Shown: one piece after another, positions 1 to 49,847 of the stretch | Numbering within the stretch: the stretch's first letter is position 1 | How the letters are laid out: each line of letters begins with the position of its first letter | DNA from: Burkholderiales bacterium | Lineage (GTDB): Bacteria; Pseudomonadota; Gammaproteobacteria; Burkholderiales; Casimicrobiaceae | DNA: 49,847 nt | NCBI GenBank assembly: GCA_025927765.1 | Contig: JAICKU010000021.1 | Coordinates: 1 to 49,847 of the forward strand | Reading direction: 5' to 3' | Notes under the pieces: generated by a model | Told to the model about the DNA's origin: nothing | What the model saw: only the letters and a program-made list of their open reading frames with translations | Database searches by the model: none | Position numbers and translations under genes: made by a program

Positions 1-75
1 GCCTGCGTTCGCCGAGCCTGCGTTCGCGCTGCCCGCGTTCGCGGCGCCTGCGTTGGCGGCGCCCGCGTTGCCCCC
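1..75. repeat. 15-bp tandem repeats encoding xANAG
   Basis: Five consecutive 15-bp units (1-15, 16-30, 31-45, 46-60, 61-75) of the form gcctgcgttcgcgct. On the minus strand they encode SANAG, SANAG, AANAG, AANAG and GGNAG. The array continues past the window edge. It lies in the periplasmic part of the anti-sigma-like protein and is probably a flexible low-complexity spacer that can vary in copy number. Confidence 0.85.
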
Positions 76-663
76 CGCGACGGCGGTTTCGCCGGAGCCA
101 CCCTGGGTGCCGAGCTTGATGTCGCCCGCGGAAATGGGCGTGGCCTGGTAACGCTGGGCCGGCACGATCGTGCCCGCGGTTTCACTCGAGTTCGGCGGGA
201 ACACGCCGAGCGACACTGCGACAGCGGCTGCCGCGATCGCGAGGCCGCCCCCGATCATGATCTTGCGATTGCCGGACATGCCGTTGTTACGTTCGTTCAT
301 TGCTCTGCCCCTCGGAAAGACCCACGGTTGTAGAACTCGGATGAACCCGTTACCTCTCCGGGACCTGCCGCCCCGGCGATTCCTGGAACTTGCACCAATT
401 ACACGCGGCGTGTCGAAAAGTTGGTGGTCGTCGCCGACGGACGGAGGGTCCGCGGGCAGCGCCGCGAGTACCGACGCCACGAGCCCCTCGGGTGCGTACG
501 CCTTCGGCACGCGCCGCAGGCCGTCGAAAAGCGCGCGCAGCTCCTCGAACCGCGCCCGCGCTCCCGGGTGGGCGGCGAGGCGCGCCTCGACTTCGCGCGC
601 CTCGTCGGGGGTGGCGACGCCGTCGAGCACCGCCTGCATCAGGCTGTCGTATCGATCGTTCAT
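1..663 (-). CDS. Membrane anti-sigma factor, C-terminus beyond window (partial)
   Basis: The frame opens with an ATG two bases after the ECF sigma stop and stays open to the window edge (221 codons seen). Residues 1-70 are an acidic, helical cytosolic domain (start MNDRYDSLMQAVLDG) of the kind that holds ECF sigma factors. It lacks the His-Cys-Cys zinc motif of ZAS anti-sigma factors. An Arg-rich linker follows, then one membrane segment near residues 132-153, then a periplasmic part that enters xANAG pentapeptide repeats. Position after the sigma gene and the topology support an anti-sigma role; that is inference from layout. A second ATG with a good Shine-Dalgarno sits in the same frame at 300, so a short isoform or a gene fusion is possible. 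Confidence 0.72.
   Translation of the reverse strand, partial: MNDRYDSLMQAVLDGVATPDEAREVEARLAAHPGARARFEELRALFDGLRRVPKAYAPEGLVASVLAALPADPPSVGDDHQLFDTPRVIGASSRNRRGGRSRRGNGFIRVLQPWVFPRGRAMNERNNGMSGNRKIMIGGGLAIAAAAVAVSLGVFPPNSSETAGTIVPAQRYQATPISAGDIKLGTQGGSGETAVAGGNAGAANAGAANAGSANAGSANAG
298..313 (-). promoter_or_regulatory. Internal Shine-Dalgarno and ATG inside the anti-sigma frame
   Basis: On the minus strand GAGGGG lies nine bases before an in-frame ATG (298-300), starting MNERNNGMSGNRK directly before the membrane segment. It could start a short product lacking the cytosolic anti-sigma domain. It may instead be the relic start of a second gene now fused to the anti-sigma domain. The Arg-rich linker before it looks more like translated intergenic DNA than a folded domain. 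Confidence 0.45.
396..425 (-). promoter_or_regulatory. Two-part 30-bp motif, copy B (possible ECF promoter)
   Basis: Minus strand: ACCAACTTTTCG, eight variable bases, CGTGTAATTG. It matches copy A at 1217-1246 in all 22 arm bases with the same spacing and a different spacer. Read as a promoter it gives CCAACTT, 16 bases, TAATT, which resembles ECF -35/-10 geometry. It lies about 95 bases upstream of the internal ATG at 300. Promoter function is inferred. Confidence 0.45.
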
Positions 664-665
664 GG

Positions 666-1217
666 TCACGAGGGCCGGTATTCCTTCAGCAGTTCGCGCA
701 GGCGATGCCGGGCCTCGAAGAGACGCGACTTCACCGTTTTCTCGTCCACGTCGAGGATGCGCGCGATCTCCTGATAGCTGCATTCCGAAAAATGCCGCAG
801 CACGATGACGGTACGGTCCATCACCGACATGCCGCTCAACGCCCGCTCGATCGACCGCGTCCGTTCCACGACGCCCACGCGCGCCTCGGGGTCGGCACCG
901 TTGGGGTCGGGCAGCTCGATCTCGTCGTCGAGCGCCTCCTCGTGGCCGTTGCGTCGAAGCAGGTTGAGGGATTCATTGACGGCGATGCGGTAGATCCAGC
1001 TGAAGAAGCGATGATTCGCGTCGTACTCGTCGAGGTGCTCGGCAACCTTGAGAAACACATCCTGCGCCACGTCACGAGCGTCGTCGGCACTCTTCACGAT
1101 CCAGAGCGCGGCGTTGTAGATCGGCCGCTGGTAGCGGACCATCAGCGCGGTGAACGCCTCGCGGTCACCTTGCCGGTAGCGCTCGACCAGCGCCTGATCG
1201 TCGACGTCGTTGTCCAC
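666..1217 (-). CDS. ECF sigma-70 factor, RpoE-like
   Basis: This 183-residue protein has the two-domain ECF layout. Sigma-70 region 2 (about 10-85) includes ARDVAQDVFLKVAEHLDEY and the FSWIYRIAVNESLNLLRR stretch. Region 4 (about 128-180) has a helix-turn-helix, YQEIARILDVDEKTVKSRL. It would direct RNA polymerase to an envelope or stress regulon and be restrained by the adjacent anti-sigma protein. The start is GTG; family N-termini (DQALVERYRQGDREAF) begin here, so this start fits. The gene lies 58 bases after the STAS gene, so a phosphatase-STAS-sigma-anti-sigma transcript is plausible. Its regulon cannot be read from the window. Confidence 0.93.
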   Translation of the reverse strand: MDNDVDDQALVERYRQGDREAFTALMVRYQRPIYNAALWIVKSADDARDVAQDVFLKVAEHLDEYDANHRFFSWIYRIAVNESLNLLRRNGHEEALDDEIELPDPNGADPEARVGVVERTRSIERALSGMSVMDRTVIVLRHFSECSYQEIARILDVDEKTVKSRLFEARHRLRELLKEYRPS

Positions 1218-1246
1218 AATTACACGGCGGCGGGCGAAAAGTTGGT
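1217..1246 (-). promoter_or_regulatory. Two-part 30-bp motif, copy A, abutting the sigma start
   Basis: Minus strand ACCAACTTTTCG, eight bases, CGTGTAATTG, ending at the first base of the sigma GTG codon. It has the same arms and spacing as copy B inside the anti-sigma gene. If TAATT is a -10 element, transcription would begin within the first sigma codons. That fits poorly with a GTG at 1217 unless the message is leaderless or starts later. It may instead be an operator or RNA element. Confidence 0.4.
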
Positions 1247-1275
1247 TCCCGATCTCGGCAACGTGGGGCGCACGG

Positions 1276-1572
1276 TCAGCGAGGTGCGGGGTCGATCTCG
1301 AACAGCTGGTCGAAACCGGAGTACGTGAAGATGTCGCGAAGATGCGATTTGAGCCCGGTCAGCCGGAGCTTGCCGTGGCCGGCGAGCAGGCGCTTCTGCG
1401 TCTTGAGGAGCACGCCGAGGCCCGCGCTGGAAATGTAGTCGAGGCCGCTGCAATCGAGCGTCACCTCGCCGCGAACGCCGTCGAGGAACGCCTGCGCCTT
1501 CGGCGCCTCGGCGGCGTCGAGGCGCCCGGTGACCACCACGATTCCCCCCTGCCCCTGCTCGATCGCGAGCAT
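1276..1572 (-). CDS. STAS-domain anti-anti-sigma protein (SpoIIAA/RsbV type)
   Basis: This 98-residue single-domain STAS protein starts MLAIEQGQGGIVVVTGRLD. The phosphorylation loop LDYISSAGLGVLL carries the usual target serine (Ser48 or Ser49). In partner switching such a protein is phosphorylated by an RsbW-type kinase, dephosphorylated by a SpoIIE-type phosphatase, and in the free form captures the kinase. Both activities are fused in the gene immediately upstream, 11 bases away. ATG at 1572 is chosen because GGAGG lies just before it; a TTG five codons earlier overlaps that site. Confidence 0.9.
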   Translation of the reverse strand: MLAIEQGQGGIVVVTGRLDAAEAPKAQAFLDGVRGEVTLDCSGLDYISSAGLGVLLKTQKRLLAGHGKLRLTGLKSHLRDIFTYSGFDQLFEIDPAPR

Positions 1573-1583
1573 TGCCTCCTCCC

Positions 1584-3266
1584 TCAACCGCCCGCCGCCG
1601 GCCGCCTGGGCGAGATCCAGACGGTAACGCGGCTTTCGCGGCGCTCGGGCACGTAGTCGTACTGCACCCGGTCCGCCAGCTTGCGGATCAGGTGCAGCCC
1701 GAGGCCGCCCGGTGCGCGCGCCTCGATCGGCTGGCCGACGTCGACGTCGGGCGCGTCGTTCGGATCGAACGGCGCAACGTCGCGGTCGACGAGCGTGACG
1801 ACGGCCTGTCCACCCTGGCTATCGACGGCGAGCAGGATGGGTGCGGAACTGCCGCGCCCGTATTTCACCATGTTCGTGAACAATTCTTCCACTACGAAGT
1901 CGACGATGCCCAGCAAGTCGGCGCCGATGCCGAGGCGCCCGGCGGCCTCGGCGGTGAACGCGACGAGCGCGGGCAGCGCGTCGATCTGCCGGGTGAACGA
2001 CGTCAAGCGCATGCCGGCGCGGCGCTTCAGCAGCACGGCAGTGATGTCGTCCGCCTGCGGTGCGCCCTCTGCGAATGCCGTCAGCGCGGCCAGCACTTCG
2101 CCCAGGATGTCCGCCGCCGATCGATCCGGGTGCGCGGAGATCGCCTCGCACAGGCGCGCTTCGCCGAAGGCCTCACCGCGCCCGTTCTCCTGCTCGAGGA
2201 TGCCGTCGGAGACGAGCACCAGCACATCGCCCGGCGCCATCTCGAGCACGACCGGCGCGCGCGCCTTGGCGAGCGGCATCGCGCCGAGCGGAAAGCTCGT
2301 CGGCTTGAATCGATCGAAACTGCGCTCCGCGGCACGATAGCGAAGGATCGGTCCCTGCCCGCCGCTGTGGAAGCGCAGCGTGTGCGACGCCGGGTCGAGC
2401 ACGCCGATGAACGCGGTGACGAAGCGATCGTCGGCAAGCGTCTCCGCCATCCTGTTGTTGACTTCTCTGAACGCGGTGTCGAGGTCGGCGCCGAGACGAA
2501 AGGCCATGCGCAGCATTGCCTGCATCTGCGTGACCGACAGCGCGGGCGCGATGCCGTGGCCGGTGGCGTCGCCGAGCACGAGCAGCAGGTGCTCGCCGAC
2601 CTTCGCCACGTCGAACGTGTCGCCGCCGGTCAGCTCGGCCGGCTGGAAGGACGACGCAATGTCGTAGTCCACAACTTCCGGCATCGCGGCGGGCAACGTG
2701 CTCATCTGCACCACACGCGCCATCTCCAGCGACTGCCGCATGCGCTCGCCTTCGAGCAGCGCATCGGTCATGCGCACGCGCGACAGCGCCACGGCGCACT
2801 GCGCTGCGAGCGCGGTCGCGAGCGCCTCGTCGCCGTCGTCGAACACGCCGCCCTCCTTGTTCAGCACCTGCATGACACCCACGAGCACGTCGCGATGATC
2901 GACGAGGGGCAGGGTCAGCATGCAGCGCGTCCGATAGCCGGATGCCTTGTCGACGCGCGAATCGAAGCGCGCGTCCGCGTAGCAATCGGGCACGTTGATG
3001 ATCGTGCGCGAACGCGCGCAGGCGCCGACGAGACCCGACTGCCAGGGCACTCGCACGGGCGCGATGCCGGTCGCAACTTCGAGCACGAGTTCGCCTTTCG
3101 GCTCGTCGTAGAGCCACACCGAGCCGCGCTCGGCGCGCAGCACCTGCTTGGCTGCGGCGACGACCGCGGACAGCATCGCCGTCAGGTCGAACGGCGCCGC
3201 AAGCGCCTTGGTGACGTCCAGGATCGCCTGAAGGTCCTGCGCCGAGAGCGGGTGCGCGGCGGCCAT
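1584..3266 (-). CDS. GAF - SpoIIE-type phosphatase - RsbW-like ATPase fusion
   Basis: About 560 residues in three domains. A GAF sensor occupies about 8-165. A PPM/SpoIIE serine phosphatase (about 190-395) keeps the metal-binding acidic motifs GGDTFD, GDATGHG, SDGILE and DDITAVL. A C-terminal GHKL ATPase of the RsbW kind (about 415-555) has N-box EELFTNMVKYG and a GGLGLHLI lid. It therefore carries both the kinase and phosphatase halves of a partner switch acting on the STAS protein that follows. ATG at 3266 (MAAAHPLSAQDLQ) is preferred; ATGs at 3284 or 3293 are possible but crowd the divergent response-regulator start at 3292. No strong ribosome site marks any of them. Confidence 0.9.
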   Translation of the reverse strand: MAAAHPLSAQDLQAILDVTKALAAPFDLTAMLSAVVAAAKQVLRAERGSVWLYDEPKGELVLEVATGIAPVRVPWQSGLVGACARSRTIINVPDCYADARFDSRVDKASGYRTRCMLTLPLVDHRDVLVGVMQVLNKEGGVFDDGDEALATALAAQCAVALSRVRMTDALLEGERMRQSLEMARVVQMSTLPAAMPEVVDYDIASSFQPAELTGGDTFDVAKVGEHLLLVLGDATGHGIAPALSVTQMQAMLRMAFRLGADLDTAFREVNNRMAETLADDRFVTAFIGVLDPASHTLRFHSGGQGPILRYRAAERSFDRFKPTSFPLGAMPLAKARAPVVLEMAPGDVLVLVSDGILEQENGRGEAFGEARLCEAISAHPDRSAADILGEVLAALTAFAEGAPQADDITAVLLKRRAGMRLTSFTRQIDALPALVAFTAEAAGRLGIGADLLGIVDFVVEELFTNMVKYGRGSSAPILLAVDSQGGQAVVTLVDRDVAPFDPNDAPDVDVGQPIEARAPGGLGLHLIRKLADRVQYDYVPERRESRVTVWISPRRPAAGG

Positions 3267-3291
3267 GGCGGCGCAATGTAGCATTTCGCCC

Positions 3292-3963
3292 ATGCGCATC
3301 CTCGTCGTCGAAGACGACCCCGTGCTCGCTGCCGCGCTCACGCGCGCGCTCGAGCAGTCCGCCTACGCCGTCGACCTCGTCGGCGACGGCCAGGCGGCGA
3401 ACGACGCGCTCGCCGCCACCGGCTACGACCTCGTCGTGCTCGACCTCGCCCTGCCGAAGGTCGACGGCCTTGCCGTGCTGCGGCGGCTGCGCGACCGGCG
3501 CATCCAGACGCCGGTGCTGATCCTGACCGCGCGCGACACGCTCGAGGATCGCGTGCTCGGCCTCGATTCGGGGGCCGACGACTACCTGACGAAGCCGTTC
3601 GACCTGCCCGAGTTCGAGGCGCGCGTGCGCGCGCTCATCCGACGTGCGCACGGCAACGCCGGCCTCGAGCTCGTGCACGGGCGCCTGCGCCTCGACGTCG
3701 CCGCGCGGCGCCTCTTCTACGACGACCAGGCGATCGAATTGCCAGCGCGCGAGCTCGCGTTGATCGAGCTCCTGCTCGCAAGGCAAGGACGCGTGGTCAG
3801 CAAGGAACAGATGATCGACCACCTGTTCGGCTTCGGCGACGACGTCGGCAGCAACGCGATCGAGGTGTACGTGCATCGCGTGCGCCGCAAGCTCGAGCCG
3901 CTCGGCATCGAGATCCGCACCGTGCGCGGCATGGGTTATCTGCTCGACCATGCGCCCCGTTGA
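3292..3963 (+). CDS. OmpR/PhoB-family response regulator (QseB/TctD-like)
   Basis: 223 residues. An N-terminal receiver (1-115) has the acidic pocket VVEDD, phospho-acceptor Asp51 in LDLALPKVDG and Lys101 in YLTKPFD. A C-terminal winged helix (about 125-220) ends VRGMGYLL. Binds DNA when phosphorylated by the kinase encoded next, whose start overlaps this gene by 14 bases. The start is MRILVVEDD at 3292, 26 bases from the divergent phosphatase start. Likely targets are the 11-bp repeats at 5341-5428. Confidence 0.95.
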   Translation: MRILVVEDDPVLAAALTRALEQSAYAVDLVGDGQAANDALAATGYDLVVLDLALPKVDGLAVLRRLRDRRIQTPVLILTARDTLEDRVLGLDSGADDYLTKPFDLPEFEARVRALIRRAHGNAGLELVHGRLRLDVAARRLFYDDQAIELPARELALIELLLARQGRVVSKEQMIDHLFGFGDDVGSNAIEVYVHRVRRKLEPLGIEIRTVRGMGYLLDHAPR

Positions 3964-5344
3964 CGCGGGCACGCTTCGCGCAAGCCTTCTTCGCTGGTTG
4001 CTCGTTCCGCTGTCGATCGTGCTCCTGATCGACGTCGTCGGCAGCGTCGTCGTCGCACGCAAGCTGTCCGATCGCGTGTACGACGGCGAGCTGCTCGAAA
4101 TCGCACGCGAGCTCGCGCTGCACGTGCATGCGGGGGCAACGCGCACGACCTTCGACCTGGAGAAGGATGCCGAGCGCACGCTGCTGCTGGATCAATACGA
4201 CAGGGTCGACTACGCGGTGCGCGCCGGCGCCGACACGATCGCCGGCGATGCATCGATTCCGCCGCCCGTTCGAAACGCGCGAAGCGGCCCGACGTTCTAC
4301 GATGCGTCGCTCGACGGCCAATCGGTGCGCATCGTGCAAATCGACGGCACGCCGGCTGACGCATCGGTCACGGTTGCCGTCGCCGAAACGCGCGTCAAGC
4401 GCCACGAGCTCGCGAACGCGATCATGCTCGGCGTGATCCTGCCGCAACTGTTGCTGATCGTGATCGCCGGGCTCGCGCTGTGGGCCGGCGTCGCGCGCGG
4501 CCTCGCGCCGCTCGCCAACCTGCAGCAGGCGGTCGCGGCACGCTCGCACGTCGACCTTTCGCCCATCGAGGTTCCGCAGGTGCCGGCGGAAGTGCGGCCG
4601 TTGCTGACATCGATCAACGACCTGATGGCGCGCCTGTCGGAGATTCTCGCGTACCAGACGCGTTTCATCGCGGATGCCGCGCATCAGCTGCGCACGCCCG
4701 TGGCCGGCCTCAAGGCGCACGTCGAAGTGGCATTGCGCGAAGACGATCCGATCAAGGCGCGGCAGTCGATCGCCCATCTCTACACGGCGGTCGAGCGTAT
4801 GTCGCGCCTCGTCGCCCAGTTGCTGTCGCTCGCGCGAAACGAACCGACGACGGTACGGCACGTCGAGCTCGCGCCGCTCGATTTGTCGAAGCTCGCGTTC
4901 GACGTCACGATGGATTGGGTGCCCGAGGCGTATCGCAAGGACATCGACCTCGGCTTCGAAGGCGTCGAGCCGCACGTGACCATCGACGGCGACGCACCGC
5001 GCTTGACGGAGCTCATCAACAACCTGCTCGACAACGCGATCCGCTACAGCCGTGACAAGGGACGGGTCACCGTGCACGTCACGGCGCAGCCGCCCCGCCT
5101 TTCGGTGAGCGACGACGGGCCGCTCATTCCCGTCGAGGAACGCGAGCGCATTTTCGAGCGCTTCCACCGTCTCCTCGGCAGCCATGCGGGCGGCAGCGGC
5201 CTCGGACTCGCGATCGTGCAGGAAATCGCGAAGCTGCACGGCGCGACGATCGACCTCGTCGAAGATGCCGACGGCCTCGGCAACACGTTCACCGTCACGT
5301 TTCCCGTCCACCGCAAGGCCGTCCACGCCAACCACCCGGCGTAA
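3950..5344 (+). CDS. Sensor histidine kinase (TctE/QseC-like)
   Basis: 464 residues. Membrane segments near 13-36 and 162-185 flank a periplasmic sensor of about 125 residues, followed by a HAMP-like region. HisKA carries His245 in AHQLRTPVAGL. The ATPase domain has N-box NNLLDNAIRYS, the G1 motif DDGPLIP and G2 GGSGLGLAIV. The four-helix periplasmic 2CSK-type sensor of TctE/QseC kinases fits the spacing, but the ligand is unknown. It overlaps the response regulator by 14 bases, so the two are translationally coupled. Confidence 0.94.
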   Translation: MRPVDAGTLRASLLRWLLVPLSIVLLIDVVGSVVVARKLSDRVYDGELLEIARELALHVHAGATRTTFDLEKDAERTLLLDQYDRVDYAVRAGADTIAGDASIPPPVRNARSGPTFYDASLDGQSVRIVQIDGTPADASVTVAVAETRVKRHELANAIMLGVILPQLLLIVIAGLALWAGVARGLAPLANLQQAVAARSHVDLSPIEVPQVPAEVRPLLTSINDLMARLSEILAYQTRFIADAAHQLRTPVAGLKAHVEVALREDDPIKARQSIAHLYTAVERMSRLVAQLLSLARNEPTTVRHVELAPLDLSKLAFDVTMDWVPEAYRKDIDLGFEGVEPHVTIDGDAPRLTELINNLLDNAIRYSRDKGRVTVHVTAQPPRLSVSDDGPLIPVEERERIFERFHRLLGSHAGGSGLGLAIVQEIAKLHGATIDLVEDADGLGNTFTVTFPVHRKAVHANHPA

Positions 5345-5428
5345 GCCTGCCGTAAGGTTGGCGAAAGCGTTGCGAAAGCTTGCCGTCAGCGGCGCGTAAC
5401 GCTTCCGAAAGGCGCCGGTAATCGCGCC
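5341..5428. promoter_or_regulatory. Eight-unit 11-bp direct-repeat array, likely response-regulator sites
   Basis: Starting at the kinase stop codon, the DNA divides into eight successive 11-mers at 5341, 5352, 5363, 5374, 5385, 5396, 5407 and 5418. Unit starts read gtaag, gtaag, gaaag, gaaag, gtcag, gtaac, gaaag and gtaat, and several units end in ttgcc, ttggc or cttcc. Direct repeats about one helical turn apart are typical of OmpR-family binding regions. The array lies between the two-component genes and the terC-like gene, so control of 5475-6678 is the natural reading. Confidence 0.65.
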
Positions 5429-5474
5429 GCCGTACCGTCGAGGGATTCCTTCAACGATTGCGAGGAGACCCTCG

Positions 5475-6215
5475 ATGCTCGCCGTGCTCACCGATCCCAC
5501 GACCTGGATGGCGCTGCTCAAGATCGCGTTGATCAACGTCGTGCTGTCCGGCGACAACGCGGTGGTCATCGCGCTCGCGTGCCGCTCGCTCGAGCCGCGC
5601 GACCAGAAGCGTGCGTTCATCGTGGGTTGCGGCGGTATCGTCGTGTTGATGACGCTGCTCACGGCGTCGGCAGCGCTGCTGATGACGCTGCCCTACATCC
5701 AGATCGTCGGGTGCGTCCTGCTGTTGTGGATCGGCGTGAAGCTGCTCTTGCCCGAGGACGAGGGCGGCAACGTGAGGCAGAGTGCGACGTTCTGGGCAGC
5801 CGTCAAGACGATCATCATCGCCGACATCGTGATGAGCATGGACAACGTGCTCGGCATGGCGGGCGCGGCGCAGGGTCATCTCGGCATGCTGTTCCTGGGC
5901 CTCGTGATCACGATGCCGCTGATCCTGTTCGGCAGCGCCGCGCTCGTGAAGCTGATGGAGCGGTTCCCGTCGTTCGTGACGATCGGCGCGGGCGTGCTCG
6001 GCTACGTCGCCGGCGACATGGCGATCGGCGATCCTGCCGTGAAGACGTACGTCGACACGCATGCGCACTTTCTCGAGCTCGTCGCACCCATCGTCGGCGC
6101 GCTGTTCGTGATCGTCGCCGGCAAGATGCTCGGGCGGCGGCGGCACTCCGATGAAGGCGAGCCTACGGCGACCGTCGTGCACGAAGACACGACGCACGCC
6201 GAACACGCGGTGTAA
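5475..6215 (+). CDS. TerC-family integral membrane protein (YjbE type)
   Basis: 246 residues with about seven hydrophobic segments. Each half carries the family metal-binding motif, NVVLSGDNAVVIAL near residue 20 and DIVMSMDNVLGMAG near 117. A His/Glu-rich tail follows. TerC/YjbE proteins are linked to manganese or other metal export; the substrate here is not shown. GAGGAG before the ATG is a good ribosome site. No yybP-ykoY-like leader is evident; the upstream region holds the 11-bp array. The Usp-like gene follows after 10 bases. Confidence 0.9.
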   Translation: MLAVLTDPTTWMALLKIALINVVLSGDNAVVIALACRSLEPRDQKRAFIVGCGGIVVLMTLLTASAALLMTLPYIQIVGCVLLLWIGVKLLLPEDEGGNVRQSATFWAAVKTIIIADIVMSMDNVLGMAGAAQGHLGMLFLGLVITMPLILFGSAALVKLMERFPSFVTIGAGVLGYVAGDMAIGDPAVKTYVDTHAHFLELVAPIVGALFVIVAGKMLGRRRHSDEGEPTATVVHEDTTHAEHAV

Positions 6216-6225
6216 GGGGAAAGCG

Positions 6226-6678
6226 ATGAACGAAATTCTCGTCCCGATCTGTGACGCATCCGACGCGCGCTTCGGCGCCGCGGAAGCGCTTCGCCTGCAT
6301 CGCGAAGCGCCGGTGCTCGTGCACCTTCTGAACGTGCAACGGCCGCTGCCGAAGCACGTCGCTCAATTTTTCAATCGCAACGACCTGCGCGATTTCCATC
6401 GCGACACGGGCATGCGCGTACTCGAGCCCGCGATCCGGCTGCTCGACGAGGCAGGCGTTCCGCACGAGGATCACGTACTGGTCGGCCATCCGGCCGAGAC
6501 GATCGTGCGCTTCGCCGAGGAACACGGCTTCCACGACGTGGTGGTCGACGCGCCCGCGACCGGCATGCTGTCGATGCTCGGCCTCGGATCCGTCGCGAGC
6601 CAGGTGCACCACCTGATGCAGGCACATGCGGCACTGACGCGTGCACCGGCGGCCGCACCGAGGTTCCCCGGCGCCTAA
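6226..6678 (+). CDS. Universal stress protein family (Usp-like)
   Basis: 150 residues starting MNEILVPICDAS. This is the beta-1 strand of the Usp alpha/beta fold, with the Asp at the nucleotide pocket. The C-terminal part (VLVGHPAETIVRFAEEHGFHDVVVDAPAT) is in place, but the usual GxxGS/T ATP loop reads LGLGSVASQVHHLM, a recognisable variant. ATG at 6226 follows AAGGGGAAAGCG. It lies 10 bases after the terC-like gene and so probably belongs to the same metal or stress response. Its stop overlaps that of the convergent gene by two bases. Confidence 0.83.
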   Translation: MNEILVPICDASDARFGAAEALRLHREAPVLVHLLNVQRPLPKHVAQFFNRNDLRDFHRDTGMRVLEPAIRLLDEAGVPHEDHVLVGHPAETIVRFAEEHGFHDVVVDAPATGMLSMLGLGSVASQVHHLMQAHAALTRAPAAAPRFPGA

Positions 6679-8561
6679 TCCGAGCGCGAAGGCGGCGCGG
6701 CTCGCGCGTCGCAGCCCGAGCCGCGATCGGCCGACGGATCGACGGCGACCACGTCGACCGCGCCGATGTCGGTCGTCGCCACGGTGAACGTCCAAAGCAC
6801 CGGCCGCGGATCGCGCGCGCCGGGCACCACGTACAGCGCCGAGACGTCGTTCGTGGCGACGGACGACGCAGGCCGTCCGTCGACCCGCGCGTCGATCATC
6901 GCGAACCGCTCGTATTCGCCGAGCACGTTCGTGACGAGCACAGCCGCGTTCGCCGGTGCGGCCACGGAGAACGTCACGGGTGTCGGCGCCGCCCGATGGG
7001 CGACGCGCGGCAGGTAGCGCGAGCCATCGGCGATCGCAATCGCATCGCGCTGCACGAGCGGGGTGACCTTCGACGTGATGCCGAGCGAACCGATCCAGCA
7101 GGATGCTTCCACGCCGAGCGCCCCCCAGAAATGCCGTGTCATGCCCAGTGCATGCCGACCGGCGCTTCCTGCCAGCGAGAGCTTCGAGCGGTCGTTGCAG
7201 GCGAACAGCGTGTCGAGCGCGAGGTCCTTGTCGACGATGTAGGCGAGGTGGCCGTGCAACGACAGCGGTTGCGTGTCGCACAGTAGGTGGCCGAGTCGCG
7301 CGTGGCCGATCGCCGGGAACCACACGTCGTGGAACTCGATCGCCGGAATGCGCCCCTTGATGTCGAGCACGCGCGACGGCAGCACGCCCTGCCCCTCGTT
7401 GACCGTGCGTGCCGTGCGCGCGATCGCGTAGGTGTTGAGCGACACGAGCACGACCAGCGCCGCACCCGCCGTCCAGCGCCAGCGCGGCCGTCGCGACAGC
7501 GTCCACAAGCCCATCGCCATTACGGCGGCGAGCGGCGGTCCGAGCATCCACGTGAACTGGAACGGCGTGGTCGGGCGCATGCACGCGATCCATGCGGCAA
7601 AGAGCGCGAGCGCGCCGAGGAAGATCGCGTGGCCGCGGCGGGCGTCACGAGCGCCAAGCGCCGCCAGCGACAGCGCGCCGATGACGAGCGCTGCCACGCC
7701 GAGCAGGGCCGCCGCACGTTCGCTCCAGCCCAGCAGGTACTGCGCCACGACGCGGGGGCCGGTGCCGATGGCGTCGAGCACGACCGCCGGCGCGTTCACG
7801 ATGTTCGGCAGGCTCACCTGCCCCGTCATGTACGAGCTCGCGCTGCCGAAGTCCGCAAAGCCGTTCTGGAATTGGCTCACGACGTACGGCAGGAACGGCA
7901 GCGCGAAGCCCGCGGCCATGGCGACGAGCGCGCGCGCCAGCGGTTCGCCGCGTCGACGCGCGGCGATCCATGCGGGAATGACCAGCACGGCGATCGGCAT
8001 CGACGTCGGATGCACGTGCACCGCGAGCGCGAGCGCGACGCCGAGCGCCAGCCAGATCCACGGGCCGGCAGCGCGATCGATCGCGCGCAGCGCGATCGCG
8101 AGCACGAGCAGCGAAGTGGCGGCGATGGCGTTCGGATTGAGGAAGAGCAGCGGCTCGAAGCTCGTCCAGCCGGGGACGAACATGCACACTGCCCAGAGCA
8201 TGCCGAAGTCGCCATCGACGAGCTGGCGGCCGCAGTGATACGCCAACGGAAATTTGAAGCTGCACACGAAGCCGATGAAGAGTGCTGCGGCGAGCCATTG
8301 CGGCGATATCCAAAGCGGCAGCGCGACGAGATAGAACCACACCGGGCCGAGGTGCACCGCGTTGCCGAGGAACGGGCCTTCCAGCGGATACGCAAGGCCG
8401 CGGCGGATCTCGTAGGCGCGCATCAGTTCGTCGGCCGTATCGGTATGCGGCGTGCTGAAGGCGTAACCCGCCGTGTAGGCCAGCATCAGGAACGCGATCA
8501 CGGCGTACGCGAGCCACGGCGAGAACAGGCACGGCTCACGCGCTTCGATGATGCGCGTCAC
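6675..8561 (-). CDS. Polytopic membrane protein, GT-C glycosyltransferase-like
   Basis: About 628 residues. The first 440 or so form about ten hydrophobic helices. An early loop carries acidic residues (HTDTADELMRAYEIRRG) and the segment LGPVWFYLVALPLW, as in ArnT/PMT-type lipid-linked sugar transferases. The C-terminal 190 residues are soluble and probably periplasmic. The start is GTG at 8561, overlapping the stop of the flavoprotein gene as GTGA, so translation is coupled. Substrate and exact family are not recognised; a general GT39/DUF2029-like role is inference. Confidence 0.7.
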   Translation of the reverse strand: MTRIIEAREPCLFSPWLAYAVIAFLMLAYTAGYAFSTPHTDTADELMRAYEIRRGLAYPLEGPFLGNAVHLGPVWFYLVALPLWISPQWLAAALFIGFVCSFKFPLAYHCGRQLVDGDFGMLWAVCMFVPGWTSFEPLLFLNPNAIAATSLLVLAIALRAIDRAAGPWIWLALGVALALAVHVHPTSMPIAVLVIPAWIAARRRGEPLARALVAMAAGFALPFLPYVVSQFQNGFADFGSASSYMTGQVSLPNIVNAPAVVLDAIGTGPRVVAQYLLGWSERAAALLGVAALVIGALSLAALGARDARRGHAIFLGALALFAAWIACMRPTTPFQFTWMLGPPLAAVMAMGLWTLSRRPRWRWTAGAALVVLVSLNTYAIARTARTVNEGQGVLPSRVLDIKGRIPAIEFHDVWFPAIGHARLGHLLCDTQPLSLHGHLAYIVDKDLALDTLFACNDRSKLSLAGSAGRHALGMTRHFWGALGVEASCWIGSLGITSKVTPLVQRDAIAIADGSRYLPRVAHRAAPTPVTFSVAAPANAAVLVTNVLGEYERFAMIDARVDGRPASSVATNDVSALYVVPGARDPRPVLWTFTVATTDIGAVDVVAVDPSADRGSGCDARAAPPSRSD

Positions 8562-9445
8562 AGGCTGTTGTGAATCGACGTGGCGGCAATCGCCGCGTGG
8601 CCGTACGCGACCGCGATCTGGTTCAGCGCGTCGTGCACGATGTCGCCGCAGGCGTACACGCCTTCGACCGACGTGCGCTGATGCGCATCGGTGGGGATCA
8701 TGCCGCTCGCCGCGCACGCGACGCCGACCTCGTGCGCGAGCGTGCAATGCGCCACCGACCCGAGCGACGAATAGAGCGTCTGGAAGCGATGCAGCGCACC
8801 GTCGTCGGTGCGCAGCCCGACGATCGCCTGCCCTTCGCGCTGCACGTCGGTGATCTTCGCTTCGACGAGCTGGATGCCGCGCTCGGCGAGGCCGCGCCGC
8901 TCCTCCTCGGTGATGTCCCGCGACCCGACCGAAAACAGCGTCAGCTGCTCGGTGAAATGACGGATGAAATGCGCTTCGTCGACACCCTTCGATCCCTCGC
9001 CGAGCACGGCGACGCGCTTGCCGATGACCTCGAAGCCATCGCAGATCGGGCAGTGACGCACGAGGCCCTGGTGGATCGCATCGCGCAGGTTCGGCAGCTC
9101 GGGCTCGATGTCGGTGACGCCGGTGGCAAGCACGACGCGGCGCGCCGTGATCGCATCGGCGGCCGTACGCGCGGTGAACGTGCCGTCGCTCTCGCGCTCG
9201 AGATGATCGATGCGGGTGTCGAACAACGTCGCTCCGTAGCGCTGGGCTTGCGCACGCAGCCGCTGGAGCAGCGCGGGCCCCGCGATCCCGTCGGGAAAAC
9301 CGGGGCAATTGTGCGAGATCGGAATGAGCGAGGCGCGTGCCGTGCCGGCATCGAAGACGGCGACGCTGCGCCGAAAGCGCGCCAGATAGACGGCGGCGAC
9401 GAGGCCTGCCGGGCCGCCGCCTACAATGAGCGCATCGACGATCAT
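8558..9445 (-). CDS. Thioredoxin-reductase-like NAD(P)/FAD oxidoreductase
   Basis: 295 residues. The N-terminal FAD fold has GGGPAGLVAAVYLAR (9-23). The redox pair is Cys132/Cys135 in HCPICDGFEV, at the place of CATCDG in TrxB. The second nucleotide-binding loop is VAVLGEGSKGVDEAHF, a departure from GGGDSAxEEA. A late FAD motif VYACGDI follows. It probably transfers electrons from NAD(P)H to a disulfide, but the partner is unknown; the canonical trxB is elsewhere at 37330. ATG at 9445 has GGAGG five or six bases before it. It is coupled to the membrane protein downstream. Confidence 0.88.
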   Translation of the reverse strand: MIVDALIVGGGPAGLVAAVYLARFRRSVAVFDAGTARASLIPISHNCPGFPDGIAGPALLQRLRAQAQRYGATLFDTRIDHLERESDGTFTARTAADAITARRVVLATGVTDIEPELPNLRDAIHQGLVRHCPICDGFEVIGKRVAVLGEGSKGVDEAHFIRHFTEQLTLFSVGSRDITEEERRGLAERGIQLVEAKITDVQREGQAIVGLRTDDGALHRFQTLYSSLGSVAHCTLAHEVGVACAASGMIPTDAHQRTSVEGVYACGDIVHDALNQIAVAYGHAAIAATSIHNSL

Positions 9446-10316
9446 GAAAGCCTCCAGGACACCGTCGGCGGGTGGCACCGCGAAGGGCGACGCCGCCATT
9501 GTGAACGAAGGCTATTCGCTGCAGGACGTGTCGCGCCTGCTCGGGCTGCCGCGCTCGATCGTTCGCGGGCTCGTCGACGCGGGCTTCGTCGCGCCCGAAC
9601 GCGGCGCGCGCCGCGAATACCGGTTCTCGTTCCAGGACCTCGTCGTGATGCGCACGGCGCAGTCGCTCGTCGAAGCCAGGCTTCCGACGACGCGCATCCT
9701 GCGGTCGCTACGCCGGCTGCGCGCGCAACTGCCGCCCGAGGTGCCGATGTCGGGCCTGCGCGTCGAAGCGGTCGGCGATCGCGTGGTCGTGCACGACGGT
9801 GCCACGCAATGGCAGCCCGACAGCGGCCAGTACGTGCTGCGCTTCCAGGTCGAGGCGCCGCGCGGCCGCCTCGCGTTCATCGATGCGCCGAGCCCGCCAC
9901 TTGCGTCCGCCGAAGCGCTGTTCGAGCAGGCGCTGGCACTCGAGGAATCGAAGCCCGACGTCGCCACCGCCCTCTACGCACGTGCAGTCGCCATCGAACC
10001 GGCGCTGCTCGCCGCCTACACGAATCTCGGCCGGCTGCAGCACGATCGCAAGCAATGGGAAGCGGCCGAGGCCACGTATCGGACCGGGATCGCGAACTGC
10101 GGTGCCGACGACGGTCTCTACTTCAACCTCGCGCTGCTGCTCGAGGATCTCGATCGTGGCGAGGAAGCGACCGCGATGTACCACGCCGCGCTCGAGCAGA
10201 ATCCCGAGCTCGCCGAGGCGCATTACAACCTCGCGCTGATCTGCGAAGCCGGCGGCCAGGCGCAGGAGGCGATCCGGCATCTGGCCGCGTATCGCAGGCT
10301 GTGCCGCAAGCGGTAA
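9444..10316 (+). CDS. MerR-type helix-turn-helix fused to TPR repeats
   Basis: About 290 residues. A MerR-like winged helix (about 22-85: YSLQDVSRLLGLPRSIVRGLV ending in REYRFSFQDLVVMR) is followed by a linker with a small beta-rich segment. Three to four TPR units (about 155-285) include YTNLGRLQHDRKQWEAAEATY and AHYNLALICEAGGQAQEAI. No metal-binding cysteines typical of MerR sensors are present. The start is uncertain: ATG at 9444 shares the CATG with the divergent flavoprotein start; 9426 and GTG near 9500 are alternatives. It probably acts as a DNA-binding scaffold; regulation of the divergent pair is inference. Confidence 0.8.
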   Translation: MKASRTPSAGGTAKGDAAIVNEGYSLQDVSRLLGLPRSIVRGLVDAGFVAPERGARREYRFSFQDLVVMRTAQSLVEARLPTTRILRSLRRLRAQLPPEVPMSGLRVEAVGDRVVVHDGATQWQPDSGQYVLRFQVEAPRGRLAFIDAPSPPLASAEALFEQALALEESKPDVATALYARAVAIEPALLAAYTNLGRLQHDRKQWEAAEATYRTGIANCGADDGLYFNLALLLEDLDRGEEATAMYHAALEQNPELAEAHYNLALICEAGGQAQEAIRHLAAYRRLCRKR

Positions 10317-10416
10317 CACGTTGCGCGTATCGTCCTACGGCCGCTGTCGCAGCAACCCGATGCCGCGCGGCGCGTGGATTCGCTAGCATCGTGGATCGTT
10401 CGTGAAAGGAGTGGAC

Positions 10417-10704
10417 ATGAAGCGCAATCTCGTCGTGCTCGCCGTGGTCGCCGCGCTGGCCGCACCCGCAGGCGTCGCGCAAGCCAAGGGGTGCATCAAG
10501 GGTGCCGTCGTAGGCGGCGTAGCCGGGCATGTCGCCGGTCACCATGGCGTCGTCGGCGCCGCCGCCGGCTGCGTCATCGGTCACCACGCGGCGAAGGTCA
10601 AGGCGAAGAAGGACAAGGAGCAGCGCGCCGAGGCGGCGCGGCACCAGAACGACCAGAACGCGCGCGACAAGACGGCTCACGACGCGCGGACGACGTCGTT
10701 CTAG
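10417..10704 (+). CDS. Small exported glycine-zipper protein
   Basis: 95 residues. A signal peptide (MKRNLVVLAVVAALAAPAGVAQA) is followed by a glycine-zipper segment, GAVVGGVAGHVAGHHGVVGA, then GCVIGHHAAK. A Lys/Arg/Gln-rich tail follows. Two cysteines sit either side of the zipper. Such proteins usually associate with the outer membrane or cell envelope; function is unknown. AAAGGAG before the ATG is a strong ribosome site, so 10417 is preferred over the GTG five codons upstream. It stands alone, about 100 bases after the MerR-TPR gene. Confidence 0.85.
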   Translation: MKRNLVVLAVVAALAAPAGVAQAKGCIKGAVVGGVAGHVAGHHGVVGAAAGCVIGHHAAKVKAKKDKEQRAEAARHQNDQNARDKTAHDARTTSF

Positions 10705-10739
10705 CGCATCGCCTGACGCCCGCACGCAAAACGGGAAAT

Positions 10740-10833
10740 TGGCGGAGACGCAGGGATTCGAACCCTGGATACAGGTTTTGGCCCGTATGCTCCCTTAGCA
10801 GGGGAGTGCCTTCGACCTCTCGGCCACGTCTCC
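10740..10833 (-). tRNA. tRNA-Ser(GCU)
   Basis: Minus strand. The acceptor stem GGAGACG pairs with CGTCTCC, followed by discriminator G and encoded CCA (10740-10742). The anticodon GCT is at 10797-10799 in loop CTGCTAA. A long variable arm (about ATACGGGCC...TGTAT) marks a class II tRNA, and the T-arm GGGTTCGAATCCC is canonical. It lies 99 bases downstream of lysC, a neighbour pair frequent in betaproteobacteria. Confidence 0.98.
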
Positions 10834-10932
10834 GTTTGCTACCGCATGATCCCGCGTCTCTCGACGGAGGGAATTGGCGCTTCGAACGAAACCGATGCGC
10901 GAAGCGCCTAAGGTACCACGCCGGCCGTTCGC

Positions 10933-12183
10933 TCAGCCGCCGTTGCCGCCCTTCTCGAGCTCGAACGCCTTGTGCAGCACGCGCACCGCGAGCTCGAGGT
11001 ACTTCTCGTCGATCACGACGGCGATCTTGATCTCCGACGTCGAGATCATCTGGATGTTGATGCCCTCGTCGGCCAGCGTCTTGAACATCTTCGACGCGAG
11101 GCCGACATGCGAGCGCATGCCGATGCCGACCACCGACACCTTCGCGATGCGGTTGTCGCCGATCAGTTCGCGCGCCTGGAAGCGACCCGCCGCGCGCTCG
11201 CGCTCGAGCACCTCGAGGGCCTTGCGATATTCGTTGCGATTGACGGTGAACGAGAAGTCGGTGTGGCCGGAGGCGCCGATGTTCTGCACGATCATGTCGA
11301 CGTCGATGTTCGCCGCCGCGATCGGCCCGAGGATCGCGTAGGCGATGCCCGGCCGGTCCTCGACGCCCATCACCGAGATCTTCGCCTCGTCGCGATTGAA
11401 CGCGATGCCCGAAATGATCGCCTGCTCCATGTTCTCGTCTTCCTCGTACGTGATGAGCGTCCCCGTCGGATTGGCCTCCGGATCCTCGAACGACGACAGC
11501 ACGCGCACGCGCACGAGGTACTTCCCGGCGAACTCGACCGAGCGGATCTGCAGCACCTTCGAGCCCTGGCTCGCGAGCTCGAGCATCTCCTCGAACGTGA
11601 TCCTGTCGAGCCGCCGCGCCTCGGGAACGATGCGCGGATCCGTGGTGTAGACGCCGTCGACATCCGTGTAGATCTGGCACTCGTCGGCCTTGAGCGCCGC
11701 GGCGAGCGCGACGCCCGACGTGTCGGACCCGCCGCGTCCGAGCGTCGTGACGTTGCCGTGCCTGTCGACGCCCTGGAAGCCCGCGACAACGACCACGGTG
11801 CCGGCCTCCAGATCGCGGCGCACGCGCTCCTCGTCGATTTCCAGGATGCGCGCCTTGGTGTGCGCGTTGTCGGTCAGGATGCGCACCTGGGCGCCCGTGT
11901 AGCTGCGCGCCTCGACGCCGAGTTCCTTCAACGCGATCGACAGCAGGCCGATCGTCACCTGCTCGCCGGTCGCGGCCACCACGTCGAGCTCGCGCGGATC
12001 GGGACTGGGGGAAAGTTCCCTGGCGAGCGCAAGCAAGCGGTTCGTTTCGCCTGCCATCGCCGACACGACGACGACGACCTGATGGCCTTCGCGGCGAAAG
12101 CGCGCCACGCGCCGGGCGACGTCGCGAATGCGCGCGGTGGATCCGACCGACGTGCCGCCGTATTTCTGGACGATCAGCGCCAC
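10933..12183 (-). CDS. lysC: Aspartate kinase
   Basis: 416 residues. Phosphorylates aspartate, the first step to lysine (diaminopimelate), threonine and methionine. The N-terminal amino-acid kinase domain begins with KYGGTSVGS and includes [22 protein letters not shown]. Two C-terminal ACT domains (about 265-410: [15 protein letters not shown] and [19 protein letters not shown]) give feedback control. The start is GTG one base after the fabF stop with no separate Shine-Dalgarno, so it depends on fabF translation. Confidence 0.97.
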
Positions 12184-12184
12184 G

Positions 12185-13426
12185 TCAATCGTTCAGTGAG
12201 CGGAAAGCGATCGTCGCGTTCGTGCCGCCGAACCCGAACGAATTCGAGATCGCGACGCGAATCGGCATCTTGCGTGCGACGCGCGGCACGAAGTCGAGGT
12301 CGCATTGCGGATCGACGTCCACGAGATTTGCCGTCGGCGGCACGACTTGATCGCGAATCGCGAGCACGGTGAACACTGCCTCGATACCCGCGGCCGCGCC
12401 GAGCAGGTGTCCCGTCATCGACTTCGTCGACGATATCGCGAGCTTGTACGCGTGCTCGCCGAACGCGCGCTTGACCGCGATGCATTCGGCGACATCGCCG
12501 AGCGGCGTCGACGTGCCGTGCGCATTGATGTAGTCGACGTCGGCCGGCTGCAGGTTCGCGTCGCGCAGCGCATTGCGCATGCTGCGCGCCGCACCGCCAC
12601 CGTCGTCGGGCGGCGCCGTGATGTGATGCGCGTCGGCGCTCATGCCGTAGCCGACGATCTCGCAGTAAATCGCAGCACCCCGCGCCTTCGCGTGCTCGTA
12701 TTCCTCGAGCACGATCACGCCCGCACCCTCGCCCAGCACGAAACCGTCACGGCCGACGTCCCACGGACGGCTGGCCGTTTCCGGTTCGTCGTTACGTGTC
12801 GACAATGCGCGAGCCGACGCGAACCCACCGACGCCGAGCGGCGAGATGCACGACTCCGCACCGCCCGCGAGCATGATGTCCGCGTCGCCGTACTCGATGA
12901 TGCGCGCCGCCTCGCCGATGCTGTGATTGCCGGTCGAGCAGGCGCTGACGGTACCGAGGTTCGGTCCCTGGAAGCCGTAATGGATCGACGCGAGGCCGGC
13001 CACCATGTTGCTGATCGAGCCGGGCACGAAGAACGGCGAGATCTTGCGCGGACCGCCCTGCATGTACGCGCGCTGCGTCTCCTCGATCAGCGGCAAGCCG
13101 CCGATGCCCGAGCCGATGCACACGCCGATGCGTTCCTTGTCGCCGGCGTACGTGTCCAGTCGGGCGTCGCGCACCGCTTCCATCGACGCGACGAGCCCGT
13201 AATGGATGAACGTGTCGTAGCGCCGCGCTTCCTTCGCCGACAGCCACTTTCCGACGTCGAAATTGCGCACTTCGCCGGCGATCCGCGACGGAAAGGCGCG
13301 CGCGTCGAAGCGGGTGATCGGGCCGATTCCGCTCTTGCCGGCGACGATCGTCGGCCACGCTTCCCCGACGCCGACGCCCACGGGCGAGACGATGCCGAGC
13401 CCGGTGACGACGATGCGACGTGACAT
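12185..13426 (-). CDS. fabF: Beta-ketoacyl-ACP synthase II
   Basis: 413 residues. Condenses malonyl-ACP with growing acyl-ACP in type II fatty-acid synthesis. The active-site Cys163 lies in [12 protein letters not shown], and the two catalytic histidines are in [11 protein letters not shown] and [22 protein letters not shown] closes the fold. It is the last fatty-acid gene of the operon and is followed directly by lysC. In many Burkholderiales fabF is followed instead by rpoE-rseAB-mucD; here it is not. Confidence 0.98.
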
Positions 13427-13467
13427 GGAGAGCGCGAGTGCCGGATGAAGGGAGCGTTGAGGCGAGC

Positions 13468-13513
13468 GGGCGACGATGTCGCCCGGCGCAGGCGGCCCGC
13501 GATCGCGAGCCGC
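13468..13513. other. Two dyads in the acpP-fabF gap
   Basis: A 7-bp stem GGGCGAC/GTCGCCC with a 3-base loop lies at 13468-13484. A 22-bp dyad at 13492-13513 (gcggcccgcgatcgcgagccgc) has one mismatch. Both lie in the 113-base gap between acpP and fabF. As RNA on the minus strand they could protect the acpP message or attenuate read-through into fabF-lysC. No U-tract follows, so this is not a classical terminator. Confidence 0.5.
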
Positions 13514-13539
13514 CGCGCTTTCGACGCGCGAAGCGCGGC

Positions 13540-13779
13540 TTACTTCTTCAGGTGCGATCCGACGTAGTCGATGGCCTGCTGCACCGTGGTGATCTTCTCG
13601 GCGTCGTCGTCGGGAATCTCGGTCTCGAATTCTTCCTCGAGCGCCATCACGAGTTCGACCGTGTCGAGCGAATCGGCGCCGAGGTCATCGACGAACGACG
13701 ATTCGTTCTTGATCTCGGCCTCGTTCACGCCGAGTTGTTCGGCAACGATTTTCTTGACGCGTTGTTCGACGTTTTCCAT
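13540..13779 (-). CDS. acpP: Acyl carrier protein
   Basis: 79 residues, highly acidic. The phosphopantetheine attachment serine is Ser37 in [13 protein letters not shown]. Carries acyl chains between the Fab enzymes. ATG at 13779 follows GGGGAGGAGCTGC, a very strong ribosome site, as expected for an abundant protein. A TAGAAT hexamer on the minus strand at 13823-13828 may be the -10 of an own promoter in the fabG-acpP gap, but no clear -35 is seen. Confidence 0.98.
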
Positions 13780-13846
13780 GCAGCTCCTCCCCGTGCTTGG
13801 GGTCAAGAAACAAAACCGGCGGATTCTACCAGAGAGAGGCCGTTCG

Positions 13847-14602
13847 CTACGGCATCAGCATGCCGCCGTTGACATGCAGTGTGGTGCCCGTGACGTAGCC
13901 CGCGCAGGGGCTCGCGAGGTACAGCACCGCGCACGCGACATCGTCCGGCGTGCCGAGGCGGCCGACGGGAATGCGCGCGAGCAGCGTTTCGCGCTGCGCC
14001 CCGGTCATCGCACGCGTCATGTCGGTGTCGACGAACCCCGGCGCGACGCAGTTGACCGTGATGTCGCGGCTGCCCACCTCGAGCGCGAGCGACTTCGTGA
14101 AGCCGACGAGCGCCGCCTTCGCGGCGGCGTAGTTCGCCTGCCCCGGATTGCCCGATGCGCCGACCACCGAGCCGATCTGGATGATGCGGCCGTAGCGCGC
14201 TTTCATCATGCCGCGCAGGACGGCCTTGGCGAGATGGAACGCCGGCGTGAGGTTCGTCGCGAGGATCGCGTCCCAGTCGTCGCTCTTCATGCGCACGAGC
14301 AGGTTGTCGCGCGTGATGCCCGCATTGTTGACGAGGATGCCGATCGTGCCGTGACGCGCTTCGACGTCCTTCAGCGTCGCCTCGATCGCCGTGCTGTCGC
14401 GTACGTCGAGCCGCGCGCCCTCGCCTGCGAACCCGCGCAACGCGTCGCCGATCGTCGCCGCCCCTTCGTCCGTGGTCGCGGTTCCGACGACGCGTGCGCC
14501 ATGTTGCGCGAGCGTGAGCGCAATCGCGCGGCCGATGCCGCGCGTGGCGCCGGTGACGAGCGCGACCTTGCCTTCGAGCGCGAATGCCTGGGAGGGAATC
14601 AT
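13847..14602 (-). CDS. fabG: 3-oxoacyl-ACP reductase
   Basis: 251 residues, classical short-chain dehydrogenase. NADPH loop [10 protein letters not shown] (18-26), NNAG at 92-95, catalytic Ser145, Tyr158 and Lys162 (YAAAK). Reduces 3-oxoacyl-ACP in each elongation cycle. It starts with ATG overlapping the fabD stop (ATGA), showing translational coupling; the N-terminus [19 protein letters not shown] fits the family. Confidence 0.97.
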
Positions 14603-15528
14603 GCGAGTGCGGCGCGCGCTTCGGCGAGCGCGGTGCCGTCGGTCAGCGCATACGTCGTCAGCGAATCGTCGATGCGCCGTGCGAGGCCGGCAAGCACCTT
14701 GCCTGGTCCACACTCGACGACCGTCGTCACGCCGTGCGCGACGAGCCACTGCACCGTTTCGGTCCAACGCACCGGTCTTGCCGCCTGCTTCGCGAGCGCC
14801 TCGCGAATCTCGCCGGCAGTCGCGTGCGTTCGCACGTCGACGTTGTGCACGACGGGAACGGAAGGTGCTGCAACATCGACGCTCGCAAGGCGCGTCGCCA
14901 GGCGCTGCGCCGCAGGCGCCAGCAACGAGCTGTGGAACGGTGCCGACACCGGCAGCATCATCGCGCGCTTGGCGCCGCGCGCCTTCGCCGCGGCCATCGC
15001 GCGCTCGACTGCGCTGCGGTTACCCGCGATCACCACCTGCCCCGGCGCGTTGAAATTGACGGGCTCGACCACTTCGCCCTGCGCGGCTTCGCGGCAAGCG
15101 TCGGCGATCGCTTCGTCGTCACCGCCGATCACCGCCGCCATCGCGCCGACGCCGGCTGCGACCGCGTCCTGCATCGCTTCGGCGCGAAAGCGCACGAGTG
15201 GCACGGCGTCGCGAAACGCGAGCGCGCCCGCGGCGACGAGCGCGCTGTATTCGCCGAGGCTGTGACCGGCCATGTAGGCCGGCGCGCCGCCGCCGGCGGC
15301 CTGCCACGCGCGCCAGATCGCGACGCTTGCCGTGAGCATCACCGGCTGCGTGTTGCGGGTGAGCGCGAGCGTCTCTGCGGGGCCGTCTTCGACCAGACGC
15401 CACAGGTCCTCGCCGAGAATGTCCGACGCCTCGGCGAACGTCGCGCGCACGGCGGCATCGTCGGCGAAGCCCGCCATCATGCCGACCTGCTGCGATCCCT
15501 GCCCGGGAAAGACGAATGCAATGCTCAT
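14599..15528 (-). CDS. fabD: Malonyl-CoA:ACP transacylase
   Basis: 309 residues. Loads malonate onto ACP. The N-terminal FVFPGQGSQ motif, nucleophile Ser90 in GHSLGEYSAL and the late VVECGPGKVL motif are all present. ATG at 15528 has AGGT upstream. It overlaps fabG by four bases and follows fabH after 28 bases. Confidence 0.97.
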   Translation of the reverse strand: MSIAFVFPGQGSQQVGMMAGFADDAAVRATFAEASDILGEDLWRLVEDGPAETLALTRNTQPVMLTASVAIWRAWQAAGGGAPAYMAGHSLGEYSALVAAGALAFRDAVPLVRFRAEAMQDAVAAGVGAMAAVIGGDDEAIADACREAAQGEVVEPVNFNAPGQVVIAGNRSAVERAMAAAKARGAKRAMMLPVSAPFHSSLLAPAAQRLATRLASVDVAAPSVPVVHNVDVRTHATAGEIREALAKQAARPVRWTETVQWLVAHGVTTVVECGPGKVLAGLARRIDDSLTTYALTDGTALAEARAALA

Positions 15529-15556
15529 GTGTACCTCGCGAAGCGCATGGCGCGCG

Positions 15557-16513
15557 TCACCAGCGCAGGTAGACCGAGCCCCACGTGAAGCCGCCGCCGA
15601 CGCCGACGAGCATCACGTGCTGGCCCTCGCGGATTCGACCGTCGCGCACGCCGGCGTCCAGCGCGAGCGGTATCGACGCGGCCGACGTGTTCGCGTGCTT
15701 GTCGACGGTCGAAACGACGCGCGACAGCGGCACGCCGAGCTTCTTCGCCGTCGCGTCCATGATGCGGATGTTCGCCTGGTGCGGGATCAGCCAGTCGATG
15801 TCGGCCGTCGTGCGACGATTGGCGGTCAGCGCTTCGTGCGCGACTTCGGCCAGCACCTTGACGGCGAACTTGAACACCGCCGAGCCATCCATCCGGACGA
15901 ACGGAATGCCTGCGACGCGACCGTTCTTCACCTGTCCCGGCACGCACAGGATGTCCTTGTAATTGCCGTCGGCATGCAGGTGCGCGGAGAGGATGCCCGG
16001 TTCGTCCGACGGCACGAGCACCACGGCACCGGCACCGTCGCCGAACAGCACGCAGGTGCTGCGATCCTCCCAGTCGAGGATGTGCGAATAGATCTCCGCG
16101 CCGACGACGAGCGCGTTGCGGGCAAGGCCACCGGACACCATGCGATCGGCGATCGCGAGCGCGTAGACGAAGCCCGAGCACACCGCCTGCACGTCGAACG
16201 CGGGGCCACCCGCGGCGCCGAGCTTCGCCTGCAGTATGCACGCGGTGGACGGAAAGACGATGTCGGGCGTCGTGGTGGCGACGATGATCAGGTCGACATC
16301 GGCCGGTTTCAGCGACGCCGCGGCCAGCGCGCCCGTGGCGGCGCCGAGCGCCAGGTCCGACGTGCGTTCGTCGGGGGCGGCGACGTGGCGCTGGCAAATC
16401 CCGGTTCGCGTGCGAATCCATTCGTCGCTGGTCGCAACGCGCCGCGCAAGCTCGTCGTTGGTGACGATCCGCTGCGGCAGGTAACTGCCGGTGCCGGCGA
16501 CGCGGCTAGGCAT
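15557..16513 (-). CDS. fabH: Beta-ketoacyl-ACP synthase III
   Basis: 318 residues. Initiates fatty-acid synthesis by joining acetyl-CoA and malonyl-ACP. Catalytic Cys112 in [12 protein letters not shown], His in IPHQANIRI and Asn in [11 protein letters not shown] are present. The start [19 protein letters not shown] at 16513 matches the family N-terminus and overlaps the end of plsX by eight bases; longer frames upstream lie within plsX and are not expected to be used. Confidence 0.97.
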
Positions 16514-17564
16514 GGGCGCGAAGCGGTCCGGTGCCGTCGCCGTTGCCGCCCGGCGCGACCGCGTGCATCTCGGCGATGCGCTGCGAGATGCGATCGAGCA
16601 CGCCGTGCTCGACCTCGGTGTAGGCACGGCGCAGCGCGTTGGTGAACGCGAGCACGTCGGCGCCGCCATGGCTCTTGACGACGACGCCCTTCAGGCCGAC
16701 GAGCGTGGCGCCGTTGTAGCGGCGCGGGTCGATGCGGCTGCGAAACGCCATCAGCACCGGGTAGACAACCGCCGCCGCGAAACGCGTGAACAGGTTGCGC
16801 GTGAACTCGGCCTTCAGGAATTCGAAGAGCATTTGCGCGAGGCCTTCGGAAGTCTTCAGCAGCACGTTGCCGACGAACCCGTCGCAGACGACGACGTCGC
16901 TCGTGCCTTTGTAGATGTCGTCGCCTTCGACGTTGCCGACGAAATTGAGCGACGAGGCCTTGAGGAGCTCGGCGGCTTCCTTCACCACGTCGTTGCCCTT
17001 GATGTCCTCTTCGCCGATGTTGAGCAGGCCCACCGTCGGCCGCTCGATGCCGTCGATCGATGCGACGAGCGCGCTGCCCATCGCGGCGAACTGCACGAGC
17101 TGCTCGGCGGTGCAGTTGACGTTGGCGCCGAGATCGAGCACGAGCGTGTCGCCGAAGCGCGTGGGCAACTGCGATGCGATCGCGGGACGATCGATGCCGG
17201 GCAGCGTCTTCAGCACGAAGCGCGCAATGGCCATCAGCGCGCCGGTGTTGCCCGCCGACACGCATGCATCCGCCTCGCCTTCCTTGACGAGGTTGACGGC
17301 CACGCGCATCGACGAATCCTTCTTGCGCCGCAGCGCGTCGGCCGGTGGCTCGTTCATCGCCACGACTTCGCTCGCCGCGCGCACGGTGACACGCTCGCGC
17401 ACGTCCTGACGGCGCAGCTTCGCGAGCTCGGCCGCGATCGCCTCGCCGTTGCCGACGAGGACGATACGGGCCGCCTCGACCGATTCGAGAAACGCGAGTG
17501 CTGCAGGAACGGTGACCGACGGGCCGTGGTCCCCGCCCATCGCATCGACGGCGATGACGGGCAT
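16506..17564 (-). CDS. plsX: Phosphate acyltransferase
   Basis: 352 residues. Converts acyl-ACP to acyl-phosphate for phosphatidic acid synthesis. Family signatures are [12 protein letters not shown] at the start, [33 protein letters not shown] and VKSHGGAD near the end. It follows rpmF after 16 bases and overlaps fabH, the usual arrangement linking phospholipid and fatty-acid synthesis. Confidence 0.97.
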
Positions 17565-17580
17565 GCGCGGGATCGCGCGG

Positions 17581-17763
17581 TTACTCGTCGTCCTTCGTGC
17601 GAACGACCTTCTTGCCGCGGTAGTAGCCGCTCGGGCTGATGTGGTGACGAAGATGCACTTCGCCGCTCACCGGCTCGACGGCGAGCGGCGGCTTGCCGAG
17701 GTGGTCGTGGGCGCGGTGCATGCCGCGCTTGGACGGTGACTTCTTGTTCTGCTGGACTGCCAT
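17581..17763 (-). CDS. rpmF: 50S ribosomal protein L32
   Basis: 60 residues, basic ([20 protein letters not shown]...). The zinc-binding cysteines of some L32 proteins are absent; the region reads [20 protein letters not shown], the zinc-free form common in betaproteobacteria. The ATG at 17763 follows AGGAG and overlaps the yceD stop by one base. Confidence 0.98.
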
Positions 17764-18221
17764 CAGGTTCTCCTGGTTGTCATGTTGCTGTCGCACGCGG
17801 CGTCGGCATGCCGCGGCGCGAACGGCAGCGCAAGCACGAGCTCGTCCTCGACGAGCGCCAGCGGATCGAGCTCGCTGTCGGCGAGGACGACTTCGAGGCT
17901 GCTGTCGGCATCGAGCGCCGCGAGCTCCGCTTCATCGTGCGCCAGCAGCACGTCGGTGGCGACGTCGAAGCCCCAAGCGAAATCGTCGAGGCAGCGCTGG
18001 CATTCGAGCATCACGCTGCCGGTGAGGACGATACGCAGGGCCGGCCTGCCCGCCGGATCGCTCGTGCCTTCGATGCGCCACACGACCGAAGCCGGTCCGT
18101 CGGACAGCATGTCGGCGACGCGCGACAACCGGTGAGGATCGACGCTGCCTTCGACGACGCCCTTCTCGCGCGCCAGCCGTACCGCGTCGAACCGCTGCCG
18201 GGAAGCCTTGTGCGACGCCAT
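17763..18221 (-). CDS. yceD: YceD/DUF177 family protein
   Basis: 152 residues. The family motif with paired cysteines is seen as [18 protein letters not shown]. YceD is required for normal 23S rRNA handling in some bacteria and is nearly always cotranscribed with rpmF, as here. The frame stays open upstream to 18386, but the strong promoter at 18292-18320 puts the transcript start near 18285. ATG 18221 ([21 protein letters not shown]) is therefore the first usable start. Confidence 0.92.
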
Positions 18222-18291
18222 GTGCCGCTGCCCCCAGCCCCACGCGAATGCCGTCGAATACGGCGACAACGCGCGCGGCGAAAAACGTAGA

Positions 18292-18320
18292 ATCATACCG
18301 CCCGCGGCGAATGCTGTCAA
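18292..18320 (-). promoter_or_regulatory. Sigma-70 promoter of the yceD-rpmF-plsX-fab operon
   Basis: Minus strand TTGACA (18315-18320), 17-base spacer, TATGAT (18292-18297): close to consensus. Transcription would start near 18285, about 64 bases before yceD. On the opposite strand TAGAAT at 18288-18293 may be the -10 for maf, without a good -35, so the two promoters would overlap. Confidence 0.8.
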
Positions 18321-18339
18321 AAAATCCATAGCAAAAACA

Positions 18340-18942
18340 ATGAAGAATCGACGCCTCGTCCTGGGCTCAACGTCCGCATACCGCAAGGCGCTGCTCGCGC
18401 GTCTTGGCCTGCCGTTCGAAACCGCCGCGCCCGACGTCGACGAGACGCCGCTGCCCGGGGAAGCGCCTTCCGCACTCGCCGTACGACTGGCCGCGGCGAA
18501 GGCGCGGGCCGTGGCCGCGCGCTACGACGACGCGCTCGTGATCGGCAGCGATCAGGTCGCCAACGCGAACGGCGCCGCCATCGGCAAGCCGCGCGGACAT
18601 GCGGAGGCGGTGGCGCAGCTGACGGCGCTGTCGGGGAACGCGGTCGTGTTCCACACCGGCGTGGCGCTCGTCGACGCCGCGAGCGGGCGATGCGACGTGC
18701 GCATCGTCGACGTCACCACGACGTTTCGCGTGCTGGCGGCGGGCGAGATCGAGGCCTACCTGCTGCGCGAGCGGCCCTACGATTGCGCGGGATCGATCAA
18801 ATCCGAGGCGCTGGGCATCGCGCTCGTGCGCTCGATCGAAAGCGACGATCCCACGGCGCTGATCGGGCTGCCGCTGATCGCCGTCGTCGACATGCTTCGC
18901 GCGGAGGGGGTCGACGTACTGAGTGCGAACGTCGTTGTTTAG
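18340..18942 (+). CDS. maf: Maf-family nucleotide pyrophosphatase (YceF type)
   Basis: 200 residues. Hydrolyses non-canonical or methylated nucleotides to monophosphates; YceF-type Maf proteins act on m7GTP. Motifs: LGSTSAYRKALLARLGLPFE at the start, VIGSDQVAN, GKPRGHAEAVAQLTALSG and YDCAGSIKSEALGIAL. It begins at MKNRRLVLGS and is divergent from yceD. The methyltransferase gene follows after seven bases. Confidence 0.95.
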   Translation: MKNRRLVLGSTSAYRKALLARLGLPFETAAPDVDETPLPGEAPSALAVRLAAAKARAVAARYDDALVIGSDQVANANGAAIGKPRGHAEAVAQLTALSGNAVVFHTGVALVDAASGRCDVRIVDVTTTFRVLAAGEIEAYLLRERPYDCAGSIKSEALGIALVRSIESDDPTALIGLPLIAVVDMLRAEGVDVLSANVVV

Positions 18943-18949
18943 GCATTCG

Positions 18950-19657
18950 ATGCCCGGAAGCCTCTATCTCGTGCCGAATTTGCTCGGCGCCGTGCCGCCG
19001 GCGCAGGTGCTGCCGCAGCGCACGATCGACGTCGCGCGGCGCCTCACGCATTTCGCCGTCGAAACGCCGAAGGCGGCGCGCGTGTTCCTGAAATCGCTCG
19101 ACGTCGCGCAGCCGATCGCGAGCCTCGCGATCAACCCGCTGCCCACCGCCGATTCGGCGGGCGATCGCGATCCCTCGCTCGCGGCGTTGCTCGCCGGCCA
19201 CGACGTCGGGCTCATCTCCGACGCCGGCTGCCCGGGTGTGGCCGATCCCGGCGCGTGGCTCGTACGCGCCGCGCACGAACGCGCGCTTCGCGTCGTGCCG
19301 CTGGTGGGTCCGTCGGCGATCCTGCTCGCGCTGATGGCATCGGGCATGAACGGCCAATCGTTCTGCTTCCACGGGTACCTGCCCGTCAAGCCGCAGGCGC
19401 GCGCGCAGGCGCTGCGCACGCTCGACGCGCAATCGCGCGCCACGCGCCGCACCGAGCTCTTCATCGAAACGCCGTACCGCAACGCGGCGCTGCTGCAGGC
19501 GATGGCCGAGACGCTCGAGGCGAAGACGCGCGTGTGCATCGCAGCCGACCTCACGCTGCCGACGGAAACGATCGAATCACGCACGGCGCGCGAGTGGCGG
19601 CGCGAGAACGTCGAGCGCTTCGACAAGCGGCCGGCGATTTTCCTGCTGACCGCGTAG
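18950..19657 (+). CDS. SAM-dependent methyltransferase, tetrapyrrole-methylase/RsmI-like fold
   Basis: 235 residues. It has YLVPNLLGAVPP at the start, the turn GLISDAGCPGVADPG and VPLVGPSAILLALMASGMNGQSF. These are the RsmI-like signatures, but the protein is shorter and its N-terminus differs (no PIGN motif after the first strand). It is the RsmI paralogue often found after maf in Burkholderiales. The target is not known; rRNA or a small molecule are both possible. Start at MPGSLYLV (18950). Confidence 0.85.
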   Translation: MPGSLYLVPNLLGAVPPAQVLPQRTIDVARRLTHFAVETPKAARVFLKSLDVAQPIASLAINPLPTADSAGDRDPSLAALLAGHDVGLISDAGCPGVADPGAWLVRAAHERALRVVPLVGPSAILLALMASGMNGQSFCFHGYLPVKPQARAQALRTLDAQSRATRRTELFIETPYRNAALLQAMAETLEAKTRVCIAADLTLPTETIESRTAREWRRENVERFDKRPAIFLLTA

Positions 19658-19666
19658 GCCCGGCCG

Positions 19667-20116
19667 CTACATCGTCGCTTCCTCGTCCGGCCAGTTCTTG
19701 ATGTAGCTCTTCAGCATCCGGTTCTCGAAGCTCTGGTCTTCGTAGACCGCCTTCGCCACGTCGTGGAACGACACGACGCCCTGCAGCGTCGTGCCGTCCA
19801 TGACCGGCACGTAGCGCGCGTGCCGTTCGAGCATGACGCGCCGCAGCTCCATCACGTCGAGATCGGGCGTGGCGACGAGCGGATCGCGTACGAAAAGATC
19901 GGCGACGTTCAGGTCGTCGAGCGTGCCGTGGTTGCGGGCGAGCGCCTGCAGCACTTCGGCGAACGTCAGCATGCCGGCCATGCGGCCGTGATCCATGACG
20001 ACGAGCGAGCCGATGTCGTGCTCGGCCATCACCTCGACCGCTTCGAGCAGCGAGCGCTCGGGCGGCGTCGTGAAGAGCGTGTGTCCCTTGATGCGCAGGA
20101 TTTCGCTGACGAGCAT
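19667..20116 (-). CDS. Tandem CBS-domain protein
   Basis: 149 residues, two CBS motifs: about 8-60 (TTPPERSLLEAVEVMAEHDIGSLVVMD) and 75-130 (RHARYVPVMDGTTLQGVVSFHDV). A short C-terminal tail follows. Such stand-alone pairs bind adenosyl nucleotides and act as energy or redox sensors; the partner is unknown. ATG at 20116 follows GAGGAGG. It converges on the methyltransferase gene with nine bases between stops. Confidence 0.9.
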   Translation of the reverse strand: MLVSEILRIKGHTLFTTPPERSLLEAVEVMAEHDIGSLVVMDHGRMAGMLTFAEVLQALARNHGTLDDLNVADLFVRDPLVATPDLDVMELRRVMLERHARYVPVMDGTTLQGVVSFHDVAKAVYEDQSFENRMLKSYIKNWPDEEATM

Positions 20117-20342
20117 GGCGTCCTCCTCGGTTGACCGGCCGGTGCATCGGCCTGCGAGGTCGAGCGTACTCCAAATGCGACGAGGCGAGGGTGCCGACGG
20201 AAATACCGACGCGCCCCCCTTGCCCACCCCCGGCAGTTCTCCGATACTTCGCCTGATCCGTCGCCCGCGCGGGCGGCAGTCACCGGCAGGATACGCGGCA
20301 GGCAAGACCGGCGCTCCGCCAAACCACATCCAAGGAGGAAGC

Positions 20343-21485
20343 ATGGACGAGAAGACCAGCGTCTCGGCTGCGCCGGACACGACACGCGACCCCGCGCGCC
20401 GCCGTCTGCTGAAGGCAGGGGCTGCCGCGGCCGGCGGCGCCGCCATCGTCGGCGCGCCGTTCATCCGCAATGCCAAGGCCGCGGAAACCACCGTCTGGAA
20501 AATCCAGACGTCGTGGCCCGCCGGCGTGGGCCTCAACACGTTCAAGGCCTGGGCCAGCTCCATCAAGGAGAAGACGGGCGGCGAGCTCGAGATCAAGCCG
20601 TTCGCCGCGAAGGAAGTCGTCGGCGACTTCGAGCTCCTCGACGGCGTGCGCAACGGCGTGCTCGAGGGGATGAACTCGTTCTGCGTCTACTGGGTCGGCA
20701 AGATCCCCGCGACCGCGTTCCTCTCGTCGTACCTGATGGGGCTGCGCTACCCGCACGAGTGGGACATCTTCTTCTACAGCAAGGGCGGCGTGCAGATGGC
20801 GCGCGAGGTCTACGCCAAGCAGGGAATGTTCTGGGTCGGCCGCGTCCACCACGGGCCGAACATCGTCCATTCGAAGAAGCCGATCCGCACAGCCGAGGAC
20901 TTCAAGGGGCTGAAGCTGCGGGTCCCGGGCGGGATGATCGCCGAAGGGTTCGCCGCGATCGGCGCGCGGACCACGCTTCTGCCGGGCGGCGAAGTGTTCT
21001 CCGCGCTCGAGAAGGGTACCGTCGACGCCGCCGACTACACGGGGCCGGCAGTCAACTGGGACCTCGGCTTCCAGCAGGTGACGAAGTACATCTGGATGGG
21101 GCCGGTCGGCCTCGAGTCGATCTACCAGCCGGTCGACCTGATGGACATCGTCATCAACATGAACGTCTGGAACAAGCTGTCACCGAAGATGAAGCTCTGG
21201 TTCGAGAACGAGGTCGAGGCGTACTCGTCGCTGCATTTCGGCGCGATCCAGAAGGCCGACATGGAAGCGTGGGGCAAGTTCGAGAAGGCCGGCATCCAGA
21301 TCAACCGCCTGCCGTTCGAGGACCTCGACAAGTTCCAGCGCATCGCCGTGCCGATCTGGTTCAAGTGGGCGAACAAGGACAAGGAGGCCGCCCGCCTCTT
21401 CAAGGCCCAGCTCGAGATCATGGAATCGCCGACCTGCGGTTACGTGACGCCCGACATGTACAAGGGCCTCAAGATCGACATCTGA
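20343..21485 (+). CDS. dctP: TRAP transporter substrate-binding protein, Tat-exported
   Basis: 380 residues. A twin-arginine signal (RRRLLKAGAAAAGGAAIVGA, ending near NAKAA) precedes a DctP-type binding domain with the family region KGLKLRVPGGMIAEGFAAIGA and the carboxylate-binding arginine. The length and WKIQTSWPAGVGLNTF start resemble the TakP/FcbT1 branch that binds keto acids or aromatic carboxylates; the substrate is not determined. AGGAGG lies four bases before the ATG. A hairpin follows the gene before dctQ. Confidence 0.92.
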   Translation: MDEKTSVSAAPDTTRDPARRRLLKAGAAAAGGAAIVGAPFIRNAKAAETTVWKIQTSWPAGVGLNTFKAWASSIKEKTGGELEIKPFAAKEVVGDFELLDGVRNGVLEGMNSFCVYWVGKIPATAFLSSYLMGLRYPHEWDIFFYSKGGVQMAREVYAKQGMFWVGRVHHGPNIVHSKKPIRTAEDFKGLKLRVPGGMIAEGFAAIGARTTLLPGGEVFSALEKGTVDAADYTGPAVNWDLGFQQVTKYIWMGPVGLESIYQPVDLMDIVINMNVWNKLSPKMKLWFENEVEAYSSLHFGAIQKADMEAWGKFEKAGIQINRLPFEDLDKFQRIAVPIWFKWANKDKEAARLFKAQLEIMESPTCGYVTPDMYKGLKIDI

Positions 21486-21531
21486 CCCCGGCGAGTGCAC
21501 CGGGCCCCTTGAGCAGCCTCTGAACGACCTG

Positions 21532-21554
21532 GCGGCGACCGAAAAGGTCGCCGC
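21532..21554 (+). terminator. Intercistronic hairpin between dctP and dctQ
   Basis: Perfect 9-bp arms GCGGCGACC (21532-21540) and GGTCGCCGC (21546-21554) around loop GAAAA, followed by TCGGTTT. The T-run is short, so this is more likely partial termination or 3'-end protection. That would keep binding protein above permease levels. Confidence 0.6.
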
Positions 21555-21572
21555 TCGGTTTATGGACGTCTC

Positions 21573-22700
21573 ATGCCGTCTCTAACGTTCATCCTTCCGC
21601 ATTGGCTTTACTGGTCGGGGCTGATCGTGTTCCCCCTGATCGCGGCCTATCTCGTGCGGCGACAGATGCGAGTCGTCGTGCATACGCGGCCGGTGCTCTT
21701 CATCGCGTACCTGTTCTGGCTGACGGCCGGCTTCATCGGCATCCACCGCTTCTACCTGCGGAGCGCGCTCGGCTTCCTGTTCATCCCGGTGTTCCTGTTC
21801 ATCCTGTACTGCAACGGGCAGGTGCGCGACGTGCGCGACGAGACGTCGCGCACGTACGCCGCGGCCGAGCGCGCGCGGCATGCGGCCGACGTGGCGAAGG
21901 CCGGCACGGCCACGTCGGCGCCCGAAGCCGCGGAGGCCCACAAGCGCGCGCAGGAGGCGCTGGCAAAAAGCACGGCCGAGTACGCGACCGCGCAGGGCGT
22001 GACCGACATGTGGTACGGGCGCGCCCGCTGGGGCGCGATCGTGCTCGCGATCATGCTGCTCGGAGACGCGGTGCTGCTGCCCTGGCTCGTGCGAAAGCAG
22101 GGGGCCCGCGAAATGGCGAATCCGCACCGGCCGATGGCCGCCGACGTGGCGCCTCCCACGGTGGCGGAACCGGCGCTGGCGGAAGACCCGACACTGAATT
22201 TCCATTCGCGCGTCACCGACTGGATCGAGGCGATCAACGTGCGCGCCGGCGAGTTCGTCGCATGGTGGTCGCTGATCGCCGTGTTCGTCTACTACTACGA
22301 GGTCGTTGCGCGCTACGTCTTCAACTCGCCGACCAACTGGGTGCACGAGAGCATGTTCCTGATGTTCGGCATGCAGTACATGCTGTCGGGCGCCTACGCG
22401 TACCGCGAGGACCAGCACGTGCGCGTCGACGTCATCTACTCGAAGTTCTCGCCGCGCGGGAAGGCGATCGCCGACATCGTCACCTCGCTCTTCTTCTTCA
22501 TCTTCGTCGGCACGATGCTCGTCACCGGCATCCGCTTCGCGGGCGACGCGGTGGGCGTCGGCGAATCGTCCTTTACCGAGTGGGGCATCCAGTACTGGCC
22601 GGTCAAGCTGATGATCCCGATCGGCGCCGGGCTCCTGCTGCTGCAGGGCATTGCGAAGCTTCTCAAGGACATACTGTTCGTCGCGCGCAGGGGAGCGTAA
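21573..22700 (+). CDS. dctQ: TRAP small permease (DctQ) with N-terminal TM2-like extension
   Basis: 375 residues, about twice the usual DctQ size. The C-terminal part (about 205-375) is a normal four-helix DctQ with YEVVARYVFNSPTNWVHE and AYREDQHVRVD. The N-terminal part has two to three membrane segments, including a TM2-domain motif TAGFIGIHRFYLRSALGFL (about 50-68). An Ala/Glu-rich coiled coil (about 95-140) and another membrane segment follow. The extension's role is unknown. dctM follows after three bases. Confidence 0.88.
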   Translation: MPSLTFILPHWLYWSGLIVFPLIAAYLVRRQMRVVVHTRPVLFIAYLFWLTAGFIGIHRFYLRSALGFLFIPVFLFILYCNGQVRDVRDETSRTYAAAERARHAADVAKAGTATSAPEAAEAHKRAQEALAKSTAEYATAQGVTDMWYGRARWGAIVLAIMLLGDAVLLPWLVRKQGAREMANPHRPMAADVAPPTVAEPALAEDPTLNFHSRVTDWIEAINVRAGEFVAWWSLIAVFVYYYEVVARYVFNSPTNWVHESMFLMFGMQYMLSGAYAYREDQHVRVDVIYSKFSPRGKAIADIVTSLFFFIFVGTMLVTGIRFAGDAVGVGESSFTEWGIQYWPVKLMIPIGAGLLLLQGIAKLLKDILFVARRGA

Positions 22701-22703
22701 AGC

Positions 22704-24077
22704 ATGGGCTTCGAAATCGGCATCGGCTGGCTCACCGTGCTGCTGTTCGGCGGGCTTGCGCTCCTGCTCGGCCTCGGCCTGCCCATGGCGTTCTGCACGG
22801 GGAGCCTCGCGACGATCTTCCTGTACCTGTTCGGCACGAGCGCCGTGCTGAACATGATGCCGTCGCGGATCTTCCCGTTCATGACGGACTACCAGCTCTC
22901 GGCGGTGCCGCTCTTCATCTTCATGGCGGCGGTACTCGAGAAGGCAGGGATCATCGAGGAGCTCTTCGACGTCATCTACAAGTGGCTAGGCGCGCTGAAG
23001 GGCGGCCTCGCGTCGGCGACGGTCGTCGCCTGCACGCTGCTCGCCGCGATGGTGGGCGTCGTCGGCGCGACCGAAGTGACGATGGGGATGATCGCGCTGC
23101 CTGCGATGCTGCGCCGCGGCTACGAGCCGAAGCTCGCCTGCGGCTCGCTGCTCGCCGGCGGCACGCTCGGCATCCTCATCCCGCCGTCGGTCATGGCGAT
23201 CGTGTACGCGGTGGTCGCGCAGCAGTCGCTGGGCGAACTCCTCATCGGCTCGGTGTTCCCGGGCCTCATGCTCTCCGGCATGTACATCGCGTACGTGACG
23301 ATCCGCTGCTACATCGATCCGTCGCTCGGGCCGGCCCTGCCCCTTGAGGAGCGCGTGAGCATGCGCGAGAAGCTGCGCCTGCTGCGCAACACGATCACTC
23401 CGATCCTGCTCATCATCCTCGTGCTCGGCATCATCTTCGTCGGCATTGCGACGCCGGTCGAGGCGGCAGGTATCGGCACGTTCGGCGCACTCGCGGTGTG
23501 CGCGCTGCACCGCCGGCTCACGTGGGTGGCGCTCTACGAGGCCGGCATGGCGACGCTCAAGGCGACGGCGATGGTGATGTGGATCTTCTTCGGCGCGACG
23601 ATGTTCGTCGGGTTCTTCATCATCAAGGGTGGCCAGACGTTCGTCTCCGACCTCATCATCGGCACCGGCCTTCCGCCCTACGGGATCCTGCTGCTGATGA
23701 TGGTCGTGCTGTTCATCCTCGGCATGTTCCTCGACTGGGTGGGCATCATGCTGCTCACCGTGCCGATCTTCCTGCCGATCCTCGAAACGCTGACGTTCGG
23801 CGGTCTCGGCGGCCTGTCGGGCGTGTCGAAGGAGGACGTGTCGCTGTGGTACGGCGTGATCTTCATGGTCAACATGCAGATGGCGTTCCTCAGTCCGCCG
23901 TTCGGTTATTCGCTCTTCTATCTGAAGAGCGTCGCGCCGAAGGAAATCACGATGGCGATGATCTTCCGCGCGGCGATGCCGTTCATCGGCCTGCAGGCGA
24001 TCGGCAACCTGCTGTGCATCGTGTTCCCGCAGATCATCCTGTGGCTGCCGAGCGTGCTGTACCAGGGCACGAAATAA
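22704..24077 (+). CDS. dctM: TRAP transporter large permease
   Basis: 457 residues, about a dozen hydrophobic helices. DctM signatures include LPMAFCTGS, GSLLAGGTLGILIPPSVMAIVYA and FLDWVGIMLLTVPIF. With DctP and DctQ it forms a sodium-driven uptake system for organic acids. It is the last gene of the operon and converges on recR; the 33-base gap contains an inverted repeat that can act on both transcripts. Confidence 0.96.
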   Translation: MGFEIGIGWLTVLLFGGLALLLGLGLPMAFCTGSLATIFLYLFGTSAVLNMMPSRIFPFMTDYQLSAVPLFIFMAAVLEKAGIIEELFDVIYKWLGALKGGLASATVVACTLLAAMVGVVGATEVTMGMIALPAMLRRGYEPKLACGSLLAGGTLGILIPPSVMAIVYAVVAQQSLGELLIGSVFPGLMLSGMYIAYVTIRCYIDPSLGPALPLEERVSMREKLRLLRNTITPILLIILVLGIIFVGIATPVEAAGIGTFGALAVCALHRRLTWVALYEAGMATLKATAMVMWIFFGATMFVGFFIIKGGQTFVSDLIIGTGLPPYGILLLMMVVLFILGMFLDWVGIMLLTVPIFLPILETLTFGGLGGLSGVSKEDVSLWYGVIFMVNMQMAFLSPPFGYSLFYLKSVAPKEITMAMIFRAAMPFIGLQAIGNLLCIVFPQIILWLPSVLYQGTK

Positions 24078-24089
24078 GGGACGAACAGC

Positions 24090-24120
24090 GACGAAGCGAG
24101 GGTCCGACCCTCATTTCGTC
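24090..24120. repeat. Inverted repeat, dispersed family copy 1
   Basis: Arms gacgaagcgagggtc (24090-24104) and gaccctcatttcgtc (24106-24120) pair at 13 of 15 positions around one base. The right arm contains the recR stop codon and shares gaccctcatttcg with the copy before trxB. Lying between convergent dctM and recR, it may terminate both. Confidence 0.7.
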
Positions 24121-24734
24121 TCGGTCACCGAGCGCCGCTCGCGCAGCGCTTCCGCCAGCGTGCCCGCGTCGACGTATTCGAGCTCGCCCCCCACGGGCAC
24201 GCCCCGCGCGAGCCGCGTGACGCGCAGGTCGCGCGCCGTCAGCAGCGCGCCGAGGTAATGCGCGGTCGCTTCGCCCTCGTTGGTGAAGTTCGTCGCGAGG
24301 ATCACTTCGCGCACCGCGCCGTCGGTGGCGCGCTTCAGCAGGCGCTCGAGGCGGATCTCGCGCGGACCGATCCCGTCGAGCGGCGACAGCCGCCCCATCA
24401 GCACGTAATACAGGCCGGAATACGCATGCGTCTGCTCGACCATCAGCAGGTCGGCCGGCGTCTCGACCACGCACAGCTGCGTCGCGTCGCGCTTGCCCGA
24501 TGCGCAAAGCGCGCACACCGCCGCTTCGGTGAACGTGTTGCAGCGCTCGCAGTGCTGCACGGTGCGCGTCGCGTCGACGAGCGCGCGCGCGAGCCGCGCC
24601 GCGCCGTCGCGGTCGTGCTGCAACAGGTGCAGCGCCATCCGCTGCGCCGCCTTGGGTCCCACGCCCGGCAGGCAGCGCAGCGCCTGCGCGAGCTCGGCGA
24701 GACTGCCGAGCGGCTCGCGCGCCGGACCGCTCAT
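24111..24734 (-). CDS. recR: Recombination mediator protein RecR
   Basis: 207 residues. Works with RecF/RecO in loading RecA at gaps. Helix-hairpin-helix [20 protein letters not shown] (about 19-38), zinc finger CERC...CALC (about 62-82) and Toprim domain starting [15 protein letters not shown] are all present. It follows ybaB after 28 bases in the conserved dnaX-ybaB-recR order. Confidence 0.98.
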
Positions 24735-24762
24735 CCGCGACGGCTCACCGGTCTCGCCGTTT

Positions 24763-25092
24763 CTAGAACGGCAGCTTGAATCCGGGCGGCATCGGCATAC
24801 CCGCCGTCAGGCTCCCGAGCTTCTCCTGCGACGTCTGCTCGGCCTTGCGCAAGCCATCGTTGAACGCGGCCGCGACGAGGTCCTCGAGCATGTCGCGGTC
24901 CTCGCCGAGCAGCGACGGGTCGATCGACACGCGCTTCACGTCGTGGCGGCACGTCATCGTGATCCTGACGAGTCCCGCACCCGATTGCCCTTCGACCTCG
25001 GTGCGCGCGAGCTCTTCCTGCGCGCGCTGCATGTTTTCCTGCATCTGCTGGGCCTGCTTCATCAGGCCGGCCAGCTGGTTCTTGTTCATCAT
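24763..25092 (-). CDS. ybaB: YbaB/EbfC nucleoid-associated protein
   Basis: 109 residues. Dimeric DNA-binding protein with an N-terminal Gln-rich helix ([18 protein letters not shown]), the conserved core and a proline-rich C-terminus. Two adjacent ATGs (25092, 25089) are possible; CAGGA upstream fits the first. The start overlaps the dnaX stop as ATGATG, so translation is coupled. Confidence 0.97.
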
Positions 25093-26852
25093 GGCGTTTC
25101 CTGCCTCGTGGATGTTTCATTGGCGCCGTTGCCGACGCTTTCGATCGTCTCGGGACGCACGGTCGCGCCGAAGCGTGTGACGAGATCGCGCACGAACGGC
25201 TCGCTGCGGAACGCCGCCTCGCTTTCGGCGCGCGCCTGCTCGCGGTCGCGACGCGTGATCGCCGCGAGCGAGCGTTCGCCCTCGCCGATCTCGAACGCGA
25301 ACAGCAGCTTGCGGCCCGTCGCGCGCTCGATCGCGGCCTTGAGCTTGTCGGCATACGTCTTGTCGGCAAGATGCTTGTGCGAGGCCGGAATCGCAAGCGT
25401 CAGCATGTTGCCGCGCAACGACTTCCATTCCGATTGCGCGCCAAGCTGCGCCGCCATGCCGACGAGCTTCAGACTCGCGACGAACGACGGCCACGCGCTC
25501 GCGTCGTCCGGCAGCGGCCGATGCTCGGGCTTCGCCGCCGCCTGCTCATCGTCGTCCGCCAAAGGCGCCTCCGCCTCGGCCGCGGGTGGCGGCACGCTTT
25601 CGCGCGCCGCGGCTGTCGGTTCGCGTGCGGGTGGACGACGCGCCAGCGTTGCGTTGTCGTCCTCGCGAATCGCGGTCGCCGCCGGCTGCGCGTGTTCGCC
25701 TCCGGTGGCGCGGGCGGCGTTGGGCGTGGGTCGTCGATCGCGAGGCGGAGATGTCGGCGGCGAGACCTCCTGCTCGGCCGGCGCGAACGCGAGCAGGCGC
25801 AGCAACGTCATCGAAAAACCGGTTGCTTCGTCGGGCGCCAGCGCGAGATCGGCGCGTCCCTGCACGGCGATCTGGTAGTAAAGCTGCACGCTCTCCGCCG
25901 ACGTGCGCGACGCGTATTCGGTGACGCGCTCCGCGTCGTCGCCGAGCGCCGCCCCGGGCACCGCCTGCGCGATGGCGATGCGATGAAGGAGCGAGGCGAG
26001 CTCGTCGAGCGCGGGCGCGAACGCATGACCGGCGGCGGCCAACGCATCGGCCTCGCCGAGCAGCGCGCGACCGTCGCTCGCGAGCAGCGCATCGACGATC
26101 CGGTACAGGTATCCGCGGTCGACGACGCCCAGCATCGAACGCACGCCCGCCTCGCGCACCTCGCCCCCGCCGAAGGCGATCGCCTGGTCGAGCAGCGACA
26201 GCGCGTCGCGCAGCGACCCTTGTGCCGCCGCGCCGACGAGCGCCAGCGCGGCCTGGTCGTACGCGACCGACTCGGCATCGAGAATGTGCGCAAGGCGCTC
26301 TGCGATCATTGCGCGCGGCAGCGGCGTCAGGTTGAGCTGCAGGCAGCGCGACAGCACGGTGACCGGGATCTTCTGCGGATCGGTCGTCGCGAGCACGAAC
26401 TTGACGTGTGCGGGCGGCTCCTCGAGCGTCTTCAGCATCGAGTTGAACGCGCCCTTCGACAGCATGTGCACCTCGTCGATCAGGTACACCTTGTAGCGGC
26501 CCGCCGTGGGTGCGTAGCGCGCGTTGTCGAGGATCTCGCGCATGTTGTCGACGCCGGTGTTCGACGCCGCGTCGAGCTCGAGCAGGTCGACGAAGCGCCC
26601 CGCGTCGACGTCACGGCACGCCGTGCACTCGCCGCACGGCGTGGCCGACACGCCATGCTCGCAGTTGAGGCTTTTCGCGAGGATCCGCGCGATCGTCGTC
26701 TTGCCGACGCCGCGCGTACCGGTCAGCAGGTACGCGTGGTGCAGCTGACCGTTCGTCAGCGCGTTGGTGAGCGCGGTGACGACGTGCGACTGGCCCACGA
26801 GCTCGCCGAACGCCCGCGGGCGCCACTTCCGGGCCAGGACGAGGTAACTCAT
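25089..26852 (-). CDS. dnaX: DNA polymerase III subunit tau
   Basis: 587 residues. Clamp-loader ATPase: [21 protein letters not shown] start, Walker [13 protein letters not shown], four-cysteine zinc module (CEHG...CGECTAC), DEVHMLSK and SRCLQL. A variable Pro/Ala/Glu-rich linker (about 385-460) leads to a C-terminal domain for polymerase contact. No A-rich slippery run (AAAAAAG) is visible, so the short gamma form by frameshift is not expected. Start at 26852 by family; upstream codons have no support and there is no strong ribosome site. Confidence 0.96.
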
Positions 26853-26912
26853 CGGGAGCGTTGGGTGAAGCGCCCGCCGATCAGCGTGATCCGGCGAGCA
26901 AGGCGAAGGGGT

Positions 26913-27008
26913 GGCGAGCCGTTCCCCCGGCACTTGCAGTGAGTCGCTGTGGCTGCTTCCTTCCGGACCTGACCAGATTCACGACGCTGCAATGCGGGGC
27001 GACCCGCC
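26913..27008 (-). ncRNA. ffs: Signal recognition particle 4.5S RNA
   Basis: Minus strand. The universally conserved domain IV loop GGTCAGGTCCGGAAGGAAGC (with CAGCC following) lies at about 26951-26972. The flanks pair as a long hairpin: GGCGGGTCGCCCC...CATTGCAG with CTGCAAGTGCCGGGGGAACGGCTCGCC. It binds Ffh to target membrane proteins. The ends are estimated from pairing. It sits 60 bases upstream of dnaX, the usual betaproteobacterial position. Confidence 0.95.
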
Positions 27009-27036
27009 GTTGATCGGTGTGCATTGGCGAAGCGAC

Positions 27037-27042
27037 ATTATA
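27037..27042 (-). promoter_or_regulatory. Probable -10 element for ffs
   Basis: Minus strand GATATAATG with a perfect TATAAT at 27037-27042. Initiation near 27030 would leave a 5' leader of about 20 bases before the RNA hairpin, which matches the known RNase P processing of 4.5S RNA precursors. No convincing -35 hexamer is seen at 17 bases. Confidence 0.6.
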
Positions 27043-27121
27043 TCGGTCGCCTGCGACCGCGACCGGGCGAACGGTCGAAATCGCGACCTCGAGCGGCCGA
27101 TCGGCCGGGCCGGACGGTGGG

Positions 27122-27149
27122 TCGACAGCCGGCCACAGACCGTTATAAT
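27122..27149 (+). promoter_or_regulatory. Sigma-70 promoter upstream of mltF
   Basis: TCGACA (27122-27127), 16-base spacer, TATAAT (27144-27149). Transcription would begin near 27156, giving a leader of about 140 bases to the mltF ATG at 27298. The leader holds no recognised structure. It lies about 80 bases from the divergent ffs promoter. Confidence 0.7.
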
Positions 27150-27297
27150 GCCCCCGTCGCATTCATGAGACGCGCCGCGTCTTGCGACCCCAGTGGAGTC
27201 ACGCGCAGCCCATGGCAAGGCTGCGGCAATGCACGGCGGCACGAAGATCGCCGCAAAAACTTTCGAGCTGCTCCGGCAACGGAGCGAAGGAGAGTCC

Positions 27298-28731
27298 ATG
27301 CGCGATCGTTCGATTGCCGAGAATCTCGCCCTGCTGTGCCGACGTTCGCTGCTCGCGATCGCGGCGTTCACCCTCCTGGGCTTCGTCGGCTGCGAGCGGG
27401 CGGTCATCACGCCGCCGCGACCCGCAGCGCCCCCAACGCCCGGACTCAGCGTCGTCGTCCGCCCGGGTCCGGCCACGTGGTTCATCGCCCCGAACGGCCA
27501 GGTCAGCGGATTCGATCACGATCTCCTCACGCGCTTCGCGCGCGAACGCGGCGTGCCGCTCAACGTGGTGTTCGCCAACGGCGCCGCGTCGCTGCTCGCA
27601 AAAATCCGCGCCGGCGAAGCGCAGCTCGGCGCGGGCGGCCTTTTCGGCGCCGGTGGCGACGATGCGCGCAGCGCCGTGTACTGGAGCCGCGGCTACCACG
27701 CGGTCGAGCCGGTGTTGATCTACAACGTCGACGGGTACCGGCCCAAGCGCTTCGAGGATCTCGACAAGGCGGTGGTCTCCTATCCCGCGCACACCGGCCT
27801 CGCCAGGCAACTCGCGACCGTGCGTGCCGCGCATCCCGGCGTGGAGTGGCGGCCGGTCGACGTCGCGTCGGCCGACGACCTGATCGCGCAGGTTTCGGAC
27901 GGTACGCTCTCCTACGCAGTCGTCGCGTCGAGCGACGCGATGATGGCGCGCAACATCTACCTCGACTTCGACGTCGCGTTTCCCGCCGGCGCCGAACACG
28001 AATTCGCCTGGGCGATCGCGCCGGGGTACCCGGAACTGCGCGACGCGCTCGACCGCTTCATCTCGAAGCTCCGCAAGGACGGCACGCTCGACCGTCTCGC
28101 CGACCGCTATTTCGGCGAGCCGCGCCAGGTCGAGCGCATCGACGCGGGCGTGTTCCAGGAGCGCATCCGCAAGACGCTGCCCACGTGGCGCAAGACGTTC
28201 CTGGAGGCGCAGGCGAAGAGCGGCGTCGAGTGGCGGCTGCTCGCCGCGGTCGCGTACCAGGAATCGCAATGGGATCCCGACGCGACCAGCGAAACGGGCG
28301 TGCGCGGCCTGATGCAACTGACCGAGGACACCGCGCGTGCGCTTGGCGTGGCCGACCGGCTCGATCCGCGCGCCGCCTCGATCGGCGCCGCCCGCTACAT
28401 CGCCGACCTGAAGCGCAAGTTGCCCGCGCGCATCGCCGAGCCGGATCGCACGTGGTTCGCACTTGCCGCGTTCAACATCGGCCTCGGGCACCTCGAGGAT
28501 GCGCGCGTGCTGGCGCAGCGGCAGAAGCTCAATCCCGACCTGTGGAGCGACGTGCGCAAGGTGCTGCCGCTGCTGGCCGAGCCCGATTACTACATGACGC
28601 TGAAGAACGGCTACGCGCGCGGCGGCATGCCAGTCGCCTTCGTCGGGCGCGTGCGCGGCTACTACGACATCCTGCTCCGCACCGAAGCCGCCGGCCAGCC
28701 GCAGTTGCGCGCGGAAATCGCCGAACGCTAG
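27298..28731 (+). CDS. mltF: Membrane-bound lytic murein transglycosylase F
   Basis: 477 residues. An N-terminal lipoprotein signal has lipobox GFVGC. A periplasmic solute-binding-like domain (about 45-270) is followed by an SLT lysozyme-like domain (about 290-450). The catalytic glutamate is in AVAYQESQWDPDA; GVRGLMQLTEDTA and NIGLGHLEDA are family motifs. Cleaves glycan strands with anhydro-muropeptide formation. AAGGAG precedes the ATG at 27298. Confidence 0.96.
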   Translation: MRDRSIAENLALLCRRSLLAIAAFTLLGFVGCERAVITPPRPAAPPTPGLSVVVRPGPATWFIAPNGQVSGFDHDLLTRFARERGVPLNVVFANGAASLLAKIRAGEAQLGAGGLFGAGGDDARSAVYWSRGYHAVEPVLIYNVDGYRPKRFEDLDKAVVSYPAHTGLARQLATVRAAHPGVEWRPVDVASADDLIAQVSDGTLSYAVVASSDAMMARNIYLDFDVAFPAGAEHEFAWAIAPGYPELRDALDRFISKLRKDGTLDRLADRYFGEPRQVERIDAGVFQERIRKTLPTWRKTFLEAQAKSGVEWRLLAAVAYQESQWDPDATSETGVRGLMQLTEDTARALGVADRLDPRAASIGAARYIADLKRKLPARIAEPDRTWFALAAFNIGLGHLEDARVLAQRQKLNPDLWSDVRKVLPLLAEPDYYMTLKNGYARGGMPVAFVGRVRGYYDILLRTEAAGQPQLRAEIAER

Positions 28732-28786
28732 GGCGTCGGCGTGACGCGCGCGCAACAGCGCGTGCGTGTTCAGCACCATTCTGCAA

Positions 28787-28819
28787 AGGCGATGTGCGCG
28801 TCACGCGCGCACATCGCCT
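28787..28819. terminator. Perfect 14-bp hairpin between mltF and the creatininase-like gene
   Basis: Arms aggcgatgtgcgcg (28787-28800) and cgcgcacatcgcct (28806-28819) match perfectly around loop tcacg. No T-run follows on the plus strand; the stem ends 12 bases before the next ATG. It could end the mltF transcript by a Rho-assisted route, or shape initiation of the downstream gene. Confidence 0.6.
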
Positions 28820-28831
28820 ACCATTGCGGGC

Positions 28832-29632
28832 ATGTTGCGCCGGCCGGCCCGATTCCTCGTCGCGTGCGCGGTCGCCGTCTTCGCCACCGCGCTCCATGCG
28901 CAGAGCGTGTTTCTCGAAGACCTGACGTCGCCCGAGGTGCAGGCGCTCGTGCGCAACGGCCATACGACGGTGTTGATTCCGATCGGCGGCACCGAGCAGA
29001 ACGGGCCGCACATGGTGCTCGGCAAGCACAACGTGCGCGCGAAGGTCTTGTGCGGCCGCATCGCGGCCGCACTGGGGAACGCGCTCGTCGCGCCCGTGAT
29101 CGCGTACGTGCCCGAAGGCAGCGTGTCGCCGCCGTCGTCGCACATGCGTTTCGCGGGCACGATCTCGATCACGCCACAAACCTTCGAGCGCCTGCTGGAA
29201 GACGCCGCGCGAAGCCTCCGCGCGACCGGCTTTCGGGACATCGTGTTCGTCGGCGACCACGGCGGCTACCAGCGCAACGAGCAGGCGGTGGCCGAGCGCC
29301 TCGATCGCGAATGGGCGAAGACGCCGGCGCGCGCACGTGCGCTCGTCGAGTACTACCGCGCCGCCGAAACGGAGTATCCTGCCGCCCTCGCTGCGCGCGG
29401 GCACTCGAAGGACGCCATCGGCACGCACGCGGGGCTCGCCGACACGTCGCTGTCGCTCGCCGTCGATCCCAAGCTCGTGCGCCGCGACGTGCTCGCTGCG
29501 GGCCAGCATCTCGACGGCGCGCACGGCGTGTATGGCGATCCGCGTGGATCGAGCGAGGCGCTCGGGCAGCTCGGCGTCGATGCGATCGTGCGCCGGTCGG
29601 TCGAGGCCCTGCGCGGCGCCACGCAGCACTGA
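28832..29632 (+). CDS. Exported creatininase-family amidohydrolase-like protein
   Basis: 266 residues. A signal peptide (MLRRPARFLVACAVAVFATALHAQ) is unusual for this mostly cytosolic metalloenzyme family. The core motif is IPIGGTEQNGPHMVLGKHN, where typical members have STEQHGPHLPLGTD; thus the first His ligand is Asn and the Asp is replaced by His. VFVGDHGGYQRNEQ and GTHAGLADTS are retained. Activity on creatinine is unlikely to be assured; substrate unknown. ATG 28832 is preferred because the signal peptide begins there. Confidence 0.82.
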   Translation: MLRRPARFLVACAVAVFATALHAQSVFLEDLTSPEVQALVRNGHTTVLIPIGGTEQNGPHMVLGKHNVRAKVLCGRIAAALGNALVAPVIAYVPEGSVSPPSSHMRFAGTISITPQTFERLLEDAARSLRATGFRDIVFVGDHGGYQRNEQAVAERLDREWAKTPARARALVEYYRAAETEYPAALAARGHSKDAIGTHAGLADTSLSLAVDPKLVRRDVLAAGQHLDGAHGVYGDPRGSSEALGQLGVDAIVRRSVEALRGATQH

Positions 29633-29669
29633 ATCGCACGTCCCCTCTTTCTCTTTCACCGGTTTTCTC

Positions 29670-30848
29670 GTGAAGTCACACCTGTTCGTTGTCTCCACGC
29701 TCGCGCTGTCGCTCGCGGCCGTCGTCTCGCCCTGCGTTGCCCAAACGGCAACCGCTCCCGCGGCGATCCCGGCCATCGCCACCATTCCCGGCATGCCACC
29801 CGTCGTGGATCCGACCAACCTCTACAGCGAAACGACGGCGGCGCACATGAGCGCCGTCGCGGGCAAGGCGCTGCCGCGCGTCTACGTACCGAATATCCAG
29901 TCCGACGACGTGTACGTGATCGATCCCGCGACGAAGAAGGTCGTCAATCGCTTCCGGGTGGGCCTCAATCCGCAGCACGTCGTGCCATCGTGGGACATGA
30001 CCACGCTGTGGGTCGCGAACAACGCGGAGAACACGACGAAGGGCAGCCTGACGCCGATCGACCCGAACACCGGCAAGCCCGGCAAGGCGATCGCCGTCGA
30101 CGATCCGTACAACATGTATTTCACGCCCGACGGCCGCTCGGCGATCATCGTCGCGGAGGCACTGAAGCGGCTCGACTTTCGCGACCCGAAGACGATGCAA
30201 TTGCAATCGTCGCTCGACGTGTCGCAATGCCCCGGCATCAACCACGCCGATTTCTCGATCGACGGCCGCTACGCGATCTTCACCTGCGAGTTCGGCAAGG
30301 GCCTCGCGAAGATCGATTTCGTGAACCGGAAGATCGACGGCTACCTCACGCTGTCGAAAGGCGGCATGCCGCAGGACATTCGCATCAGTCCCGACGGCAC
30401 GGTGTTCTACGTCGCCGACATGATGGCCGACGGCGTGTTCGTCGTCGACGGCAACACGTTCAAGGAAATCGGCTTCATCGCCACTGGCAAGGGCACGCAC
30501 GGGCTCTACCCGAGCCGCGACGGACGCAAGCTCTACGTGGCGAACCGCGGCTCCAACAAGATTCACGGGCCCGCGCACGGCAAGGGCAGCGTGTCCGTGA
30601 TCGATTTCGCGACTCGCAAGGTCGAGGCGAACTGGCCGATTCCAGGCGGCGGCAGCCCCGACATGGGCAACGTCAGCGCCGACGGCAAGGAGCTGTGGCT
30701 ATCGGGCCGCTACGACAACCTCGTGTACGTGTTCGACACGACGACGGGCGCGGTGCAGAAGATTCCCGTCGGCAAGGAGCCGCATGGCCTCGCGGTGTGG
30801 CCGCAGCCGGGCCGCTATTCGCTGGGGCACACGGGCAACATGCGCTAG
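29670..30848 (+). CDS. Exported YVTN-type beta-propeller protein
   Basis: 392 residues. A signal peptide (start VKSHLFVVSTLALSLAAVV, cleavage near VAQ) precedes seven-fold propeller-like repeats: PRVYVPNIQSDDVYVIDPATKKVVNRF, FTPDGRSAIIV, ISPDGTVFYVADMMADGVFVVD, SRDGRKLYVANRGSNKI. Such proteins bind partners or ligands in the periplasm. The start is GTG at 29670 with no visible ribosome site, so it may rely on coupling to the creatininase-like gene 37 bases upstream. Confidence 0.85.
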   Translation: MKSHLFVVSTLALSLAAVVSPCVAQTATAPAAIPAIATIPGMPPVVDPTNLYSETTAAHMSAVAGKALPRVYVPNIQSDDVYVIDPATKKVVNRFRVGLNPQHVVPSWDMTTLWVANNAENTTKGSLTPIDPNTGKPGKAIAVDDPYNMYFTPDGRSAIIVAEALKRLDFRDPKTMQLQSSLDVSQCPGINHADFSIDGRYAIFTCEFGKGLAKIDFVNRKIDGYLTLSKGGMPQDIRISPDGTVFYVADMMADGVFVVDGNTFKEIGFIATGKGTHGLYPSRDGRKLYVANRGSNKIHGPAHGKGSVSVIDFATRKVEANWPIPGGGSPDMGNVSADGKELWLSGRYDNLVYVFDTTTGAVQKIPVGKEPHGLAVWPQPGRYSLGHTGNMR

Positions 30849-30850
30849 CA

Positions 30851-30934
30851 GATCAGGGGCAGACTCCGATGGCCGGACGCGTTGCCTCGTTTCGCGGCAT
30901 CGTCCCGGTAATGGGCGCCTGACCCTGATTTCGA
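30851..30934. repeat. Inverted repeat, dispersed family copy 2
   Basis: The left end (from 30851) reads gatcaggggcagactccgat. The right end (30917-30933) reads gcctgaccctgatttcg, whose complement is cgaaatcagggtcaggc. The arms enclose about 50 unrelated bases. It lies between the propeller gene and the convergent serS and ends five bases before the serS stop. Confidence 0.6.
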
Positions 30935-30938
30935 GTCC

Positions 30939-32249
<1,311 letters not shown>

Positions 32250-32293
32250 CTAGCAAGCGACGATGCGCGATCCCGTCGCGGCCTCGCGCGCGG

Positions 32294-33637
32294 TCACTCG
32301 TCGTGCGAAGGCGCCGCGCGCCTGCCGCCGGCGGCGTCGTCGCGCGCCCGCAATTCGCGCAGCTTCTCGCGAATACGCGCTTCCGCACCCTGCTCCGTCG
32401 GTGTGTAGAACGCGACGTCGGGCATGTCGTCCGGCAGATAGCGCTCGCCCGCCGCGTAGGCGTTCGCCTCGGCGTGCGCGTAGCGATAGCCCTTGCCGTA
32501 GCCCAGTCCCTTCATCAACCGCGTCGGCGCATTGCGCAAGCGCAGCGGCACCGGGCGCGATCCGTCCTCGGCGACGAAGCTGCGCGCTGCGCCGAACGCC
32601 ACATAAACCGCATTGCTTTTCGGCGCGCAGGCGAGGTACACGACGCATTGCGCGAGCGCCAGTTCGCCTTCGGGCGAGCCGAGACGCTCGTACGCCGCGA
32701 CGGCATCGAGCGCCTGCGTGAGCGCGCGCGGATCGGCGAGGCCGATGTCTTCGCTCGCCATGCGAATCAGGCGTCGACCCACGTACAGCGGATCGGCGCC
32801 GCCGTCGAGCATGCGGCACATCCAGTACAACGACGCATCGGGGTCCGACCCGCGCACCGACTTGTGCAGCGCGGAGATCTGGTCGTAGAACGCGTCGCCG
32901 CCCTTGTCGAAGCGGCGCAGGCTCCGCGCGATCGTTTCCTCGACGAACACGACGTCGATCGTCGTCTTCTTCGCTTCGCTCGCGGCCGTGGCGAGCTGCT
33001 CGACGACGTTCACGAGGCGGCGACCGTCGCCGTCGGCGTAATTGACGAGCGCGTCGCGCGCCGCGTCGTCGACGATCGTGCCCGGCATCGCCTCCTGCGC
33101 GGCACGCGCGAGCAACCGTGCGAGATCGTCCGGCGACAGCGGGTGCAGCACGTACACCGCCGCGCGCGACAAGAGCGCGCTGTTCACCTCGAACGACGGG
33201 TTCTCGGTGGTCGCGCCGATGAACGTCAGCAGGCCGCGCTCGACGAACGGCAGGAACGCGTCCTGCTGCGCCTTGTTGAAGCGATGCACTTCGTCGACGA
33301 ACAGAATCGTCGATCGCCCGTATTGCTCGCGTGCGGCTTCGGCGCGCGCTACGGCGTCGCGGATGTCCTTGACGCCCGCGAGCACCGCCGAGATCGCGAT
33401 GAAATCCGCATTGAAGGCGTCGGCCATGAGCCGCGCGAGCGTCGTCTTGCCCACACCCGGCGGGCCCCACAGGATCATCGAATGCGGCTTGCGCGCGGCA
33501 AACGCGACCGCGAGCGGCTTGCCGGGCGCGAGCAGATGACGCTGCCCGATCACCTCGTCGATCGTCTTCGGCCGCAGCCGCTCGGCGAGCGGCGTCAGTG
33601 AGGTGTCGCCCGCGGCAGCGAAGAGATCGTCGGCCAT
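32294..33637 (-). CDS. rarA: Replication-associated recombination protein A (MgsA/RarA)
   Basis: 447 residues. AAA+ ATPase acting at stalled forks. Walker A GPPGVGKTTLARL, Walker B ILFVDEVHRFNK, sensor 1 GATTENPSFEVNSALLSR and arginine-finger region are present. The C-terminal tetramerisation part includes YPNDMPD-like sequence RYLPDDMPDVAFYTP. It follows lolA after 69 bases; the gap contains an inverted repeat. Confidence 0.97.
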   Translation of the reverse strand: MADDLFAAAGDTSLTPLAERLRPKTIDEVIGQRHLLAPGKPLAVAFAARKPHSMILWGPPGVGKTTLARLMADAFNADFIAISAVLAGVKDIRDAVARAEAAREQYGRSTILFVDEVHRFNKAQQDAFLPFVERGLLTFIGATTENPSFEVNSALLSRAAVYVLHPLSPDDLARLLARAAQEAMPGTIVDDAARDALVNYADGDGRRLVNVVEQLATAASEAKKTTIDVVFVEETIARSLRRFDKGGDAFYDQISALHKSVRGSDPDASLYWMCRMLDGGADPLYVGRRLIRMASEDIGLADPRALTQALDAVAAYERLGSPEGELALAQCVVYLACAPKSNAVYVAFGAARSFVAEDGSRPVPLRLRNAPTRLMKGLGYGKGYRYAHAEANAYAAGERYLPDDMPDVAFYTPTEQGAEARIREKLRELRARDDAAGGRRAAPSHDE

Positions 33638-33646
33638 GGCGGAACC

Positions 33647-33696
33647 GGATCGGGGACAGGGTCGATGCCTAGCGGCCGCGCGCGGTGCCCCGATCC
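33647..33696. repeat. Inverted repeat in the lolA-rarA gap (family variant)
   Basis: Arms ggatcgggg (33647-33655) and ccccgatcc (33688-33696) match perfectly around 32 GC-rich bases; gacagggtc follows the left arm. The sequence is related to, but not the same as, the GAGGGTCAG repeats elsewhere in the window. Confidence 0.5.
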
Positions 33697-33706
33697 CCGT
33701 ATCCCG

Positions 33707-34333
33707 CTACTGGCCCACCACGTCCGCGCCTTTCGGCGGCGTGAACTGGAAGAGATCGGGCGGGAGCTTCGGATTGCGCGCGACGTCGCTGAACGCAAGA
33801 TCGGTCGTCTGGCCGAATGCGTCGGTCAGGACCATCCGCTGGGGAAGCCCGCTCTTGAAGCCGATGCGGATCTGCTTGAACTGCGAGTCGGCGGTCCGCG
33901 GCACCGCGTTCACGAATTCCAGGCCTTCGCCCGCGCCGCCGGCCGTCAGCGTGAAGTTCCTTTCGAGCGCGTTGTCGCCGGCGAGCAGCGCCGCGGGCGT
34001 CGCGCCGAGCGCCGCATCGAGCTTGCGCACGATCACCTGATTGAGGTCGCGATCGTAGACGTAGACCTTTTCGCCATCGCCGACGATCAGCTGGTCGAAC
34101 GGCTTGTCGTAGCTCCAGCGGAACTTGCCCGGCCGTTCGAACGCGAACGTGCCCGAGCTCGTCTGCGTCGTGCGGCCTTCGCGGTTGGTCACCACCTGCG
34201 TGAACTTGCCCTGCGCCGTGCGCGTTCCCTCGAGGAACGCGTGCAGTTCGTCGAGGCCCGACGCCAACGCGTTCGCGCCAAGGCAAAGCAGCGCCACACC
34301 GAGGCACATGTGCGCGCGCGCGGATCGAATCAT
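33707..34333 (-). CDS. lolA: Outer-membrane lipoprotein carrier protein
   Basis: 208 residues. Signal peptide [24 protein letters not shown]. Mature protein starts GLDELHAFLEGTRTAQGKFTQVV and has FERPGKFRWSYDKPFDQLIVGDGEKVYVYD, the core of the half-barrel that shields lipoprotein acyl chains between LolCDE and LolB. ATG overlaps the stop of the upstream small gene (ATGA). Confidence 0.96.
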   Translation of the reverse strand: MIRSARAHMCLGVALLCLGANALASGLDELHAFLEGTRTAQGKFTQVVTNREGRTTQTSSGTFAFERPGKFRWSYDKPFDQLIVGDGEKVYVYDRDLNQVIVRKLDAALGATPAALLAGDNALERNFTLTAGGAGEGLEFVNAVPRTADSQFKQIRIGFKSGLPQRMVLTDAFGQTTDLAFSDVARNPKLPPDLFQFTPPKGADVVGQ

Positions 34334-34734
34334 CGCGGGGCTCCCTGTTCGGTCCCCGGGATGTTGGCGTAGCAGTTGCCGCGCGCGTCGAGGACGACGT
34401 AGGTGTGAGTGAGGCCGCCCCAGTCGCGTTCCGCGCCGCGCAGTCGATACTGATGGAAGTAGATGCGCCACGAGCCGAGCGCGCGTTCCGGCACGACCTC
34501 GCAGCCGCTCACGAACGTCGACGGCCCGCAAAAGCCGTCGGGCAGCAGCGTGCGCGCACGATCGACGGCCTGCGCTTCGGTAAGAACGGCGGCGTCGCCC
34601 GTGCGGTCGTGCGGGCAGTAGCGATCACCCTCGCGATAGACCTCGACGGGTCCGGCAGCCGCGATCCCGGTCCAGCCGGCGATCAGCGCCACGAGAAGTG
34701 CTCGACGTCGGAGGGTCGGAATCGGCGCGTTCAC
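34330..34734 (-). CDS. Small exported protein with four cysteines, unrecognised
   Basis: 134 residues from GTG at 34734, overlapping the ftsK stop as GTGA; its own stop overlaps lolA as ATGA. A signal peptide (start [21 protein letters not shown], cleavage near IAAAG) precedes a mature domain of about 105 residues. Cysteines lie in DRYCPHD, DGFCGPS, SGCEVVP and RGNCYAN, likely two disulfides. Tight coupling to ftsK and lolA suggests a real, conserved envelope protein. No family was recognised. Confidence 0.8.
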
Positions 34735-37046
34735 GCTTCGGATTTTGCGCCCGCCGGAACGAGCACCTCGCGATTGCCGTTCGTTTGCATCGGCGACACG
34801 AGTCCCGATTTCTCCATCTGCTCGATCAGCCGTGCCGCGCGGTTGTAGCCGATGCGCAGGTGCCGCTGCACGAGCGAGATCGACGGGCGCCTCGTCTTCA
34901 TCACCACCTGCACCGCCTGGTCGTACATCGGGTCGGCTTCGGCGTCGCCGCCCTCGCCGTCCGGCGAGGCCTCGCCGTCGGTCCCCGCCACCCCGCCTTC
35001 GAGAATGCCCTCGACGTATTGCGGCTCCCCCTGCGCCTTGAGGTGCTCGACGACGCGATGCACTTCCGCGTCCGATACGAAGGCGCCATGCACGCGCTGC
35101 GGATGGCCGGTGCCGGGCGGCAGGTACAGCATGTCGCCCTGCCCGAGCAGCGCCTCGGCGCCCATCTGGTCGAGGATCGTGCGCGAGTCGATCTTGCTCG
35201 CTACCTGGAACGCGATGCGGGACGGAATGTTCGCCTTGATGAGGCCCGTGATCACGTCGACCGACGGACGTTGCGTCGCGAGGATCAGGTGGATGCCGGC
35301 GGCACGCGCCTTCTGCGCGATGCGCGCGATCAGCTCCTCGATCTTCTTGCCCGTCACCATCATCAGGTCGGCGAGCTCGTCGACGACGACGACGATCAGC
35401 GGCATTTCGTCGAGCGGCTCGGGCGTGTCCGGCGTGAGCGAGAACGGATGCGTGAGCGGCTTGCCCGCCTTCTTCGCATCCGCGACCTTCTGGTTGTAGC
35501 CCGCGAGGTTGCGCACGCCGAGCTGCGACATCAGCTTGTAGCGCCGCTCCATCTCGCCCACGCACCAGTTGAGCGCGTTGGGCGCGAGCTTCATGTCGGT
35601 GACGACCGGCGCGAGCAGATGCGGAATGCCGTCGTAGACGGACAGCTCGAGCATCTTCGGATCGATCAGGATCAGGCGCACCTGCCGCGGCTCGGCCTTG
35701 TACAGCAGCGACAGGATCATCGCATTCACCGCAACCGATTTGCCGGAACCCGTCGTGCCGGCGACGAGCAGGTGCGGCATCTTCGCAAGATCGGCGATCG
35801 TGGGCTTGCCGGCGATGTCCTTGCCGAGCGCGAGTGTCAGCACGCCCGGCGCGTCGTTGTATGTCGCCGACGCAAGCAGCTCGACGAGCTTCACCACCTG
35901 CCGCCGCGGATTCGGCAGCTCGAGCGCCATGCACGACTTGCCGGGAATCGTCTCGACGACGCGGATCGACACCACCGACAGTGCACGCGCGAGGTCCTTG
36001 ACGAGGTTGACGATCTGCGCGCCTTTCACGCCGACCGCGGGCTCGATTTCATAGCGCGTGATCACGGGTCCCGGATACGCTGCGAGCACCTTCACCGCGA
36101 CGCCGAAATCGGCGAGCTTGCGTTCGATGAGGCGCGACGTGAATTCGAGCGTTTCCGCACTCACCGTCTCCGTCGCCGGCGGCGCTTCCTCGAGCAGCGA
36201 CAGCGGCGGCAGCGGGGAATCGGGCATCTCGGTGAAGAGCGGCCGCTGCTTCTCGCGCACGACGCGCTCCGACTTCGGCACGGCCCCGACCGGCGGCACC
36301 ACGACTACCGGCTCGTGCTGAATCGAGTCCTCGCGCCATTGCTCGACGACTTCGGCGCGCTCGGCCACGCTCTGCACGCCGATCTGGCGATCGAGCGCCG
36401 CTTCGCGCCGCGCGCGCATGCGCACCACCAGCGCCTCGACACCGGCGCCGATGCGTTCCATCACGCGCAGCCACGACACGCCGAACAGAAGCGACGTGCC
36501 GACGGCGAACACGGCGAGCAGCAGCAGCGTTGCGCCATTGAAGCCGACGCCGCGTGCGAGCGCCTGGCCGAGTGCGTCGCCGAGTGCACCGCCGGGCGCG
36601 AGCGGCAACGAGACCGGCAGCCGCCACAGCCGGATGGCCTCGAGCGAGGCACTCGACAGCAGCACCAGCACGAAACCGGCGCCGGCGAGCGCGATCGGAT
36701 GCTCGTGTTGCCGGTCGGGATGCATGACGCGGCGATAGCCCAGCACGACGAGCACGACGCCGCCGATCACCCACCACCATGCCGACAATCCGAAGAGGTA
36801 GAGCAGAAGGTCCGACAGCCAGGCGCCGATCACGCCGCCGCGATTGCCGATCGGCGCGCCGGTGCCCGAGAACGACCAGCCGGGATCGCTCTTCGTGTAG
36901 GTGACGAGCGTGAGCGCGAGATAGAGGAATGTCGCGGCGACGAGCAGCCACCACGACTCGCGCAGCAGCCGCGCCATGCGCGGCGAAAGCTCGGGCTCCG
37001 TTCGCGCCGCACGACGACGCGTGTTGCCGTTTCGCTTGGAAAACAT
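34731..37046 (-). CDS. ftsK: DNA translocase FtsK
   Basis: 771 residues. Four N-terminal membrane helices (about 30-190) anchor it at the septum; a linker (about 215-300) is followed by the motor domain. Walker A is [20 protein letters not shown], Walker [13 protein letters not shown]. The C-terminal gamma winged helix ([22 protein letters not shown]) reads KOPS and activates XerCD at dif. It is the first gene of the ftsK-small protein-lolA series, with a promoter close upstream. Confidence 0.97.
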
Positions 37047-37075
37047 GAAGCTAGCGCCCGAAGCTCATCCGAGCG

Positions 37076-37105
37076 ATTATACGGAGCGCGCACACCGCGC
37101 CACAA
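37076..37105 (-). promoter_or_regulatory. Sigma-70 promoter of ftsK
   Basis: Minus strand TTGTGG (37100-37105), 18-base spacer, TATAAT (37076-37081). The start would be near 37069, about 23 bases before the ftsK ATG. On the plus strand TACAAT at 37237-37242 may be the -10 for trxB but has no good -35. Confidence 0.6.
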
Positions 37106-37260
37106 CGAGCGCCGCGCGTCGTCGAAACCGCCGCGGGGTGTTTGTTGTAACGGCGATGCGCGGCTTGCGCCGCGTCGACACGCCCCCGTGCGTCTTGCGG
37201 CATCCTTGCGGCCCCGGCTCACGGCCCCATCTCCACTACAATCGACCGCTCGACCCTCCC

Positions 37261-38307
<1,047 letters not shown>

Positions 38308-38312
38308 CGAAC

Positions 38313-39053
38313 GTGGCCAAGCTCGACCAGCTGAAGTCGCTGCTCGATGCGGCGCGCGAACGCGTCGCGTCCGAGGCGCTCGCGCCCCCTGCGCCGGCTG
38401 CAGTCACGGACGCGCGTCATCGCGCCGTCATCCATGGCGCGCAGCACCCCAACGGCCACACCCACGAGCGCATGCATGCGCGTCCGCCGAAGCGGCCGCT
38501 CGCCACGACCAGGCACGCCGACGGCGACATCGACATCGCGCGAGCGTTCGCCGACGTGACGCGGCTGCCGCCGCGCAATCGCGCCGCGCAGACGCGCGCG
38601 CGTCCGGCGCCGCACGCGCACTCGCGCCTGCAGGACGAGCGCGAAGTGCTCGAGCTGGCGAAGTACGGCCACGAGCCTGCGCCGCATACGTGGGACATCG
38701 GCCAGGAGCTCGAAGGCGAGCAGACGTTCCTGCGCCCGGGCCTCGGCAGCGACGTGCTCGTCAAGCTGCGCCGCGCGCACTGGGTGGTGCAGGCGGTGAT
38801 CGACCTGCACGGCATGACGCAGACGGAAGCGCACGATGCGCTTGCCGACTTCCTGCTCGACGCGCGCAACCGCGGCCTGCGCTGCGTGCGCGTGATCCAC
38901 GGCAAGGGATTGACGTCCCCCAACCGCGAGCCCGTGCTGAAGGGCCGCGTGCGCCGCTGGCTCGCGCAATGGGACGACGTGCTCGCCTATTGCGAAGCAC
39001 CGGGCCATGCGGGCGGAAGCGGAGCGGTCGTCGTGCTGCTGCGCGGCCGCTGA
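38313..39053 (+). CDS. Smr-domain protein (SmrA-like)
   Basis: 246 residues from GTG at 38313 (start VAKLDQLKSLLDAARERV). A basic, low-complexity N-terminal half (His/Arg/Pro-rich) is followed by a C-terminal Smr domain (about 160-246) with DLHGMTQTEAHDAL, VIHGKGLTS and GSGAVVVLL. Smr domains of this type nick or bind nucleic acid. It is probably cotranscribed with trxB. Confidence 0.92.
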   Translation: MAKLDQLKSLLDAARERVASEALAPPAPAAVTDARHRAVIHGAQHPNGHTHERMHARPPKRPLATTRHADGDIDIARAFADVTRLPPRNRAAQTRARPAPHAHSRLQDEREVLELAKYGHEPAPHTWDIGQELEGEQTFLRPGLGSDVLVKLRRAHWVVQAVIDLHGMTQTEAHDALADFLLDARNRGLRCVRVIHGKGLTSPNREPVLKGRVRRWLAQWDDVLAYCEAPGHAGGSGAVVVLLRGR

Positions 39054-39176
39054 CGTTGCGAGCGGACAGGCGCGCACGCCCCGGATCGTTCACAATCCAC
39101 GTGCCGCCCGTTCCGCCGACGACTTGCCGGCGCTGCCGCGTAACGCCTTTCCGATCACGCCCAAGGAGACCGTTCG

Positions 39177-40043
39177 ATGCCCTCCGAGTCGCCGCGATTT
39201 TCAGATCTCGTCGCCCGCCACGAATCGCAACTGCTGGCCGACTGGTTTGCCCAGCAGAAAGCCTCGCGCGCCACACGGCTCGACCTGATCGGCGAAGCCG
39301 AGCTCGAAGACCAGTCGCGCCGGTTCCTGCGCGCGTTCCGCGCCGCGCTCGAAAGCGGTGAGCTCGACGACATCTCGCGGCCCGCGTGGGACGAGGTGCG
39401 CGACTTCCTGCAAGAAGTGTCGCGCTCGCGGGCCATGCAGGGCTTCAGGCCGAACGAGACGGCGTCGTTCGTCTTCTCGTTGAAGCAGCCGGTCTTCGCA
39501 CTGCTTCGCCAGGAGTTCGCGAAGGCCCCGGAGGAGCTCGCCGCGCAGACGTGGACGTTGTCGATGCTCCTCGACCAGCTCGGCTTGTACACGACCGAGA
39601 TCTACCAGCAGACGCGCGAGGAGATCATCGTGCGCCAGCAGCAGGAGCTCCTCGAGCTGTCCACGCCGGTCGTGCAGTTGTGGGACCGCATCCTTGCGCT
39701 GCCGCTCGTCGGCACGCTCGACAGCTCGCGCACCCAGGTGGTGATGGAGAGCCTGCTCGAGCGCATCGTGTCGAGCGGCTCCGAAATCGCGATCATCGAC
39801 ATCACCGGCGTGCCCACGGTCGACACGCTCGTCGCGCAGCATCTGCTGAAGACGATCGCCGCGACGCGACTCATGGGTGCCGACTGCATCATCAGCGGCA
39901 TCCGCCCGCAGATTGCCCAGACGATCGTGCATCTCGGCGTCGATCTCGGTACCGTCGTGACGAAGGCGACGCTCGCCGACGCGTTCGCGGTGGCGCTGAA
40001 GCGCACGCGGGACAGCCGGACCCACGTCATCGAAGGCGCCTGA
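39177..40043 (+). CDS. rsbR: Stressosome sensor RsbR-like, N-terminal sensor plus STAS
   Basis: 288 residues. Helical N-terminal sensor (about 1-150), linker helix (QQTREEIIVRQQQELLELSTPVVQLWD), then STAS (about 165-280) with IDITGVPTVDTLVAQHLLKT and GIRPQIAQTIVHLGVDL. Thr217 (VDT) and Thr249 (AQT) align with the threonines that RsbT phosphorylates in RsbR proteins. Together with RsbS it would form the stressosome shell. AAGGAG precedes the ATG. It is the first gene of the module; RsbS follows 18 bases later. Confidence 0.92.
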   Translation: MPSESPRFSDLVARHESQLLADWFAQQKASRATRLDLIGEAELEDQSRRFLRAFRAALESGELDDISRPAWDEVRDFLQEVSRSRAMQGFRPNETASFVFSLKQPVFALLRQEFAKAPEELAAQTWTLSMLLDQLGLYTTEIYQQTREEIIVRQQQELLELSTPVVQLWDRILALPLVGTLDSSRTQVVMESLLERIVSSGSEIAIIDITGVPTVDTLVAQHLLKTIAATRLMGADCIISGIRPQIAQTIVHLGVDLGTVVTKATLADAFAVALKRTRDSRTHVIEGA

Positions 40044-40061
40044 CGCACGGAGCGCTGATCC

Positions 40062-40430
40062 ATGGACCGCATTCCGATCCTCAAGATGGGCGAGTACCTG
40101 CTCGTCACGATCCAGGTCGACATGCACGACCAGCTCGCGCTGCAGTTGCAGGAAGACCTGACCGAACGCATCAGTCGCGAATCGGCCGCCGGCGTGCTGA
40201 TCGACATCTCGTCGCTCGACGTCGTCGACTCGTTCATCGGCAGGATGATCGGGAACATCGCGGCGATGGCGCGCGTGCTCGACGCCGACACCGTCGTCAC
40301 CGGGATGCGGCCCGCCGTCGCCATCACGCTCGTCGAGCTCGGCCTGTCGCTCGAAGGCGTCCACACCGCGTTGAACGTCGAGCGCGGCATGGCACTGCTC
40401 CGCGAGAAGGTGGCCGCACGGCATGCCTGA
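40062..40430 (+). CDS. rsbS: Stressosome STAS scaffold RsbS
   Basis: 122 residues, single STAS domain (MDRIPILKMGEYLLVTIQVDMHD...). Ser57 in ISSLDVVDSFIGRM corresponds to the phosphorylated serine of RsbS. Expected to hold RsbT in the stressosome until phosphorylated. The stop overlaps the rsbT start by eight bases. Confidence 0.93.
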   Translation: MDRIPILKMGEYLLVTIQVDMHDQLALQLQEDLTERISRESAAGVLIDISSLDVVDSFIGRMIGNIAAMARVLDADTVVTGMRPAVAITLVELGLSLEGVHTALNVERGMALLREKVAARHA

Positions 40431-40851
40431 TGCGCGCGCGGCCGGGGCAGCCATACAGTCCGTCACGCGCTTGCCGCTTCGCGCCTCGGAGGACGTCGTA
40501 CGTATGCGCCAGCTCGTACGCGAACGTGCGGTCGCGCTCGGCTTCGGGCTCGTCGACCAGACGAAGCTCGTCACCGCTGCGAGCGAGCTCGCACGCAACA
40601 CCCTCATCCACGGCGGAGGCGGCCATGGCGAGATTGCGGACGTGCGAAACGGAGCACGGCTCGGCCTATGCCTCGCGTTCGTCGATGAAGGTCCGGGCAT
40701 CGCCGATGTCCAGCAGGCGCTGCAGGATGGCTACACGACGGGGACCGGCCTCGGATTGGGCCTCGGCGGTGCCCGCAGGCTCGCGAGCGAATTCGCGATC
40801 GAGTCCGCGCCCGGCCGCGGCACCCGCGTGACGATCATTCGCTGGCGATGA
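40423..40851 (+). CDS. rsbT: Switch kinase RsbT-like (GHKL ATPase)
   Basis: 142 residues. ATPase motifs: N-box ASELARNTLIHGGGG, G1 DEGPGIADVQQALQDGY, G2 GTGLGLGLGGARRLASEF. It would phosphorylate RsbR and RsbS and, once released, activate the output partner. In Gram-positives that is the phosphatase RsbU; no RsbU gene with a matching N-terminal domain is seen here. It overlaps the next gene by four bases (ATGA). Confidence 0.92.
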   Translation: MPDARAAGAAIQSVTRLPLRASEDVVRMRQLVRERAVALGFGLVDQTKLVTAASELARNTLIHGGGGHGEIADVRNGARLGLCLAFVDEGPGIADVQQALQDGYTTGTGLGLGLGGARRLASEFAIESAPGRGTRVTIIRWR

Positions 40852-41843
40852 ATCGCGCGATCGACGTCCACGAACGCAGCCAGGTCGGCGCCGCTCGCCG
40901 CGAGGCCGTGCGCCTCGCGGAGTCGATCGCTGTCGGCGCGGCGACCGTCGATCGTCTCGCCCTCACGGTCACCGAAGCGGCAACGAATCTCGTCAAGCAC
41001 GCGCGCGAAGGCAGGATCCTGCTTGCGCCGCTCGTGCAGGTGGATGCGCGCGGCGTCGAAGTCATCGCCCTCGATCGCGGTCCCGGCATGGCGAACGTGG
41101 CAGCGAGCATGCGCGACGGTCACTCGACGGCGGGAAGTCCCGGCCTCGGCCTCGGCTCCATATCGCGACTCGCGAGCGGCCTCGACATCTATTCGCAGGC
41201 GGGCCACGGGACCGTCCTGCGCTTCGAGGTGTGGAACCAGGTGCGCGCGGCACGAGCGGAGGTCGTCGCCGGCGGCGTCTGCGTGCCGAAATCGGGCGAG
41301 GAAGTCAGCGGTGACGCATGGACGGCGAGCGCGTGGGAGGAAACGCATCGGCTCCTCGTCGTCGACGGCCTCGGTCACGGTCCGGATGCGGCCATGGCCG
41401 CCAACGCGGCGGTTCGCGTCGCAGGTGAGCGACCGGAGCTGGCACCCGATGCGCTCGTGTCGGCGATGCACGCCGCACTGCGCAGCACGCGCGGCGCGGC
41501 CGCGTCGGTGGCGAGCGTGTCGGCGCGCACGTCGAGCGGCATCTACGCGGGCGTCGGCAACATTCGCGGCTTCGTGCGCGAACAGGACGCCGTGCGTCAT
41601 CTCGTGTCGCACAACGGAACGCTCGGCCAGCAGGTGCGCAAGATCCAGCCGTTCGACTTCGCCTTTCCGAAGAACGCCCTCCTCGTCATGCATTCCGACG
41701 GCATCGCGTCGCACTGGAGCTTCGACGCGTATCCCGGACTCGCACGACGCCATCCGGGGGTGATCGCCGCGGTCGTCTATCGCGACCATGCGCGGGCGCG
41801 TGACGACGCGACGGTCGCGATCCTGAGCCGCGCGGTGCACTGA
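40848..41843 (+). CDS. GHKL ATPase - PP2C phosphatase fusion (RsbX-like output)
   Basis: 331 residues. N-terminal GHKL ATPase (about 1-130: TEAATNLVKHAREG, DRGPGMANV, SPGLGLGSISRLAS) is fused to a PPM phosphatase (about 140-331) with EEVSGDAW, VDGLGHGPDAAMA, SDGIASHW and RDDATVAIL. The C-terminal part matches RsbX, which resets RsbR/RsbS; the extra ATPase domain is not part of classical RsbX. One base separates it from the next gene. Confidence 0.9.
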   Translation: MNRAIDVHERSQVGAARREAVRLAESIAVGAATVDRLALTVTEAATNLVKHAREGRILLAPLVQVDARGVEVIALDRGPGMANVAASMRDGHSTAGSPGLGLGSISRLASGLDIYSQAGHGTVLRFEVWNQVRAARAEVVAGGVCVPKSGEEVSGDAWTASAWEETHRLLVVDGLGHGPDAAMAANAAVRVAGERPELAPDALVSAMHAALRSTRGAAASVASVSARTSSGIYAGVGNIRGFVREQDAVRHLVSHNGTLGQQVRKIQPFDFAFPKNALLVMHSDGIASHWSFDAYPGLARRHPGVIAAVVYRDHARARDDATVAILSRAVH

Positions 41844-41844
41844 C

Positions 41845-43617
41845 ATGATCGATATCGTCGATCGCATGCCGCTCGCCTCGGAACAGGACGTCGTGGCCGC
41901 GCGGCAGCGCGTACGCACGATCGCGGCGCTTGCCGGATTCGATGCGCAGGACCAGGCGCGCGTCGCGACTGCGGTCTCGGAGATCGCTCGCAACGCCGTA
42001 CGCTACGCGCATGGCGGCCACATCGAGTTCGCGCTCGACGGCGACACGTCGTGCCGGGCGCTCGAGGTTCGCGTCACCGACGAAGGGCCCGGCATTCGCG
42101 ATCTCCGGGCCGTCCTCGACGGCGCCTACCGATCTGGGTCCGGCACGGGCCTCGGCCTCGTCGGCGCGCGCCGGCTGATGGACCACTGCGACATCGACTC
42201 CGATGCGCGCGGGACGCGGGTGACGATGACCAAAATCCTCGCCGCGCGCCAGGACGTGCCGATGGAGGCGTGCGTCGAGCGCATACACGAGGCGCTCGCC
42301 AGGGCGCGCCTCGGCGGCCCCGTCGACGAAAGCCGCCAGCAGCAGCGCGAACTGCTGGTGGCACTCGCCGAGGCGCGCGAGCGTGGTGAGCAGCTCGTGC
42401 AGTTGAACCGCGAACTCGAGGACACGAACCGGGGCGTGGTGGCGCTCTACGCGGAGCTCGACGAAAAGGCGTTGCGGCTGCGCCAAGCCGACGAGACGAA
42501 GTCGCGCTTCCTCTCGAGCATCAGCCACGAGTTCCGCACGCCGCTCAACTCGATCCGCGCGCTCGCGGGGCTGCTGCTGGGGCGCGTCGACGGCCCGCTC
42601 AACGAAGAGCAGGCGCATCAGGTGGAGCTGATCCGCACCGCCGCGAACGACCTCGGCGAGCTCGTCGAGGATCTGCTCGACATCGGCCGAATCGAAGCCG
42701 GCAAGCTCGACATCCACGACGGCCAGTTCACGGCCGAGAATCTGTTCAGCGCACTCCGCGGCATGCTGCGGCCGCTCATGGGGGAGGGCGTCGCGCTTCG
42801 CTTCGAGGCGCCCGACGGCGTGCCGCCGATCGTCTCGGACGAAGGCAAGGTCGCGCAGATCCTGCGCAACTTCATCTCGAACGCGCTGAAGTTCACCGAG
42901 CGCGGTACGGTCAGCGTTCGCGTGCAGCTCATGCAGGGCGACATCGTCGAGTTCGTCGTCGCCGATACGGGCATCGGCATCGCGCCCGAGGACCAGGAGC
43001 GTATCTTCGAGGAATTCGTGCAGGTGCGGGGGCCGCTGCAACGACGTGCGAAGGGAAGTGGACTCGGGCTTGCGCTTTGCCGCCGACTCGCCGGGGCCCT
43101 CGGCGGCAGCGTTCGCGTCGAGAGCCGCATCGGTGAGGGATCGCGCTTCTATCTGTCGTTGCCGCGCCTCAGGACGGGCGCCGACGACGACGTGTCCGAG
43201 GATCGACCGTCGCGCAAGCGCGCCCCCATACCGGTGCTGATCGTCGAAGACGACGCGCCCGCGCGCTACGCATCGCGCCGCCTCCTGGAGGACGCAGGCT
43301 TCGTCGTCAACGAGACTGCAACGGCCGAAGCCGGTTTGCAGGCGGCCGCCGCGAGCGACGTCGCCGTCATCGTCCTCGACCTCGGCCTTCCGGACCTCGA
43401 TGGCTTCGCGATGCTCGAGCGGCTTGCGACGGCGACGCCCACGCGCGACATCCCGGTCGTCATCTGCACGTCGCGCGTGCTTTCGGGCGCCGAGCGCGAC
43501 CGGCTCGTCACGCGCGCGTTTCGTATCGTCGACAAGGGCGACATGCAGGCGCAGCTCGTCGACGCGACGAACGCGGCGCTGGCGCACGCCCTCGCGGGGC
43601 GGCCGGAGGCGGCATGA
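41845..43617 (+). CDS. Hybrid kinase: RsbT-like ATPase - HisKA - HATPase - receiver
   Basis: 590 residues. Residues 1-132 are an RsbT-like ATPase (SEIARNAVRYAHGG, DEGPGIRDL, GTGLGLVGARRLM). A coiled coil (about 140-215) leads to HisKA with His228 in SISHEFRTPLNSI. A second ATPase follows (FISNALKFTERG, DTGIGIAPED, GSGLGLALC, about 340-440). A C-terminal receiver (about 464-590) has VEDD, phospho-Asp near 512 and Lys in VDKGD. No membrane segment is seen, so input probably comes from the stressosome through the N-terminal domain. It overlaps the next gene by four bases. Confidence 0.92.
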   Translation: MIDIVDRMPLASEQDVVAARQRVRTIAALAGFDAQDQARVATAVSEIARNAVRYAHGGHIEFALDGDTSCRALEVRVTDEGPGIRDLRAVLDGAYRSGSGTGLGLVGARRLMDHCDIDSDARGTRVTMTKILAARQDVPMEACVERIHEALARARLGGPVDESRQQQRELLVALAEARERGEQLVQLNRELEDTNRGVVALYAELDEKALRLRQADETKSRFLSSISHEFRTPLNSIRALAGLLLGRVDGPLNEEQAHQVELIRTAANDLGELVEDLLDIGRIEAGKLDIHDGQFTAENLFSALRGMLRPLMGEGVALRFEAPDGVPPIVSDEGKVAQILRNFISNALKFTERGTVSVRVQLMQGDIVEFVVADTGIGIAPEDQERIFEEFVQVRGPLQRRAKGSGLGLALCRRLAGALGGSVRVESRIGEGSRFYLSLPRLRTGADDDVSEDRPSRKRAPIPVLIVEDDAPARYASRRLLEDAGFVVNETATAEAGLQAAAASDVAVIVLDLGLPDLDGFAMLERLATATPTRDIPVVICTSRVLSGAERDRLVTRAFRIVDKGDMQAQLVDATNAALAHALAGRPEAA

Positions 43618-45602
43618 AGCTAGCAAACAGCCAGACGATCCTGAACGTCGACGACAACGAGCCCGGGCTCTACGCGAAGTCGCGCATCCTGCGCCACGCG
43701 GGCTTCGAGGTGCTGGAGGCGAGCGACGGTGAGACTGCGCTCCGGCTCGCGGCCACCGCGTCGCCGCAGCTCGTGCTTCTCGATGTGCGCCTGCCCGACA
43801 TCAGCGGACTCGAAGTATGTCGCCGCATCAAGAGCGATCCCGCCACGCGGCGCCTTCCCGTGCTGCACATCTCGGCGACCCACGTCACCGAGACGGACCA
43901 GCAGCACGGGATGGAAAGCGGCGCAGACATCTACCTCGTGGAGCCGCTGGCGCCCGAGGAACTGATCACGGTCGTCCGCACGCTGCTGCGGCTGCGCCAG
44001 ACGGAAGCCGGGCTCGCCGCCAGCGAGGAACGGCTTCGGCTCGCCACCGAAAGCGCAGGCTTCGGCACCTGTGACATCGACATTCGCACCGGGAACGCGG
44101 TGTTCAGCACCGCGATGCTCGAGATCCTGGGGATCGACGCCTCACCCGGGCCCGCCAGCATGACGGCGTGGACCGACCACATTCACCCGGACGATCTCGA
44201 CGCGACGCTCGCCGCATTCGACGCTGCGCGGCGGGCGAACGCGCAGTTCCGCCATGAGCACCGGATCCTCCGCGCGGGTGATGGCTCGGAGCGGTGGATC
44301 GCGCCGACCGGCCTCTTCCACGCCGATCCGACCGGCGGGCGCACGCGCTTCATCGGCGTGATGCTCGACGTCACCGAGCGGCGCCGCGCGGACGTCGAGC
44401 GCAATGCGCTGCTTGCACGCGAGTCCGAGGCGCGGCGGACTGCCGAAGACGCCGTGCGGCTCAAGGATCAGTTCCTCGCCACGCTCTCGCACGAGTTGCG
44501 CACGCCGATGAGCGCCGTCCTCGGGTGGCTGCACCTCATGAAGAGCGGCAGGCTGACGGCGGAGCAGCAGGCGCAGGCGCTCGAGACGATCGAGCGGAAC
44601 GCCCGGCTGCAGCACCAGCTGATCAACGACCTGCTCGACGTGTCGCGGATCATCACCGGCCGCTTTCGCCTGGACCGCGATGTCGTCCACCCGTCTGTGA
44701 TCATCGAGGCGGCGGTCGACGCGATCCGCCCGCAAGCCGCGGCGCGCCGCATCGCCATCCGCACGACCTTGCCGCAGGCGATCGTCACCGTCTTCGGCGA
44801 TCCCATGCGGCTGCAGCAAGTGCTGACGAACCTGCTCGTGAACGCCATCAAGTTCTCGCCCGACGGCGCCGCGATCGACGTTTCGATGGAGCGGCGCGAC
44901 GACCGCGTCGTGATCACCGTCGCCGACCAAGGCGAAGGCATCGCTTCCAGCGCGCTGCCGTACATCTTCGAGCGCTTTCGCCAGGCCGACGGATCGATCA
45001 CGCGACGCCACGGTGGCATGGGTCTCGGCCTCGCCATCGTGCGCCACATCCTCGACGTGCACGACGGTACGGTGGCGGCGTCCAGCGATGGACCCGGTCG
45101 CGGCGCGACGTTCACCGTGACGTTGCCGGCGCGTATCGACCAGGCGGCGCGGCGCGCGGAGTCCACGCCCGCGCACGCAGCATCCCATCTCGACCAACGT
45201 CTCGCCGGCGTTCACGCGCTCGCGGTCGACGACGACGCCAACGCGGTGTCGATGCTCGCGTCGATGCTCCAACTCGGAGGTGCAAAGGTGACGACCGCCC
45301 AAAGCGTCGACGAGGCGATGTGCGCATTCGGCGCGCACCGGGACATCCGCGTCGTGCTCTCCGACATCGGGATGCCCGGGCGCGACGGCTACGACCTGAT
45401 CGCGAGCCTGAGACGCGAGTACGTGACGCGGCTCGCGAGCGTCGCGGCAATCGCCGTATCGGGCTATGCGAGCGACGAGGATCACGCGCGCGCGCTGCGC
45501 GCCGGCTTCGACGCGCATGTCGCGAAGCCGTTCGACATGAACGCGTTGTTCGACCTGATCGTTCGCCTCACCCGCGACCGTACCGCGCCGTCCGGCGACT
45601 GA
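43614..45602 (+). CDS. Hybrid kinase: receiver - PAS - HisKA - HATPase - receiver
   Basis: 662 residues, cytosolic. Receiver 1 (about 7-130) has VDDN and Asp57, but the conserved Lys of the KP motif is Glu (YLVEPLAPEE). A PAS/PAC domain (about 140-265) is followed by HisKA His293 in TLSHELRTPMSAV. The ATPase part has LTNLLVNAIKFSPDG, DQGEGIASS and GMGLGLAIV. Receiver 2 (about 535-655) has VDDD, Asp584 in LSDIGMPGRDG and Lys in VAKPFDMN. It probably receives phosphate from the preceding hybrid kinase and sends it to the lone receiver at 45607. Stop lies four bases from that convergent gene. Confidence 0.92.
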   Translation: MKLANSQTILNVDDNEPGLYAKSRILRHAGFEVLEASDGETALRLAATASPQLVLLDVRLPDISGLEVCRRIKSDPATRRLPVLHISATHVTETDQQHGMESGADIYLVEPLAPEELITVVRTLLRLRQTEAGLAASEERLRLATESAGFGTCDIDIRTGNAVFSTAMLEILGIDASPGPASMTAWTDHIHPDDLDATLAAFDAARRANAQFRHEHRILRAGDGSERWIAPTGLFHADPTGGRTRFIGVMLDVTERRRADVERNALLARESEARRTAEDAVRLKDQFLATLSHELRTPMSAVLGWLHLMKSGRLTAEQQAQALETIERNARLQHQLINDLLDVSRIITGRFRLDRDVVHPSVIIEAAVDAIRPQAAARRIAIRTTLPQAIVTVFGDPMRLQQVLTNLLVNAIKFSPDGAAIDVSMERRDDRVVITVADQGEGIASSALPYIFERFRQADGSITRRHGGMGLGLAIVRHILDVHDGTVAASSDGPGRGATFTVTLPARIDQAARRAESTPAHAASHLDQRLAGVHALAVDDDANAVSMLASMLQLGGAKVTTAQSVDEAMCAFGAHRDIRVVLSDIGMPGRDGYDLIASLRREYVTRLASVAAIAVSGYASDEDHARALRAGFDAHVAKPFDMNALFDLIVRLTRDRTAPSGD

Positions 45603-45606
45603 GCCG

Positions 45607-45996
45607 TTACGCGCGCGGCACGTGCAGGTGCTCGCAGAGCACCGCCTCGAGCCGGTCCATCGAATACGGCTTGATCAACGGAATCGCGCCGGCAGCAGCG
45701 ACGGCATCGACGATGGTCGCGTAGCCGGTCGCCAGCACGATCGGCAGCGACGAGCGGCGCTGCCGCACGTCGTGCGCGAGCTCGAGGCCGCTGCCCGACG
45801 GCATCACGACGTCGGAGAACAGGAGGTCGACGTGCGCGCCCGAATCGAGGATCGCCAGCGCTTCGTCGCGCGAGGTGGCGCGCAGCACGCTGCAGCCGAG
45901 CGCCTCGATCGCGTACGCGGCGGTCGCGAGGCTGTCAAGATCGTCGTCGACGACCAGCACGACGAACTCACGAAGCAGGGGCGCGTTCGGCGTCAT
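45607..45996 (-). CDS. Single-domain response regulator (CheY/FixJ-receiver-like)
   Basis: 129 residues, receiver only. Acidic pocket VVDDD, phospho-Asp62 in LFSDVVMPSGSG and Lys109 in PLIKPYSMDRLEAVL. It resembles the receivers found at the end of hybrid kinases and has no DNA-binding domain. It converges on the hybrid-kinase operon, so it may be its phosphate sink or output. Upstream lie two 40-bp repeats and a possible TACAAT -10 (46053-46058, minus). Confidence 0.9.
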   Translation of the reverse strand: MTPNAPLLREFVVLVVDDDLDSLATAAYAIEALGCSVLRATSRDEALAILDSGAHVDLLFSDVVMPSGSGLELAHDVRQRRSSLPIVLATGYATIVDAVAAAGAIPLIKPYSMDRLEAVLCEHLHVPRA

Positions 45997-46098
45997 TGCG
46001 AGCCTCGACGCATGCGCGGATGCTCGCGCTGCATTTGTTGACCGGGCGAACGATTGTAAGACGCGAATCGCCCGACGTTACGTACGGCGCGAAATAAT

Positions 46099-46180
46099 TG
46101 CGTCTTGGACGCGCGTACAAACACGCCCGGCAGCCCGTTCCGTCTTGGACGCGCGTCCGATACGCGCGGCAACCCGTTTC
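46099..46180. repeat. Two tandem 40-bp repeats with a short dyad, before the lone receiver gene
   Basis: Units 46101-46140 and 46141-46180 both begin with the same 16 bases, cgtcttggacgcgcgt, and both continue with a related acgcscggcarcccgtt stretch. Each start holds a dyad GTC-TTG-GAC; in the first copy the arms extend to GCGTC/GACGC. The region lies between the nitrilase stop and the receiver start, so it may be an operator pair spaced four helical turns. Confidence 0.6.
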
Positions 46181-46195
46181 CGAGCCGGCAACGCG

Positions 46196-47011
46196 TCACG
46201 AAACGAGCCGGCGATGCGACCATGCGGGAAGCCGCGCGCGCACGTCGGCGATGCGTTGCGGATCGACGTCGCCGGTGACGACCCCCTCGCCTTCAGCCAG
46301 CAGCGCCACCACGTCGCCCCACGGATCGACGAGCAGCGAGTGGCCGAACGTGCGCCGCCCGCCCGGATGCGTGCCGGCCTGCGCGGCGGCGAGCACGTAG
46401 CACTGGTTTTCGATCGCGCGGGCGCGCAGCAGCACGTCCCAGTGCGCTTCGCCCGTGCGCTGCGTGAACGCGGCCGGCACGACGATCAGCGCGAGGTCGC
46501 CTTCGGCGCGATAGAGCTCGGGAAAGCGCAGGTCGTAGCAGATCGACAGCCCGACGCGGCCGCACGGCGCCGCGAACGTCGCGGGCGTGGCGCCGGCGAC
46601 GATCGTCTTCGCCTCGTCGTAATCCTCGCTGCCATGCGTGAAGCGGAAGAGGTGCACCTTGTCGTAGCGCGCCACACGCTCGCCGCGCGGCCCGTATACG
46701 AGCAGCGACTGCATCGTGCGCGACGGGTCCTCGCACGCGAGCGGTACGCTGCCGCCGATCACGAAGATTCCGTGCCTGCGCGCCATGTCGGCGAGCAGCG
46801 CCTGCTGGGGGCCGTCGCCGTCGGGCTCGCGCGCGGCGACCTTGTCCTTTGCGTGCTGCGCCATCAGGCCGAAGTTCTCGGGCAGCAGCACCACCTTCGC
46901 GCCCTTCGCCGCCGCCTCGTCCACCAGCGCGCGCGCGCGCTGCAGATTCGCGGCAACGTGGTCGTCGGACGTCATCTGCACCGCGGCCACCTTCGTCTTC
47001 GTCGCCGTCAT
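46196..47011 (-). CDS. Carbon-nitrogen hydrolase (Nit1/nitrilase family)
   Basis: 271 residues. Catalytic triad Glu45 (PENFG), Lys118 (RYDKVHLF) and Cys158 (SICYDLRFPEL). Sequence resembles the Nit1/deaminated-glutathione amidase branch, which repairs deaminated glutathione; the substrate is inferred. Start MTATKTKVAAVQMTS. It follows the yhdP-like gene after 23 bases, a common betaproteobacterial neighbour pair. Confidence 0.93.
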   Translation of the reverse strand: MTATKTKVAAVQMTSDDHVAANLQRARALVDEAAAKGAKVVLLPENFGLMAQHAKDKVAAREPDGDGPQQALLADMARRHGIFVIGGSVPLACEDPSRTMQSLLVYGPRGERVARYDKVHLFRFTHGSEDYDEAKTIVAGATPATFAAPCGRVGLSICYDLRFPELYRAEGDLALIVVPAAFTQRTGEAHWDVLLRARAIENQCYVLAAAQAGTHPGGRRTFGHSLLVDPWGDVVALLAEGEGVVTGDVDPQRIADVRARLPAWSHRRLVS

Positions 47012-47034
47012 CGCCTTGCTCCTGGTGCCTTCGG

Positions 47035-49847
47035 TTATCGGTTCGCGGCGGTGGACGACACCTCACTCGCCGCCGCCAGCCCGTCGCGCGTGACCACCGG
47101 GTCGGCGAAGCTGCCGGACACCGTATAACGGTAGCTGAAGAGCCGGTCGAACGGATTGTTCAGGATCTTCTGCGCGAGCAGCGTTCCTGCACCGACCGCC
47201 GCACCGATTAGCGGGTTCGCGAGGAACAGCACGGCGGCGCCGGCCGACACACCCGTCGACAGCGACGGCTGTACGCGCACGTGCAGGCGTTGCGTTTCGT
47301 TCGCGAGATCGACGTCGCCCGAGATCTCGACGGCGGCGGCCGGTCCCACGAGACGCAGGTCGTCGCTTTGCATCCGGCCCCGCGCCATTCGGACGTGGCC
47401 GGCGATCGAGTCGAACGCGAAGCCTTCGCTGAACACGTCGCGGAAATCGAGCGAGATGCGTCGCGGCAGCGCCTGCAGCGACAGCACGCCGAGGAGGCGC
47501 CCGACACCGGGCTCGACCTTGGTGAACTGTCCCGCGGCCGTGGCAAGCGTCAGGCGCCCCCCGAGCGACGCGACGTCGAAATCCGTCGGCGCGCCGCTCC
47601 ACGACACGCTGCCGTCGATCTTCGTCGGCGCACCCTTGATCGCATCCGGCCAGCCGAAGCGCGCGAGGAACGCCGGCGCGTCCTTGACGTCGATGGCGAC
47701 GTCGAGTTGCGTCGTGGGCGGCGTCGCCGCACGCGCCCACGAGCCGTGCGCATCGATGCGCCCGGCATCGTTTGCGAGCACGAGCTTGCGGATCTGCCAG
47801 TCGGTGCCCGCCGGCTGCGCCTGCACTTCGAGGCGCCCGATCGCGCGGCCGCGGCGCACGAGGGTGTCGGCGACGAGATCGACGGCAGGCCAGCGCGCGG
47901 CCGTCGGCGGAGTCGACGCTTGCGCTTCGTCGCTGCTTGCGGTGTCATCGGTCATGACGAAACGCGACAGATGCGCGACGATGCGACCGTCGGGTTCGTT
48001 CGGCGTGGCCGTGCGCCACGTCGCGTCGCCGGCGAGTTCCGGACCGTCGAAGGCGAGCCGCCAGTCGTCGCCGCGCCGGCGCACGCTCGCCTTCACGTTC
48101 GTGAACGTGCGGCCGAGCGCTCGCACGCTCGCGGACTGCAGGTCGATGCCGTTGATCGCAAGCTTGTCCGTCGCCGCACCGCTCACCCCACCGGCGTCCG
48201 TCGCGCGATCGGCCACGTCGAGCCACTCGTCGACGTCGATCGCCGGCACATCGGCGCGAATCCACAGGCCGGACTGCGTGGCGTCGGCGTTGGCCACGAT
48301 CGCCTTGCCGAGTTGCACGAGCGCGCGGTCGAAGCTGCCGTCGCTCGCACGACGATGCAGCACGGCGCGCGCGATGGGGCCGTAAGCGACGTCGATGCGA
48401 TCGCCGCCGCCCGCCTTCGCCTTGCGCTCGACGCGCAGCGGCATCGCGTCGGCGGCGGATTTGCGAAGTGGCGCCGGCAGGTCGACGCGCGCACCGGCGA
48501 GCGTCGACTCGATCGTCCACGCGGTGTCCTGGCCGTGCGCGTCGAAGGCGAGCTTCCAGTCGGTCGTCCCCTGCATCCGGGCGAGGATGGGCACGTCGAA
48601 CGCGTCGCGCACGCGCGCGACGTCGGCATTTCCGCTGCCTTCGGCGTGCACGCGTTCGCGGTCGGCGGACACCGCGAGCTTCATCGTGCCGCCCAGCGCC
48701 TCTGCGGTGATCGCCGGCGCCCGGAAGTCGCGCTCGGTGAACGCGAGCTCGCCGTCGGCATTCGCGAGGGTCGGCATGCCGGCGAGTTCGACGTCGTTTC
48801 GCGCGAGCACGTAGCGTCCGTTGACCTTCGCCTGGTCGAGATGCTCGAGCGGCAGCGCGAGCCTGAGCTCCAGCCGCCCGTCGCCGGTCGCCTTGATGCC
48901 GTCGGTCGCGTGGCCGATCCAATCCGCGACCGGCGTTTTCGCGATGAACGCGAGGAACGCGCGCGTAGGTCCGCTCGCGCGTCCGTCGACGGTGAGCAGC
49001 GGCGCGTGGAAGTCGGCGATCTCCGCGTGCGTGGCGCCCACGACGACGTCTCCCATGCGCGCCCGCGTCGCATCGACGACCACGCGCGGACCGTCGATGC
49101 GCACGTCGGCGGCAACGCCGGTGAACACGGGCCAGTCGTCGGCATAGGCGAGCGTCGCATCGACCGCCTTGACCGCGAGCGTGAAGCGTCCGCCCTTGCC
49201 GTCGCGAAACGGGAATTGGCCGAGGTCGCCCGCGAGCACGAGGCGCACGTCGCTCGACGTTCCGCCCTTCACCGCATGCTGCAGCCATTCGCGAACGCCG
49301 TCGCGCGCGACGAGCGGCACGTAGCGATCGGCGCTCGCGAGATTCGCGTGCGTCAGTGCCACGTCGAGGTCGATCGTGCCGGCACCGCCCGCCGACGCAT
49401 CGAAGCTGCCGGACGTCGTTCCGGTGATGTCGGCGTTGGTGAAGGCGACTCCGCGCCATTGCACGCTCGGGCCCGTCTCGCCGTACTGCCATGCGACGAC
49501 ACCCTGCAGTCGGTCCGCGGCGATCGTGTCGGCGAAAAGATGCGGCAGCGTGAAGCGCGCGTGCTCGGCATCGACGTGCACCTCCCCGCCGTGCTCGTTC
49601 AGCGCAACACTCCCCGATACCGACGTCACGCTGGGCCGGTCGCGCTGCGGCGCGAGCGAGAGATCGCGCACGTCGGCCGCGACCGTGTAGTGGGCAGGAT
49701 TGCGCCCGTCGCCGCTCCACGCGATGCGGCCGCGGGCAAGCGTGCCGTGCGGTGCGAGGCGCCCGACTTCCGTGCGCAATGCGTCGGGCAGCGGCATGTG
49801 CGCGGCGATCGTCGCGAGCGGTGCGAGGTCGAGCGTATCGAACGAAA
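47035..49847 (-). CDS. yhdP: YhdP-like AsmA-family protein, N-terminus beyond window (partial)
   Basis: The frame is open to the right edge, so about 937 C-terminal residues are seen; full YhdP proteins have about 1,300 residues and begin with a membrane anchor. Long beta-rich AsmA-type repeats (such as LDVALTHANLASADRYVPLVA) end in the typical C-terminal block NPLIGAAVGAGTLLAQKIL, then NPFDRLFSYRYTVSGSFADP. The family forms periplasmic bridges that carry phospholipids to the outer membrane. Followed by the nitrilase gene. Confidence 0.93.
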   Translation of the reverse strand, partial: SFDTLDLAPLATIAAHMPLPDALRTEVGRLAPHGTLARGRIAWSGDGRNPAHYTVAADVRDLSLAPQRDRPSVTSVSGSVALNEHGGEVHVDAEHARFTLPHLFADTIAADRLQGVVAWQYGETGPSVQWRGVAFTNADITGTTSGSFDASAGGAGTIDLDVALTHANLASADRYVPLVARDGVREWLQHAVKGGTSSDVRLVLAGDLGQFPFRDGKGGRFTLAVKAVDATLAYADDWPVFTGVAADVRIDGPRVVVDATRARMGDVVVGATHAEIADFHAPLLTVDGRASGPTRAFLAFIAKTPVADWIGHATDGIKATGDGRLELRLALPLEHLDQAKVNGRYVLARNDVELAGMPTLANADGELAFTERDFRAPAITAEALGGTMKLAVSADRERVHAEGSGNADVARVRDAFDVPILARMQGTTDWKLAFDAHGQDTAWTIESTLAGARVDLPAPLRKSAADAMPLRVERKAKAGGGDRIDVAYGPIARAVLHRRASDGSFDRALVQLGKAIVANADATQSGLWIRADVPAIDVDEWLDVADRATDAGGVSGAATDKLAINGIDLQSASVRALGRTFTNVKASVRRRGDDWRLAFDGPELAGDATWRTATPNEPDGRIVAHLSRFVMTDDTASSDEAQASTPPTAARWPAVDLVADTLVRRGRAIGRLEVQAQPAGTDWQIRKLVLANDAGRIDAHGSWARAATPPTTQLDVAIDVKDAPAFLARFGWPDAIKGAPTKIDGSVSWSGAPTDFDVASLGGRLTLATAAGQFTKVEPGVGRLLGVLSLQALPRRISLDFRDVFSEGFAFDSIAGHVRMARGRMQSDDLRLVGPAAAVEISGDVDLANETQRLHVRVQPSLSTGVSAGAAVLFLANPLIGAAVGAGTLLAQKILNNPFDRLFSYRYTVSGSFADPVVTRDGLAAASEVSSTAANR

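Follow-up and report, generated by a model that had tools for sequence, protein, structure and literature searches.

Described Stressosome Systems and Their Outputs

The stressosomes of Bacillus subtilis and Listeria combine RsbR, RsbS and RsbT with an RsbX-type reset phosphatase and signal through RsbU, RsbV, RsbW and SigB, and RSTX modules with HisKA/REC output have been described in other Gram-negatives (PMC9237108). In Vibrio vulnificus, as described in the text of PMC9237108 and PMC10014275, RsbR, RsbS, RsbT and RsbX are followed by two-component proteins (RSTX-D1-D2) without RsbU or SigB, RsbR carries a haem-globin head, RsbX is a single-domain PP2C phosphatase and the output is tied to c-di-GMP. 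In those descriptions, apart from Fig. 3 of PMC9237108, no RsbT-like head on the Vibrio kinase is mentioned, and PMC9237108 reports that no positive interaction between RsbT and the downstream kinase D1 was obtained. Bacillus cereus is described as having neither the energy- nor the environmental-stress route of B. subtilis; in its RsbK-RsbY-SigB system, a hybrid histidine kinase serves the general stress response, reaching RsbV and SigB by way of a receiver-PP2C protein (PMC7522486).

The locus analyzed here shares its six kinds of gene and their order with one on plasmid MP1 of Deinococcus radiodurans (DR_RS15570-DR_RS15595), including a first kinase with an RsbT-like head. By inferred correspondence of locus tags to names, the kinases of that plasmid-borne locus are DR_B0028 and DR_B0029, for which co-regulation with an operon of antisigma-factor regulation has been presumed (PMC6501615, citing Makarova 2001); the level of DR_B0028 rose after vacuum exposure (PMC6501615).

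A Stressosome Operon with Two Hybrid Histidine Kinases

The window is a 49,847-nucleotide stretch of contig JAICKU010000021.1 from a Burkholderiales bacterium of the Casimicrobiaceae. Positions 39177-45602 of its forward strand hold six intact, closely packed genes:

39177 to 40043, forward strand: RsbR, with Pfam PF14361 (RsbRD_N, 2.1e-29) and PF01740 (STAS, 5.3e-13); matches Listeria RsbR at 1.8e-34
40062 to 40430, forward strand: RsbS, a lone STAS domain; matches Listeria RsbS at 4.6e-32
40423 to 40851, forward strand: RsbT switch kinase, Pfam HATPase; in the tree it falls with the RsbT rows of the modules
40848 to 41843, forward strand: X, with Pfam HATPase_c_2 (3.3e-15) and SpoIIE (8.5e-8)
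41845 to 43617, forward strand: K1, with Pfam HATPase_c_2, HisKA, HATPase_c and REC
43614 to 45602, forward strand: K2, with Pfam REC, PAS, HisKA, HATPase_c and REC

The original prediction placed an ATPase-PP2C fusion and two cytosolic hybrid kinases without gaps behind the core, which is nearly exact, the successive spacings being +18, -8, -4, +1 and -4 nt. We regard the locus as real beyond chance because its strongest domain match has a Pfam E-value of 1e-42 and the gene order recurs in other genomes. A cytosolic location is likewise reasonable, since no window of 19 residues in the seven proteins examined is strongly hydrophobic (mean Kyte-Doolittle value at most 1.67).

In alignments with the Listeria proteins, T180 and T217 of RsbR and S57 of RsbS fall at homologous phosphosites, bearing out the Thr and Ser targets expected at the outset, and RsbT retains the ATP-site residues E55, N59 and D88 together with the GHKL N and G boxes. 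By sequence the three genes thus encode a stressosome RST core, with a sensor-plus-STAS RsbR bearing Thr sites, an RsbS bearing Ser, and RsbT. Among 49 loci, 47 have Ser at the RsbS position; only 36 have Thr at the first RsbR phosphosite, and 11 have Ser at the second. The N-terminal RsbRD_N-type domain of RsbR is helical in the predicted structure, and the model matches the solved Listeria stressosome 7b0u in Foldseek (4.6e-12). An oxygen-sensing haem-globin RsbR was rejected for want of a candidate proximal histidine: residues 1-150 contain a single His, H15 near the first helix, and no globin-type proximal histidine.

X and K1 each start with an RsbT-like domain, a feature overlooked in the original prediction. 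X is an RsbT-paralogue domain (TX) fused to an RsbX-like PP2C, in which D156, D173, D284 and D319, which we take to be the PP2C metal ligands, are all present; against solved chains this part matches the SpoIIE family at 6.4e-10 and RsbX at 2.7e-7. The locus is therefore an RSTX module, with an RsbX-type PP2C directly 3' of RsbT and, unlike in B. subtilis and Listeria, fused to an additional RsbT-like head.

The downstream proteins also differ from those of B. subtilis and Listeria, being histidine kinases. No RsbU-RsbV-RsbW-SigB set lies downstream at the locus, no protein in the genome scored above the cut-off for the SigB/F/G family, and no HPt or DNA-binding output is encoded within the operon. 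The predicted absence of RsbU, RsbV/RsbW and sigma-B thus holds at the locus but not for the window, which at 666-3269 on the reverse strand encodes a GAF-PP2C-RsbW fusion of RsbU/RsbW type, an RsbV-type STAS protein and an ECF sigma factor.

An RsbT Paralogue at the Head of K1

K1 consists of an RsbT-paralogue head (TK, approximately residues 1-135), a helical linker, HisKA, HATPase and REC, with the phosphorelay residues H228 in HisKA and D512 and K564 in the receiver. A helix spans residues 159-245 of the predicted structure, and in the linker alignment the linker carries ELEDTNRGVVALYAELD from residue 190. The helix motif TN[RKQ]G[VI][VL]ALY[AS]E[LI] stands immediately ahead of HisKA in all 28 aligned module K1s, with or without the head, this alignment comprising kinases whose core matches K1 at more than 130 bits. 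Four head-bearing kinases below that threshold, inspected separately, place the head on a weakly K1-like core; two of them have the helix motif and one further has it with a single change. At one locus (L068) the RsbT-like head is present and the motif is missing. Because the best 50 Foldseek matches to the K1 model are kinase cores by their titles and spans, the fold of the head rests on Pfam.

In a tree of RsbT-like domains, built on few columns with a single very distant outgroup row and omitting eight near-copies (L012, L014-L018, L023 and L025) and one weak match below 60 bits, the kinase heads form one group of 17 rows (100/98) and lie together with RsbT across a split (97/93) from 34 of the 36 X heads. 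By this phylogeny, the K1 head is an RsbT paralogue of single origin. Its ATP site is intact in 17 of 18 kinase-head rows and broken in the remaining one (L062), though the core of that kinase is close to that of the K1 described here; in Rhodopila, the part of the head ahead of the second G box is shorter by some five residues.

In B. subtilis RsbT, residues R19, R23 and N24 have been implicated in RsbU binding (PMC12143880). R19 is kept in all 33 module RsbTs, in 17/17 kinase heads and in 35/36 X heads. The R23 position is basic in 32 of the 33 RsbTs and in 16 of 17 kinase heads (R in 12, K in 4), and in only 2 of 36 X heads; N24 is kept in none of the three classes. Judged from these aligned positions, the K1 head keeps the basic effector-binding residues of RsbT that the X head has mostly lost.

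K1s without the head form a single clade of 11 rows (100/99), next to the two head-bearing Deinococcus K1s (95/95), a position that suits loss of the head; in this K1 tree one kinase with a weak head (L180, 44 bits), missed as a head in the RsbT-like search, was counted by hand as head-bearing. The literature searched, which excluded Makarova 2001, Pane-Farre 2005 and figures, yielded no description of an RsbT-headed histidine kinase.

K2 has a phosphoacceptor Asp in its entry receiver (D57), H293 in HisKA, and D584 and K638 in its terminal receiver. The switch Lys of the entry receiver is replaced by E110, and among the entry receivers aligned the Asp is retained and the Lys missing in 28/28. 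The D. radiodurans K2 differs in being a REC-HisKA-HATPase protein, lacking the PAS domain and terminal receiver found here.

Distribution and Probable Acquisition of the Operon

The domain-fusion set had been thought possibly new, which is wrong for the gene order: it is already present in D. radiodurans MP1, as well as in Pseudomonas, Rhodopila and Caballeronia. Both Pseudomonadota and Deinococcota repeat it and Actinomycetota have close variants of it, so that the six-gene search returned conserved linkage, the opposite of the unlinked genes that would have spoken against the original prediction. In a survey by phylum, the order was found in 14 of 20 loci, fetched from 20 of the 39 other matching genomes, a figure that gives no unbiased rate because the loci were mostly chosen for their best scores. 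Near home the module is rare, occurring in one (L070) of 19 other places fetched in a survey by class. Additionally, all 23 plasmid records that reach 58% identity or more in the helix-HisKA piece also have a match to X. These 23 come from a set of 48, in which the other 25 have 50% identity or less; eight loci among them were mapped, and for the rest, 14 records of D. radiodurans plus D. psychrotolerans, the X match served as the criterion.

Comparison within the genus concerns two further features:

39054 to 45606, no strand: segment missing from same-genus genomes, from the smr stop codon to the receiver stop codon
45607 to 45996, reverse strand: lone receiver (D62, K109), a resident neighbour probably outside the module

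In 9 of the 15 genus loci examined, smr adjoins the nitrilase gene (8) or the receiver (1) without the module. The receiver case, genome G021, has a 21-bp gap where the module would be and carries the receiver between smr and nitrilase; the receiver also adjoins the nitrilase gene in G014, there at a contig edge (L204; L201 in G021). The converging receiver, initially proposed as a partner of the kinases, was rejected as the module output on this evidence, and from its gene context is probably a resident gene. The module looks like an insertion between two genes older than itself, and the stressosome operon was probably acquired horizontally. Repeats of at least 16 nt within 38950-46100 are short or imperfect, none bracketing the insert as a mobile-element boundary. 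The GC content of the module shows no clear difference from its flanks, so the transfer would be old or the donor similar in composition.

Proposed Signaling Route and Alternative Readings

The two hybrid kinases lie directly 3' of RSTX, as in a module with HisKA/REC phosphorelay output, and the predicted phosphorelay remains the likely output because the stressosome core is physically and evolutionarily linked to them. The accompanying idea that release of RsbT stimulates K1 needs reframing, since K1 has an RsbT-like domain of its own. RsbT, X and K1 each contain an RsbT-type ATPase domain with an intact ATP site, the three domains being paralogues; the phosphosites are present in RsbR and RsbS, the PP2C of X is intact, and so are the phosphoacceptor histidines of K1 and K2. 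From these features we lean, with modest confidence, toward a probably horizontally acquired stressosome operon whose output is a histidine-kinase phosphorelay, with partner switching acting directly on K1 through its built-in RsbT domain.

In unstressed cells, RsbR and RsbS would form a stressosome and keep RsbT bound to it, probably together with K1, which would be bound via its RsbT-like head. Once the RsbR heads feel stress, RsbT would phosphorylate T180 and T217 of RsbR and S57 of RsbS, the RsbT-type domains would be released, and the K1 head would act on the conserved signaling helix to turn the kinase on. Phosphate could then travel from H228 to the K1 receiver, on to K2 and finally to a response regulator encoded elsewhere, while X, which its RsbT-like head would recruit to the stressosome, would strip the phosphates and reset the system. 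In lineages with a head-less K1, free RsbT may act in trans on the same helix. Several observations weigh against this route: K1 and K2 have no RsbU_N match, no positive RsbT-D1 interaction was obtained in Vibrio, the L062 head has a broken ATP site, the Rhodopila heads are shortened, L068 has a head but no helix motif, N24 is not conserved, the RsbR threonines vary among loci, and the module is rare near home.

More tentatively, K1 may be a self-contained partner-switching histidine kinase, in which an RsbT paralogue that descended once both docks K1 on the stressosome and drives its own helix, so that Ser/Thr switching would control the phosphorelay directly. Head and helix would then be a cassette that can be mounted on the cores of different kinases, some lineages would have returned to free RsbT after losing the head, and the entry receiver of K2 would be a docking site or sink and not a switch.

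It is also conceivable, if rather unlikely, that RsbT acts in trans, the released protein binding K1 at its helical linker in the way that it binds RsbU, and the head being merely dimerizing or an autoinhibitory competitor. RsbT activates RsbU through ordering of the RsbU linker (PMC12143880), and the linker motif is retained in K1s without the head, which could use RsbT only in trans. However, neither K1 nor K2 has a Pfam match to RsbU_N at E-values up to 0.01, and the trans route by itself leaves unexplained why the head keeps its ATP site and the RsbT effector residues. RsbU_N is the known RsbT-binding device.

Histidine kinases often gain domains, and K1 and K2 might be ordinary sensor kinases traveling with an RSTX cassette, the head being a generic GHKL relic unlinked to the stressosome. 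The PAS input on K2, the degenerate head of L062 and the head-less lineage would fit such a history, which we nevertheless consider improbable given the single origin of the heads and their affinity to RsbT, the order kept between phyla and the co-occurrence of X with the closest helix-HisKA pieces among plasmid records. Least probable of all is that the stressosome signals to a sigma factor via the 666-3269 set, the kinases then forming a side branch. Although the fusion in that set, some 36 kb distant on this contig, contains the only SpoIIE domain found in the genome besides X (2 matches in all), it has a GAF input without RsbU_N or a receiver and is found full-length, at 61-73% identity, in 13/21 other genus genomes, X being found in 0/21, which argues that it works without the module and probably belongs to a separate system.

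With K1 as the preferred point of contact, the finding bears on stressosome signaling in bacteria that have no SigB. A kinase with a fused RsbT-type domain would join Ser/Thr partner switching physically and directly to two-component phosphorelay, in a way that lends itself to testing, and the same operon is present in D. radiodurans, a tractable laboratory organism.

Domain Composition of the Module

All six module genes of the window are intact, lie on the forward strand and are separated or overlapped by no more than 18 nt. The original prediction of RsbR, RsbS and RsbT tightly packed with an ATPase-PP2C fusion (X) and two hybrid kinases (K1 and K2) is borne out by intact reading frames, Pfam domains and key residues.

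Features of the window, with Pfam domains and key residues
39177-45602, +, the six-gene module, R-S-T-X-K1-K2, consisting of:
P0001, +, RsbR: RsbRD_N and STAS; T180, T217
P0002, +, RsbS: STAS; S57
P0003, +, RsbT: HATPase; E55, N59, D88
40848-41843, +, P0004, X: HATPase_c_2 and SpoIIE; D156, D173, D284, D319
41845-43617, +, P0005, K1: HATPase_c_2, HisKA, HATPase_c and REC; H228, D512, K564
43614-45602, +, P0006, K2: REC, PAS_3, HisKA, HATPase_c and REC; D57, E110, H293, D584, K638
45607-45996, -, P0007: lone REC
666-3269, -, in a row: GAF-SpoIIE-HATPase_c_2 protein (GAF-PP2C-RsbW fusion), RsbV-type STAS protein, ECF sigma factor

Among the Listeria stressosome proteins, RsbR finds its match at 1.8e-34 and RsbS at 4.6e-32, and X matches a solved SpoIIE-family chain at 6.4e-10 and RsbX at 2.7e-7; homology argues strongly for an RST core with a reset phosphatase. 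The RsbR head is helical and weakly matches globin-type sensor domains (5ohf, E 0.016; 3zta, an RsbR sensor domain, E 0.024), and no candidate proximal histidine was found in it. Across 49 loci with matches to R, S, T and X, the RsbR T217 position is only Thr (38) or Ser (11) and the RsbS S57 position is Ser in 47, while T180 is Thr in 36 (otherwise A in 4, S in 3, V in 3, L in 2 and I in 1), making T217 and S57 more constant than T180.

Distribution of the Gene Order

Among 17 named-genome loci found with RsbT (P0003) as query, four have the full six-gene order (Pseudomonas luteola, P. asuensis and two Rhodopila MAGs), one has T-X-K1-K2 at a contig edge (R. globiformis), nine have R-S-T-X not directly trailed by these kinases (Streptomyces, Kitasatospora, Amycolatopsis), one is arranged otherwise (Trinickia), and in two the module was not seen. 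The six genes also occur on plasmid records of D. radiodurans MP1, another Deinococcus, Caballeronia, two Variovorax and Xanthomonas vasicola; Sphingomonas and Paraburkholderia plasmid records carry a single headed kinase and lack K2. In Nonomuraea and Embleya, R-S-T-X-K1 precedes a receiver-headed sixth protein in which a single-sequence search found no kinase core. The Embleya protein (L212, 5961-7637) matches PP2C weakly, at 22 bits, and a phosphatase may hold the place of K2 there.

At phylum level, an X profile (E <= 1e-20) matched 40 of 398 genomes, including the window's own. Twenty loci were fetched from the 39 others, mostly top scorers, and 14 show the six-gene order (L173-175, L177, L178, L180-187, L190); L176 and L179 have one kinase each, and L188, L189, L191 and L192 differ. 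At class level, X matches in 85 of 369 genomes (E <= 0.001) were mostly weak, and one of the 19 places fetched, the window not counted, holds the module (L070). At 14 (L071-L084) X adjoins an RsbR-like gene without RsbT; together with L089, these form a separate set in which the ATPase-PP2C fusion lies beside an RsbR-like protein, with no recognised RsbT and mostly without RsbS. In a split variant (L085, L086, L087, L191), RsbR, RsbS and RsbT are accompanied by another RsbT-like gene and a PP2C, both stand-alone, with a kinase gene behind them.

The search for the order, as originally proposed, shows it recurring in Pseudomonas, Rhodopila, Deinococcus, Caballeronia, Variovorax and Xanthomonas as well as in the 14 phylum loci, and this linkage strongly supports a kinase output. 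The suggestion that the set of domain fusions may be new does not hold for the gene order, given D. radiodurans MP1 and others.

Probable Insertion Site and Neighboring Genes

The module probably reached this site by horizontal transfer. X was absent from all 21 other genus genomes and all 15 genomes searched from other genera of the family. Fifteen genus loci were fetched around the nitrilase gene that adjoins the lone receiver. Nine lack the module: in eight of them nitrilase comes next after smr, the gene on the module's other flank, and in one (G021) the receiver lies between the two. Of the other six, one has just an smr fragment by BLASTN (L206), two have other neighbors (L193, L198), and three reach a contig edge without smr (L195, L199, L204). 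The smr and receiver stop codons are 21 bp apart in G021, and in the window the module sits between them (39054-45606). The insert resembles its surroundings in GC, and no bracketing repeats of at least 16 nt were seen. Because G021 has the receiver between smr and nitrilase without the module, P0007 is probably a resident gene and its proposed membership of the module is not sustained; a functional link arising later is possible.

The absence of RsbU, RsbV/RsbW and sigma-B claimed for the locus extends genome-wide for SigB/F/G, with no family match over cut-off, but an RsbV/RsbW-type set with an ECF factor does lie elsewhere in the window (666-3269). Its fusion protein is full-length in 13 of the 21 other genus genomes (61-73% identity), all lacking X, and the set is therefore probably an independent, older system.

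The RsbT-Like Head and Helix of K1

Of 101 RsbT-like domains placed in a tree, 46 stand alone, 36 belong to X and 17 to kinases, with one unassigned and one serving as outgroup. The kinase heads form one group (100/98) and fall within a set holding all 46 stand-alone domains and excluding 34 of 36 X heads (97/93). The unassigned domain, nested among the kinase heads, belongs to a 412-residue protein (L188, 6383-7621) with no recognised histidine-kinase core. AlphaFold models K1 with a mean pLDDT of 76.5 and a pTM of 0.38, too low for reliable domain placement, and shows an alpha/beta region at the N-terminus and a single long helix (159-245). Since the Foldseek matches listed cover kinase cores, the identity of the head rests on Pfam (1.2e-20) and the tree.

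Checked ATP-site residues of the best RsbT-type domain per locus are kept in the 49 loci (in L192 this domain is the head of X), save for a G-box glycine replaced by Ser in five. They are likewise present in 17 of 18 kinase heads, save one glycine that is Ala in three of the 17; a Caballeronia plasmid K1 (L062) has a degenerate ATP site and a kinase core close to the window's. In B. subtilis RsbT, two arginines (R19, R23) and N24 are implicated in RsbU binding (PMC12143880). Kinase heads are RsbT-like at these arginines, with R19 in 17/17 and R or K at R23 in 16/17; X heads have R19 in 35/36 and a basic residue at R23 in 2/36. The N24 equivalent is conserved in no class of RsbT-like domain.

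Just upstream of HisKA, the motif TN[RKQ]G[VI][VL]ALY[AS]E[LI] is present in all 28 aligned module K1s and in none of nine other kinases of the alignment (seven Streptomyces or Kitasatospora loci, two split-type). Four further loci have an RsbT-like head on a kinase core weakly resembling that of K1; the motif is kept in L066 and L176, has Tyr replaced by His in L179 and is absent from L068. With cores scoring 29-55 bits against K1, L066, L176 and L179 look as if a head-helix part had been exchanged between kinases. The helix-HisKA piece matches 48 plasmid records, of which the 23 at >=58% identity all also have an X match; among 274 class genomes (E <= 1e-12) the window's own is the sole match. 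A second tree, built from 29 kinase cores (26 of modules, three as outgroup), joins the head-less K1s, the long-branched L067 aside, in a single 11-member clade (100/99) whose sister is the pair of head-bearing Deinococcus K1s (95/95), a placement that suits loss of the head with the helix retained.

Relation to Published Systems and Proposed Signal Path

Kinases linked to an antisigma-type operon in D. radiodurans (PMC6501615), RSTX modules with phosphorelay-type output (PMC9237108) and proposed linker control for kinases bearing RsbU_N heads (eLife 2025, PMC12143880) are described in the consulted parts of these papers, which contain no description of an RsbT-type kinase head. PMC1592074, on the signalling helix, does not mention RsbT, RsbW or STAS.

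The entry receiver of K2 was aligned from 28 loci (matches >55 bits; the window and 27 others). All 28 keep the phosphoacceptor Asp, and the conserved switch Lys that receivers usually carry is missing from every one (His in 20, Glu in 3, Thr in 2, and Ala, Gln and Ser in one each). From its phylogeny, conserved residues and position, the K1 head would be a docking and activating element; the relay may run from K1 to K2 and on to a final regulator.
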